Assembly (NCBI GenBank): GCA_030679035.1
Contig: JAUXTH010000133.1
Coordinates: 1-51,392 of the forward strand
Direction of reading: 5' to 3'
Source: Methylobacter sp.
GTDB lineage: Bacteria > Pseudomonadota > Gammaproteobacteria > Methylococcales > Methylomonadaceae
DNA: 51,392 bases
In this document: positions 1 to 51,392 of the stretch, one piece after another
Layout of the letters: every line of letters begins with the position of its first letter
How positions within the stretch are numbered: the first letter of the stretch is position 1
Program-made: the position numbers and the translations under genes
Notes under the pieces: generated by a model
Told to the model about the DNA's origin: nothing
What the model saw: the letters and a program-made list of their open reading frames with translations, nothing else
Database searches by the model: none

Positions 1-442
1 CCAGGCCATAAAGCGCTTTATGTAAGATATCGGGGACTTTTTCCGTCTCAGGATTATTCAAATGCCTGCCGCCGAACTCCAGGCGCGGATACCCCCACTG
101 CATGAAGCCGTCCGCCAGCGTCATCATTTCCTTGCTGTACAGCGTGGTCGCAAAAGGCGCGGAGTAGGTTTTTTCGCCATGCTCCCGCAGCGGCGTCGCC
201 CAATAGTCCAGCAGGCTGATGATCTCGTTTTTTTTGTCATCGGCAGGTTTAAAATGCACGGAATCGAACAAGCCGATCAGCACAAAAAACAGCAGCACCA
301 CCAGCGACACCATGCCGATTTTGCTGCGGCTTATTTGTTGCAGCGGGCGTTTGATGTGTTCTTTGCCGCGCAGGTACAAGCCCAGCGCCAGCATCACAGC
401 AATCAGCAAGTAGATCAGCGCGTCTGTCCATAAAACAATCAT
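1..442 (-). CDS. ABC transporter permease (OppC/YejE-type), N-terminal part
   Basis: Inner-membrane permease subunit of a peptide/oligopeptide-type ABC importer. Only the first 147 codons are in the window; the gene continues past base 1. The start is the ATG at 440-442 (reverse strand). The protein opens with a hydrophobic helix (MIVLWTDALIYLLIAVMLAL), has a second near residues 44-60 (MVSLVVLLFFVLIGLFDSV), then a hydrophilic periplasmic stretch. This two-helix start followed by a soluble segment is usual for YejE/OppC-type permeases. It lies downstream of the binding protein and the other permease on the same strand, so it should be the second permease of that importer, but a 768-bp island with a transposase gene separates them. 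The family call rests on topology and context because the EAA loop is outside the window. Confidence 0.72.
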   Translation of the reverse strand, partial: MIVLWTDALIYLLIAVMLALGLYLRGKEHIKRPLQQISRSKIGMVSLVVLLFFVLIGLFDSVHFKPADDKKNEIISLLDYWATPLREHGEKTYSAPFATTLYSKEMMTLADGFMQWGYPRLEFGGRHLNNPETEKVPDILHKALYGL

Positions 443-479
443 TGGGTTAGCCTGTGTTACTCAAGTCATGTTCGACAAT

Positions 480-550
480 GTTCAAAGCCAGCTTTGAACC
501 CCATTTTAAATGACGGACGCCTAAATCGGAGTCCAAAGCTGGCTTTGGAC
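480..550. repeat. REPIN-like inverted pair of 20-bp palindromes, left side of the transposase
   Basis: Two near-perfect palindromes lie in opposite orientation: GTTCAAAGCCAGCTTTGAAC at 480-499 and GTCCAAAGCTGGCTTTGGAC at 531-550. The asymmetric centre (CCAG against CTGG) shows the inversion. The second ends two bases before the stop codon of the transposase gene. A matching pair lies on the other side of that gene (1109-1196). A transposase gene flanked by inverted REP pairs is the known arrangement of RAYT genes. Confidence 0.85.
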
Positions 551-552
551 AA

Positions 553-1089
553 TTAAAAATCATCTTCTTGTAACACCATTTTTTGATAACCGTCGTTGTC
601 TTTAAATTGTTTAGCTAAGTTTTCCCGTCCCGATTGCGCTAGCCGTTGATGAAAACTGGAAAACGGATATTCGTGTAAATTATCACAATAGCCATGCTTG
701 ACCGGGTTAATCAATAAATAATTTAACCGAACCCTATAATCCTTTTCATCGCGCGGGCAATAATCCCAAAAGTTCCACCAAACCGGCAGATCACATGCGC
801 AATGCGCTTGAATAACATGACTGGTTACGCCATGAATTTTACGAAATATATTACTCAAATCATCGCCCTTATTGCTCATGCCAAGCAGATGATAATGATT
901 ATCCAGAATCACCCAATCATTGAGCACCCAGTCTTTCTCAATAAAGCAGTCCTGAATCGTCTCAAGTAAATGCTGCTTGATGGCATCGGCTGCCAACAAC
1001 GGTCTTTTTTGATAAATGGCGCTGGTAACAAAATAGGGTGTATTGTCCAAAAATAAATGCGCTGGCGTATGTAAACTTTTCTTTAGCAT
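553..1089 (-). CDS. REP-associated tyrosine transposase (RAYT, IS200-like Y1 family)
   Basis: A 178-residue single-strand transposase of the HUH/Y1 class, thought to mobilise or process REP palindromes. The HUH motif is visible as NHYHLLG near residues 107-113. The later segment NYLLINPVKHGYC matches the conserved RAYT region around the catalytic tyrosine (usual form YIHxNPVKHG). The length is near the family's usual size and the reading frame is intact from ATG 1087-1089 to TAA 553-555. It is bracketed by two inverted pairs of 20-bp palindromes, which are probably its cognate REPs. The gene sits between two ABC permease genes of one operon and has the same orientation, so it may be read from the operon promoter. 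The family assignment is firm; activity is not shown. Confidence 0.9.
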   Translation of the reverse strand: MLKKSLHTPAHLFLDNTPYFVTSAIYQKRPLLAADAIKQHLLETIQDCFIEKDWVLNDWVILDNHYHLLGMSNKGDDLSNIFRKIHGVTSHVIQAHCACDLPVWWNFWDYCPRDEKDYRVRLNYLLINPVKHGYCDNLHEYPFSSFHQRLAQSGRENLAKQFKDNDGYQKMVLQEDDF

Positions 1090-1108
1090 CGCATAACCTT
1101 TACAAAAC

Positions 1109-1196
1109 GTTCAAAGCCAGCTTTGAACTCCAGAACAAATGTCCAAATCTGATTTTAACGTACCGGTACCAGAGGAGTTCAAAGCTGGCTTTGAAC
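1109..1196. repeat. REPIN-like inverted pair of 20-bp palindromes, right side of the transposase
   Basis: GTTCAAAGCCAGCTTTGAAC lies at 1109-1128 and its reverse complement GTTCAAAGCTGGCTTTGAAC at 1177-1196. The first copy is identical to 480-499 on the other side of the transposase gene. The right-hand palindrome ends 13 bp before the stop codon of the upstream permease gene. I found no further copy of this motif in the window. Confidence 0.85.
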
Positions 1197-1209
1197 AAAA
1201 CCCAAACCA

Positions 1210-2187
1210 TCACGACAACCTCACGCGCGGATCAACCAGGGTGTAGGAAATATCGGTCAGCAACAGTCCGAACACATATAACACCGAGCCTAAGAAAACC
1301 ATCGCGCGAACGATTGCGAAATCCTGGCTGTTTATCGCGTCTATGGTGTAACTGCCTAAACCGGGAATGCTGAAAAACGATTCCATGATTAAGCTGCCCA
1401 TGAATAACAGCGGCAACACCACCACGACGCCGGTCAAAATGGGGATCATCGCATTGGGCAACACATGCTGGAACAGGGTTTGGGTTTCTGACAGGCCCTT
1501 GGCTCTTGCGGTGCGCACATAGTCTTTTTCGACTTCTTCCAAAAACAGGGTGCGGTACCAACGTGCGCCCGAACCTATGCCTGAAAACACGCCGATCAAC
1601 ACCGGCAGGATCAGGAATTTGATCGCCGCCATGCCGTCGTCATAGCCGGAAATGGGCACCAGTCTTAGTACCTTGCCGATGAAAAACTGCCCGCCGATGA
1701 TGTAAAACAGCGAGGAAATCGACATCAGAATCACGCACAACACGATGCCCGCATGTTCCAGATAGCTGTTGCGGAACAAAACCATCATCAGTGCAAAACA
1801 AATATTCACCAGCAGACCGACAACCAATGTAGGCAACGCCACGGCAAGACTGGGCCAGGCGCGTTCTTTAATATCTGCGCCAATATTCCGTCCGCTATCG
1901 GACACGCCGAAACGAAACAAAAACAAGCCGACCGATTTTTGGTAAAAAATGGTGTCGGTTATTTTTTTCTCGCCTTGCGCGTCAGAATTCCAGAGCAGCG
2001 GCACATCGTAGCCGTGCTGCTGTTTCCAGTTGGCGATAGCTTGCACGGTAACGTGCTTTTGCCCCAGCTGCATCCGCGCCATATCGTCCGGGCTGTTGAC
2101 GACGAAGAACAGGACGAACGTTAAGATATTGACGCCCATCAACAATGGCAGGCTGTATAAAAGTCGCCGGATAATATATTGGGTCAT
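1210..2187 (-). CDS. ABC transporter permease (OppB/YejB-type)
   Basis: Inner-membrane permease of a peptide-type ABC importer, 325 residues. The N-terminus (MTQYIIRRLLYSLPLLMGVN) is typical of OppB/DppB/YejB proteins: one helix, then a long periplasmic segment, then five hydrophobic stretches. The cytoplasmic EAA loop that contacts the ATPase is recognisable as YVRTARAKGLSETQTLFQHV near residues 225-245. The start codon overlaps the stop of the binding-protein gene by 4 bp, so the two are probably translationally coupled. The partner permease at 442-1 is separated by the transposase island. Substrate unknown; peptides are the family default. Confidence 0.88.
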   Translation of the reverse strand: MTQYIIRRLLYSLPLLMGVNILTFVLFFVVNSPDDMARMQLGQKHVTVQAIANWKQQHGYDVPLLWNSDAQGEKKITDTIFYQKSVGLFLFRFGVSDSGRNIGADIKERAWPSLAVALPTLVVGLLVNICFALMMVLFRNSYLEHAGIVLCVILMSISSLFYIIGGQFFIGKVLRLVPISGYDDGMAAIKFLILPVLIGVFSGIGSGARWYRTLFLEEVEKDYVRTARAKGLSETQTLFQHVLPNAMIPILTGVVVVLPLLFMGSLIMESFFSIPGLGSYTIDAINSQDFAIVRAMVFLGSVLYVFGLLLTDISYTLVDPRVRLS

Positions 2188-4391
2188 AGCTTGGTTTCCT
2201 TAACGCGTCGGCGGTAGGCATTAACCGCCGGAATAAACATCAGCACAAACACCACACTGCCCAGCACTAAAGGCCAAAACACCGGCTCGTTCCATTGCTG
2301 CCTTTTTTCGGCACGAGCGGCCGTATCGATGCGGGTGTATTTAAGCTGGTTGTTCGCCATCAGGTTGGGCTTAAGGTTTTTGTACCAGCCGTGAAACAAC
2401 GAAAAATTCTTCGGATGATAGCCAAATACCCACGGCGCATCACGACGCACTATCTCCTGCATTTGCTGAATAATCCGGTAGCGTTGCTCGCTGTTATCCA
2501 TGTTGCGCATTTGCTCGAATAAACGGTCGAATTCAGGATTATGGTAATTGGCGGCATTTTCGCCGCCGTGCTTCACTTTGGAGTTTGCGCCGTACAGCAG
2601 GAAAAAGAAATTCTCGGGATCGGGATAATCGGCATTCCAGCCCCAGACGAAGATCTGGGCGTTGCCGGTGCGCATTTTTTCCTGGAAACGGTTGTAGTCG
2701 GTGGCGCGTATCACCAGTTTTATGCCCAGTTTTTCAAATTGCTTGCGATACCAGTTCATCCGGGGGCGGTCGTCAACACCAGCAGCCGCAGTATCGAAAT
2801 ACAAAATCAGGGCTTCTTTGGTTTTTGGATCGATGCCACCCGCATAACCGGCTTCTGTCATCAGTTCCCGCGCGGCATCGATTTTTTTACGCTGCGCCTT
2901 GCCTACAGGACGTAGGTAAGGGGCGTGAGCAGGAGCGGAAGCTTTTCCGTCCTGATTATCGTAAACATATGGATTGATGCCGGTTTTATCGTCAAAGCCA
3001 TAGATGCCGGGCGGCAAAACACCTTGCGCCGCAACGCCGCGCCCGTTGGTAAAAATGGAGATATATTCTTCATAATCGACCGCGATGGCGATAGCCTGCC
3101 GCAACTTCCGGGCCTGTTCGGTCGCGCCGCCGACAGTCGCATCCAGCATATTAAAGCCCATGTAAAAACTGGAGACCGCCACCGAGGTTTGCAACTGGAT
3201 GCCTTTTTCCAGCATGGTCGGCGTTAACGCCACGCCGCCGCTGCCGGTAAACTGTATGGCCTGATCGAAGCTGTCCGAGGCAATGCCCGACGCGTCGTAA
3301 TAGCCTTGCAGAAATTTGGTCCAATAGGGAATAGTTTCCTTTTCCAGCATGAAAACCACTTTATCGATAAACGGCAGCTGTTTTCCGGCATCAACCAGCA
3401 GGCCTTTTTGCTTGTCTTCAGACTCGCCTTCGCTCGGATAGGTTTCAATGTGAAACAGCGGGTTTTTTAAGAGGATCATACGCCGGTTCGGGTTGTTCTC
3501 CGCCATCAGGTAAGGTCCCGTGCCTAGCGGAAACCAGTCCAGCGTTATATTTTTGTCGGCAAGTCCGGCCTGATCATAAAAAACATCCGCTTCCCAAGGC
3601 ATCGGTGAGAAAAACGGCATGGCCAACCAATAAATAAACTGCGGATATTTACCTTTAATGCGGATGCGATATTGATAACGACTGAGCGCCGTTGCACCAG
3701 TTATCGGCAGATCCCTGATCGCCGTTTTGGGTTTATCTTTGACCTGTTTGGAAAAATCGTCAAAGCCGACGATATAGTTTTTCATGATTTCGGCGATCGG
3801 CGACTGGATTTTGGGATGCGCCAGACGCTTGATCTGGTAAACATAATCCTCGGCGGTGAGTTCGCGCGAGCCGGTAGCTGTAAAGTCATACAGTGACGTC
3901 GCGGCATCGATTTGCGATGTATTTAACTGGTGATAGTCATAATCGCCCTGGGCATTTTTAGCCAGCGCCGGATGCGGCTGGTAGCGAATACCGGGCTGGA
4001 TTTCAATCATATAATCAGTAAACGCAATATCACTGTCATTTGCGCCGTTGCTCACTTTTTCCCCTTTTGGGTTCAGGTAAATAACGTCGGGCATGCGGGT
4101 GGCGGTTAGTGGCACCACTTGGTAAGGCCTTTTCAGATAATGATATTGAAACGGCGGCTCGTAAATCTGTGAGATAAAGGCATATTCATTGGAACTGTAA
4201 GCGACAGCCGGATCCATATGCTTGGGCCGCTCTGAAAACGATTCATACAAAACCGCCTGTTCGCCCTCGTCGTCGCTATATGGATTGTTCAGTTGCGCTG
4301 ATGCCCATGCCGCGCATGAAAACGTGGCCGCCAAAAATGCGACAGACATCATCAGAACCGATACGCGAACCTTGCGGGTTTGCGTGTTCAT
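2184..4391 (-). CDS. ABC transporter family 5 substrate-binding protein with a C-terminal membrane anchor
   Basis: Periplasmic solute-binding protein of the OppA/DppA/YejA superfamily (family 5). I prefer the ATG at 4389-4391, giving 735 residues, because it begins a clear signal peptide (MNTQTRKVRVSVLMMSVAFL, then a hydrophobic core ending in AWASA). An in-frame ATG at 4458-4460 would put 23 odd residues in front. Family features include the DPAVAYSSNEY segment near the mature start, LGTGPYLMAENNPNRR, and the late segment IFVWGWNADYPDPENFF. An unusual point is a hydrophobic C-terminal helix (PVFWPLVLGSVVFVLMFIPA) followed by the basic tail YRRRVKE, which should tether the protein to the inner membrane. 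First gene of the importer operon, divergent from fabI. Confidence 0.85.
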   Translation of the reverse strand: MNTQTRKVRVSVLMMSVAFLAATFSCAAWASAQLNNPYSDDEGEQAVLYESFSERPKHMDPAVAYSSNEYAFISQIYEPPFQYHYLKRPYQVVPLTATRMPDVIYLNPKGEKVSNGANDSDIAFTDYMIEIQPGIRYQPHPALAKNAQGDYDYHQLNTSQIDAATSLYDFTATGSRELTAEDYVYQIKRLAHPKIQSPIAEIMKNYIVGFDDFSKQVKDKPKTAIRDLPITGATALSRYQYRIRIKGKYPQFIYWLAMPFFSPMPWEADVFYDQAGLADKNITLDWFPLGTGPYLMAENNPNRRMILLKNPLFHIETYPSEGESEDKQKGLLVDAGKQLPFIDKVVFMLEKETIPYWTKFLQGYYDASGIASDSFDQAIQFTGSGGVALTPTMLEKGIQLQTSVAVSSFYMGFNMLDATVGGATEQARKLRQAIAIAVDYEEYISIFTNGRGVAAQGVLPPGIYGFDDKTGINPYVYDNQDGKASAPAHAPYLRPVGKAQRKKIDAARELMTEAGYAGGIDPKTKEALILYFDTAAAGVDDRPRMNWYRKQFEKLGIKLVIRATDYNRFQEKMRTGNAQIFVWGWNADYPDPENFFFLLYGANSKVKHGGENAANYHNPEFDRLFEQMRNMDNSEQRYRIIQQMQEIVRRDAPWVFGYHPKNFSLFHGWYKNLKPNLMANNQLKYTRIDTAARAEKRQQWNEPVFWPLVLGSVVFVLMFIPAVNAYRRRVKETKL

Positions 4392-4507
4392 ACGCCTGCA
4401 CGGATGCAGGAGGTAGAGTAATTGCCGAGACAAAAGACTGGACATCAATATAAGGGTCATAGATACTTAAAGTTCTATTGTAACAACAAAAACATTGGGA
4501 GATGATA

Positions 4508-5290
4508 ATGGGTTTTATGCAAGGCAAACGAGTCTTGATTGTGGGTTTAGCCAGTAACCGTTCAATTGCATGGGGTATTGCCCAAGCCATGCACCGCGAG
4601 GGAGCTGAATTAGCCTTTACCTTTCAAAATGAAAAGCTGCAAAGTCGCGTCGAAGAAATGGCTGGACAATGTGATTCCAACATTACCATTGAATGTGATG
4701 TCAGCATTGATGAGCATATCGACACTGTATTTAACAAGCTGGGCGAACACTGGGACGGCTTGGATTGTATCGTGCATTCGGTCGCTTATGCACCCCGCGA
4801 CGCGCTGAATGGCGATTATGTTGATGTCACCACCCGCGAAAACTTTCAAATTGCCCACGATGTAAGTTCTTACAGCTTTACTGCATTGGCAAAAGCCGGA
4901 CGCTCGATGATGAAAGGCCGCAACGGTTCCTTGTTAACCCTGACTTATTTGGGCGCCGACCGGGCGATTCCTAACTACAACGTGATGGGTGTGGCCAAAG
5001 CCAGCCTGGAAGCCAATGTCCGTTACATGGCGGTGGCCTTAGGCGCGGAAGGTACGCGCGTTAATGCGATTTCAGCAGGCCCCATCAGAACGCTTGCCGC
5101 ATCGGGCATTAATGATTTTAAATCGATGCTCGGCAAAGCGGCCGATACTGCGCCGTTAAAGAAAAACGTCACCATTGAAGAAGTCGGCAATGCGGCGGCT
5201 TTTATGTGTTCCGATCTGGCTTCGGGCATTACCGGCGAAATCACTTTTGTCGATTGCGGCTATAACATCGCCGGTTTAGCGGCATCTTAA
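4508..5290 (+). CDS. fabI: Enoyl-[acyl-carrier-protein] reductase (NADH), FabI
   Basis: Reduces the trans-2-enoyl-ACP double bond, the last step of each round of type II fatty acid elongation; cytoplasmic short-chain dehydrogenase fold. The protein (260 residues from ATG 4508) follows E. coli FabI closely: [20 protein letters not shown] at the nucleotide-binding start, the catalytic Tyr-x6-Lys region as [20 protein letters not shown], and the conserved [16 protein letters not shown] segment. An ATG two codons upstream (4502) is in frame, but 4508 matches the family N-terminus and has GGGAG about 6 bases ahead. Transcribed divergently from the importer operon and followed by a strong terminator shared with convergent ppiD. 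Confidence 0.97.
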
Positions 5291-5307
5291 CGCAAAAATT
5301 TCGGCAC

Positions 5308-5337
5308 AAAAAAAGGGAGCTTTAAGCTCCCTTTTTT
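5308..5337. terminator. Bidirectional rho-independent terminator between fabI and ppiD
   Basis: A perfect stem AAAAAGGGAGCTT / AAGCTCCCTTTTT lies between the convergent 3' ends of fabI and ppiD, with A-tract on one side and T-tract on the other, so it can act in both directions. A close relative with the same GGGAGCTTT arm is at 10486-10522. Confidence 0.9.
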
Positions 5338-5353
5338 ATTTCCTGCTCGACAG

Positions 5354-7216
5354 TTATTTAGGCGCCTTCACCGATATATCAGCATCTGCCTGCAAACTGT
5401 TTATCAACGCATTGAATTCAGTCTGACCAAACGCTTTGGCGATATTTTTGGACGCCAGTTCCAGCTGTTTTTTGTCATCCTCAGTCATGACACCTTCTTT
5501 TACTTTGGACAAACTCACTACCGCTTGTTCGCCTTCGGGTAATTCAGCAATAAAAATGGTCGGCTTTCCGGCTACTGGTTTAGCGGCCTTGAAAATAGCC
5601 TCGCTCAGTGGCAACGGCACATCATCCTTGCTGCGCGTTAATCCTGCAACAGTCTTTACTGCCAGCTTGTTTTCAGCTGCAACGGCTTGAATAGACTCGC
5701 CTGTCTGCAATCGGACCTTGATCTGCTTGGCTTTTTCAACAGCCTGTAGCTTGGCTTTATCAGCCAACAATACGGCGACTATGTCCTGCTTGACATCTTT
5801 AAGCTCACGCGCCGCAGCCGCCTTGTGCTCAGACAATCGCAACACAACCAGACGGTCAGTTCCCAATTCTATCGGCGTACTGTTGTTGCCGTGCAGAACT
5901 TCTTCAGTGAAGGCCGCGCTTCGGATCTTATCGTCAGCGGCAATGCCGTCGCCTTTATCTTTGGTGAACAAAGCCGATTTCTTGATCGTAACGCCCAACG
6001 CATCTGCCACCGTTTTCAGGTTGTCGGGATGTTCATAACTCATTTCGGTCAGTGTTTCACCCGACTCATAAAAAGCGTTTTCTGCCTGGGCTTTTTGATA
6101 AGCCTTGGTGACTTCGTTTTTAACTGAATCGAACGGCTTGACCTCTCCCGGCATTAACTCGGTCACTTTAATCAGGTGATAACCGAATGCCGATTTAACG
6201 GGATTTGATACCTCACCCAGTTTTAACGCACTCGCTGCATCTTCAAACGATTTTTCCATAACGCCCACATTAAACAGGCCTAAGTCTCCGCCTATTTTAG
6301 CGGTTAACTTGTCATCGGAAACTTCCGCCGCAACAGCTGCAAAGTCTTTATTCGCCAAGTCTTTTTGGGCTTTTAAGACTTTTTCCAAAGCGGTCTTTTC
6401 GTCGGTCTTGTCATTGATTGCAAAAAGGATATGACTGATTTTTCTACGCTCTGCCTTGGTATATTGATCTTTTTGCTCTTCATAAAAAGCTTTTAACTTG
6501 TCATCGGTTACCGTTATCGTCTTGGCTATGTCTTCAAGCGACAATTCGATGTACTCTACAGACGCCTGCTCAGGCGTTTGATAGCCATCCTGATGTTGCT
6601 GGTAATAGGCCGCTACATCTTCCTCTGAGGGCTGCTGTGCCGGCTTTTGTACCGCAACAGTAATGTAATCCACATCGCGCTGCTGATTCTGGATTTTGAA
6701 AAAGCTTTCCACATCATATTTCGTCGCAAAACTGCTATCTATAATGCTGCGCTGAAACTGTTCCATGATCAGTGCATTCTTGATTCTGCTTACAAACTCC
6801 GCTGAGGACATTTTTTGTAAATTGAGCATTGTCTTATAGCGCTTGTCGTCAAACTTACCATCCACCTGAAAATAGGGTAAAGATTGTATGAACTCACGCG
6901 CTGTATCATCAGTAGTGACCAGACCTTTGCCACGCACATACTGCAATAAGACCTCATCCTTTATCAGCTTTTCCAACGCCTGAGCCTTCAAGCTTTGCTC
7001 GTCTATCGTCATTCCCTGAAGGTTCTGGCTATATTGTTCATAAGCCTTGTTAACATCACGCTGAAAAAAATCCCTATCGCCTACGGAAGCAACAGGCGCT
7101 TCTTCCCCGGTATCCAGGTAATTCTGAATGCCCCATAATGCAAAGGGCACACAAATCACTATCAAAATACCCCATGCAAAAGCACCTTGTGCCTTTTCTC
7201 TAATTTTTGTCAGCAT
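5354..7216 (-). CDS. ppiD: Periplasmic folding chaperone PpiD (SurA_N and parvulin domains)
   Basis: Inner-membrane-anchored chaperone at the periplasmic side of the Sec translocon. The 620-residue protein begins with a cytoplasmic tail MLTKIREKAQG, one transmembrane helix (FAWGILIVICVPFALWGI, residues 13-30), a SurA_N-like region, and a parvulin-type domain near residues 255-355 (ERRKISHILFAI ... FGYHLIKVTEL). Length is close to E. coli PpiD (623). Placement downstream of hupB with tRNA genes between is a conserved gammaproteobacterial arrangement. PpiD parvulin domains usually lack strong isomerase activity, so a chaperone role is more likely than catalysis. Confidence 0.95.
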   Translation of the reverse strand: MLTKIREKAQGAFAWGILIVICVPFALWGIQNYLDTGEEAPVASVGDRDFFQRDVNKAYEQYSQNLQGMTIDEQSLKAQALEKLIKDEVLLQYVRGKGLVTTDDTAREFIQSLPYFQVDGKFDDKRYKTMLNLQKMSSAEFVSRIKNALIMEQFQRSIIDSSFATKYDVESFFKIQNQQRDVDYITVAVQKPAQQPSEEDVAAYYQQHQDGYQTPEQASVEYIELSLEDIAKTITVTDDKLKAFYEEQKDQYTKAERRKISHILFAINDKTDEKTALEKVLKAQKDLANKDFAAVAAEVSDDKLTAKIGGDLGLFNVGVMEKSFEDAASALKLGEVSNPVKSAFGYHLIKVTELMPGEVKPFDSVKNEVTKAYQKAQAENAFYESGETLTEMSYEHPDNLKTVADALGVTIKKSALFTKDKGDGIAADDKIRSAAFTEEVLHGNNSTPIELGTDRLVVLRLSEHKAAAARELKDVKQDIVAVLLADKAKLQAVEKAKQIKVRLQTGESIQAVAAENKLAVKTVAGLTRSKDDVPLPLSEAIFKAAKPVAGKPTIFIAELPEGEQAVVSLSKVKEGVMTEDDKKQLELASKNIAKAFGQTEFNALINSLQADADISVKAPK

Positions 7217-7265
7217 ATGGTCTGTCCTAAAGAAACAACTTGGGTTTAATCAAAAAAGCTTAATC

Positions 7266-7303
7266 AAAAAAAAAGCCCCGAACCAATGGATCCGGGGCTT
7301 TCT
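7266..7303 (-). terminator. Rho-independent terminator after the tRNA-Val/tRNA-Asp genes
   Basis: On the minus strand a GC-rich stem AAAGCCCCG / CGGGGCTTT with a roughly 12-base loop is followed by a run of nine T. It lies directly downstream of tRNA-Asp and before ppiD, so it should end the tRNA transcript and separate ppiD from it. Confidence 0.88.
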
Positions 7304-7308
7304 TGATT

Positions 7309-7385
7309 TGGCGGAGTGGACGGGGCTCGAACCCGCGACCACCGGCGTGACAGGCCGGTATTCTAACCAACTGAACTACCACTCC
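7309..7385 (-). tRNA. tRNA-Asp (anticodon GTC)
   Basis: A 77-nt cloverleaf with encoded CCA (TGG at 7309-7311 on the plus strand). The acceptor stem GGAGTGG pairs with CCACTCC, discriminator base G. The anticodon stem CCGGC / GCCGG encloses the loop CTGTCAC region with GTC. The T-arm contains GGTTCGAGCC. Six bases downstream of tRNA-Val and probably co-transcribed with it. Confidence 0.97.
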
Positions 7386-7391
7386 AAAGTC

Positions 7392-7467
7392 TGGTGGGTG
7401 CTGAGGGGTTCGAACCCCCGACCCTCGCCTTGTAAGGGCGATGCTCTCCCAGCTGAGCTAAGCACCC
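7392..7467 (-). tRNA. tRNA-Val (anticodon TAC)
   Basis: A 76-nt cloverleaf with encoded CCA (TGG at 7392-7394 on the plus strand). The acceptor stem GGGTGCT pairs with AGCACCC, the D-arm contains AGCTCAGCTGGGAGAGC, and the anticodon loop is CTTACAA. First of a tRNA pair between hupB and ppiD; only 13 bp separate it from the hupB stop codon. Confidence 0.97.
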
Positions 7468-7480
7468 GACTAAAGAAGGC

Positions 7481-7753
7481 CTAGTTTACAGCATCTTTTA
7501 AAGATTTACCAGCTTTAAATGACGGAATTTTTGCAGCCTTAATAGTAATCTCTGCTCCAGTCTGTGGATTACGCCCTTTACGCTCTGCTCTTTCTTTTAC
7601 AGCGTATGTGCCAAATCCAACTAAAGCGACTGAATCACCGCTGCTCAATGCTTTTGTAACCGCACCAATAAAACCATCCAATGCACGACCCGCATCCGCT
7701 TTAGTTAATTCAGCAGACTCTGCTATAGCGTCAATAAGTTCCGATTTATTCAT
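7481..7753 (-). CDS. hupB: DNA-binding protein HU (beta-type)
   Basis: Histone-like nucleoid protein that binds and bends DNA as a dimer. At 90 residues it has the usual HU length. It opens [20 protein letters not shown], and the DNA-binding arm contains [20 protein letters not shown], including the conserved RNPxTG-type tip (RNPQTG). A strong ribosome binding site (AAGGGGGA) stands six bases before the ATG. It lies immediately downstream of lon, as in other gammaproteobacteria, with about 190 bp between that could hold its own promoter. Confidence 0.97.
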
Positions 7754-7946
7754 TATTCCCCCTTAGGAAGTCATTTTTTAAATTATATATAGAAGGCTAG
7801 CTTGATAATTCTTATGCCTGATCTTCATCGACACAAAAAGTACAGGACTTTATAACAACTGCACTTGCGCAGTGTCAAGCATTAACTAGCTCCGGAAGCC
7901 ATGATTTTTAAGGTTCTGCCAATTTTTCGACAAAACCGAAAATTAA

Positions 7947-10364
7947 TTAATGCGCCGTTAAACCCTGATTTACGACTTTAACTGCGTCAGTTTCATTTTT
8001 TCCTTGCTCTTCCACTTCTATCTTCTCAACCGGAACCGGCATATATTGCAAAGCAACCTCCAGCACCTCATCGATCCAATGGACAGGCTTTATGTCCAGA
8101 TTCCGCTTAATATTTTCCGGTATCTCAGCCAGATCTTTTTCATTCTCAGCAGGAATTAAAACCGTTGTTATGCCACCACGATGAGCCGCCAAGAGCTTTT
8201 CTTTAAGGCCACCGATAGGCAACACCTCGCCTCGTAACGTAATTTCACCGGTCATCGCCACACACGCTCTAACAGGTATCTTGGTCAAAGCGGAAATAAT
8301 GGCTGTACACATACCCACGCCCGCGCTTGGGCCATCTTTTGGCGTGGCGCCTTCGGGCACATGGATATGTATATCATTCTTCTGGAACAGCTCATTATCA
8401 ATGCCCAGGATTTCTGACCGACTCCTGACCACGGTCATCGCCGCCTCAATAGACTCCTTCATGACATCGCCAAGCTTGCCTGTTGCCGAATGTTTGCCTT
8501 TACCGGGAATAACCGCCGTCTCAATGGTTAATAATTCCCCCCCCACTTCGGTCCAGGCCAAACCGGTGACCTGCCCAATCTGGTCCTTCTCTTCCGCAAG
8601 ACCGTAATGAAACCGCTTAACCCCCAAATATTTATCCAAATTTTCAGAATTAACCACGACCTTGGTTTTTCTCGGTTTCAATAACAAATCTTTAACCACT
8701 TTACGGCAAATTTTCGAAATTTCCCGTTCAAGACTCCGAACCCCCGCTTCCCGAGAGTAATAACGAATGATGTCCCTGACCGCTTCTTCCGTGATCTGAA
8801 TTTCCCGCTCCTTGAGACCGTTGTTTTTAACCTGCTTTGGAATCAGATATCGGATTGCGATATTGATTTTTTCGTCTTCCGTATAACCCGCGATACGTAT
8901 GACTTCCATCCTATCCAGCAATGCCGGAGGAATATTCATGGTATTGGCGGTCGCAACAAACATCACATCGGACAAATCAAAATCCACTTCCAGATAATGA
9001 TCTGAAAATGTGTGATTCTGTTCGGGATCAAGCACCTCCAATAAAGCCGACGCCGGATCTCCTCGAAAATCGGCCGCCATCTTGTCGATCTCGTCGAGTA
9101 AAAACATCGGATTTCGCGTTTTCACTTTAGCCAGATTCTGCAAAATCTTACCCGGCATAGAGCCGATATAAGTTCGACGATGTCCGCGAATTTCAGCCTC
9201 ATCACGCACGCCGCCCAAAGCCATACGCACGTATTTGCGATTGGTTGCCCTGGCAATAGACTCGCCCAGCGAGGTCTTGCCTACGCCCGGAGGTCCTACT
9301 AGGCACAAAATCGGCCCTTTGAGCTGTTTCACCCGTTGCTGAACGGCAAGATATTCAAGAATGCGTTCTTTAACCTTATCCAACCCATAATGTTCGGCCT
9401 CCAAAACCTGCTCGGCAAGTTTTAAATCATGCCGTACTTTGGTTTTCTTCTTCCAGGGCACATTGACCATCCAGTCAATATAATTGCGTACCACGGTTGC
9501 TTCCGCTGACATAGGCGACATTTGTTTAAGCTTGTTAAGCTCGGCATCCGCTTTTGTTTTGGCTTCCTTGGACATGCCGGCATTTTCAATTTTTTTCGCC
9601 AGTTCTTCAATTTCATTGGGCACATCATCCATATCCCCCAATTCCTTTTGAATCGCTTTCATCTGTTCATTCAGATAGTATTCCCTTTGATTCTTCTCCA
9701 TTTGCTGCTTAACCCGCACGCGGATTCTTTTTTCCATCTCCAGAAGGTCAACCTCCCCTTCCATTAAGGTCATCAAATCTTCAAGGCGCTTTTCAATATC
9801 GGCTGTTTCAAGAATAGACTGCTTTTCATTGACCTTTAAAGTCATATGAGCCGCCATGGTATCGGCAAGCCGGCTTGGATCATCAATGCCCGATAACGAG
9901 TTCAAAACTTCCGGCGGAATCTTATTATTCAGCTTAACGTATTGATCAAACGAATTAATGACCGTTCGCTGCAATACGTCCTGCTCTTGCTCGGTAAGTT
10001 TCAAAACATCGTAAATTTCCGTCACCATCGCAGAAAAATAACTTTCTGTTTCTTTATAGTGCAATACTTTGCTGCGCTGTATGCCTTCAACCAGCACTTT
10101 GACCGTGCCATCAGGCAATTTCAGCATTTGCAGGATATTAGCCAGGGTACCCACCTCATAAAGATCGGCAATATCCGGCTCATCGACTTCCGCTTCTTTT
10201 TGCGCGACCAGCAATATCTGTTTATTGTCCTTCATCGCCGCATCCAGGGCGTCAATCGACCTTTCCCGTCCGACAAACAAAGGAATGACCATGTGCGGAT
10301 AAACGACCACATCTCTGAGCGGCAAAACCGGAATCAGTACATTTATTTGTTGTAACTCTGTCAT
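7947..10364 (-). CDS. lon: ATP-dependent protease Lon
   Basis: Cytoplasmic AAA+ serine protease that degrades misfolded and regulatory proteins. I chose the ATG at 10362-10364 ([20 protein letters not shown]), which matches the family N-terminus and has GGAA eight bases ahead, giving 805 residues; in-frame ATGs lie at 10377-10379 and 10398-10400. Order: Lon N domain, Walker [10 protein letters not shown] near residue 350, Walker [10 protein letters not shown], then the protease domain with the catalytic serine in [10 protein letters not shown] and the lysine in [10 protein letters not shown]. All key residues are present. Downstream of clpX but separated from it by a terminator-like hairpin at 10486-10522. 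Confidence 0.96.
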
Positions 10365-10485
10365 TTTATGCGTTTCCATAAATGGAGCCTTTAATACCAA
10401 TTTTCTTAAAAAGAAAGTTATGGGGGCGTTAATTAAAATAGCAAGGATGCTGACTCGAAAGAGTGTTTTTGCTTATCTACCGCAC

Positions 10486-10522
10486 AAAAAAAGGGAGCTT
10501 TAAAAATAAAAGCTCCCTTTTT
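10486..10522. terminator. Terminator hairpin between clpX and lon
   Basis: The stem AAAAAGGGAGCTTT / AAAGCTCCCTTTTT has a 9-base AT-rich loop and T-tracts on either strand. It closely resembles the fabI/ppiD terminator at 5308-5337, including the preceding GCACAAA. On the minus strand it should end the tig-clpP-clpX transcript, leaving lon to its own promoter. Confidence 0.85.
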
Positions 10523-10541
10523 CATGACCCAGCAATAAGTT

Positions 10542-11816
10542 TTAGGATTCAGCCACGGCTTTTTTCTTTTCGGTTTCATAAACCAGAATAGGCTCGGACT
10601 CACCTAAAATAACCCCACCATCAACCACCACTTTGCAGATATTATCCGCAGACGGCAGTTCATACATGGTGTTCAGCAGGACATTTTCAACGATGGTCCT
10701 GAGTCCTCTTGCGCCTGTTTTTCTTTCCATCGCTTTACGCGCAATCGCAATCAGCGAATCATCGCGAAATTCCAGCTCGGCGCCTTCCATCTCGAATAAG
10801 TGCTGATATTGTTTGATCAGCGCATTTTTGGGCTCGGTCAATATCTGCACTAAAGCGTTTTCATCCAGCTCTTCCAAGGTCGCAACAACAGGAAGGCGAC
10901 CCACAAATTCAGGAATCAATCCATATTTAATCAGGTCTTCCGCTTCGACTTCGGCAAACAGCTGCCCAATGTTTTTAGATTCGTCTTTGGTTTTTATCTC
11001 GGCCGAGAAACCTATCCCGCCTTTCTCTGAACGATCTTTAATAACCTTATCCAAGCCCGCAAAAGCGCCGCCGACTATAAACAGGATATTTGCTGTGTTA
11101 ACCTGCAAAAACTCCTGCTGAGGGTGCTTGCGTCCACCTTGGGGCGGAACCGAAGCAATAGTTCCTTCGATCAATTTCAACAGCGCCTGCTGAACGCCCT
11201 CACCTGAAACATCGCGGGTAATCGACGGATTGTCGGATTTCCGGGAAATTTTATCAATCTCATCAATATAAACGATGCCTGTTTCAGCCTTCTCTACATC
11301 ATAATCACATTTTTGCAGGATCTTCTGAATAATATTTTCTACGTCTTCGCCTACATAACCGGCTTCTGTCAGCGTAGTTGCATCGGCGATAGTAAACGGC
11401 ACATCCAATAAACGAGCCAAAGTCTCCGCCAACAAGGTTTTTCCTGAACCGGTAGGACCTATCAATAAAATATTACTTTTTGCTAATTCAATCGCATCTT
11501 TCTTGGACTTGTTGCGCAGACGCTTATAGTGATTATAAACCGCCACGGCCAAGATCTTTTTCGCATTTTCCTGCCCGATAACATAGTTATCAAGCTCTTC
11601 CTTTATCTCTTTCGGCTTAGGCAACTCGCCACCGCCAAGGGAAGATGAATCATCCTGTAATTCGTCTTTGATAATATCGTTACAAAGATCTACACATTCA
11701 TCACAGACATAAACTGATGGCCCGGCAATAAGCTTTCTGACCTCATGCTGACTTTTACCGCAAAAAGAACAATAAAGCAGTTTATCGTCGTCTTTGCTGT
11801 TTTTGTCATTACTCAT
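10542..11816 (-). CDS. clpX: ATP-dependent Clp protease ATP-binding subunit ClpX
   Basis: AAA+ unfoldase that feeds substrates to ClpP. I chose the ATG at 11814-11816 ([20 protein letters not shown]), which has GGGAG upstream and yields 424 residues, the usual length; an upstream in-frame ATG (11837) would add seven residues. The N-terminal zinc-binding domain shows CSFCGK and CDECVD (CxxC pairs). Walker A is GPTGSGKT and Walker [10 protein letters not shown]. Lies 87 bp downstream of clpP and ends at a terminator. Confidence 0.97.
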
Positions 11817-11903
11817 AAATTGGACTCCCGCAAACATCCAGAGATGATGTTTTTATTTTCGATAGGGCAAAGAATAGATCGAAATACAAAAAAATACCAA
11901 GCA

Positions 11904-12551
11904 TTATTTATCCGCAATCGCTGCCCGGCTCGACAACACTTGGTCAATTAGGCCATAGCTAACTGCATCATCTGCACTTAAGAAATTATCTCTGTCGGTG
12001 TCTTGCTGAACCTTTTCTATCGGTTGACCGGTATGATCAGAAAGAATTTTATTCAGTTTTTCTCTGATTAACAGAATTTCTCTGGCATGAATATCAATAT
12101 CGGAAGCCTGCCCCTGATAACCGCCTAACGGCTGATGAATCATCATTCTTGAGTGAGGCAAACAATAACGCTTACCTTTTGCTCCCCCCGTCAGAAGCAA
12201 CGCTCCCATACTGGCGGCCTGCCCAATACACATGGTGCTGACATCAGGCTTAATGAATTGCATGGTGTCATAAATTGACATACCTGCCGTCACCGAACCA
12301 CCCGGCGAATTGATATATAAATGGATGTCTTTATCAGGATTTTCCGACTCCAGAAAAAGCAACTGGGCAACAATCAGATTAGCCGAGTAATCTTCAACCT
12401 GGCCCACCAGAAAGATGACCCGCTCCTTTAATAATCTTGAATAAATATCGAAAGAACGCTCACCTCGAGCCGTTTGCTCGATAACAATAGGAACCAATCC
12501 GCCTGCGGCTTCCGGAGCTGTCATTTGATTTTTTATGTACTGGTTATACAT
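11904..12551 (-). CDS. clpP: ATP-dependent Clp protease proteolytic subunit ClpP
   Basis: Tetradecameric serine peptidase working with ClpX. At 215 residues the length is usual. The catalytic triad is visible: serine in [11 protein letters not shown], histidine in [10 protein letters not shown] and aspartate in [10 protein letters not shown] short N-terminal propeptide-like stretch precedes the mature fold. Ten bp separate it from the trigger factor stop codon, so tig and clpP are probably one operon. Confidence 0.97.
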
Positions 12552-12561
12552 TTTAAATTCC

Positions 12562-13857
12562 TTACCCTTGTTTGCTCATGGCATCATTGAAATCTATAGC
12601 CTGATCAGTCACTTTTGCTTGCGCAACCAGCCACTCGATCGTCTGATTTTCCAAAACCATCTGCCGCACATCGTTCAATCGGCTTTCATCGGAATAATAC
12701 CAATCAATAACATCTTTGGGGCGCTCGTAGCTTTTCGCCATATCTTCGATAGTGGAACGCACTTTATTATCGTCCACTTTAATCTCATTCTTATGAATAA
12801 TTTCACCTAAGATCAATCCCAACGCCACACGCCGTTTTGCCTGCTCTTCAAATAACTCTCTGGGCAATTTCAAATCTTCCAGCTTCATTTTTTGTCTTTT
12901 GGCCGTTTCGATGTACGGCTTCATCATACTTTCGACTTCCTGGTCGACCAATGTATTGGGAACGCTAATTTGAATCTTTTCATATAAAGCATCCATCACG
13001 GCGTTTTTCAGCTTGCCGCGCAATGCCTGCTCAAGCTCGCTTTCCAGATTGCTTTTAATGTCTTCACGAAAAGCATCCATCGATCCTTCAATTCCGTATG
13101 CCTTGATAAAAGCATCATCGATTTCCGGCAGCACAGACTCCTCAACGCTAATGACTTCAACCTCAAATTGTGCCGCTTTACCGGCCAATTTGTCATTGCC
13201 GTATTCTTCAGGGAAAGACACTTCAAAGGTTTTATTAGCGCCTGCCTTAAGACCGATCAGATTGTCTTCAAAACCGGTGATCATTTGTTTTGCGCCGATT
13301 TCAACCGGATAATTCTCTACTTTCCCATCGGTAAAGTTTTCTCCTTCACAAACGCCAGAAAAACCAATCGTCACACGATCATGATCCTGAGATGCTCGCT
13401 CAACGATGACCCAGGTTTTCTTTTGCGCTCTTAGCTTCTCAATCATGCCGTCAACATCGATATTTTGAACAGTCGCAACAGGACGAGTCACTTTAATTTG
13501 CTCAATGCCTTCCAGTGATATTTCTGGATAGACCTCAAACTCTGCAGTGTATTTAAAACCTTCACTTTCATCAGCTGGGTGAATATGCGGGTGCCCGGCG
13601 GGTCTTAAGTCCTGATCCTGCAACGCCTCATAATAAGTGGATTGAATCAAATCCCCGGCAATTTCACCGCGAACCCTGTCTCCGTACATTTTTTCAATCA
13701 CATGTTGAGGCGCTTTACCCGGACGAAAACCATCGATTTTAACTCCGCGCGCCAACGACTTTAAACGCGCTGCCATTTTTTCCTGAACGACTTCTTCAGG
13801 CACGCTAACAGTCATTTTTCTGCTTAATTCTGATGTCTTTTCGACAGAAACTTGCAT
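12562..13857 (-). CDS. tig: Trigger factor
   Basis: Ribosome-associated chaperone with peptidyl-prolyl isomerase activity. The 431-residue length matches E. coli Tig (432). The N-terminal ribosome-binding signature GFRPGKAP is at about residues 43-50. The central FKBP-like domain spans roughly 150-245 ([11 protein letters not shown] ... [11 protein letters not shown]) and the C-terminal chaperone domain follows. First gene of the tig-clpP-clpX unit; a tRNA-Leu gene lies just upstream on the same strand. Confidence 0.97.
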
Positions 13858-13965
13858 TTCTTTACCTCAACTAAATTTAAAAAAGATTTTTTATTAAGAT
13901 ACCGGTAAACGGCTCAATAGAACTGAAAAGTTAACACTGAACGCTAACTCTTTTTATGAATTGGG

Positions 13966-14050
13966 TGGTGCGAATGGAGAGACTCGAACTCTCACAGGAT
14001 AACCTACTGGAACCTAAATCCAGCGCGTCTACCAGTTCCGCCACATTCGC
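13966..14050 (-). tRNA. tRNA-Leu (anticodon TAG)
   Basis: An 85-nt class II tRNA with encoded CCA (TGG at 13966-13968 plus strand). The acceptor stem GCGAATG pairs with CATTCGC, discriminator A. The anticodon stem CTGGA / TCCAG encloses the loop TTTAGGT, giving UAG. A long variable arm, as expected for leucine, lies between the anticodon and T arms. Confidence 0.96.
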
Positions 14051-14261
14051 ATTTTTAATGAACTGCTAATTATAGCCGCAATTATGCGTTAACAACAAGC
14101 TATAAATTCAAAAAGAACCCGCACAAGCACTTAGCCTATCATCGTTAATAAAAATGCTTTGTGGTTCACACTTCCATCCTAAAGCCACAATTCAACCTTT
14201 GCATATTACCCATATGGATGTAGTATTAACTTGAAGTTAATTCAGTGAATAGGGGCACAAA

Positions 14262-14516
14262 ATGAACATTACATCTACATCCAGCAGCGCAGTTAACCTG
14301 ATCAATACCGCCCAACATAAATCAGCGGACGCAAGTCAGGTGATAGCTAAGCTGCCCGTACAAAAAGATGAGGTTGGCAGCTCAGAGTTCAGATCCAGCG
14401 ACATTACAAAACCGATAATCAGCTTAAAAGAAGCCGAACTCGAAACTTCTGCCGCTGTTAAATTACTTCAAGCCGATAAAGAAACGATTGGCTCTTTGCT
14501 GGACACCAAAGCCTAA
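14262..14516 (+). CDS. Small protein of unknown function (possible YjfB-like motility family)
   Basis: An 84-residue protein preceded by AGGGG about six bases before the ATG, which makes it likely to be translated. It starts MNITSTSSSAVNLINTAQHK, is rich in Ser/Ala/Lys, has no signal peptide or membrane helix, and ends in a predicted helix (TSAAVKLLQADKETIGSLLD). The start and end loosely recall small YjfB-type putative motility proteins (MDISS... ending in a helix with LLK/ALL), but the middle is longer. That resemblance is from memory and weak. It is convergent with the radical SAM gene, with 1 bp between the stop codons. Confidence 0.6.
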   Translation: MNITSTSSSAVNLINTAQHKSADASQVIAKLPVQKDEVGSSEFRSSDITKPIISLKEAELETSAAVKLLQADKETIGSLLDTKA

Positions 14517-14517
14517 G

Positions 14518-15372
14518 CTAATCGCTTACCGATACATCAAAACCCAAGAGCCTGATTTCATCTGCGAATGTATTCAGCATCTCCGCCGACAACCTCTCCA
14601 GCCGACCGGATTCCGGCTGTCGAGAGGGCCGGGCAATCGTATACAGCATTACACACTTCAACTCACAGCCCTTTGCTTTAATACTTTTCAGCAAATCAAG
14701 AAATGCGTTTTTTTCCTTCAGGGACAAGCCTTGTCTGTCGTAATCCAATAAACAGGTTTGCAGTTTTGTCGGGCAAAGCTTTGCACAAAGCAACAGATTC
14801 TCCGCGCTCGCCTGACAGCTCTGACCGGCATTATTGATTAAAGCCCGACCCTCTTCGGTTGCGCTATCCAGCTTAAACCATACCTCTCCACCATACTTCT
14901 TTAATACCTTCAGGCCACTTTGGACGCTAGGCCGACGCACCAAACTGCCATTGGTAATCAACACAAAATTACTCTGAGGCAATATCCCGGCCTCTGTCGC
15001 CACTTTGCCGATCAGCGCCACAGCCTTATCAAAATCTTTTAAACTGGTCGGCTCGCCGTTGCCGGAAATAGCAATATCCTTAATAACCCGTTTGTCCTCA
15101 TCCACATGAAAACGCTGATAGAAATTACCGTTCAGCACATCATCCAGAAAAAACCTCAACTCATCTTCCAATAACTGAAAATCCAAGTCCGGCGCGGCGC
15201 CGACTTTTAAATCAGGCACTTGGCAGTAGATGCAACGCCAGTTACAGGCATTATTGATATTAAAATTGATACCGATAGACAAGCCGCCAGCTCGCCTGGA
15301 AAGCACAGGATAAACATACTTTAAACCGGCAACATCACGACTGTGATTATTTATTGTCAATATCGAAGCCAT
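14518..15372 (-). CDS. Radical SAM protein of unknown substrate
   Basis: A 284-residue iron-sulfur enzyme of the radical SAM superfamily. The [4Fe-4S] motif CNWRCIYC (CX3CX2C) is near residues 43-50, followed by the SAM-binding SGNGEPTS segment near residues 103-110 (usual GGEP). A possible further strand is FVLITNGSLV. Several later cysteines (CLLD, GCELKCVML) could be structural, but no auxiliary-cluster motif is clear. Divergent from the Fae-like gene, with 74 bp between start codons. A link to C1 cofactor metabolism is suggested only by this neighbourhood. Confidence 0.82.
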   Translation of the reverse strand: MASILTINNHSRDVAGLKYVYPVLSRRAGGLSIGINFNINNACNWRCIYCQVPDLKVGAAPDLDFQLLEDELRFFLDDVLNGNFYQRFHVDEDKRVIKDIAISGNGEPTSLKDFDKAVALIGKVATEAGILPQSNFVLITNGSLVRRPSVQSGLKVLKKYGGEVWFKLDSATEEGRALINNAGQSCQASAENLLLCAKLCPTKLQTCLLDYDRQGLSLKEKNAFLDLLKSIKAKGCELKCVMLYTIARPSRQPESGRLERLSAEMLNTFADEIRLLGFDVSVSD

Positions 15373-15393
15373 AACTGCGCCCGGAAATAATTC

Positions 15394-15415
15394 AAATCGT
15401 GATATTCTACGATTT
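15394..15415. promoter_or_regulatory. Inverted repeat in the radical SAM / fae-like divergent region
   Basis: AAATCGT and ACGATTT (7-bp arms, 8-bp spacer GATATTCT) form a symmetrical site midway between the divergent start codons. It could be an operator or overlap a -10 element (TATTCT). No regulator is identified. Confidence 0.3.
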
Positions 15416-15446
15416 TATTTATTTTTAATTTGGGATTTTTGAAGTT

Positions 15447-15995
15447 ATGAGCGAAAGAATTATATTCCGCACCGGCGAAGCCCTGGTTGCAGGTGGCCCA
15501 CCCGGCACCGCAGCAGAACCTGAAATCATTATCGGGGAACTGGATGGCCCGGTCGGCATTGCTCTAGCAACATTAACCGGCAATCAAGCTAAAGGTCATT
15601 CCAAAGTCTTTGCCATTTTAAACACCGACATTCAAGTGCGCCCGGTAACCCTGATGGTCAGCAAAGTAACGGTAAAAAACAGCCGCTACACCAATATCCT
15701 GATGGGCACAGTACAGGCCGCAATTGCTAACGGTGTTCTTGATGCTGTGCGTGCTGGAGACATTCCCAAAGAAAAGGCAAATGACTTGGGCATTATCTGC
15801 TCGGTCTGGTTAAATCCGAGCGTTGCGACTGATGACAACCTGGATCATCAAATTCTCTTCGACATACACCGCAAAGCCATGGCGCAAGCAATCCATAAAG
15901 CCATGACCAACACGCCGGATATCGACTGGTTGCTGGAAAATCAGGATAAAATCACCCACAAGTACTTCCAGATGGGCTTGGACGGAAAAATTTAA
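15447..15995 (+). CDS. Formaldehyde-activating enzyme (Fae) family paralogue
   Basis: Fae condenses formaldehyde with tetrahydromethanopterin in methylotrophs. This 182-residue protein shows the family fold signatures: GEALVAGG near the start, EIIIG, ATLTGNQAKGHSKVFAIL, and RPVTLMVSKVTVKNSRY, with similar overall length. In canonical Fae the sequence before LIIG carries an active-site histidine (EVAHIDLIIG); here the aligned segment reads AAEPEIIIG, so that histidine appears replaced by Glu24. It may therefore be a Fae2/Fae3-type paralogue with a different role, such as binding or sensing, rather than the main enzyme. A strong terminator follows. The neighbouring fhc operon supports a place in H4MPT-linked C1 metabolism. 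Confidence 0.85.
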   Translation: MSERIIFRTGEALVAGGPPGTAAEPEIIIGELDGPVGIALATLTGNQAKGHSKVFAILNTDIQVRPVTLMVSKVTVKNSRYTNILMGTVQAAIANGVLDAVRAGDIPKEKANDLGIICSVWLNPSVATDDNLDHQILFDIHRKAMAQAIHKAMTNTPDIDWLLENQDKITHKYFQMGLDGKI

Positions 15996-16003
15996 AACCA
16001 TAC

Positions 16004-16034
16004 AAAAAAAGCCCCGATAAACGGGGCTTTTTTT
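16004..16034. terminator. Bidirectional terminator between the fae-like gene and fhcC
   Basis: The stem AAAAAAAGCCCCG / CGGGGCTTTTTTT with a 5-base loop lies between convergent 3' ends and has T-tracts on both strands. Confidence 0.92.
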
Positions 16035-16070
16035 GTAACTGTATCGAACGAATCAAATGATTTAAGAACG

Positions 16071-16886
16071 CTATCCTATTTTAACCAATACTTCGCCACG
16101 GCCCATTTCCGACATATCGCCTGCATAACGTTGCACCCGATTAAAGGCCGCGGAGCTGTCTGCAAATTTGGAATTCAATTTTTTAAATGATGCGAACAGT
16201 ATCGGTAAAAACGCCAAGGTGTGCGCACCGCAATCATTAAACCTTGCCGATGCCTGCGGTTGATTCCATAACAGTAACGTACCCCGGCGCATCGCAAAAC
16301 CCAAATACCTACCCGTTTGCCCCATGACCGCGATAGTGCCCGCGGTCATTCTGGAACCGCAATAATCACCGGCATTGCCCTCGACCAGGATATTGCCGCG
16401 CCGCATGTGATCACCGGCACGCTCGCCGACATTGCCTTTAACCAGAATCGTTCCGCCTTTCATGCCCATTTTGTTGCCTGGCAAAGCCGCCCCCAAAAAA
16501 TCACCGGCATTGCCGTTAATCTTTAGAAAACCTTTTTTCATTTCGCAGGCCGCATAAATCCCGACATCACCCGATACCTCAATTTCGCCGGATTTCATGC
16601 CCAAACCCAGATAAGCGCCTGCATCACCTTCAACCGTTATACGACCGCCGTCCAGTTCCTTGCCGATAAAATCGAGCTTATCAAAGCTGCCTTTGATCAC
16701 GATGTTTTGCGCATCGCTACCTGCAATGCTGAATAATTCATCCACGCGGATTTTGCGCTTGCCATTCTGCAAGGTGAGCGCGGCAATTTCCGCAAGCGGC
16801 ATATCGGCCAGCTTATCGCAAACCAGCGGCGACATATCCACGCGCTGATCCGGTTTGTGTTTCAGCGTAAAGGTTAAAGCGCTCAT
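16071..16886 (-). CDS. fhcC: Formyltransferase/hydrolase complex subunit C (FwdC/FmdC-like)
   Basis: Subunit of the cytoplasmic Fhc complex, which transfers the formyl group from formyl-H4MPT to a methanofuran-type carrier and releases formate. The 271-residue protein is built of repeated GxxGxxxGxxM-type coils forming a beta-helix, as in the C subunit of formylmethanofuran dehydrogenase (AGAYLGLGMKSGEIEVSGD, AGDFLGAALPGNKMGMKGG, AGDYCGSRMTAGTIAVMG). Last gene of the fhcBADC operon; its start overlaps fhcD by 4 bp. Confidence 0.95.
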   Translation of the reverse strand: MSALTFTLKHKPDQRVDMSPLVCDKLADMPLAEIAALTLQNGKRKIRVDELFSIAGSDAQNIVIKGSFDKLDFIGKELDGGRITVEGDAGAYLGLGMKSGEIEVSGDVGIYAACEMKKGFLKINGNAGDFLGAALPGNKMGMKGGTILVKGNVGERAGDHMRRGNILVEGNAGDYCGSRMTAGTIAVMGQTGRYLGFAMRRGTLLLWNQPQASARFNDCGAHTLAFLPILFASFKKLNSKFADSSAAFNRVQRYAGDMSEMGRGEVLVKIG

Positions 16887-17779
16887 GCCATAATCTCCTG
16901 TAAGTGAAAGTGGAACGGCCCCAGCTTGCCACCGTAATTACCCGCACTAATGCGTTTAATGCCGTTCGCCGCGCCTAAATCACAGACCGCCTGAATCCCA
17001 ACACGCATGGCTTTATCAATATCCTCTTTGGTTAAACCGTCGATTACGATTTCCATGACCGATTCAATTTCCGGCGACAGGTCGGTTTTGGTCATGCCTT
17101 TTAAAGTCGGACAGAATGCATCATTGGTTGATGCGCCCAAAGCCGCGTATTTTGAACCGACCTTGGAGCCGGAACGCACCACACCGCCGGGGAACGGCAT
17201 GATCACATTGGGAATTTTGCGCATTTCTTCAATCGCCGCCTCGCAGGCTGCCAAGGCTTGCGGTTGCGACTCGGCCAGCACCAAGAAATTACCGCCGCCA
17301 ATGGCCTCGACTTGCCCTGTAGTCGCTTCGGCTAAAAATTCGCCATCCATGACCGGGATACGCCAGTAGCGCTTACCATCGATCAGTTTAGCCACCTGAA
17401 AGCCGTCGCCGAAATAACGCAGGTTTTTACCTAAGGCTATGCGCGTACCGCCATCTATGCCGGCAAACAAGGCCGAAGTCGGCGATGTTAATACGCACTG
17501 CCCTGCTCTGGTTTCCAGCTGCTTGGCCAAGCCTTTGCCGCCCATCGCAAAAATCATGATAGACACACCGGGGCGGCCGTCGGGCGTTTCGGAAGGATCC
17601 AAAACCCGCTCAATCCCAGCCTCGCAGCCACAGGCAATCACCGAGGTCGCAAAACCGGTCATGGCTTGGGCCGAGATCATCGCCCATTTTTCATTTTGGG
17701 CGGTGATAATGGCGCGAGTGGCTTTCATCGGAAAGGCCTCGGCAAAGGTTGCATCTATAGCTACGCCATTGATGATCAT
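16883..17779 (-). CDS. fhcD: Formylmethanofuran:tetrahydromethanopterin formyltransferase subunit (Ftr-like)
   Basis: The transferase subunit of the Fhc complex, moving the formyl group between H4MPT and the methanofuran-like cofactor. The 298-residue protein matches Ftr: MIINGVAIDATFAEAFPMKA at the start, the conserved segment TSPTSALFAGIDGG, and VVRSGSKVGSKYAALGASTN. Length agrees with archaeal Ftr (about 297). Its start overlaps the fhcA stop by 4 bp and its stop overlaps the fhcC start by 4 bp, suggesting tight translational coupling. Confidence 0.96.
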   Translation of the reverse strand: MIINGVAIDATFAEAFPMKATRAIITAQNEKWAMISAQAMTGFATSVIACGCEAGIERVLDPSETPDGRPGVSIMIFAMGGKGLAKQLETRAGQCVLTSPTSALFAGIDGGTRIALGKNLRYFGDGFQVAKLIDGKRYWRIPVMDGEFLAEATTGQVEAIGGGNFLVLAESQPQALAACEAAIEEMRKIPNVIMPFPGGVVRSGSKVGSKYAALGASTNDAFCPTLKGMTKTDLSPEIESVMEIVIDGLTKEDIDKAMRVGIQAVCDLGAANGIKRISAGNYGGKLGPFHFHLQEIMA

Positions 17780-19443
17780 GCCACATCTCCTTTAAGCGGA
17801 TGCACAGTCAAACTGCCGCGACCATCCTCTGTTATTTCATCATCACTGATTTTAAAGTTGCCAAGTTTCATAGTCAGGAACCGATCAAAATATTTTTGTA
17901 AATCCTTTTCTACCGAGACATCCCAGTCAGGTTTAACGACATGGGTCGTACCCCATTTGGTATGCACGACCTTGCCGTCAACCACTACCAGCTCACCGTC
18001 CTTAAACACATAATCCGGCTTTTCAAACATAAGCTGCCGGTCGGCATTGTCGGTATAAACGGTAATATCCGCCCAGTTACCGGCGCTTAAACCGCCACGA
18101 TCTTGCAAGCCGATCAATCTGGCTGCACCAGCCCGGGTCATAATCGCAATTTCCTGCAAGCTGTACTCGCGCTCAATCGACGCCAAGGTGGTCATTTTTT
18201 GCGCTTCGGGATGTATCGTGGACAGCACATCGTTACGGAAACTTCTGTCCATCAGCAAGCGGATCAAATGCGGATAACTGGTGAATGGCGCGCCGTTGGG
18301 ATGATCCGTGGTCAGGAAAATACGCCACGGATCATCAACCAGCAAGAAAGTTTCCAGGCCAATCGCCCATTGCAGCGCGTTGACAAAGTTCTTGTCTTTA
18401 TATTTAAACGGTACAACACCGCAACCCGCATCGCATTCAATATCCATGGTTACCCATTTATTCGGGCTGGCATGTTTATGATTGGCAAATTGGCGCATGT
18501 TGTCGCCGGACGCGGTTACGGTTTGACCGAACAGAATCTGCCCGACATCGATAGTGATATTCTTGTTAAGGTTGACAGCTTCGGCAATTGCCGCCGCGCC
18601 CGATGAAAACTTAAAATCACCTTCCGTGCCGTAACTATGGAACTGAATATGGGTCAAATGCAACGGCAAGCCGCCTATGGCCTGAATGGTATCCAACGTG
18701 GTATTCATGTTGCCGGGCACACCGAGATTACAACCATGTACGTGCAAGGGATGCGTAATACCCAGCTCTTTAACCGCTGTCGCCAGTGACTTTAGAATTT
18801 CACGAGGAGTCACACCGTAATGGCTGTTTTGCTCATCCAGATCCAGTTTGCGCTGGTTAAACTTAAACGCACTGATACCACCGGGATTAACGACTTTAAC
18901 GCCAATCGCTTTAGCGGCTTGCATAGTAAAAGCGACATAATCATTAATCGCTTTTTGGTCTTTTTTGGCCGTCAACATGCGCAGCAAATAATCATCACTG
19001 CCCATCAACACATAACCGCCTTTATCTAGAATCGGAATATCGGCCATTTCCATATGCGCCTGCCGCGCGTTGATCGGCAATACCGCGGGTTCAAAACCGG
19101 CGGTATAACCCATTTCCGCATAACGGTAGCCGGTCACAAAAGTACTGGGCATCGCATGCCCGCAGCCGGAACGGGTAATATCGGTACGTGCGACAGGATC
19201 GGCACGATGATCTTCCGGCAACAAGGTTCTGGCGATGTTGCCTTTACCGCCGCCGATATGCGTGTGCATATCAATCGCGCCGGACATCACCACCTTGCCT
19301 TTTAAATCGTATTCTTTATCGACTTTAAAATCGCCGGAGGGCTTATCGACGATGCGCCCGTCCTGAATGTAAATATCCTGTTTCGCGCCATCAATCCCGC
19401 TCGCAGGATCATAAACCGCTCCGCCTGTTAATCTAATCAACAT
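17776..19443 (-). CDS. fhcA: Formyltransferase/hydrolase complex subunit A (FwdA/FmdA-like amidohydrolase)
   Basis: Amidohydrolase-fold subunit that hydrolyses the formyl group to formate. The 555-residue protein starts MLIRLTGGAVYDPASGIDGA. It has the metal-binding HxH in GAIDMHTHIGGGKGN near residue 59, further histidines in THPLHVHGCN and LHLTHIQFHSYG, and the late acidic residue in FLTTDHPNGAPFTSYP. These match the dinuclear zinc site of archaeal FwdA. Six bp separate it from fhcB and 4 bp overlap with fhcD. Confidence 0.96.
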   Translation of the reverse strand: MLIRLTGGAVYDPASGIDGAKQDIYIQDGRIVDKPSGDFKVDKEYDLKGKVVMSGAIDMHTHIGGGKGNIARTLLPEDHRADPVARTDITRSGCGHAMPSTFVTGYRYAEMGYTAGFEPAVLPINARQAHMEMADIPILDKGGYVLMGSDDYLLRMLTAKKDQKAINDYVAFTMQAAKAIGVKVVNPGGISAFKFNQRKLDLDEQNSHYGVTPREILKSLATAVKELGITHPLHVHGCNLGVPGNMNTTLDTIQAIGGLPLHLTHIQFHSYGTEGDFKFSSGAAAIAEAVNLNKNITIDVGQILFGQTVTASGDNMRQFANHKHASPNKWVTMDIECDAGCGVVPFKYKDKNFVNALQWAIGLETFLLVDDPWRIFLTTDHPNGAPFTSYPHLIRLLMDRSFRNDVLSTIHPEAQKMTTLASIEREYSLQEIAIMTRAGAARLIGLQDRGGLSAGNWADITVYTDNADRQLMFEKPDYVFKDGELVVVDGKVVHTKWGTTHVVKPDWDVSVEKDLQKYFDRFLTMKLGNFKISDDEITEDGRGSLTVHPLKGDVA

Positions 19444-19449
19444 AATTAC

Positions 19450-20712
19450 TTACCTACAAGCTTGTTCAATGGCATTGAGCACGTCGGACGTGCTGGGCAG
19501 GCCGGAATCGCGCAATTTTTTCAAGCGAATCGCAACTACGTTATCCAGACGAAACGCATGACCGGCATGATCGATACCCGGCGTACCGACTGGAATAAAC
19601 ACATCCGGCTCTTTGGCAAAAGTCATCCCGGAACGGCCCACCACAATGGTCGGCAGGTTTGTTGTCGGGGGTACGGCTTTAGCATTAAACGCCTGCACCC
19701 AAACCAAAGCATCAGCCTCGCCATTAGCCAGCAAGGTATTGGTATCATTCAAATAGGGATCGTATTCGGGAAAGCCGCTGGCAAAACGGGTACGCGCCGG
19801 ATAACCGGTCGTCCAACCGCAAACTTGGTTAGCCGTTTGATCGCCTTCTTTGCCCCCCAACGGCAAACCGGAGCTACGGGTATTCCGATTGTTAATATCC
19901 TTAACCATTTCAGAAACAGTCTGCACCGTCAATTCGGCCTGGCTGTAGGCTAACGCGCCAGCCGCCCAGGTCACTACGCTATAGCTCGCCGCTAGTAATT
20001 TATCGGCAATGGCCTGTAAGTCGGAAACTGCAATACCGCCGACTGAATCGACTCGAATAGGATTGCCTTTAACCAGTGCCCTTAATACCGCGACCACATC
20101 CGGCAAGTCTTCGTTTGCGCATTCAAAGACCAGCGCTTTTTGGCCATTAGGAGACGTCGATGCCGCACCGGAAGGCGCTTTACCCAAATAAATAACCTCA
20201 CGCTTGCCGGTATCGGCCAGAAACATGGATTCTTCATTCCATAGATAACGCTCAAAAAAGCGCGGCGAAAAGCTTTCCAGATCGGCACCGACCACCAATA
20301 ACAAATCGCAGCGGTTTTTTACTTCCGCCAGCGTCGTATTCATCCAGCCGGAATCCTGCAAGGCCAGAAAGTTATTGCGTGCACCGGTAAAATTCATATT
20401 ATCAACGACAGCGCCGCTACGGTCAGCCAATGCCAGCAATGCTCGCATTCCGTTGACATCCGTCGCGCAGCCGCCGATAACCGGTTGATTGGTATTTTTT
20501 AATAACGCTGCCGCCTTTGCCACGGCCACATCCAAGCTGACATCCTTACCATCGACTCTCGGACGGGTATCGGTAATAGCCTGTTCAAACGCGGGCGTAT
20601 TAACCGCACAGCCGTTTTTAACCACTTTGAGCGATACACCGTCAACCTGAATAGTCAGGTCATCCGTGCCGATACCGCAGAAAGGGCTAGGTACTTCAGT
20701 TATCTCAGCCAT
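19450..20712 (-). CDS. fhcB: Formyltransferase/hydrolase complex subunit B (FwdB-like)
   Basis: Subunit related to the molybdopterin-binding catalytic subunit of archaeal formylmethanofuran dehydrogenase. The methylotroph version is known to have lost the redox function, and no Cys-rich iron-sulfur motif like that of the redox enzymes is obvious here. The 420-residue protein shows the expected start PFCGIGTDDLTIQVDG and the molybdopterin-oxidoreductase-like segments GVVDNMN (read as GAVVDNMNFTGARN) and CGWTTGYPARTRFASGFPEY. It is the first gene of the fhcBADC operon, so the operon promoter should lie in the 20713-20900 region. Confidence 0.93.
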   Translation of the reverse strand: MAEITEVPSPFCGIGTDDLTIQVDGVSLKVVKNGCAVNTPAFEQAITDTRPRVDGKDVSLDVAVAKAAALLKNTNQPVIGGCATDVNGMRALLALADRSGAVVDNMNFTGARNNFLALQDSGWMNTTLAEVKNRCDLLLVVGADLESFSPRFFERYLWNEESMFLADTGKREVIYLGKAPSGAASTSPNGQKALVFECANEDLPDVVAVLRALVKGNPIRVDSVGGIAVSDLQAIADKLLAASYSVVTWAAGALAYSQAELTVQTVSEMVKDINNRNTRSSGLPLGGKEGDQTANQVCGWTTGYPARTRFASGFPEYDPYLNDTNTLLANGEADALVWVQAFNAKAVPPTTNLPTIVVGRSGMTFAKEPDVFIPVGTPGIDHAGHAFRLDNVVAIRLKKLRDSGLPSTSDVLNAIEQACR

Positions 20713-20905
20713 GAGCTGTCCTTTTGTTAGTCACTATATGGGGTTATTGTGACAGATGACCTCTGTTCGTACAACCTTAGGGTATTGCCCGATCAAACGT
20801 CTATCCAGTCCTTAAATCAGCTGAAAACTACGGCAGCTTTATGACCTCCCCCTTGATTAGCCGTTAGCTGTAAATGACTTTATCTACACTTGTGGAACCT
20901 CACCG

Positions 20906-21012
20906 CCATTAAGTTAATCACAAAGACACCGTAGGAGCGGGCCGCGCCCGCGATATTTGAGCAATGACTGCTAAGTTGCATCCCCTTGTTCGCGGGCATG
21001 GCCCGCTCCTAC
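20906..21012. repeat. MITE-like palindromic repeat with an inverted REP pair, copy 1
   Basis: An inverted pair of 23-bp units: GTAGGAGCGGGCC-type at 20931-20953 and its near reverse complement at 20990-21012. It is preceded by CCATTAAGTTAATC at 20906-20919, which corresponds to the left terminal inverted repeat of copy 2 (26032-26148). The right terminal repeat is not recognisable here, so this copy looks truncated or worn. The unit resembles the GTAGGAGCGGGC REP family well known from Pseudomonas. It fills most of the 399-bp gap between fhcB and pdxA. The rest of the gap (20713-20905) should hold the fhc promoter, but I cannot place -35/-10 boxes confidently. Confidence 0.85.
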
Positions 21013-21111
21013 AAGGTTGATTCCGACTCAATCTCATCTTCAAAATCAGCGTTTTTTAAATCACCCCGGCAGTTATGCTGTAAAATCACTCTTTTTTATT
21101 TCAGCTTTCAG

Positions 21112-22101
21112 ATGACCATCAGGCTACCCGTACCGCGCATCGCATTAACACCCGGAGAACCCGCAGGCATTGGTCCCGACCTTTGCATCCAGCTTGCACA
21201 GCAGGATTTACCTTGCGAAATCATCGTTATCGCCAGTCCGCAATTATTGGAAGAACGCGCCAAGCAGTTAGGTTTGCCGCTACAGCTAAAAGAATTTGAC
21301 GCTACTCTGCCCGCCACTGCCCAAACTGCCGGATGCCTGACGATTTTGCCGGTGGAACTGGCAGAACCGGTCCAATGCGGGCAGCTGAATCCGGCCAATA
21401 GCCGCTACGTGTTGAAAGCCATCACCAAAGCGACCAAAGGCTGCATGGACGTGGTTTTCGATGCGATGGTCACCGGCCCCGTCCACAAGGGCGTTATCAA
21501 CGATGCGGGCTTGTCTTTTAGCGGCCATACCGAATTTATTGCCGGCATTACCGGCGGACATCCGGTGATGATGCTGGCAACGCCGGGCTTGCGGGTGGCG
21601 TTGGTGACTACGCATCTGCCGCTGTCGGAAGTCAGCCAGGCCATTACTCATACCCGGCTACGTACGGTGATTCGGATACTGGATCATGAACTGCGCTCGC
21701 GTTTTGGCATAGCTCACCCGAAAATACTGGTGTGCGGGCTTAATCCTCATGCCGGTGAAAACGGTCATCTGGGTCGGGAAGAAATCGACATTATTGTGCC
21801 GGTGCTCGACACCTTTCGCAAACAGGGCTTGAATCTGCGCGGGCCGTTACCGGCCGATACGCTGTTCACCGATAAGTATCTGGCTACAGCGGACGCGGTA
21901 TTGGCGATGTATCATGACCAGGGCTTGCCGGTGCTTAAACATATGGGCTTTGGGCAGGCAGTCAATATTACGCTGGGACTGCCGATCATCCGCACCTCGG
22001 TTGACCACGGCACGGCGTTGGATCTTGCCGGCAGCGGCAAGGCCGATTTAGGCAGCCTGCAATTCGCACTGCAAACCGCATTAACCATGGCTACGCAATA
22101 A
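21112..22101 (+). CDS. pdxA: 4-hydroxythreonine-4-phosphate dehydrogenase
   Basis: Enzyme of the DXP-dependent pyridoxal phosphate pathway; oxidises 4-phosphohydroxy-L-threonine. The ATG at 21112 gives 329 residues, starting [20 protein letters not shown], which matches the family. The longer open frame upstream only runs back into the repeat element. Metal and substrate motifs are visible: [32 protein letters not shown] and [16 protein letters not shown], with conserved histidines in each. Four bp separate it from rsmA, the conserved pdxA-rsmA pair of gammaproteobacteria. Confidence 0.96.
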
Positions 22102-22105
22102 TAAA

Positions 22106-22888
22106 ATGGCACATATCCCGCGCAAACGCTTCGGTCAGAATTTTCTTCATGACCACAACATTATTTACAATATCATCTCCAGCATCCAGGCCAAGCCCGA
22201 CCAACACTGGGTAGAAATTGGGCCGGGCCAAGGCGCATTGACCGAGCCTTTGTTAAACGAAAAGGTGCGCCTGGACGTAGTTGAGCTTGACCGGGATCTG
22301 GTGGTTTTGCTGAAAGATAAATTCAAGCACTACCCCAACCTGCAAATTCACAGCGCCGATGCATTACGGTTTGATTTCTCGTCGCTGGCGGACGGGGATC
22401 AGAAGTTGCGTATCATCGGCAACCTGCCCTATAACATTTCAACGCCGTTGATGTTCCACCTGCTGGATAACGCCTATTGCATTGAAGACATGCATTTCAT
22501 GCTGCAAAAGGAAGTGGTAGACCGGATTTGCGCGGTTCCGGGCAGTAAAAAATACGGCAGGCTCAGCGTGATGATGCAATATTACTGCTTGCCCGAGCTG
22601 TTGTTTGAAGTGCCGCCGGAAAGCTTCGACCCGGTGCCGCAGGTAACGTCGGCTATTGTCAGACTGGTGCCGCATCAACAGCCGCCGGTTGCGGTTAATG
22701 ATATAACCAAGCTCAACCGGGTAGTCACTCAGGCGTTTTCGCAACGGCGCAAAACCTTGCGTAATTCGCTGAAAAAATTGATTGAAGAGGAAGAGATCGT
22801 TGCTTTGGGTATAGACCCTACATTGAGGGCCGAAAGCATATCATTGGTTGAGTTTGCGCGGTTAAGTAATCTGCTGTCAGATTTATAG
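22106..22888 (+). CDS. rsmA: 16S rRNA (adenine1518/1519-N6)-dimethyltransferase
   Basis: Dimethylates two adenines in the 3' terminal helix of 16S rRNA. The 260-residue protein begins MAHIPRKRFGQNFLHDHNII, the standard KsgA start. The SAM-binding motif is EIGPGQGALTEPLL near residues 38-51, and the catalytic motif is NLPYNIS near residue 107. Directly downstream of pdxA and co-transcribed with it. The 179 bp after it, before the ATPase gene, are AT-rich and likely hold a new promoter. Confidence 0.97.
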   Translation: MAHIPRKRFGQNFLHDHNIIYNIISSIQAKPDQHWVEIGPGQGALTEPLLNEKVRLDVVELDRDLVVLLKDKFKHYPNLQIHSADALRFDFSSLADGDQKLRIIGNLPYNISTPLMFHLLDNAYCIEDMHFMLQKEVVDRICAVPGSKKYGRLSVMMQYYCLPELLFEVPPESFDPVPQVTSAIVRLVPHQQPPVAVNDITKLNRVVTQAFSQRRKTLRNSLKKLIEEEEIVALGIDPTLRAESISLVEFARLSNLLSDL

Positions 22889-23067
22889 CGTACCCTACCT
22901 GACTGATGCAGATGCTTGTTAGTTTCATTATTCAACTGTAAGCTTGGCGGAAAATATAACTTCGTTGCAAATCCTCATTTGTCACAGCCAACGAGTTAAT
23001 TTCAGCGGACAGCACCAAAATAGTACAAATCAAATGCAACCTTTAAAAACTCAAGGCTCCAACAGTA

Positions 23068-24417
23068 ATGCAGATTGATAAACTCGAAATCGAAAACTTC
23101 AAATTATTCGCCGAACAAGAGTTTCAGTTTCATTCAAGCTTTAATCTGCTTATTGGCGAAAACGGTAGCGGAAAAACTTCGTTGCTAAGAGCCGTAGCTG
23201 TTGCGTTAGGAGGCTGGGCCCATGCCTATATCAAAGATAAAAATAATCTACGCCCGATATTAAACGAGGAAATACGGGAAATAGAAATAGATAAGCGTTT
23301 CGATAAAACCAAGCAAACATCAATTAAGGCAGTCGGTACTGCACTTATCGTTGATAATTATGATTGCCTAATGAAAGTAAATGCTGGTTGGACTCGTCTT
23401 CGTAAAGAAGGTTTTGAAGACACTTTTATTTATGGAGACATTAAATATTCTCATAACCCAACACAATACAATTTTAACTTCGATAAACTGAGTTTAAATA
23501 TTCTAAATTACATCGAAACTGGCAAGTCATTTAGTCTACCACTAATTGCTTTTTACGAATGCGACCGTCTCTGGCTACCCAAAAATGAACTTAACCTTGA
23601 GTCGTCGGCTAAGGCAAAGTACTCACGCTTTGATCCTTATGTCGATTGTTTTCACACCGGAGCTGACCATCAGGCCGTCGGTGAATGGTTGTTGAAGCAT
23701 GAACTGGCATCCATCCAGCAACAAAAAGAAACCCCGATTTTGCAATCCATCCGTAATGCCGCTAAAGCCGCATTAGAAGGGTGTACCGGGCTAAAATTCG
23801 ATTTCGAACAAGGGCGGGTGATGATTGAATTTGAAGACGGACATACCACACCGTTCGAACATTTAAGTGATGGCCAGCGCACCATGTTGGGCTTGTTCTG
23901 TGATTTGGCGCGTCGTGCAGCTATTTTGAATCCTCATTTAGAGGGTGATGCTAGTGCAAAAACCTCGGGTGTGGTGTTGATTGACGAGCTGGATCTACAC
24001 CTGCATCCCAAATGGCAGCGCCGCATTATCGAGGATTTGAGCAGGACTTTCCCAAAGATTCAATTTATCTGTACCACACATTCACCGTTTTTAATTCAAT
24101 CGCTGCGGAAGGGTAAGTTGATTCAGCTTGATGGCGATACAAATATCGAATATCACGATCTCAGTATCGAAGATATTGTAGAAAATGTTCAAGGCGTGGA
24201 GTTGCCGCAAAAAAGTAAACGATACCTCGATATGATGGCAGCAGCAGAAGCTTACTATAAAAAATTGCATCAATGCGAAGACGAGTCAGATGCGGAACTG
24301 ATGCAATTACGCGCTACTCTTGAGGAACTCAGTATTCCATTCAGCGATGATCCAGCTTTTGTAGCGCAATTAAAATTTGAGAGGGATACGATGCTGGCTG
24401 AGAAGGATAAGAAATAA
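23068..24417 (+). CDS. AAA ATPase, PtuA-like (probable Septu defence system)
   Basis: A 449-residue ABC/SMC-like ATPase of the AAA_21 kind. The start MQIDKLEIENFKLFAEQEF is typical of RecF/OLD-type ATPases. Walker A GENGSGKT is at residues 30-37, a signature-like segment HLSDGQRTMLGLFCDLARR lies near 268, Walker B VVLIDELDLHLHP near 303-315, and the switch histidine in CTTHSPF near 338. The stop codon overlaps the start of an HNH nuclease gene by one base. An ATPase plus HNH nuclease in this order is the type I Septu (PtuA-PtuB) layout. There is no reverse transcriptase nearby, so it is not a retron-linked version. Possible alternatives are other OLD-like two-gene systems. Confidence 0.8.
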   Translation: MQIDKLEIENFKLFAEQEFQFHSSFNLLIGENGSGKTSLLRAVAVALGGWAHAYIKDKNNLRPILNEEIREIEIDKRFDKTKQTSIKAVGTALIVDNYDCLMKVNAGWTRLRKEGFEDTFIYGDIKYSHNPTQYNFNFDKLSLNILNYIETGKSFSLPLIAFYECDRLWLPKNELNLESSAKAKYSRFDPYVDCFHTGADHQAVGEWLLKHELASIQQQKETPILQSIRNAAKAALEGCTGLKFDFEQGRVMIEFEDGHTTPFEHLSDGQRTMLGLFCDLARRAAILNPHLEGDASAKTSGVVLIDELDLHLHPKWQRRIIEDLSRTFPKIQFICTTHSPFLIQSLRKGKLIQLDGDTNIEYHDLSIEDIVENVQGVELPQKSKRYLDMMAAAEAYYKKLHQCEDESDAELMQLRATLEELSIPFSDDPAFVAQLKFERDTMLAEKDKK

Positions 24418-25109
24418 TGCGGCCGGTTGATAAAGGTAATGACTTGGGCGAGTTCAACCCTTATTCAGATGCTCAACAGCCATTGGTAACGCGCTTGGGC
24501 GAATATTGTTCGTACTGCGAGCGCTGGATTGCTAGTGGCATTCATGTCGAACACAAGAAACCGAAGAAGAATTATCCGGAAGATCAATATCGTTGGAGCA
24601 ATTTTTTATTGGCCTGCGGTAATTGCAATTCAGGTAAAGGCCACGACAAGTTAAACCTTGACGATTACCTGTGGCCCGATTGTGACAATACTTTTCGAGC
24701 TTTTGATTATGATTCGGAAGGCCGGGTGCTTCCAAAAACAGATTATGGTGAGGCATTAAACAAAAAAATTAAACAGACCTGGATAATGTTAGGTTTGAAT
24801 AAACATCCGGACATATTTACTGAAGGCAATCAAAAACCAACCGTAAAAGACAATCGCTGGTTGCATCGAAAAGAGGCTTGGCGAAAAGCGGAGAAAAGGA
24901 AACAAGAGTTGACCATAAATGATACGCCGGAAAGACGCGCAGAAATTGTTGAAATGGCCTGCGAAAGAGGTTTTTTCTCAATCTGGTTGACAGTGTTTGC
25001 TGATGACCAGGATATGAAAACCCGTTTGTTTTTGGCTTTTCCCGGTACATCAACTGATTGCTTTGATAATCAAGGAGCGCCTTTAGCAAGACAGGGCGGT
25101 CAGCTATAA
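24417..25109 (+). CDS. HNH endonuclease, PtuB-like (probable Septu defence system)
   Basis: A 230-residue HNH nuclease. Zinc-binding cysteines are C31 and C34 (YCSYCE) and C67 and C70 (ACGNCNSGKG). The catalytic segment is IHVEHKKPK (H43, E45, H46) with the asparagine in RWSNFL (N62). All conserved HNH positions are present. The rest of the protein is a basic, helix-rich C-terminal region without another recognisable domain. Translation is probably coupled to the ATPase (TAATG overlap). In Septu, PtuA regulates PtuB, which cuts DNA upon phage infection; that role is inferred here from family and gene order. Confidence 0.8.
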   Translation: MRPVDKGNDLGEFNPYSDAQQPLVTRLGEYCSYCERWIASGIHVEHKKPKKNYPEDQYRWSNFLLACGNCNSGKGHDKLNLDDYLWPDCDNTFRAFDYDSEGRVLPKTDYGEALNKKIKQTWIMLGLNKHPDIFTEGNQKPTVKDNRWLHRKEAWRKAEKRKQELTINDTPERRAEIVEMACERGFFSIWLTVFADDQDMKTRLFLAFPGTSTDCFDNQGAPLARQGGQL

Positions 25110-25379
25110 TTCCATTTCGTCTTAATTTTCGTAAAAGCTTCCCCGTATTTATCCAGTTAGATTCCTGCATATCCAAATAAATAACGGAATTAGTCGACAA
25201 TTCAAACCGTTAATGCTTTTCACCTTGTCTCATAATTCAATTTAGTGAGGTGCATCTGTAGGGCGGAAACGCTATGCAGAACAACTCATGCAAGCGCTAT
25301 TAAAAGATGCGTTTGCAGGGTAAAATCATCTAAACCAATTCCCAATCTAGCCGTCCGCTTTACCAACAGAGGAACTTAT

Positions 25380-25913
25380 ATGCCAGCATTAAAAATACAA
25401 TTAACACAAAAGCTGACTTTGATTTTTTTCAGCACTTTGCTTTTGGCTTCACAGCCAGCAATGGCAGAAACAGACCTCGCCGATCAAAAAAAACTTCTCA
25501 ATGCACGGGTAATGAACCGTCAGCAAAATACAGATCACGCAGCCCATTTAACTCCTGTAGATAAGAGTCTGGAGTTTCATGGCGTTTTTTACGGTTATCT
25601 TCCTTGCGATGATTGTGATGGGATTAAAGCGACATTGTCGTTAAAACAAAATAACAATTATCTGTTGGTGACTCAGCCCGCAAAAGATTCCTCACGGGAG
25701 TTTTATGAAAAAGGCAAATATAGCTGGGATGATAAAACTCAAATCGTTGTTTTAACACCGCGCCAGGAATCAACCACACGACAATATTACATTGAAAATG
25801 AAGGCACGCTTATTCAACTTAACAGTGATGGGGCGCGGGTGAAAGGCGATTTGGATCGCTATACTTTGCGCAGAAGCGATATGACAAAATCACGTGAGGT
25901 ACATATTCACTAG
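25380..25913 (+). CDS. Exported NlpE-like protein
   Basis: A 177-residue secreted protein. The ATG at 25380 is preceded by AGAGGA and starts a signal peptide ending near QPAMAETD; the longer frame upstream lacks support. There is no lipobox cysteine, so unlike E. coli NlpE it is probably a soluble periplasmic protein. The NlpE N-domain features are present: FHGVFYGYLPCDDCDGIK with the CxxC motif, then TLSLKQNNNYLL, a YEKGKYSWD strand and a final NEGTLIQLNSDG strand. NlpE-type proteins take part in envelope or copper stress responses; the role here is not known. It follows the Septu-like pair by about 270 bp of non-coding sequence in which I see no feature. Confidence 0.75.
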   Translation: MPALKIQLTQKLTLIFFSTLLLASQPAMAETDLADQKKLLNARVMNRQQNTDHAAHLTPVDKSLEFHGVFYGYLPCDDCDGIKATLSLKQNNNYLLVTQPAKDSSREFYEKGKYSWDDKTQIVVLTPRQESTTRQYYIENEGTLIQLNSDGARVKGDLDRYTLRRSDMTKSREVHIH

Positions 25914-26031
25914 GATGAATAGTGGGGCTTAATGGAGCGTTACTCCATAACCACAAAGCAAGCTAAAGCCGCTGCGCCCTCGGCTCTGAAAGCATATCGC
26001 TGGCCGAGTGCTGCAAAACATGTATGACGTG

Positions 26032-26148
26032 CCCATTAAGTTAAGCACAATGACACCGTAGGAGCGGGCCGCGCCCGCGATATTGGGACTATAAGTTGTG
26101 CTTCATCATCGCGGGCATGGCCCGCTCCTACAACGCTTAACTTAACGG
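26032..26148. repeat. MITE-like palindromic repeat with an inverted REP pair, copy 2 (complete)
   Basis: A 117-bp element. Terminal inverted repeats are CCCATTAAGTTAAGC (26032-26046) and GCTTAACTTAACGG (26135-26148). Inside are two 23-bp REP units in opposite orientation, 26058-26080 and 26109-26131, identical in sequence to those of copy 1 at 20931-21012. It has no coding capacity. It lies between the NlpE-like gene and the 3' end of iscA. Confidence 0.88.
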
Positions 26149-26173
26149 TATTGCCCCACCCACATTGTCTCGA

Positions 26174-26497
26174 TCAAACAGTAAAACTCTCGCCGCAGCC
26201 GCAGGTGCCTTTTACATTCGGATTGTTGAATTGGAAGGCTTCGTTAATGCCTTCCCTGCGGTAATCCAGCTCTATTCCGTCCACAAATTCCAGGTCGTTT
26301 GCGGCGACGATGACTTTGACGTCGAAATTTTCAAACACCGCATCGCCGTCATTCAGCGCGTCAGCGTAATCAATCGTGTAAGCATAGCCCGAGCAACCGG
26401 ATTGCTTTACGCCCAGTTTTAGACCTAAGCCTTTGCCGCGTTTTTCCAGTTGTTTTTTGATTTGCCGAGCGGCGCTTTCAGTTAGTGAGACAGACAT
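26174..26497 (-). CDS. iscA: A-type iron-sulfur carrier protein IscA
   Basis: A 107-residue Fe-S carrier/assembly protein. The three conserved cysteines are present: one in KQSGCSGYAY and two in GTCGCGESF at the C-terminus. It starts MSVSLTESAARQIKKQLEKR. Nine bp separate it from the cysteine desulfurase, so the two are co-transcribed. No iscU, hscB, hscA or fdx follows; the next thing downstream is a repeat element. Confidence 0.93.
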   Translation of the reverse strand: MSVSLTESAARQIKKQLEKRGKGLGLKLGVKQSGCSGYAYTIDYADALNDGDAVFENFDVKVIVAANDLEFVDGIELDYRREGINEAFQFNNPNVKGTCGCGESFTV

Positions 26498-26506
26498 ATA
26501 ACCTCT

Positions 26507-27616
26507 TTATCCTTTTTCGACTAAGGATTTTAATTGTTTAATAAATTCAAAAATTTCAGCTTCGGTGTTGGCTTTTCCCAAACTGATGCGGATTGCGCTT
26601 TTTGCCTCGGCAGCTTCAACGCCCATCGCGACCAACACCGGGCTGGGTTCTCTCATGCCGCTGGCGCAGGCCGAGCCGCTGGAAACGGCGATGCCTTTTT
26701 GATCCAGTTGCATCAGCAGCATTTCGCCGTCGACGCCGTGAACGCCCATTTGCACGGTATTGGGTAATCGCTCCGCCTGCTCGGCAAAAACAGTCAGGCC
26801 GGGAATCGCGCTTAAGCCGTGCTCCAGCAGATTTTTAAGTTTTAGCAGATGCGCCTGCCGTTCGGCAAGTTCGGTTTTGGCAAGTTCCGCAGCTTTGCCG
26901 AACCCGACAATGGCGGCGACATTTTCAGTCCCGGCCCTGAGTCCTTGCTCCTGCCCGCCGCCCAACAAGACCGGCTTTATCGCCACGGATTTATCGCACA
27001 CCAGCGCGCCGCAGCCTTTGGGGCCGTAGATTTTATGGCTGGACAGCGACATCAAATCTACGCCGAGCCGGTTAAAATCTACCGGGATTTTGCCCAGCGC
27101 CTGCACGGCGTCAGTATGAACCTTGATGCCCTGCGCTGTTAGCTGATCGGCATAGCGAGCGATATTCTGCACCGCGCCGTTTTCGTTATTTGCCAGCATG
27201 ATCGAAACAAGGCCGGGCTTTAACCGGATAACCTCGTCGATAGCATTCTGCGTTATCCGGCCGTTAGCATCGACCTTAAGCAGGGTAAGCTGATGTCCCA
27301 GGCTTTGTAAATACAGGGCAGGCTCTATGACCGACGGATGTTCAATAGATGAAACGGCGAGTCCGGCCTGAGGAGCCAGCGTCGCCAAAGCCAGATTATT
27401 GGCTTCGGTACCGCCGCTGGTAAAAATGATTTGCCCCGGCTGGACACCAATCAGCGCCGCAAGCTGCTCACGGGCTGCATCAACGGCGCTCTTGGCGGCC
27501 CTGCCGAGACGATAAAGACTTGAAGGATTGCCGTAAAATGTTTTCAGGAACGGAAGCATCGCCTCCAGAACGCGATCATCTATCGGTGTGGTCGCGTTAT
27601 GATCCAGGTAGATCAT
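26507..27616 (-). CDS. iscS: Cysteine desulfurase (IscS/NifS class I)
   Basis: Pyridoxal-phosphate enzyme that takes sulfur from cysteine for Fe-S cluster assembly. The 369-residue protein shows the class I features: the start MIYLDHNATTPIDDRVLEAM, the PLP lysine in SLSSHKIYGPKG near residue 200, and the persulfide cysteine in SSGSACASG near residue 320. It is shorter than E. coli IscS (404) and lacks that protein's longer C-terminal tail, so it may be a NifS-like variant. The 63 bp between it and iscR consist almost entirely of a 53-bp hairpin repeat, so its translation signals lie in or next to that repeat. Confidence 0.92.
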   Translation of the reverse strand: MIYLDHNATTPIDDRVLEAMLPFLKTFYGNPSSLYRLGRAAKSAVDAAREQLAALIGVQPGQIIFTSGGTEANNLALATLAPQAGLAVSSIEHPSVIEPALYLQSLGHQLTLLKVDANGRITQNAIDEVIRLKPGLVSIMLANNENGAVQNIARYADQLTAQGIKVHTDAVQALGKIPVDFNRLGVDLMSLSSHKIYGPKGCGALVCDKSVAIKPVLLGGGQEQGLRAGTENVAAIVGFGKAAELAKTELAERQAHLLKLKNLLEHGLSAIPGLTVFAEQAERLPNTVQMGVHGVDGEMLLMQLDQKGIAVSSGSACASGMREPSPVLVAMGVEAAEAKSAIRISLGKANTEAEIFEFIKQLKSLVEKG

Positions 27617-27620
27617 GCAG

Positions 27621-27673
27621 TTATCGCCATGGATGGTGTGTATGTCGCTAGCCTGCCGGGAGCAGGCGCGGCG
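27621..27673. repeat. 53-bp hairpin repeat, copy A (iscR-iscS gap)
   Basis: Identical at 46 of 53 positions, without gaps, to 29491-29543 inside trmJ. It contains a hairpin GCCTGC / GCAGGC at 27651-27656 and 27662-27667. It begins 4 bp from the iscS start codon and ends 6 bp from the iscR stop codon. Confidence 0.88.
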
Positions 27674-27679
27674 CGAGCG

Positions 27680-28153
27680 TTATTCGGGACGATAACAAAC
27701 TTCAATAGCCTGCTGTGCATCATAATGCTGTCTTTTCGCAACTTCCTGAACCTGATCCTTTTCTAACAGGTCGGCTAAAGAAATGCCCACCAAATAAGTC
27801 CTGATTTGTTTGCTCAAGCCCATCCACAGGTTATGCGTTAAACAGGCATCGCCTTTCTGGCAATTCCCCTCGCCGCCACATTTGGTTGAATCGAGCGGTT
27901 CATCAACAGCCGCGATAATCTCGGCAATATTAATTTCGCCGGCCTTACGACACAGCTTGTAGCCGCCTCCAGGTCCACGGACGCCTTTGACCATGCCTGC
28001 GCGGCGCAGACGGGCAAATAGTTGTTCCAGATAAGACAGGGAAATGGTTTGACGAGCCGCAATTTCCGTCAGGGTGACCGGTTTGACTTGACTGTGGAAA
28101 GCCAAGTCCAGCATTGCAGTGACCGCATAGCGACCTTTAGTTGTTAAACGCAC
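27680..28153 (-). CDS. iscR: Fe-S cluster-sensing transcription regulator IscR (Rrf2 family)
   Basis: Rrf2-family winged-helix regulator that senses [2Fe-2S] status and represses the isc genes. I prefer the GTG start at 28151-28153 (VRLTTKGRYAV..., 157 residues) because AGAGGAAG stands six bases before it and this is where IscR proteins begin; an ATG eight codons upstream is in frame. The three cluster-ligand cysteines are in KCGGEGNCQKGDACLTH, followed by the conserved histidine. A promoter with an overlapping IscR-type site lies just upstream, as expected for autoregulation. Confidence 0.95.
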   Translation of the reverse strand: MRLTTKGRYAVTAMLDLAFHSQVKPVTLTEIAARQTISLSYLEQLFARLRRAGMVKGVRGPGGGYKLCRKAGEINIAEIIAAVDEPLDSTKCGGEGNCQKGDACLTHNLWMGLSKQIRTYLVGISLADLLEKDQVQEVAKRQHYDAQQAIEVCYRPE

Positions 28154-28189
28154 AGTAACTTCCTCTATAAATACCATTAAGATATTGTT

Positions 28190-28221
28190 ACTATACTTAA
28201 CCCAGCAAAATAGTCAACTAT
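28190..28221 (-). promoter_or_regulatory. iscR promoter overlapped by a type 1 IscR-like site
   Basis: On the minus strand the -35 box TTGACT (28212-28217) and -10 box TATAGT (28190-28195) are separated by 16 bp. The sequence from ATAGTTGACT to AAGTAT (28221-28193) follows the known type 1 IscR site pattern (ATAxxyGACT...AGTCxxxTAT form) in its left half and matches the E. coli iscR promoter layout. The right half is less well conserved. Autorepression by holo-IscR is inferred. Confidence 0.7.
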
Positions 28222-28232
28222 TATGGATGGAT

Positions 28233-28308
28233 AGGCGAAGGGCAAAAGGCTAAGAACTAAAATTGCCCACGCGACTTAAGCCTGGATGCGGTTTTTTGCC
28301 TTTCGCCT
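28233..28308. repeat. Imperfect inverted repeat between cysE and iscR
   Basis: AGGCGAAGGGCAAAA (28233-28247) faces TTTTGCCTTTCGCCT (28294-28308), 15-bp arms with one wobble position. It lies downstream of cysE, but no T-tract follows on the minus strand, so a repeat or mRNA-stabilising hairpin is more likely than a rho-independent terminator. Confidence 0.6.
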
Positions 28309-28315
28309 TGTGCCT

Positions 28316-29080
28316 TTAGCCTTCTCTCCCAAAACCATCCTCAATTTCGCAGCCATCCAATTTTGAAATAGGCGATTCGGTGTATTTAATGCCAGCATCA
28401 TTGAGCGCTTTTTGCAGGGTTTCTATCTGTCTGTCCATCTCGTGAATATGATCGAGCATATGATTAATGGCATAGGCGATTGGATCGGGTACGTCGGTTG
28501 TTGCGCCGTAGGCATGAAAGCCCATCTTGTAGGCAATCTTGTCACGCTCGGCTGTTGCGGCTTTGCTGTTAGGGTCGACGATATGGGCGGGAATGCCGAC
28601 CGCAGTTGCGCCCGCCGGTACCGGTTTTAACACCACCGAGTTTGAACCCACTCGGGCGTTTTCACCAATATCAATAGGCCCCAAGACTTTTGCCCCCGCA
28701 CCGATCACCACGCCGTTATGCAGGGTCGGATGACGCTTGCCTTTATCCCAGCTGGTTCCACCCAAGGTTACGCCATGATACAAGGTGCAGTCGTCACCGA
28801 TAATGGCGGTTTCGCCGATCACCACACCCATGCCGTGATCGATAAAAAAACGCCTGCCGATGACTGCGCCGGGGTGAATTTCAATCCCGGTCAGCCAGCG
28901 GCCGATATGAGCGATAAACCGGGCCAACCATCTGAATCCGGCTACCCAGAAAAAATGGCTGACCCGGTGAATCAAAACAGCATGAAATCCGGGATAGGTG
29001 GTAATCACCTCAAAAACCGTTTGCGCCGCCGGATCGCGGTCGAATACGCAGGCAATATCTTCTTTTATTCGGTTAAACAT
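28316..29080 (-). CDS. cysE: Serine O-acetyltransferase
   Basis: Makes O-acetylserine from serine and acetyl-CoA, the first step of cysteine synthesis. The 254-residue protein has the left-handed hexapeptide repeat region ([39 protein letters not shown]) with the catalytic DHG ([13 protein letters not shown]) and the conserved HPT (KRHPTLHNG). The start overlaps the trmJ stop by 8 bp, the usual trmJ-cysE-iscR order linking cysteine supply with Fe-S assembly. Confidence 0.95.
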
Positions 29081-29864
29081 CGTTATTCCTCTTGTGGCCT
29101 TGAGACATCCTTAAGATGCCCCGGAGTATGTCCAATTCCTTGGTATCCATTTGTACCCGGTTATAAATCCGGCGCAAACGCCGCATGATGGATCTTGATT
29201 TGGCGGGATGCATGAAACCTATATCTGCTAAGACTTCAGCCATGTGAGCATAGAAAGACTCCATTTGCGCCGCCGTGGCCAAGGGGTCTTCGCCTTTGTC
29301 GCCGACAATGATTTCTTCCTGCGCGGCCATCCCGGATGCGACGAACAATTCATAACAAACCACCTGCACAGCTGCGGCGATATTTAGAGAGCTGTATTCG
29401 CTGTTGCAGGGAATGCGCAGTAAAAAGTGGCACAGATCCAGTTCGTGGTTCTTTAAGCCTGAATTTTCACGGCCGAAAACGATAGCCACTTTATTGCCAG
29501 GGATGGTGTGTATGCCGCAAGACTGCTGGGAGCAGTCGCGGCGATTGCCGGGTTCCTTGATCAACACTTTTTCCGCACATTCTCTGGGCGTCAGCTCCGG
29601 CCAGCTGATGGTCCGGCCTCGGGCGCTGGCACCGATCACCAGCTGGCAGTCGGCAATGGCCTCCTGCAAGGTCTGGCAAACGGTCGCACCGGCCAGTACG
29701 TCATCCGCCCCGGAAGCCCTGGAGGTGGCGTCGGCACTGGGGAATATTTTTGGCGCAACCAGCCAGAGATTGTGCATCTTCATGTTTTTCATCGCACGGG
29801 CAACGGCACCGATATTCCCCGGATGCGTCGTTTCGACCAGCACAATTTTTATAGTAGACAGCAA
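29073..29864 (-). CDS. trmJ: tRNA (cytidine/uridine-2'-O-)-methyltransferase TrmJ, with a repeat inserted in frame
   Basis: SPOUT-family enzyme that 2'-O-methylates position 32 of tRNAs. I prefer the TTG start at 29862-29864 ([20 protein letters not shown]), with AAGGA upstream, because it matches E. coli TrmJ (MLQNIRIVLVETSHTGNMG). This gives 263 residues against 246 in E. coli. The difference is explained by about 17 extra residues ([17 protein letters not shown]) just before the [12 protein letters not shown] motif. They are encoded by a copy of the 53-bp repeat and flanked by two PGN tripeptides. The frame is unbroken and the catalytic motifs ([32 protein letters not shown]) are intact, so the enzyme is probably functional. 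Confidence 0.93.
29491..29543. repeat. 53-bp hairpin repeat, copy B (inside trmJ)
   Basis: Copy of 27621-27673 with 7 differences. The hairpin is GACTGC / GCAGTC: relative to copy A, stem positions 32 and 46 changed from C-G to A-T, keeping the pair. ATTGCC occurs at both edges (29493-29498 and 29544-29549), like a target duplication. The net gain is 51 bp, 17 codons, with no stop in the frame used. Confidence 0.9.
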
Positions 29865-30118
29865 GGTATCGTCCTTGGTTAAACTCAGCAGTAAGAAAAA
29901 TGGAACACGGGTGACACGGATTTGGCTGATAAACACGGATAAATTAATGAATTAGGTTAGCCCTCTTGACTTCTTGAAGTCCGTTTAAACCCGCCTAATC
30001 ATTATCATCCGTGCTCTAGTATAGAATTAGCATCTGCTGAGTAGTTACAAAAAAGAGCCTAAGTTTAGCAAAAAATTTGGTATCCTATGTCATTTTCTGT
30101 ACCCATATAAATCCGCCT

Positions 30119-30913
30119 ATGCAACCCATGTTAAATACTGCCGTCCGTGCCGCAAGAGCCGCCGGCGACTTGATCCTCCGCTCATCCGACAATATCGGTC
30201 ACCTCAAGGTCGACCAAAAAGGCAAAAACGATTATGCCAGCGAGGTTGATCGTATGGCTGAGCGGGAAATCATCAACATCATCAAGACAGCCTATCCCGA
30301 CCACAGCATCCTGGCCGAAGAAAGCGGTGCACAACAGGGTAACGATTTTGTCTGGGTTATCGACCCGCTGGACGGCACGACCAACTTCTTGCACGGCTTT
30401 CCGCAATACGCCGTCTCCATTGCCTTGAAACACAAAGGCAGGATTGAAGTCGGCGTCATTTATGACCCGTTACGTGATGAATTGTTTACCGCCAAACGCG
30501 GCGGCGGCGCTATGCTAAACAGCCGCCGTCTTCGGGTGACCAATCAAACCAGTTTGAAAGGCGCATTGATCGGCACCGGCTTCCCGTTTAAAACCGGCCT
30601 GCACATGGATGCTTATCTGGGCATGTTCCGCGCATTAGCAACCGATTCGGCGGGGATTCGCCGTGCAGGCGCTGCAGCGCTGGATCTGGCTTATGTGGCT
30701 GCCGGTCGATTGGATGGCTTTTGGGAAATCGGCCTGATGGAGTGGGATATGGCCGCCGGGATTTTATTGATAAAGGAAGCAGGCGGCGTAGTTACCGATT
30801 TTTCTTTTAATGATAAGTATCTGGAGTCAGGCAACCTGATCGCCGCAAGTCCCAAAATGCATCAAATCATGTACCAGCTGATTGAGCCCCATGTTACCGA
30901 TAATTTGAAATAA
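30119..30913 (+). CDS. suhB: Inositol-1-monophosphatase family protein SuhB
   Basis: A 264-residue Mg-dependent phosphatase. In E. coli SuhB also binds the rRNA antitermination complex. The ATG at 30119 gives MQPMLNTAVRAARAAGDLIL, matching E. coli MHPMLNIAVRAARKAG. Metal-binding motifs are EESG (ILAEESGAQQG), WVIDPLDGTTNFLHGFPQYA and, near the end, GLMEWDMAAGILLIKEAGG. All metal ligands are present. Divergent from trmJ. The space between them (29865-30118) includes a small inverted repeat GACTTCTTGAAGTC, and I cannot place the promoter firmly. Confidence 0.95.
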   Translation: MQPMLNTAVRAARAAGDLILRSSDNIGHLKVDQKGKNDYASEVDRMAEREIINIIKTAYPDHSILAEESGAQQGNDFVWVIDPLDGTTNFLHGFPQYAVSIALKHKGRIEVGVIYDPLRDELFTAKRGGGAMLNSRRLRVTNQTSLKGALIGTGFPFKTGLHMDAYLGMFRALATDSAGIRRAGAAALDLAYVAAGRLDGFWEIGLMEWDMAAGILLIKEAGGVVTDFSFNDKYLESGNLIAASPKMHQIMYQLIEPHVTDNLK

Positions 30914-30920
30914 TTTGCAT

Positions 30921-31011
30921 CGTAGGGGCAGGGCTTGTCCCTGCCCTTTTATCCGTGCAATTGAAAAAAGGGCAACTGCAAAAAGGGCAACCACAAGGGA
31001 TTGCCCCTACG
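30921..31011. repeat. Palindromic REP-type repeat between suhB and rimI
   Basis: An inverted pair: CGTAGGGGCAGGGCTTGTCC... (30921-30949) and ...AAGGGATTGCCCCTACG ending at 31011, joined by a spacer with two AAAAGGGCAA direct repeats. The outer arm CGTAGGGGCA / TGCCCCTACG is perfect. The right end contains the stop codon (31007-31009) of the convergent rimI gene. Confidence 0.82.
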
Positions 31012-31558
31012 AGAAAATCTGCAACGCCAGCATGATGGCGTCTTCCCGGCCGTTTTCCGCTTCGTAATAACCTTTTCTGATGCCGATTTCGTTAAAGCCC
31101 ATGTCCTGATACAGGGCGATGGCGACAGTGTTGGACGGCCTGACTTCGAGAAACATGGTTTCTGCCTGGCCTCTGGCTGTTTCGATAAGATGTTCCAGCA
31201 TTTTACGGCCTATCCCTTGTCCCTGTTCGGCAGGCGATACGCAAATATTTAAAACGTGTGCCTCGCCTACTGCCATCGAGAGTATGCAGTATCCCAACAC
31301 GTTGTCGTCCTCTGCACAGACCCAGCAATTGTAGCTGGCTTTGAAGCAATCCCTGAATATGTCTTCCCCCCAAGGGAATTGGTAGTTTGCTCTTTCGATC
31401 GCCATCACTCCAGGCAAATCGGAGCTGCGCATTTTTCTCAGACGCATCAAATCTTTTCTACCTACCGAATCGGGAAATATTTTGGCGTAAAACTCTTTAT
31501 CGGCATCATAAACTACAAAGTCTTTTATTTTTTCCAACATCATTCCCAACATGATCAA
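31007..31558 (-). CDS. rimI: Ribosomal-protein-alanine N-acetyltransferase RimI-like (GNAT)
   Basis: GNAT acetyltransferase thought to acetylate the N-terminal alanine of ribosomal protein S18. The GNAT core is clear: MRSSDLPGVMAIERANYQFP, VLNICVSPAEQGQGIGRKML (acetyl-CoA binding), LEVRPSNTVAIALYQDMGFN and GREDAIMLALQI at the end. The frame given starts at the ATG overlapping the uracil-DNA glycosylase stop codon (183 residues); E. coli RimI has 148. An internal ATG at 31445-31447 (MRLRKMRSSDLP) would give 146 residues and may be the true start. The first 37 residues show no family match I recognise. The stop codon lies inside a palindromic repeat. Confidence 0.85.
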   Translation of the reverse strand: MIMLGMMLEKIKDFVVYDADKEFYAKIFPDSVGRKDLMRLRKMRSSDLPGVMAIERANYQFPWGEDIFRDCFKASYNCWVCAEDDNVLGYCILSMAVGEAHVLNICVSPAEQGQGIGRKMLEHLIETARGQAETMFLEVRPSNTVAIALYQDMGFNEIGIRKGYYEAENGREDAIMLALQIFS

Positions 31559-32250
31559 CCTTTAATGTGTTTAACTGTTTGCATTGCGAGCTTTAAATCC
31601 GCCCAGGCTTTGCGCTTGTCCAGCAACGATCTTAACAAATACGCCGGGTGATAGACTACAACAACCGGGGTATCATTTAAAGCGTGTATTCTTCCTCTGA
31701 GCTTGCCTATCGGTTCGTCCGTGTTTAGCAAAGCCTGTGCGGCCACTCGTCCTAAAACCACGATGATTTTCGGTTTGATCAGCGCCATTTGTCGCAGCAG
31801 ATAAGGTTTGCAGGATTCAATTTCGATAGGTTCGGGATCGCGATTGGCGGGAGGACGGCACTTTACAACATTAGCTATAAAGACTTCTTCCCGATCAAGG
31901 TCTATGGCTCGTAGCATTTCCGTTAACAGCTGCCCCGCCTTGCCGACAAATGGCAAGCCTTGCTGATCTTCGCTTTGTCCTGGCGCTTCGCCGATAAACA
32001 TCCATTCGGCATTTTTATTACCCGAGCCGAAAACGGTTTGGGTGCGTGTCTTGCACAAACCGCATTTAGTGCATGGGGCAACTTCAGCTTGCAACGCTTC
32101 CCAGTTGTCGATTGGTTCTGGCAGCGCATCGGATACCGGCGCTTGCTGATGATCGGCAGAGACTCTGGGCACCCAAACATCAATGCCCATAGCCTCCAGG
32201 TATTGCAGACGTGTTGCGTTATCCAAGACTGAGCTGGTTGTTATTGCCAC
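31555..32250 (-). CDS. Uracil-DNA glycosylase, family 4 (Fe-S type)
   Basis: Removes uracil from DNA in base excision repair. The 231-residue protein has a [4Fe-4S] ligand set beginning APCTKCGLCKTRTQTV and later cysteines in VVKCRPPANR and IESCKPYL. Motif A is MFIGEAPGQSEDQQGLPFVG and motif B VVYHPAYLLRSL, which identify family 4 (thermophile-type) enzymes, not the UDG family of E. coli Ung. The rimI-like start overlaps its stop by 4 bp. Confidence 0.93.
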   Translation of the reverse strand: MAITTSSVLDNATRLQYLEAMGIDVWVPRVSADHQQAPVSDALPEPIDNWEALQAEVAPCTKCGLCKTRTQTVFGSGNKNAEWMFIGEAPGQSEDQQGLPFVGKAGQLLTEMLRAIDLDREEVFIANVVKCRPPANRDPEPIEIESCKPYLLRQMALIKPKIIVVLGRVAAQALLNTDEPIGKLRGRIHALNDTPVVVVYHPAYLLRSLLDKRKAWADLKLAMQTVKHIKG

Positions 32251-32268
32251 ACTTCGGAAACTTTAAAA

Positions 32269-32535
32269 TTAAAAAAGCTTGCCTAATAAGGGAACGACTT
32301 CAGCAGCAACGACTAACGCCAGCATCCATTGAACAAGGGTCAACTTACCATTAATCTCTGCCTTCATTTCACGCAGCTGACTTTCAACCCGTTCAATGTC
32401 GCGCTTGGTAGCCACTTCCGCCGTCCCAAGAGCCTCCTGCAATGCTTCGGATTCAGCTTTAGCCTGTGATTCAGACACACCCGCAGCTTTGAGCTTTTCA
32501 ACAAATTTCAGAGTATCGAATGTTATTGTTGTCAT
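32269..32535 (-). CDS. DUF1640-type coiled-coil membrane protein
   Basis: An 88-residue protein: an N-terminal region FDTLKFVEKLKAAGVSESQA, then heptad-rich helix (EVATKRDIERVESQLREMKA), then one C-terminal transmembrane helix (LTLVQWMLALVVAAEVVPLL). This order matches DUF1640/CCDC90-like proteins, small coiled-coil proteins common beside mobile or unknown genes in proteobacteria. Function unknown; a membrane-tethered oligomer is the most that can be inferred. Confidence 0.8.
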   Translation of the reverse strand: MTTITFDTLKFVEKLKAAGVSESQAKAESEALQEALGTAEVATKRDIERVESQLREMKAEINGKLTLVQWMLALVVAAEVVPLLGKLF

Positions 32536-32614
32536 AATGAAAATCCTGCAAATTCTAAAGTGTCAGTAGCATAACATACAACGCCAAGATCAACATATGA
32601 GCGTACCGCAGACT

Positions 32615-32640
32615 GTTCCCATGCTCAGGAGCGTGGGAAC
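32615..32640. repeat. Palindromic repeat of the GTTCCCA...TGGGAAC type after leuA
   Basis: GTTCCCATGCTC and GAGCGTGGGAAC form a 12-bp stem with one G-T pair and a 2-base loop. It lies 13 bp from the leuA stop codon. No T-tract follows, so it is a repeat rather than a standard terminator. A related GTTCCCGCG / CGCGGGAAC palindrome is at 42494-42516. Confidence 0.7.
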
Positions 32641-32653
32641 GCTTGCATATCAA

Positions 32654-34198
32654 TCAAACATCCCCTTTCTGAGGATGACGACGTTGATCGGGGCTGTGCA
32701 GCTTATTCACCGCATTAATATAGGCTTTGGCCGAGGCGATAACAATGTCGGTATCAGCGCCCAAGCCGTTGACGATCCGGCCTGCTTTTTCAAGACGAAT
32801 AGTGACTTCGCCCTGGGCATCGGTACCGTTGGTAATGCTGTTGACCGAATAAAGCTCCAGCGTCGCATCGGTCTGCACCAGTTTTTCGATGGCTTTTAAA
32901 CTGGCGTCCACAGCGCCGCCGCCATCGGAATTGCCGGTGACTTCTTTGTTGTCCACTCGTAACGTAACAGTTGCGTTGGGTATCTCGCCGGTTTCCGAGC
33001 ACACTTTCAGCGCGATCAATTTGACATGCTCATCTTCCGCCTCAAAACTGGCTTCCGAAATCAAAGTTTGCAGATCTTCATCAAAGATTTCGTGCTTTTT
33101 ATCGGCCAACTGCTTAAAGCGGGCAAAAGCCTCATTCAATTCTGCTTCCGAGCCGAATTCAAAACCCAATTCGGTGATGCGGCTTTTAAACGCATTTCTG
33201 CCCGAATGCTTGCCCAATACCATACGGTTAGCCGTCCAGCCGACATCTTCAGCGCGCATGATTTCGTAAGTCTCGCGGCTTTTCAATACACCGTCCTGGT
33301 GAATGCCTGCCTCATGGGCGAAGGCATTGGCGCCGACGATGGCTTTGTTAGGCTGCACCGGGAAACCGGTGATTGACGACACCAGTTTTGAGCAAGTCAA
33401 AATCTCGCGGGTGTCGATGCCGGTTTGGCAGCTAAACACGTCCTTGCGGGTGCGCACCGCCATGACCACTTCTTCGAGCGACGCATTACCGGCACGTTCC
33501 CCCAAACCATTAATGGTACATTCAACCTGCCGTGCGCCGTTCATGACCGCCGACAAGGAATTGGCAACCGCCAGCCCCAAATCATTGTGGCAATGCACCG
33601 AAAAAATCGCCTTGTCCGAATTGGGGATGCGGCGGATCAGGTTGGCAATGGTCGCGCCGAATTGATCGGGTACGCTGTAACCCACGGTATCGGGGATATT
33701 CAGCGTCGTGGCTCCGGCGTCGATAACCGCCTCAAGTATCCGGCACAAGAAATCTTCATCCGAGCGTCCGGCGTCTTCCGGGGAAAATTCGACGTTATCG
33801 GTATATTGCCGTGCGCGTTTGACCGCTCTGACCGCGTATTCGATCACCTGTTCCGGCTGCATCTGCAACTTCATTTGCATGTGGATCGGCGAGGTGGCGA
33901 TGAAGGTATGAATCCGCGATTGGTTAGCGCCTTTAAGCGCCTCGCCTGCACGATCGATGTCCTTGTCCAAGGCTCTTGCCAGGCCGCAGACCACACTGTC
34001 TTTTATGACCTTGGCAACCGCCTGCACGGCTTCAAAATCGCCGGGGCTGGCCGCAGGAAAACCGGCCTCGATCACATCGACCTTCAAACGTTCCAGGGCC
34101 TTGGCAATTCTGACTTTTTCTTCGCGCGTCATCGATGCGCCGGGGCTTTGCTCGCCATCGCGCAAGGTGGTATCGAATATTATTAACTTGTCTTTCAT
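32654..34198 (-). CDS. leuA: 2-isopropylmalate synthase
   Basis: First committed enzyme of leucine synthesis: acetyl-CoA plus 2-ketoisovalerate. The 514-residue protein shows the catalytic TIM barrel start [18 protein letters not shown], the metal-binding [13 protein letters not shown] and [15 protein letters not shown], and the C-terminal LeuA regulatory dimerisation domain (about residues 395-505) that mediates leucine feedback inhibition. It follows pssA on the same strand, but a promoter, leader peptide and terminator hairpin stand between (34273-34436), so it probably has its own leucine-responsive control. GGAG lies 9 bases before the ATG. Confidence 0.97.
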
Positions 34199-34272
34199 AA
34201 AAGCTCACTCCATTCTTGGAGAACTGCCAACTGTTACGATGGCACGGGATATAGGGATATAAGTGATTAAAT

Positions 34273-34307
34273 AGAAAAAGATTGATTGCCCGTCAGGGCA
34301 GGAATCT
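34273..34307 (-). terminator. Attenuator-type terminator upstream of leuA
   Basis: On the minus strand: AGATT (34307-34303), an inner stem GCCC-TGAC-GGGC, then AATCT followed by TTTTC. The hairpin overlaps the last codons and stop of the leucine-rich leader ORF and lies about 75 bp before leuA. A second hairpin, TTCCGGCG / CGCCGGAA (34340-34362), lies upstream within the leader, where an attenuator pause stem would be. Alternative antiterminator pairing was not worked out. Confidence 0.6.
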
Positions 34308-34400
34308 TAAAGGCAGGCATAACCACGCACACAAAGCTGTTCCGGCGGACATTGCGCCGGAAAGCGGAATTTGAAATGCATGATTGATATGAATAAACAT
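34293..34400 (-). CDS. Candidate leucine leader peptide (leuL-like), 35 residues
   Basis: A short ORF from ATG 34398-34400 to TGA 34293-34295. Its end reads TALCAWLCLPLRFLP, with five leucines (TTG, TTA, CTG, TTA, CTG) in 13 codons just before a terminator hairpin. It starts at about the first transcribed base predicted from the promoter at 34408-34436, so it could be leaderless; a shorter start at the internal ATG (19 residues) also has no Shine-Dalgarno site. Leader peptides rich in the regulated amino acid are the known hallmark of transcription attenuation. The call is inferred from this arrangement. Confidence 0.5.
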   Translation of the reverse strand: MFIHINHAFQIPLSGAMSAGTALCAWLCLPLRFLP

Positions 34401-34407
34401 GGTCGTG

Positions 34408-34436
34408 ACTATACGCCAATGGCTGTGCGCCCTCAA
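34408..34436 (-). promoter_or_regulatory. Probable sigma-70 promoter of leuA
   Basis: The -35 box TTGAGG (34436-34431) and -10 box TATAGT (34413-34408) are separated by exactly 17 bp. It starts right after the pssA stop codon and points to transcription beginning at about 34401, next to the leader peptide ATG. Confidence 0.65.
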
Positions 34437-34443
34437 GCAGATT

Positions 34444-35184
34444 TTATGCTTTGCGCCCCTGCAACCTGCGCCTGCGCATAACCAGGGTAATAACCGGGCC
34501 TGAAATCGCGTAACCTAAAAACAACAGGAACAACATCGTTTGCGGCTGCGCCATCACAAAAGCGATACCCAGCATCGCGGCAATCGCGACAATAAAAGGC
34601 ACTTTGCCTTTCAAATCGATTTTTTTGAAACTCCAGTAGCGGAAATTGCTCACCATCAGCAAGCCGGTGCTGACGGTTAAGCCAAGCGCAAAATATTTGA
34701 ACAGTTCGATGTCGTATTTGTACTCCAGGCAAATCCAGATAAATCCGGCAAGAATAGCGGCGGCAGCAGGACTTGGAAGCCCCTGAAAATAATTCTTATC
34801 GGCCGTAGCTAGCTGGGTATTAAAGCGCGCAAGTCGTAATGCGCCGCCCGCTGCATGGACAAATGCAGCAAACAGACCTACTTTACCTAGGCTCGAAAAC
34901 GCCCATAAGTACATCACCAACGCGGGAGCTGCGCCGAATGAAACCATGTCCGAAAGACTGTCGTATTGAGCGCCGAATTCGCTTTGCGTATTGGTCAGCC
35001 TCGCCACCCTGCCATCCAGGCCATCCAGAATCATCGCGACAAAGATGGCGATAACAGCGGTTTCAAAACGCCCGCCCATCGCCGAAGTAATCGCATAGAA
35101 ACCGGAAAACAGGGCTCCCGTGGTAAATAGATTAGGCAGTAAATAAATTCCACGACGACGAGTTAAGCGTTTTTCTGGAAGCAT
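34444..35184 (-). CDS. pssA: CDP-diacylglycerol--serine O-phosphatidyltransferase
   Basis: Integral membrane enzyme making phosphatidylserine, the precursor of phosphatidylethanolamine. The 246-residue protein has the CDP-alcohol phosphatidyltransferase signature DGX2ARX8GX3DX3D as DGRVARLTNTQSEFGAQYD followed by SLSD, and about eight hydrophobic segments, including one starting IYLLPNLFTTGALFSGFYAI. This is the membrane (Bacillus-type) PssA rather than the E. coli phospholipase D-like type. pssA next to leuA is common in proteobacteria, often after ilvBNC, but here the upstream neighbour is arfB. Confidence 0.94.
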   Translation of the reverse strand: MLPEKRLTRRRGIYLLPNLFTTGALFSGFYAITSAMGGRFETAVIAIFVAMILDGLDGRVARLTNTQSEFGAQYDSLSDMVSFGAAPALVMYLWAFSSLGKVGLFAAFVHAAGGALRLARFNTQLATADKNYFQGLPSPAAAAILAGFIWICLEYKYDIELFKYFALGLTVSTGLLMVSNFRYWSFKKIDLKGKVPFIVAIAAMLGIAFVMAQPQTMLFLLFLGYAISGPVITLVMRRRRLQGRKA

Positions 35185-35344
35185 ATCTAAATCAATCCTT
35201 AAGTTTTAGGAAGTCAGTAAAAAACATAGCGCCGAATTATACAATGAGCCTACAAACTGCACCTAGCTTAATCAAAAATCAAAATAGAGGGGAGAAAGAA
35301 TTCCTGCAAGGCATCACGCGCATATTTTGTCGGCCACCAGATTC

Positions 35345-35376
35345 GTCACCCAGGCAGGGATTGCCGGAACCCAAGC
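35345..35376. repeat. Degenerate copy of the GTCATTCCGGCAGGGATGCC repeat
   Basis: GTCACCCAGGCAGGGATTGC followed by CGGAACCCAAGC resembles the left unit of the repeats at 38686 and 39395 with several changes. It is in the 273-bp gap between pssA and arfB, which otherwise shows only the promoter side of pssA and no convincing ORF. Confidence 0.45.
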
Positions 35377-35457
35377 TCCTTGCTAAGCTCGAACAAACTT
35401 ATTTCGGCTTAAAAAACCAATATCATTGTTTTTCTAAGGCACTGATGTATTGAGGGA

Positions 35458-35874
35458 TTAATTGTAATCAACATTCCCTCTTAACGCTTTCAGCCGACCT
35501 TGCTTGGTTTTGCTATCCAAGCGCCTTAGCTTCGATCCTTTGGTGGGCTTGGTGGCTTTGCGCTTTTTGTGTGTTATAGCCGCGCTTTGGATTAACGCCT
35601 GTAGCCGACTGAAGGCGTCTTCCTTGTTCTTTTCCTGAGTGCGATATTGCTGCGCCTTGATAATAATCACCCCGTCTTTTGAAATGCGCTGGTCATTTAA
35701 AGCCAGCAACTTTTCTTTATAAAACTCAGGCAATGAGGACGCGTTGATGTCAAAGCGCAAATGAACGGCTGTTGAAACTTTATTGACGTTCTGGCCGCCA
35801 GCTCCCTGCGCACGAATCGCATAAACTTCAATCTCGTTGTCCGGGATGCTGACCTGGTTGGATATTTGCAACAT
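35458..35874 (-). CDS. arfB: Alternative ribosome-rescue factor ArfB (YaeJ-type peptidyl-tRNA hydrolase)
   Basis: Releases nascent peptides from ribosomes stalled at mRNA ends. At 138 residues it has the usual length. The catalytic GGQ is in [20 protein letters not shown], and the C-terminus is a basic tail ([20 protein letters not shown]), which in ArfB enters the empty mRNA channel. The gap upstream (35875-36136, 262 bp) shows no feature I can support. Confidence 0.94.
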
Positions 35875-36136
35875 TAGCTATCAAGCTCTGTTTGTTAATC
35901 GGGTGACTTTAAATGATGAAGCTCTGTTGTTGATTATACGTTATTGGCTTTTTGACTTGGCAGAGCGTTACTGCACGGGGCGTGTCAGACGAGTCGTAGA
36001 TTGGAGGAGATAACCGGATGCTGAGCCTTATCCCCTTTGTGTGACGGTTTTTATATTTTTATCGAATTTACCTGTTATTAATGAGACGTTATAAGAATTG
36101 ATACGAAAAATGGCTTAGCTTTTGATGCGTATGCCT

Positions 36137-38362
36137 TCAAATCCCCAATGAATGCTCAAACTCCGCCAGCGGCACAGGTTCACTGAACAAATACCCCTGA
36201 TAGAGCGGACAGCTGTGCTGCTCAAGAAATACGCGTTGCTCTTCCGTTTCTACGCCTTCTGCGATAACTTCCATGCCCAAATTCTTGGCCATGCCAATGA
36301 TGGTTTGCACAATCACTGCGTCCGTCGGTTTCAATCCGAGGTTGTGGATGAATGACTGGTCGATCTTGAGTTGGTCGAGCGGCAATTGCGTCAGGTAGGC
36401 CAGCGATGAATAACCAGTGCCGAAATCATCCATAGAGAAACTTACGCTGATTTTTTTGAGTATCTTCATTTTGGCGATGGTGTCGTCGATGTCTTCGAAC
36501 ACCAGGTTCTCGGTAAATTCGAGTTTGAGCCGATCCCCTTTGATAGCTGCTTTTTTCAGCATCGCACGCACTTGCTCGGTAAAGTCGGGTTGATGGAACT
36601 GCCGCGGACTGACGTTAACGGCAAGCTGCAAATTCCGGGTTTGTGCATGGCCTTCCCATCGCTTAAGCTGGGCGCAGGCATTCTCCAGCACCCACTGCCC
36701 AATGGGCACTATCAGCCCGATTTCTTCAGCCAGCGAAATGAATTCAAGCGGCAAGACCAAGCCGCGTTCAGGATGTTCCCAGCGCAACAGCGCTTCAGCG
36801 CCGATGACTTGACCGTCGTGGCGCGCCTGCCGCTGAAAATAAAGCTCAAATTGATTTTTCGCCAGCGCACTACGCAAGTCGGCTTCCAACGTCGCACGCG
36901 CCATAACCGCCTTTTGCATGTCCTGATCAAAGAAACGCAGGGTGTTGCGGCCCGCAGCCTTGGCTTCATACATGGCAATATCGGCCCGTTTCAGTAGTGC
37001 TCTGATAGTATGCCGATGGTTAACGAACAGGGTGATGCCTATGCTCGGGGTGTTTTGGTACTCGTGGCAGGTAAGCTGGTAGGCTTGGTTCAGTGAACCA
37101 ATAATTTTCTCGCCGATGGTTTTAGCCTTGGTAGCGGCTTCATCACTATCCTCACTCAGCTCTTCCAGCATGATGACAAATTCGTCGCCACCCTGGCGAG
37201 ACACGGTGTCGCCTTCCCGCACGCAGGCCATAAGACGCTGTGCCGCCTGCTGTAATAATATGTCCCCCATGTCGTGCCCCAGATTGTCATTAAGAGCCTT
37301 AAAGTTATCCAGATCGATGAATAGCAATGCGCCGTATTTCTCACTGCGCGCACTGGCTGCCAGTGCTTGTTGCAGCCTGTCCAACAGCAATCTCCGGTTC
37401 GGCAATGCGGTCAGCGGGTCGTAGTAGGCCAGCTGTTTGATTTCTTCTTCCGAGGCCTTGCGCTCGGATATATCAGTATGCAAGCCGACATAGTGGGTGA
37501 CGACGCCATCTTTGTCCTTCACTGCGGTGATGGTCACCCATTTGGGAAAGATTTCACCATTTTTGCGCTGATCCCAGATTTCGCCATGCCAGGATCCGGT
37601 GCGATTAATGCACTCCCACATCCTGGAATAAAACGCCGCATTGTGTCGTCCCGAGCTGAACAAATAGGGTGTCTGACCTACGAGTTCTTCGAGGCTGTAG
37701 CCGGTGATCTCGGAAAAGGCCCGGTTGACCCGCAAAATCACCTTGTCGGCATTGGTGATCATGATGCCTTCCTGAGCCTCAAAGGCGACGGAGGCAATGC
37801 GCAATTCCTCTTCGGCGCGCTTGCTTTCGGTGATGTCCGTGAGGGTAATACGTAGCGTCGTCGCTTGATCGTCGGTCATTATCAGCAAACAATCCAGTCG
37901 GCCATAAAAGAAACTGTCGCCGCGTTTGAGCCTCAGCTCAAAGTTCTTCTGCTCTCCTTGGTGCTGTAGTACGCTTTTGATTAGAAGATACCAGCGGTCG
38001 CAGTCTTCCGACGCAACCCAGCTGGTGAAATAACGGTTTAACAGATTATCGCGCTCTACCCCGAGCAGCGCGGCAGCAGTAAGATTGGTCTCGATAATCT
38101 CACCCTCGGGTGTAAGGGTAAAGTAACCAACGGGAGCAAATTCATACAGATTAAGATAGCGGTTATGGGATGCCTCCAGAGCAGTACGAGCGCGCTGTAA
38201 TTCCTCGTTTTGCATCTCCAGCTCGATCTGGTGCACCCGAAGTTCGTGCAGCAGTTCTTCCACCGAAGGCGATGGCGGTGCCGGGGTAAGGGCAAGCCGT
38301 TCCTCGGCTTGGGAGTGTAGCGTAGGAGACTGTTGATCCGGTTTGGTTGATTCGTTGGACAC
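36137..38362 (-). CDS. PAS-PAS-GGDEF-EAL cyclic-di-GMP signalling protein, motifs intact
   Basis: A 741-residue soluble protein. Order: an N-terminal helix (VEELLHELRVHQIELEMQNE, near residues 34-53), PAS 1 (about 60-180), PAS 2 (about 185-305), GGDEF (about 315-480) and EAL (about 490-740). The cyclase site is intact (SRQGGDEFVIML) with an inhibitory I-site RxxD (REGD) five residues ahead. The phosphodiesterase residues are all present: GAEALLRWEH, NVSPRQF, LEFTENLVF, DDFGTGYSS, LKIDQSFI, AEGVETEEQ. It could therefore both make and break c-di-GMP. The N-terminal helix-PAS module resembles that of the sensor kinase at 48659-50572. Confidence 0.93.
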   Translation of the reverse strand: MSNESTKPDQQSPTLHSQAEERLALTPAPPSPSVEELLHELRVHQIELEMQNEELQRARTALEASHNRYLNLYEFAPVGYFTLTPEGEIIETNLTAAALLGVERDNLLNRYFTSWVASEDCDRWYLLIKSVLQHQGEQKNFELRLKRGDSFFYGRLDCLLIMTDDQATTLRITLTDITESKRAEEELRIASVAFEAQEGIMITNADKVILRVNRAFSEITGYSLEELVGQTPYLFSSGRHNAAFYSRMWECINRTGSWHGEIWDQRKNGEIFPKWVTITAVKDKDGVVTHYVGLHTDISERKASEEEIKQLAYYDPLTALPNRRLLLDRLQQALAASARSEKYGALLFIDLDNFKALNDNLGHDMGDILLQQAAQRLMACVREGDTVSRQGGDEFVIMLEELSEDSDEAATKAKTIGEKIIGSLNQAYQLTCHEYQNTPSIGITLFVNHRHTIRALLKRADIAMYEAKAAGRNTLRFFDQDMQKAVMARATLEADLRSALAKNQFELYFQRQARHDGQVIGAEALLRWEHPERGLVLPLEFISLAEEIGLIVPIGQWVLENACAQLKRWEGHAQTRNLQLAVNVSPRQFHQPDFTEQVRAMLKKAAIKGDRLKLEFTENLVFEDIDDTIAKMKILKKISVSFSMDDFGTGYSSLAYLTQLPLDQLKIDQSFIHNLGLKPTDAVIVQTIIGMAKNLGMEVIAEGVETEEQRVFLEQHSCPLYQGYLFSEPVPLAEFEHSLGI

Positions 38363-38396
38363 GTAAACTCCTTACCGTCATTTTAAGGTAGTTCGT

Positions 38397-38512
38397 TAGG
38401 GAAGCGCTGAACAAGTTGATTCCATTCATGGTTCGACAAGCTCACCACGAACGGAATCAACAACTTACCGTTCGTCCTGAGCCTGTCGAAGGATTTAATC
38501 AGCGCTTCCTTA
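38397..38512. repeat. 116-bp MITE-like palindromic element
   Basis: Terminal inverted repeats TAGGGAAGCGCTGA (38397-38410) and TCAGCGCTTCCTTA (38499-38512) differ at one position. Inside, GTTGATTCC faces GGAATCAAC, and a REP-like GGTTCGACAAGCTCACCACG faces CCGTTCGTCCTGAGCCTGTC, the widespread TTCGACAGGCTCAGGACGAA type. No coding capacity. It lies just upstream of the GGDEF-EAL gene. The rest of the 676-bp gap up to the GIY-YIG gene holds another repeat (38686-38922) and no ORF that I trust. Confidence 0.72.
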
Positions 38513-38685
38513 GGTGGCATACAGTGCCTGTAGGATAAGGCTTACATTACCCTCAATCAATAAGCGCTATTACCTAGCAGCTGGGCTGAATATCTTACAT
38601 TGCTTACTAGTAAGCAGCTTTGAAAAGACGGCATTGTTCCTGCGTCAGGGGCGCTCATCTGTATCCGCAAGTGCCTGTAGGACAC

Positions 38686-38922
38686 CGTCATTCCGGCAGG
38701 GATGCCGGAATCCAGGCACAGGGATGTGAAAGCTCACAGACATCCGACGCTTCTATACAACTTGACCTGCTAGGCTTGAGTTACCATCCATGGCACTGGA
38801 TACTGGCATAACCCACAGGGAGGTGGGGAATGCAGATATTGCATAAGGCCATGAATGGCCTGTAGTAGAGCAACGCAGGAGCAGTTGCCGAGGAGCAAAT
38901 ATCTGTCCCTGCCGGTATGACG
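38686..38922. repeat. REPIN-like repeat, copy 1, interrupted by a 97-bp insert
   Basis: Begins CGTCATTCCGGCAGGGATGC and ends CCCTGCCGGTATGACG. It matches copy 2 (39395-39530) along its length, except that 97 bp (38810-38906) interrupt the right-hand unit between CTGGCAT and CCCTGCC. The insert has an 8-bp inverted repeat CAGATATT (38833-38840) / AATATCTG (38898-38905) and an inner hairpin GGCCATGAATGGCC. Copies 1 and 2 bracket the GIY-YIG gene in the same orientation. Confidence 0.83.
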
Positions 38923-39038
38923 TTTCCTCAGAAGACTTGCGTATAAAGCTTCCCTGTCGGAATAACGGACTTTTGTCACTGGCTGGAACATCCTTGCTAA
39001 TCAGCTAGTCATTTGCTGTCGTAGTACAAAGCGGCTCT

Positions 39039-39335
39039 TCAATTGGCAATCAAATCTGCCCACAAATCCCGCCATTCGAGATTAGCCTGTTCAATCAATC
39101 CAAGCTTGGCAACGCGGCGCCAACGTTTAATTTCCTTTTCTCGCAAGATGGCGCTTTCCATACGTTCATGCGCCTCAAACCAAACCAAGGTATGGACTTT
39201 ATATCGCTTGGTAAACCCAGCAACCAGATCATTACGATGTTGATAAACGCGCTTAATTAAGTCGGAGGTCACTCCAACATAAAGCGTCCCGTTCCGTCTG
39301 CTGGCGAGGATGTAAACATAAGGCTGTTTATTCAT
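39039..39335 (-). CDS. GIY-YIG nuclease superfamily protein
   Basis: A 98-residue protein with the GIY-YIG core: YVYILASRRNGTLYVGVTSD near residues 6-25, a conserved arginine in LIKRVYQHRN, and the catalytic glutamate region LREKEIKRWRRVAKLGLIE. It belongs to the small YhbQ/UPF0213-like group, single-domain proteins common next to repeats and mobile DNA in proteobacteria; function unknown. It is flanked at about 117 and 60 bp by two copies of the same palindromic repeat, so gene and repeats may have moved or spread together. Confidence 0.88.
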   Translation of the reverse strand: MNKQPYVYILASRRNGTLYVGVTSDLIKRVYQHRNDLVAGFTKRYKVHTLVWFEAHERMESAILREKEIKRWRRVAKLGLIEQANLEWRDLWADLIAN

Positions 39336-39394
39336 AAGGATGTTTTTTAGAGGAATTCCTGATTAACAAAGAATTGCAGCCAACACCGAAGACA

Positions 39395-39530
39395 CGTCAT
39401 TCCGGCAGGGATGCCGGAATCCAGGCACAGGGATGTGAAAGTATACAGACATCCTGCACTTCCAAATAGCACACGTAAATCGAAAGTACCATCCATGGCG
39501 CTGGATACCGGCATCCCTGCCGGTATGACG
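39395..39530. repeat. REPIN-like repeat, copy 2 (uninterrupted)
   Basis: A 136-bp element: left unit CGTCATTCCGGCAGGGATGC at 39395-39414, continuing to the CCAGGCAC region; right unit CTGGATACCGGCATCCCTGC with CGGTATGACG, ending at 39530. The two units are inverted relative to each other (TCATTCCGGCAGGGATGCCG against CGGCATCCCTGCCGGTATGA). Confidence 0.87.
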
Positions 39531-39591
39531 ACTCCGAGACAACGTTGTGTATAACGATGAATCTCCCCGGAATGAAAACAACAAATACCAC

Positions 39592-42223
39592 CTACGCCTT
39601 GTCAGTAACATCATCCATCGCCAGCAAGATCAATTGCCGCTCACCGGTCTGGCCGGTAATGCTGCGGGCGTTAAGCAGCATTTTGCGGTGACCGATGCCG
39701 GGAAAATCATGCTCCACCAGATAGTCCTCAAAAGCCTGATCCTGTGGCAGGACAGCATCCAGCAGGTCGCGCAAGGCGGGGGCGATCCATTGTCCGCCAC
39801 CCAGCTCGTAAATCGGCCGACCCACGGTCTGTTCGGCCGTCACCTGAAAGCATTGGTAAAACGAACGGCTGGCCGTGACGACCTTCAGTTCATTATTGAG
39901 CACAAGCAGCGGTTCGCGGCACCGTATTGACGATGCCTTCGGCCAACAACCGGGCTTCCTGTACTGCTATAGCTCGGGTGCGTTCGGTAATATTGGTGAA
40001 GGTCAACACCACGCCGTCGATCATATTTTCCAGCGTCCGGTAAGGCTGGATACGCGCCAGGTACCAGTTGCCGTTCAAAGTTTTTACTTCACGCTCAATG
40101 GGCACCAGATTGTCGAGCACGGCATTGGCGGCATCCAGCAGATCATCGCCATCCAGTTCGGGTTTGATGTCGCTCAGTGCGCGACCCACATCCGATGTAA
40201 CCAGGCGGTAAATTTGCGTCGCATCGCGGGTGAAACGCCGGATGATCAGCTGTTGGTCGAGGAAGATGGTGCCGACTTGGATATTGTCGAGCAGGTTCTT
40301 CATGTCGTTTTGCATGTCTGCCAGTTGCACAATTTTGGCCTGTAGCTCGGAGTTTAAGCTGACCAGTTCTTCATTGATGGATTGCAGTTCCTCTTTGGAG
40401 GTCTCCAGCTCTTCATTAGTGGACTGCATCTCTTCGTTGGTGCATTTAAGCTCCTCATTGGAGGCATACTGCTCCTCGATAGTGACTTGGAGGTTCTCTT
40501 TGGTGTAGGCCAACTCGTGCTCCAGTTCCTCGATATGGCGCAGTTCATCCGGCTTGGAGCTGCGCTTGCGCGCCGGTTTGCGGGCTGTCGGCTGCGTTAT
40601 GTCCTGAAAGCTGGTCAGCAGCAGGTTTTGCTGGTCATTCGGGTTAAACAGGGTTCTGATGCTGAGCAGCACCGGGTGAAAATCACCGTTGGTCTTGACC
40701 GACAACTCCCGGCTCAACGCTTGTGTGCCCCTGATTGGCGTTCTGGATGGCGGAACGCAGCTCCAGTTGCAGACCTTCCCGCGCCATCTCGATCATGTTC
40801 AGGGTGGCGTGGCCGGGCGCGGGGCGCAGGTATTTTCCGGTCTCGCCATAAATATAGAGGATATTGCCCTTGAGATCCGACACCACCGAAGCGGGCGCAT
40901 AGAATTGGAGCAGCATGCGCCGGGTCAGTTCGGCCAAGTTGGTCTCCCTGGCGATTTTTATGACGTCTTCCGGCGCTTTGTGCATCGGTTCGGTAGTCCA
41001 GTTCAGATTGCTGGTCAACAGAACCCGGGTTGAAGCGGCGGTGGGAGTGGTGCGATAAAACTTCCACTTGCGGTTGAGCGATGTAAACAGCTCGGTATGG
41101 TTGCCGATGCCCTCCGATGGCGACAAAAACAGCACACCGCCCGGCTTGAGTGCGTAGTGAAAGGCCGGGATCAGGCGGTTTTGCAGTTCCGGTTCCAGAT
41201 AAATCATCAGGTTGCGGCAGCTGAGCAGATCGAGCTTGGTAAACGGCGGGTCCTTGATAACGTTCTGGACGGCGAATACCAGCATCTCGCGAATTTCCTT
41301 CCTCACCCGGTAACCCCCGTCTTCCTTGATGAAGAAACGGCGCAACCGCTCAGGCGTAACATCCTGGGCGATGTTGGGCGGATAAAAGCCGGCGCGGGCA
41401 ATGGTGATGGTGTCTTCGGCAAGATCGGTGCTGTAAAGCTGCACTCTAAACGGATAGTGGTTTTCATCCATTAATTCGCGCAACACGATGGCAATGGAAT
41501 AGGCCTCCTCGCCGGTGGCGCAACCGGCCACCCAGACGCGGAAAACATAGTCATCCGGCTTGCCCATAAACAGTGGCGGCAGGATGTCCTTCTTTAGCGC
41601 CACGAAAGCCTCCGGGTCGCGGAAGAAATTGGTGACATTGATCAGCAGTTCCTTGAACAGCGAGGCAATCTCGGACGGATGTTCCTTCAGGTAGCGAATA
41701 TAGGCTTCGGTGTCCTCAATGCCGTTCTGCGACATGCGACGCTGGATGCGCCGAGGATCGCACGCAAACCCAACGTACCATCGGTGCCGGTGCCGGACAG
41801 AATAATGCCGATAGCCTTTTCGGATTGATCTTCAGCCAGCGAGCGCAGGAAGGCATCGATGGGCATGCGCTGCCCATGCGGCACTGCCGGAATGCTCAGT
41901 TGCAATGCGCCGTGGAAGATAGTCATGTCGCGATTGGGGGGAATCACATAGACGCAGTTAGGCATGACTTGCATCTGATCCTGCGCTTCGGCCACCGGCA
42001 TGGACGTGATGCGTTGCAGGATTTCGGTCAGGATGCTGGCGTGGCTGGGATCAAGATGCGACACCAGTACGAAGGCCATGCCGGTATCGGCCGGAACATG
42101 GCGAAAGAACTGCTCGAAGGCCTCCAACCCTCCGGCGGAAGCGCCCAAGCCGACAATGGGGAAGTTGCTGTCTTGTTTAGGCTGATTTTCCGGTTGAGCA
42201 GCTGGGTTTTTATTCTGGGTCAT
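39592..42223 (-). pseudogene. Broken CheB-CheR-PAS-PAS fusion (MCP methylesterase/methyltransferase type)
   Basis: Reading from 42223 down: a CheB methylesterase domain with its Ser (GLGASAGGLEAFEQF), His (VSHLDPSHAS) and Asp (GTGTDGTLGL) residues; a CheR domain (KELLINVTNFFRDPEAF, VWVAGCATGEEAYSIA, DLLSCRNLMIYL); a PAS region; a long coiled coil (ASNEELKCTNEEMQSTNEEL); a second PAS; and a third PAS-like end. The frame is broken three times. Near 41745-41765 CheB jumps into CheR out of frame, with roughly 100 residues of the usual linker missing. Near 40707 one extra base shifts the frame before LSRELSVKTNGD. Near 39917-39921 one extra base shifts it before EPLLVLNNEL. Intact relatives act as signalling proteins; this copy should not make a full-length product. 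Three separate lesions make sequencing error an unlikely full explanation. Confidence 0.85.
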
Positions 42224-42411
42224 GGCAAGATGCTGAGTTTGCGCGACATTGAGGCGGCGGATAGCTTGAGTTCAGCTGATTTAATAGTGTTTTATCGGGG
42301 CAAAGTCAATTTAATTTGCCGTGAGGCGTTACATCATTTGATAAGCAAGGAAATACGGAAGGCCTCGCTACGTCACTGCCTTAAGTTAAGGGTTGCGCAT
42401 TTTCAGCGGCT

Positions 42412-42516
42412 GGAGTGCAAGGCTGGCCTTGCGCAATATGGAGCGGTTATAGTACAAGGCAAGCCTTGTACTCCATTGGGACTTAACTTCTCCCGTTCCC
42501 GCGCGCTACGCGGGAA
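42412..42516. repeat. Two further palindromic repeats downstream of the FtsH-like gene
   Basis: First, GGAGTGCAAGGCTGGCCTTG (from 42412) and CAAGGCAAGCCTTGTACTCC (ending 42474), an inverted REP-type pair. Second, GTTCCCGCG / CGCGGGAAC at 42494-42516, a stem ending four bases before the gene's stop codon. The gap 42224-42519 contains nothing else I can support. Confidence 0.75.
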
Positions 42517-42519
42517 CAA

Positions 42520-44469
42520 TCAACTTCCCAACAAGGCCAACATTTCGTCCCGGTTAATCACTTCTTTTTCCTGTAACAAATCGGCCAGTTTTTCCAAGGC
42601 CTTCCTGTTTGCGGTGATGATCTCACGGGCGCGTGTTTCGGCTTCTTCGACCAGCGCTATTATTTCAGTATCAATCAGGCGGGCTGTCTCATCGGAGTAG
42701 TTGCGGTACTCCGAAACCTCTGTTTCCAAAAACTGAAGTTGCTGGCGTTTGCCGTAAGTCAACGGCCCCATTTTTTTGCTCATGCCCAGAACGCAAACCA
42801 TGTTGCGGGCAATTTCGCTGGCTTTTTCCAAGTCATTCTGGGCGCCGGTTGAGATGCTTCCCAGTACAATCTGCTCGGCCATGCGTCCTCCCAACAAGAT
42901 GGCAAGCTGGTCTTTAAGTTCATCTTCGGTCGATAAGAACTTCTCCTCTACCGGCAATTGCAAGGTAAAACCCAATGCCGACACGCCGCGGGGAATGATG
43001 GAAATTTTATGCACCGGCTGGCCGGTCGGCACATGCTCGGCAACCATCGCGTGGCCTGCTTCGTGGAAAGCCACCCGGCGTTTTTCTTCAGGATTTAAAA
43101 CCCGGTTTTTCTTTTCCGGCCCGGCCAATATGCGATCGATAGCCGATTCGAAATCTTCTTTTTCGACTTTATCGTGACCGACCCGCGTCGCCATAATCGC
43201 CGCTTCATTGGCGATGTTGGCAAGATCTGCGCCGACCAGTCCCGGCGTACGTCTGGCAACGATTGACAGGTCGATATTTTTAGCCAGCGTCAGCGCTTTG
43301 GTGTGCAATTTAAGTATCTCAATGCGGTCTTTCAAATCCGGCTTATCGACGACAATCTGGCGGTCGAAACGCCCGGAACGCAGCAGCGCTTTATCCAGCA
43401 CTTCGGGGCGATTGGTTGCCGCCATCACCACCACGCCGACCGAGGGATCGAAACCGTCCATTTCAGTCAGCAGCTGGTTCAGGGTCTGTTCGCGTTCATC
43501 ATGGCCGCCGATCATTACCGGGCCGCCACGGCTGCGGCCAATGGCGTCGAGTTCATCAATAAATATGATGCAGGGCGCTTGATTCCGCGCCTGTTCAAAC
43601 AGCTCGCGCACTCGGGCCGCGCCCACGCCGACAAACAGCTCGATAAATTCGGAGCCGCTGATGTTAAAAAACGGCACCTGCGCTTCCCCGGAGACGGCGC
43701 GCGCCAGCAGGGTTTTTCCGGTTCCCGGCGGCCCCACGATCAACACGCCTTTGGGCATGCGTCCGCCTAATTTCTGGAATTTTTCCGGTGTTTTTAGAAA
43801 ATCGATGGACTCGTTAAGTTCCTGTTTGGCGCTGTCTGCGCCGGCCACATCATCAAAGGTGATCTTGGCTTGGGTGTCCTGATGGATGTGAATTTTGTTA
43901 CCCAAATTGAGAAAAGACTGCGCACCGGCCGCCGTACGGCGCATAACCCACGACCAGATAAGCACCAGGATCAACATCGGTATAACCCAATTGAAAAAAA
44001 GATTGCTTAGCCAGTTGTCACCGCTCCTGACCACAAAATCGACCTTGTTCTGCTCCAGCATTTGCGCAAGGTCGTTTTGCCACAACGGAACCGTCATGAA
44101 ATTTTTGGCTGGCTGTGTTGGATCATCCTGCTTGATAACGCCGGTAATAAAGCGCTCGGTGACCACCGCCTTGTCAATTTTTGTCTCTTTGACCAGCTTG
44201 ATAAACTGGCTGTAGGGAATTTCGTCACGTTGCACTTCTTCAACGCTATTAATAAAGGTCAGCGCCAAAATTAATAACAATGCAAAGAAGAGAATTTTCC
44301 CTTTTCTGGAGCTGAAGATTTTTTTATCCAGCGGCTTATTGAGTTCCCGCTCCGGCTCCTGTTTGGATAAATAATTAAAACCGGCCGCCAATAGATTTTT
44401 CAAATAGGCGAATACATTACTCAGCAACGTGAGCACAGTCTTAATAATGTTGCTCTTTGATTCATCCAT
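42520..44469 (-). CDS. FtsH-family ATP-dependent zinc metalloprotease, N-terminally extended paralogue
   Basis: Membrane-bound AAA+ protease degrading membrane and regulatory proteins. The 649 residues comprise a hydrophilic N-terminal extension (1-55) not seen in E. coli FtsH, a first membrane helix (about 59-77), a periplasmic domain, a second helix (about 161-177), an AAA domain with Walker A GPPGTGKT (246-253), Walker [12 protein letters not shown] (301-311) and an arginine-finger region SGRFDR, and the M41 protease domain with the zinc motif HEAGH (469-473) and the third-ligand region [12 protein letters not shown]. All catalytic motifs are intact. Standard ftsH usually follows rlmE (ftsJ); here the neighbour is a protease-domain-only gene, so this is probably a second FtsH. 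Confidence 0.92.
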
Positions 44470-44486
44470 TGTAATGATGCCTTATG

Positions 44487-45242
44487 TTAATAGCGATGTT
44501 GACTCAGTTCTGCTGGCCATTGACACCTTACCATGGTTCTTCGATTTTGAAAATTATCTACCGACTGATCGAGGACTGAAACGATCTCATCACTGTCAAT
44601 AATATTTTTACTGCTATCAAGAATATAAAAGGCCAATTGGTTGATGGCCGCCCAGTTCGCATCATTATTGACAAAGTCAAATGCGACGGCAAACAACTTA
44701 TCCAATTTTTCATCTTGTTGTTGTTTATCGTCAGAGAAACTTTGTAAATATTCATTAGCCAGAGCAAGATCGGAACTACCGCCATAATTCTTTAATGCTT
44801 TCAGGTTGACTAACTGATGATTAAACAGTTCATCATCGGTAGTAGCGACATGCTTGGCTTCAGCCAGCGGCCCGATCAGCAGATTAATAATATCCGCATC
44901 AAAGGCTATCTTGTAATCCTTTACCAATTCCATCATGGTGTCATTCTGTTCCGCTAACTCCTGCATCAGACTATCGAAAGACGGCGGCAATAATTCAACT
45001 AACCGCCCGCCTTCCACGCGCGCAATACAATCGTCGTGGGTTGTTTGGTAAGCCATGATATCCGCAGCCGTCACGCCGCTCATCTCTTTAAAAATAATCT
45101 TAAAAGAAACCGGCGGCAATTGTCGGGCTTTGTTGTTTAAATGAATACCCGCCGCATGTCCTGCTTCATGAAAAGCAACACGCTGTTTATGCTCTACTAA
45201 TTTGTCCTGACTTAGAGTCTCAATTATCTTGCTTCGTTTCAT
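44487..45242 (-). CDS. Stand-alone FtsH-protease-like (M41-like) protein without an ATPase domain
   Basis: About 251 residues from the ATG at 45240-45242 (GGTGG upstream; an in-frame ATG at 45254 adds four residues). No AAA domain and no membrane helix. The zinc motif lies near the N-terminus: [15 protein letters not shown], very close to the neighbouring FtsH's [16 protein letters not shown]. Further on, LLIGPLAEAKHVAT and GGSSDLALANEYLQS correspond to the FtsH segments [10 protein letters not shown] and [13 protein letters not shown], including the aspartate expected as third zinc ligand. It therefore looks like a diverged FtsH protease domain. It ends 17 bp before the FtsH paralogue and is probably co-transcribed. 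Function unknown; a partner, adaptor or regulator of the FtsH is possible. Confidence 0.72.
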   Translation of the reverse strand: MKRSKIIETLSQDKLVEHKQRVAFHEAGHAAGIHLNNKARQLPPVSFKIIFKEMSGVTAADIMAYQTTHDDCIARVEGGRLVELLPPSFDSLMQELAEQNDTMMELVKDYKIAFDADIINLLIGPLAEAKHVATTDDELFNHQLVNLKALKNYGGSSDLALANEYLQSFSDDKQQQDEKLDKLFAVAFDFVNNDANWAAINQLAFYILDSSKNIIDSDEIVSVLDQSVDNFQNRRTMVRCQWPAELSQHRY

Positions 45243-45377
45243 AGTAACCACCATCGCTTTAAGTCAATAACCATCTTGATTAGCAAAAATACTCAGTCGG
45301 CACCGGCATGAACAGCAGACTTTTTTGCCGCAGGCAGAGGCATCTTGCTAATCAAGAAAACATTGTGCAATAAAAAA

Positions 45378-45575
45378 TTATTCAGCATCCTGAAACCAGT
45401 AGAAGTATTGATTTTTAACTTCCGCTTCAGCTTCAAACCAATCTTCCATTTCATGCCCGCAGGCAAACCCCCTTTTTTCGGCTTTACAGTAAGCACGTTC
45501 TTCAACCATCTTTTGAAACCTGTCCTCGTCAAAAACCTCCTTATTTGACTCTTTCACTGGATTAAAATCGGCCAT
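45378..45575 (-). CDS. DUF2934 family small protein
   Basis: A 65-residue acidic cytosolic protein starting MADFNPVKESNKEVFDED, with AGGGGTG ahead of the ATG at 45573-45575. The segment ERAYCKAEKRGFACGHEMED followed by WFEAEAEV is the DUF2934 signature (RAYxLAExRGxxxGxxxxDWxxAE). Function unknown. Same strand as the M41-like and FtsH genes, about 135 bp upstream of them. Confidence 0.78.
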   Translation of the reverse strand: MADFNPVKESNKEVFDEDRFQKMVEERAYCKAEKRGFACGHEMEDWFEAEAEVKNQYFYWFQDAE

Positions 45576-45730
45576 AACATCACCCCTGAACATCTCGAAG
45601 AAAACATTCTCAGTGTTTCATTCTATGAATAACGGGATAGTGGAACAATTGGTATAAGTACGTACCAGTCTAATAAACACTCGTCTCCATTCTGTATTTC
45701 CAATCGCGTAGGGCGCGCCGCCTTCTCCGC

Positions 45731-47881
45731 TCACTTCATCAGCTGTTGAAAAATGTTTGACCAGGGTAATACCGGAGAACCGTATAAATAGCCCTGACCC
45801 TCATCGCAGCCTAAATCCATCAGCCGGTTTTGCTGATCATTCGACTCAATCCCCATCGCAATAACCTGTAAATGCAAACCATGGCCCAAGGCTATCACCG
45901 CACGGGTAACATCCTCATCGTTAGCGTTATTCAACACATCAACGACAAATGAACTGTTAATTTTCAATTTTTTTACCGGAATGCGTTTTAAGTTGTTAAA
46001 TGAAAAACAGCCCACGCCAAAATCATCAATCGTCAAATCTATTCCAACGGCAACCAACTGGTTAAGCGCCTTGATGGTTTGTTCGGAATTATCCATAAAA
46101 CTGCCGCCGGTCAATTCCAGCTCAAGATAAGACGGAGCCAGCCCGGTCGAATGCAATATCCGCTCAACCGTCGCCACAAAATCGGAGCGTAAAAACTGAA
46201 CCGCAGACACATTAACGACCATTTTTTTAATCAGTAAACCCTCATCCAGCCAGCGGCACATCTGTATGCAGGCGTTCTGCAAGACCCATTCGCCGAGCGC
46301 CACAATAAAGCCGCTTTCCTCGGCGATGGGGATAAACTGCTTTGGGGAGATCAGTCCCAACGTTGGATGCATCCAGCGCACCAGGGACTCAACACCCACC
46401 AGCTTTCCGGTTTTAAAGCATATCTGCGGCTGATAATACAAAATCAATTCATGGCGCTCTAAAGACTGGCGTAACGCCCGTTCCATCGACATTTTCTCGA
46501 AAGCTTCGGTGGTTAACTCCAGGCTATAATATTGAAAGTTATTCCGCCCTTCTTTCTTGGCCCGGTACATCGCCGCATCGGCATTCCTAATCAGCGTATC
46601 CGTATCCTTTCCATCCTGAGGAAACAGGCTGATGCCGACACTGGTCGATATTTTTAGCCGGTATCCTTTAATAAAAACGGGGGCATTAAAGGTATCGATC
46701 AGCTTTTGCGCCAGCTTGGCAGGATTTTTGGCATCGGGGATATTTTCCATAAACACCACAAATTCATCACCGGCATAACGCGAAACCGTGTCTTCTTTTC
46801 TGACCAGGTTTTTTATGCGTTTTGCGGTCTCCCTTAACAAACCATCGCCGACCGCATGGCCATAGGTATCGTTAATGCCCTTAAAGCGATCAAGATCAAG
46901 AAACAAGACGGCAGCTTGCGAACCTTCACGCATTGCGGTTTGCAATGAATGATCGATACGATCCTTCAACAACAACCGGTTCGGCAGTTTAGTCAGCGGG
47001 TCGTGGTAGGCCAAAAAACCCAGATGCTCCTGCGCTTTCTTAAAATGTGTTATATCCATGAACACATGGACATAATGGAGCACCTCGCCCTCTGAATCCC
47101 TTACTTGGCTGACGGTAGTCCACGAAGGAAAATCCGTGTTGCTTTTATGACGACGCCATACCTCGCCTTGCCAGCTGGTTACATTCCCGGTAACGCTGCT
47201 TAATTCGTCATCGCTTTTTAGGTTATTTTTCTTTGCTTGCAAAAAATGTGCGCTTTTCCCGTAAACATCTTGCTGGGTATAGCCGGTTATTGCGGTAAAC
47301 GCCTCATTAACCGAAATGATCTTTTTGTCTTTATCGGTAACAAAGATGCCCTCCCCTATATTATTAAAAATCACCGACGCCATGCTCAACTTGCCTTCAG
47401 ACTGCTTTTGCCGGGTAATATCAGTCAAGGTCATTAATACCTGATAAGGTTGATCCTCGCCCCCCCTGAATTCGGGCACTGCATTGACGACAACCCAGAT
47501 ATAACTTTGCCGTTCAGAATTAAACAGCCCCATCACACCTTCCACCGGCTTGCCGGTACGCAATGTCAACGCCGCAGGCTGTTGTTCTTCCGGAAAAACA
47601 GAAGCGTCTTCCCTGATGACCTTAAAACAGGAATCGGCAAACTTGCGCCCTATAATGATGTCGTGAGGCAGACCAAGAAGCTGCTCGGCGGCCTGATTGA
47701 CAGACATCACGATACCCGCTGCATCCAGATAAACAACGCCCTGATCAATATTTTCAAATAAGCTGCGATATTTGGCCTCACTAATCCGTAGGGTATCAAT
47801 AGCCAGTTTAGGATTCGTCAATTGCGGCATAAAAAAAAACGAGCCAAATGTTCCAAGACCTTCCTTAAGTTTTTCAAGCAT
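45731..47881 (-). CDS. PAS-PAS-GGDEF protein with a degenerate EAL domain
   Basis: A 716-residue protein: PAS 1 (about 35-160), PAS 2 (about 165-285), GGDEF (about 295-455), EAL (about 465-715). The cyclase motif reads SRYAGDEFVVF (AGDEF, a tolerated variant), with the I-site RKED five residues ahead. The EAL domain has lost key residues: EAL reads ESL (GVESLVRW), the glutamate of the TE motif is glycine (LELTGGSFMDN), the LKID aspartate is asparagine (LKINSSFV), and EGVE reads MGIE. The DD pair (IDDFG) remains. I infer an active cyclase and an inactive or binding-only EAL domain. Not a duplicate of 36137-38362 in detail, though the architecture is the same. Confidence 0.9.
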   Translation of the reverse strand: MLEKLKEGLGTFGSFFFMPQLTNPKLAIDTLRISEAKYRSLFENIDQGVVYLDAAGIVMSVNQAAEQLLGLPHDIIIGRKFADSCFKVIREDASVFPEEQQPAALTLRTGKPVEGVMGLFNSERQSYIWVVVNAVPEFRGGEDQPYQVLMTLTDITRQKQSEGKLSMASVIFNNIGEGIFVTDKDKKIISVNEAFTAITGYTQQDVYGKSAHFLQAKKNNLKSDDELSSVTGNVTSWQGEVWRRHKSNTDFPSWTTVSQVRDSEGEVLHYVHVFMDITHFKKAQEHLGFLAYHDPLTKLPNRLLLKDRIDHSLQTAMREGSQAAVLFLDLDRFKGINDTYGHAVGDGLLRETAKRIKNLVRKEDTVSRYAGDEFVVFMENIPDAKNPAKLAQKLIDTFNAPVFIKGYRLKISTSVGISLFPQDGKDTDTLIRNADAAMYRAKKEGRNNFQYYSLELTTEAFEKMSMERALRQSLERHELILYYQPQICFKTGKLVGVESLVRWMHPTLGLISPKQFIPIAEESGFIVALGEWVLQNACIQMCRWLDEGLLIKKMVVNVSAVQFLRSDFVATVERILHSTGLAPSYLELELTGGSFMDNSEQTIKALNQLVAVGIDLTIDDFGVGCFSFNNLKRIPVKKLKINSSFVVDVLNNANDEDVTRAVIALGHGLHLQVIAMGIESNDQQNRLMDLGCDEGQGYLYGSPVLPWSNIFQQLMK

Positions 47882-48085
47882 TGCATTTTTACTCCTTGGA
47901 TAACAAAAATATCCGGCATTTGATCGGGAAATTTCTAATAATCTTTTCTTTTTAGAAAGCTATGTCGTTATTAAGTATCCCGTTGTGTGCAGTGATACTG
48001 TGGCTTTTGACAACAACTACAGCCAGTCTACGCCGCCTTATATTCAGTCTTACTATTATGTAAACAATCCACGCCTTCTTACACT

Positions 48086-48274
48086 TCAGCGAAAAAACCT
48101 GGGGGTTTTAGTTTCTGCATGCGCATTTTTCTTTGATTTTGTTTTTACCTCTTTGTAATATTCAACCTCGTCATGCATGAATTGCTTTTCCTTTAGTTCA
48201 ATATCAATCCAGGGGATTTTATGTTGCCAATTTGCATCCAACTGCTGCCCATCATCTTCTACGCAAGTCACCAT
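48086..48274 (-). CDS. Small hypothetical protein
   Basis: A possible 62-residue protein from the ATG at 48272-48274, with GGTGAG upstream: MVTCVEDDGQQLDANWQHKI and a lysine-rich end (KEVKTKSKKNAHAETKTPRF). A longer frame reaches 48352. No domain, signal peptide or membrane helix is seen. The call rests on the ribosome binding site and a non-random, charged composition only. Confidence 0.45.
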   Translation of the reverse strand: MVTCVEDDGQQLDANWQHKIPWIDIELKEKQFMHDEVEYYKEVKTKSKKNAHAETKTPRFFR

Positions 48275-48658
48275 GTTACTCACCAGCCTTTCTAATATTG
48301 ATCCATGACTAAATCTTATAGTAAAGAAAACAGCCGTAAAATTCGTACGCATACCTAAGTAATTTTACTTATGTATTTCCACGGATTAATGCCGTACATT
48401 ATGCTAAATCTTTAAAAACAGATGATCTATGCTGTCATTTTTTTCAAAAAAATCATTGAGACCGTGTACACCAAGCAAAATGACAACACAACTTTCTCGC
48501 CTATATTCAAAAAGACGCGCAAAGCAACAGATTAGCTCCGTAAAACCTGACACACTTACCGAAAAAACGGAATAAAATAAAAATAAGCTGTGGGAGAATG
48601 GTATGGCTATTCTTCGGAATCAACTTATTTCGCCAACCCATGGAAACAGATACTGGTT
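48275..48658. other. Intergenic region upstream of the sensor kinase
   Basis: About 384 bp, AT-rich, between the divergent small hypothetical gene and the kinase. An in-frame GTG at 48590 could extend the kinase by 23 residues. I see no repeat, RNA gene or clear promoter. Confidence 0.4.
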
Positions 48659-50572
48659 ATGAGAAAATCATCAAATAGACTCCTGAATCTGAATACTGGA
48701 AGTCTTGACGACAAAGCAGAAGCCTTGCTGGCTAAGCACCGTGAAGACATACGAAAACAGGCGGAAACCATGATCTCTCACTCCGGCGCCGATATTGCCC
48801 GAATGTCCACTGAGGACATTCAAAAACTGCTGTTTGAATTTCAGGTCCACCAACTAGAGCTGAAAATGCAGAACGAGGAGTTAAACAGGGCGTATCAGGC
48901 GTTGGTTATATCCCGTGATAGCTATGCGCAACTTTATGAGTCATCGCCTATCGGTTACCTGACGTTGAATGAAGCCGGAATCATCCAAAAAGCCAATGCC
49001 GCGGCCGCAAACCTGCTGGGGTGTTCAAAGCGAGCGTTACTCAACCAGCGCTTTGGGAAATTTATTCTCCCTTCGGAACAGGATAATTATTACTTGTTTA
49101 TCCGCAACCTTTTAACCCAAAAAACCGATCACGTCCTTAACGCCATAATCAGGGATACGGGCTCCACGTCAACTCACCCAGAATGCCAGTACTTTCAATT
49201 TTGCGCTGACTTGCCGCAACCAGGCTATAAAGACACCCCGTTAACTTACGTTGAATGCTACGCAAGAATTACTTATAACGAAAAAAATGAGTTACAGATA
49301 TGCCTAAGCATTAATAACGTAACCGAACGTAAGCAAGCACAAGAAACCATTGCCTGCCTTAATGAAAAGTTGGAAGAAAAAGTTCGCATGCAGAACAACG
49401 CCCTGACTTCAACCAACCTGAATTTAATGAAGAAAGTTGAAGAGCTCCGCCGTTCCAAACACCAATTAGTGGAACGGGAGGCCAAACTCAACTCCATTTT
49501 TAATGCGTCTGTGGAAGGCATTATCACCCTTGACATGTCCGACATCATCGTATCCGCCAATGCCGCAGTCGAAACCATTTTCGGCTATAAGCCGGAAGAG
49601 CTGATCGATTGCAACATCAACAAACTGATGCCGTCATCACCAAGAGATCTAAAAAATTACCGCTTGCCTCCCTCGGTAAAATTTGTCGGTCAAATAAGGG
49701 AGGTTGAAGGCATACACAAAAACGGTTCTGTGGTGCCCCTGGATATGTCCATAGCGGAATTTTCAATCGATAATGCGCATTATTTCACCCATATTGTGCG
49801 TGATGTAAGTTTGCGCAAATATCAGGAACAGCAAGACAAAGCACATCTGGACGAACTCGCTCATGTCACCCGGCTGGGACTGATGGGGGAAATGGCGTCC
49901 GGTATCGCTCATGAAGTCAACCAGCCCCTGGCTGCGATTTCCACCTATACGCAAGTCAGTTTAAACCTTATTAACGCTGAAACCCCTGATCTGGCAAGGC
50001 TCAGCGAAATCCTAGACAAAACCCAGCAGCAAGCTTTAAGAGCGGGAGGTATCGTTCATCGCATGAGGGAGTTTGTTAAATCCCATTCAAAGCATCGCTC
50101 AACCACAGACCTTAACGCTTTGATTAATGACGCTGTCGACCTGTGTATTTCCGAACTCAAACAAAACGACATAAAGCTGATATTTGAGCTGGAAAACCCT
50201 CTGCCGCCTATCTATGTCGATCATATACAAATAGAACAGGTTCTGATAAACCTGATCCGAAACAGCATTGATGCCTTAAAGAACTTGCCGGTAAATCAGG
50301 ATCGCCAGTTAACCATCCATAGCCACATGGCTCCCAATAACAAAATACAGGTCAGGGTTAAGGACAATGGCTCGGGGCTTGATCAAGAGCAACAGCAAAA
50401 AATATTGACGCCTTTTTACACCACCAAGAGAGACGGCATGGGCATGGGACTGTCCATCAGCCGCTCAATTATCGAAGCCCATAAAGGTACGTTGCATTTC
50501 AATAGCCAACCTGGAAAAGGCACTACTTTTTATTTCACATTACCCGTACGGAGAAAAACTGATGAGCGCTAA
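48659..50572 (+). CDS. PAS-containing sensor histidine kinase (FixL-like architecture)
   Basis: A 637-residue cytoplasmic kinase from the ATG at 48659 (a GTG at 48590 would add 23). Order: an N-terminal helix IQKLLFEFQVHQLELKMQNE, PAS 1 (LYESSPIGYLTLNEAG...), a coiled-coil linker, PAS 2 (LNSIFNASVEGIITLDMSDI...), HisKA with the phospho-accepting histidine in MASGIAHEVNQPLAAISTYT, and HATPase with NLIRNSID, KDNGSGLD and GMGMGLSISRSI. PAS 2 aligns with the FixL haem PAS, but the position of the haem histidine is occupied by NYRLPP, so haem binding is not expected. It overlaps the response regulator gene by 11 bp. Confidence 0.93.
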   Translation: MRKSSNRLLNLNTGSLDDKAEALLAKHREDIRKQAETMISHSGADIARMSTEDIQKLLFEFQVHQLELKMQNEELNRAYQALVISRDSYAQLYESSPIGYLTLNEAGIIQKANAAAANLLGCSKRALLNQRFGKFILPSEQDNYYLFIRNLLTQKTDHVLNAIIRDTGSTSTHPECQYFQFCADLPQPGYKDTPLTYVECYARITYNEKNELQICLSINNVTERKQAQETIACLNEKLEEKVRMQNNALTSTNLNLMKKVEELRRSKHQLVEREAKLNSIFNASVEGIITLDMSDIIVSANAAVETIFGYKPEELIDCNINKLMPSSPRDLKNYRLPPSVKFVGQIREVEGIHKNGSVVPLDMSIAEFSIDNAHYFTHIVRDVSLRKYQEQQDKAHLDELAHVTRLGLMGEMASGIAHEVNQPLAAISTYTQVSLNLINAETPDLARLSEILDKTQQQALRAGGIVHRMREFVKSHSKHRSTTDLNALINDAVDLCISELKQNDIKLIFELENPLPPIYVDHIQIEQVLINLIRNSIDALKNLPVNQDRQLTIHSHMAPNNKIQVRVKDNGSGLDQEQQQKILTPFYTTKRDGMGMGLSISRSIIEAHKGTLHFNSQPGKGTTFYFTLPVRRKTDER

Positions 50573-51212
50573 TAACTCAAAATCTCTCGTTTATATAGTT
50601 GACGATGAATTCGCAATTCGCGACTCACTAACTCTGTTGATTGAATCAACGGGGCAATCAGCCAGGAGCTTTGAATCCGCCGAGGCCTTTTTAAATGAGT
50701 ATGACCCCAACCAGTCAGGCTGCCTGCTGTTGGATGTTAGAATGCCTTTAATGAGCGGGCACGACCTCCAGAAGGAATTATCGAAAAGAGGCCATATCAT
50801 TCCCATCATATTTATCAGCGGTCATGCCGAGATTCCCGATTCGGCAAAAGCATTCAGGGCCGGCGCTGTCGATTTTCTGGAAAAACCGTTTAATAACTCG
50901 GAACTTCTGGAACGAGTCGATGAAGCCCTTAAAAAGGACGCTACGTTCAGAGGTGAGTTTGTCAAAAGACGCCGCATACAAGACCGGCTCGAACATTTAA
51001 CCCCGAGGGAAAGAGAAGTGTTGGGCCTGATAGTCAAAAGCCACTCCAACAAGGAATCGGCAAAAATACTCAACATCAGCAATCGCACCGTAGACGTGCA
51101 CCGGGCAAGCATCATGGAAAAAATGCAGGCCGACAATGTCGCTGAATTGATAACGATGGTCATGTATTGTGAGACGCCGGACAGCAGTTCACTGGAGGAA
51201 AGGTTTCATTAA
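50562..51212 (+). CDS. FixJ/NarL-type response regulator
   Basis: A 216-residue partner of the overlapping kinase. The receiver domain has the acidic pocket VDDEFA, phospho-acceptor aspartate in LLLDVRMPLMSG, switch serine in FISGHAEI and lysine in LEKPFNN. A LuxR-type helix-turn-helix follows (LTPREREVLGLIVKSHSNKE, then ISNRTVDVHRASIMEKMQ). FixJ-like regulators activate transcription on phosphorylation; target genes are unknown. Confidence 0.94.
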   Translation: MSANNSKSLVYIVDDEFAIRDSLTLLIESTGQSARSFESAEAFLNEYDPNQSGCLLLDVRMPLMSGHDLQKELSKRGHIIPIIFISGHAEIPDSAKAFRAGAVDFLEKPFNNSELLERVDEALKKDATFRGEFVKRRRIQDRLEHLTPREREVLGLIVKSHSNKESAKILNISNRTVDVHRASIMEKMQADNVAELITMVMYCETPDSSSLEERFH

Positions 51213-51392
51213 CCTAAAACAACGATAGGTCTACGAAAGGAGGTAAACAGTTAGGGCAATCGCGCTTAAATAAAGCGATATGGTGCAAATTTCTGCTTAG
51301 TGATTTTAAGTTCTGCTTTAAAAATCAGGGGAAAACATAAACGGAGCCGCGACTTCAGTCGCGCACGAGTCATAACGCCAGTTGTAAAGGAA
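51213..51392. other. 3' end of the window with a small palindrome
   Basis: No gene is visible. GCGACTTCAGTCGC (51349-51362) is a perfect palindrome apart from its TC centre, in a GGAGCCGCGACTTCAGTCGC context typical of yet another REP type. AAAGGAGGT at 51236-51244 resembles a strong ribosome binding site, but no start codon follows at a proper distance. Confidence 0.5.

Follow-up and report, generated by a model that had tools for sequence, protein, structure and literature searches.

A dispersed 51-bp two-hairpin repeat family lying in frame within genes of Methylobacter

Short palindromic repeats with open reading frames that lie in frame within genes for conserved proteins are known as Rickettsia palindromic elements (RPE) and Wolbachia palindromic elements; RPE are given a length of about 100-150 bp and 12-bp terminal inverted repeats, with a question mark on target duplication, and an RPE-bearing Gmk is reported to be translated and active (PMC2229807, PMC3767692). 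REPs carry a GTAG or CGTC tag at one end of the palindrome and are mostly intergenic, and intragenic REPs are listed for several species, including copies in UvrD/Rep helicase and tRNA pseudouridine synthase genes (PMC3733652). Non-autonomous palindromes derived from IS200/IS605 have been termed PATE (PMC4853749), and PARCELs and the enterobacterial RU repeats add coding sequence to genes (PMC2996958 and PMC2759123). A search of the literature, Methylobacter included, found no description of the element reported here, which is weak evidence of novelty given the thin coverage of subscription journals.

The window analyzed here, a stretch of 51,392 nucleotides from a contig of the methane-consuming Methylobacter sp., holds two copies of a structured repeat. 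A sequence-only reading of the window had matched positions 29491-29543 in trmJ to positions 27621-27673 without gaps at 46 of 53 positions, and recomputation gave the same value (87% over 53 nt). The core shared by the two copies occurs twice in the window compared to 0.03 times expected from shuffling. The features of both loci are listed below, with bit scores obtained with R1, a covariance model built from 51 copies, and with loops in brackets.

29076..29864, minus strand: trmJ host gene (TIGR00050 4e-71, PRK15114 5.4e-74; solved chains 4xbo and 4cnd), followed by its stop codon
29493..29543, core on the plus strand, antisense to trmJ: element copy in trmJ, 51 bp or 17 codons, 77.9 bits with R1
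29495..29508, plus strand: hairpin 1 of the trmJ copy, TGCCA [GGGA] TGGTG, double changes at 3 of 5 pairs over 51 copies
29514..29542, plus strand: hairpin 2 of the trmJ copy, GCCGC aa GACTGC [TGGGA] GCAGTC GCGGC, double changes at 9 of 11 pairs over 51 copies
29491..29496, plus strand: trmJ junction TT^ATTG, from the site logo (46 places) and the empty alleles; site consensus WT^ANNG
27623..27673, plus strand: second copy, intergenic between the ORFs labeled iscR and iscS and antisense to both, 78.5 bits with R1

The trmJ ORF encodes 287 amino acids when read from a GTG and 263 from an internal TTG. Subtraction of the 17-residue insert leaves 246 residues, as had been proposed from the sequence, and this is also the length of model PRK15114. 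The protein scores above the cut-off of TIGR00050 and reaches 248.8 with PRK15114, short of the cut-off of 280. The 17 residues lie directly upstream of the VAIVFGRE segment and give a 16-residue gap in alignments with the solved TrmJ chains 4xbo and 4cnd. A TrmJ match was present in 22 of 23 genomes of the genus. The protein is uninterrupted in 18 of these (244-246 residues), and their empty alleles read CACTTT^ATTGCCGGG (or GTTGCC); the other four, our own genome (G000) and G009, G012 and G018, share an insert of 51 bp at one and the same position. The proposed gain of 51 bp or 17 codons is thereby confirmed, with the insert (29493-29543) absent in 18 relatives, and carriage of the insert is not general among the TrmJ orthologues of the genus and the solved chains. 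In a tree of the TrmJ flanks G000, G009 and G012 form one clade (support 1.0) and G018 stands apart (0.586), so that one gain followed by loss, transfer and a second hit are all possible. The 17 residues in TrmJ are probably a tolerated passenger.

The second copy has an empty allele of the exact length in G019. In this region (window 27614-27680) it lies six bases from the start of the 369-aa ORF labeled iscS, and may therefore belong to the leader of that gene. The names iscR and iscS are labels taken over from the sequence-only reading.

The 51-bp consensus of the core strand is ATCGCCA nGGA TGGTG TGTAT GCCGC aa GCCwGy CnGGA rCwGGC GCGGC G, or ATCGCCA[nGGA]TGGTGTGTATGCCGCAA..[CnGGA]..GCGGCG in short form. 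It comprises two hairpins, the first with an NGGA and the second with a CNGGA loop. NGGA is constant in both loops; the N and the stems are variable. The length is 51 bp in 52 of 54 copies, the exceptions being L028 (52 bp) and L038 (50 bp). Over 51 distinct copies 96.3% of the paired cells could pair, compared to 86.8% after shuffling, changes on both sides occurred in 12 of the 16 pairs, and the covariation score was 0.317 vs 0.136; none of 500 shuffles reached the real pairing or covariation values. The exchange of a C-G for an A-T stem pair between the two window copies (GCCTGC..GCAGGC vs GACTGC..GCAGTC), which had been taken as support for a selected hairpin, is indeed present. A single change between two copies proves little, and it is the double changes across 51 copies that give the hairpin its support. 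Folding of individual copies was likewise uninformative, with z-scores against shuffles of −1.0, −1.4, +0.4 and +0.2, and the structure is backed by covariation instead. Hairpin 1 often contains a G-U pair, a hint that folding takes place in the core strand. Comparison of the window with Rfam at the curated threshold returned three tRNAs only, leaving the element unmatched, and the seven Rfam matches obtained with four element loci at E values up to 10 were each below the gathering score.

The consensus has no stop codon in any of the six frames, which means that an insertion in a gene adds 17 residues in frame, or 34 in the case of a pair. Not all copies share this property: 39 of 53 have six open frames, compared to 9.4% of random 51-mers with equal composition, and the other 14 are closed in at least one frame.

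The genome G000 (4.79 Mb, 216 contigs) contains many further copies. The core pattern gave 70 matches with at most 3 mismatches, 22 of them exact, vs 5 matches for the reversed pattern. R1 gave 92 matches at E ≤1, of which 55 scored above 54 bits, with the next step at 43 bits. One of these 55 (C39:50239) is a copy of sister subfamily C and was excluded, which leaves 54 copies of family A at 46 places, namely 38 single copies and 8 tandem pairs with 51-bp spacing. The view of the sequence-only reading that this is a dispersed structured repeat inserted in frame was thus supported by copies throughout the genome and the genus.

All 22 other genomes drawn from the genus contained R1 matches, 2 to 87 each with sister subfamilies included, and 4 of the 22 had at most 8. 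Outside the genus matches were found in 6 of 14 genomes from other genera of the family (1 to 8 matches) and in 1 of 24 from other families. A wider draw from the order under strict filters gave matches in 37 of 151 genomes; the numbers were 24 to 42 within the genus and 1 to 11 outside it. In a class-wide draw 3 of 185 genomes matched: the own genome, one with 7 matches and one with a single match. A genome of the same class but another family, outside the order (G277), has seven R1 matches of up to 59.6 bits, and a related family therefore exists further afield. Among the matches listed (80 of at least 111 stretches), the exact 26-base pattern occurred in Methylobacter, Methyloglobulus, Methylovulum and one member of the Methylococcaceae. 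Viral contigs (searched with the exact pattern only), plasmids and phages gave no element matches, and spread by phage or plasmid was rejected on this basis.

The sister subfamilies are about 51 bp long and have NGGA loops on other stems. Their copies are inserted after a C and start with GAC, with the same length; a check of 15 of the 25 rows showed a preceding C in 14 and a surrounding open frame of at least 150 codons in 14. In L199 (G000:C204:400-5400), L203 and L209, copies of subfamilies B and C of about 51 bp each, with NGGA loops, are adjacent and occur in both orientations.

The presence or absence of the element in relatives was followed at the DNA level. For 40 in-ORF places three relatives were searched with the joined flanks, and 80 stretches were fetched. 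DNA could be aligned for 38 of the 46 places, the other 8 having no alignable relative allele among the fetched stretches. An empty site of exact length was found at 26 of the 38 aligned places (36 relative alleles), a count by length that includes L045, with a shifted junction, and L022 and L041 (34276), which lack the T. At these 26 places the net gain was exactly 51 or 102 bp, without net loss. At coding places 78 of 83 alleles of relatives differed from the empty length by a multiple of three, partly deleted copies included; the five others are at the 3′ ends of ribF (L028) and an olsB-like gene (L031).

Across the 46 places position −1 is T in all, position −2 is A or T in all, position +1 is A in 25, and position +4 is G in 36, A in 9 and C in 1. 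The empty alleles of relatives, which have since diverged, have T in 22, A/T in 20 and the +4 G in 21 of 26 cases. The target is (A/T)T^ANNG, abbreviated WT^ANNG, and the element is inserted 3′ of the T without target duplication. The ATTGCC found on both sides of the trmJ copy had been taken for such a duplication, but the left ATTGCC is the left end of the element, which at this junction resembles the target site, and the right one is host sequence. The element starts with AT(C/T)GCC even where the right flank looks different, and the absence of a duplication follows from the exact gain of 51 or 102 bp with constant ends and variable flanks (26 of 38 places). PATE, too, are not known to have a target duplication. 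The element family is polymorphic between species of the genus, and presence or absence at the same sites argues for movement.

The places that lie wholly in ORFs of at least 150 codons number 41 of 46, compared to 327 of 400 random windows of the 51-kb window (p 0.25). The in-ORF share is that expected by chance, so genes are not avoided. An NCBIfam scan of 38 ORFs left 5 without a family at 1e-10. The host genes above the curated cut-off are dnaN, mnmE, purH, lipoamide dehydrogenase, RNase R, uvrD, recO, minC, ribF, ttcA, the TrmJ family, epmA, sufD, heme o synthase, glnE, oligopeptidase A and comEC; genes for RsmJ-like, GDP-fucose synthase and OlsB-like proteins, among others, were below the cut-off and are assigned tentatively. 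The genome has one match for dnaN, which is single-copy, and one full and one weak partial match for purH. Alignment with the solved DnaN chain 7rzm shows a 17-residue gap at the insert; the alignment with a solved PurH chain is less clean there. The OlsB-like acyltransferase gene (L031, G000:C53) has two tandem pairs near its two ends and an apparent degenerate further copy, and its 3′ end varies among relatives.

In-ORF copies are oriented sense in 20 and antisense in 21 cases. The junction coincides with a codon boundary in 32 of 41 in-ORF places, compared to 48-59% predicted from site frequencies in 171 own coding sequences (p 8e-5 to 0.008). Much of this frame use is explained by target choice; the remainder may reflect selection against certain frames. 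The maintenance of frame suggests that the inserts are translated.

Divergence after insertion was examined in 23 ungapped single-copy orthologue pairs. The fraction of differing positions was 8.0% in stems, 6.5% in the GGA of the loops, 9.4% in the rest of the element and 13.3% in the flanks. The changes in pairs consisted of 10 double compensating, 19 one-sided but still paired and 12 pair-breaking cases; in 8 the G000 copy was the unpaired one. Sense and antisense copies were equal, with stems 89% Watson-Crick in both and similar GGA loops, and selection at the mRNA level was rejected because the two classes do not differ. That antisense copies keep stems and loops equally well seems to mean that the structure matters for propagation and not for the host message. 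In the glnE copy (L009, G000:C89:52237) and its counterpart in G019 (L152) the second loop is inverted, TTCCCGA vs TCGGGAA.

The tandem pairs may be favored by the left end of the element itself. Since the element starts with ATCG and thus resembles the target, its insertion recreates a site, WT^ATCG, and the same T could receive a second copy. We compared 17 alleles of relatives at such places, of which 10 were single copies and 7 were empty, partial or double. In 8 of 10 cases the single copy was nearer to the 3′ member of the G000 pair and in the other 2 to the 5′ member, which fits the entry of a new copy upstream. The members of a pair were alike over the first 21 bases (20.4 of 21; none of 10000 re-pairings was as high), while the last 30 bases (22.6 of 30) were no more alike than by chance (p 0.26). 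In orthologues, the change rate of hairpin 2 is not much faster (8.8% vs 7.2%). In the 8 tandem pairs of G000 (L025, L032 and L035 for example) rare variants of hairpin 1 are common to both members and those of hairpin 2 are not. The shared 5′ parts weaken the idea that the members are simply independent insertions, and neither simple duplication nor simple independent insertion explains the pattern. One guess is that the 5′ part might be copied from the resident element.

Matches to Y1 transposases occur in 23 of 23 genomes of the genus. None of the 12 in G000 is within 10 kb of an R1 match. A scan of 30 Y1 loci of the genus gave no clearly flanked gene, and the sole match above 13 bits was a weak related element (25.8 bits, L185). 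This element of G010 (L185, 2000-2083) lies near the only Y1 match of that genome, inside a larger palindrome, enclosed by a perfect inverted repeat of 16 bp, AGACCTTCCAGGTTTT. The search for a REP/RAYT parent gave no Y1 near the G000 copies and only this weak related element beside the single Y1 of G010. G010 (81 R1 matches) and G005 (38) have one Y1 match each, with very different scores. Elements derived from IS200/IS605 show an orientation bias with replication, toward the lagging strand. In G019 the strand ratio was 9:8, without bias at the low power of n = 17; the count, made by hand, comprised the places above 50 bits on C1 and C2, with a tandem taken as one and the skew derived from 59 of 60 stretches, and the C3 copies were left out because the skew of C3 was unmapped.

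Other repeats are present in the window. A Y1-transposase match of 26.7 bits and RAYT-like size (793-1011, minus strand) is bracketed by a different palindrome, GTTCAAAGC..GCTTTGAAC, at 477-552 and 1106-1198. This palindrome is also present at 42412-42484, and the window has related copies at other places. A paired repeat with GTAGGAGCGGGC occurs in two copies (20906-21014 and 26033-26133) and looks by eye like a GTAG-tagged REP. Repeats starting with CGTCATTCCGGCAGGGATGCCGG, direct and inverted, are found at 38686-39530 and have, again by eye, the appearance of a CGTC-tagged REP.

The best explanation of these observations, to which we assign a probability of about 0.78, is a dispersed and tolerated family of 51-bp elements at WT^ANNG sites that would spread in trans through a hairpin-recognizing enzyme. 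The element would be non-autonomous and be moved by a putative enzyme that recognizes the hairpins of the core strand, with an intermediate that is probably single-stranded. An enzyme of this type acting in trans is the most likely agent; the odds that it is of the Y1 kind are roughly even or less. Persistence may be due to the 3n length and the open frames, which would make many hits tolerable, and the host would have no use for the peptide.

That the segments are ancestral and were repeatedly lost from relatives is highly improbable. Some sites are filled in genomes that are not sisters, such as TrmJ in the G000/G009/G012 clade and in G018, but loss would require exact deletions of 51n bp at 26 places, TrmJ is empty in 18 of 22 genomes and in the solved chains, and 54 similar 51-bp segments occur in unrelated genes. 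We consider the chance of an assembly or binning artefact negligible: although many genomes of the genus are drafts or metagenome-assembled, the same sites are filled in independent assemblies, and R1 has 43 matches, 22 with scores above 50 bits, in G019, an assembly of three scaffolds. A role as a host-selected RNA module, for example a pair of CsrA/RsmA-binding hairpins that tunes the genes entered, has several observations on its side: the CsrA/RsmA site motif is ANGGA in a hairpin loop, the CANGGAUG loop resembles it, NGGA is constant in both loops and in the sister subfamilies, and G000 has one CsrA match. This role is nevertheless very unlikely, since 21 of 41 in-ORF copies are antisense with loops and stems equally kept, empty alleles exist at 26 of 38 aligned places, and the element has no match in Rfam.

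Two readings accept mobility and differ in its agent. An ordinary REP-type or IS200/IS605-derived element, with REP/REPIN moved through RAYT or PATE through Y1 and a cognate Y1 in the genus, is a possibility that we regard as doubtful. It would account for a small hairpin-bearing unit inserted 3′ of a short target without duplication, and Y1 matches are available in 23 of 23 genomes. It does not account for a consensus without GTAG or CGTC, the lack of a Y1 match within 10 kb of an R1 match in G000, a site that extends 4 bases downstream (+4 G), or a 9:8 strand ratio (n 17) without replication bias; the 41 of 46 intragenic places also differ from most REPs, which are reported to be intergenic (PMC3733652). 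Less likely still is a new class of mobile micro-element with a mobility unlike that of described transposons, in which a protein, either of the host or selfish, would bind a structured single strand with NGGA hairpins. This strand is possibly RNA, given the frequent G-U pair of hairpin 1. Recognition of the hairpins could be CsrA-like, the inserted unit at WT^ANNG would be length-locked at 51 bp and open in six frames, and in tandems the 5′ part would be copied from the resident and hairpin 2 from elsewhere.

In-frame invasion by palindromes has so far been discussed mainly for the obligate intracellular Rickettsia and Wolbachia, in which experiments are hard. Here the same habit is found in free-living bacteria of one genus. 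The empty sites are clean, the target is defined, species differ in which sites are filled, and one insert lies in the single-copy gene of the sliding clamp, so that movement of the element and tolerance by the proteins are directly testable. The results suggest that a 3n length and six open frames suffice to make genes near-neutral ground for a selfish element.

The nearest published phenomena are the Rickettsia and Wolbachia palindromic elements and the intragenic REPs. The likeness to RPE in an unrelated lineage, which the sequence-only reading had pointed out, is supported: the element shares the habit of lying in frame within conserved genes (41 of 46 places in ORFs, 78 of 83 alleles 3n). 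By description it differs from RPE in its 51-bp length, two internal hairpins, WT^ANNG target, lack of duplication and occurrence in a free-living gammaproteobacterium. Small palindromes in many copies also recall the GTAG/CGTC REPs, but the element is a 51-bp unit, mainly intragenic, for which no flanked RAYT was found (12 Y1 matches in G000, 30 loci of the genus); the consensus has neither tag on either strand, and of the 54 copies 2 contain GTAG somewhere and 10 contain CGTC. MITEs have terminal inverted repeats and target duplication, whereas this element is without these (exact gain of 51 or 102 bp, 26 of 38 places). With CsrA-binding hairpins it has ANGGA in a loop in common, but its antisense copies are equally conserved. 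With PARCELs and RU repeats it shares, by description alone, the addition of coding sequence. It is similar to PATE in being short, palindromic and inserted 3′ of a short target without duplication (T at −1, 46 of 46), and it differs from them in that no parent IS with matching ends was found (R1 ≤26 bits, 30 Y1 loci), that the site reaches downstream, and that a small sample showed no replication-strand bias.
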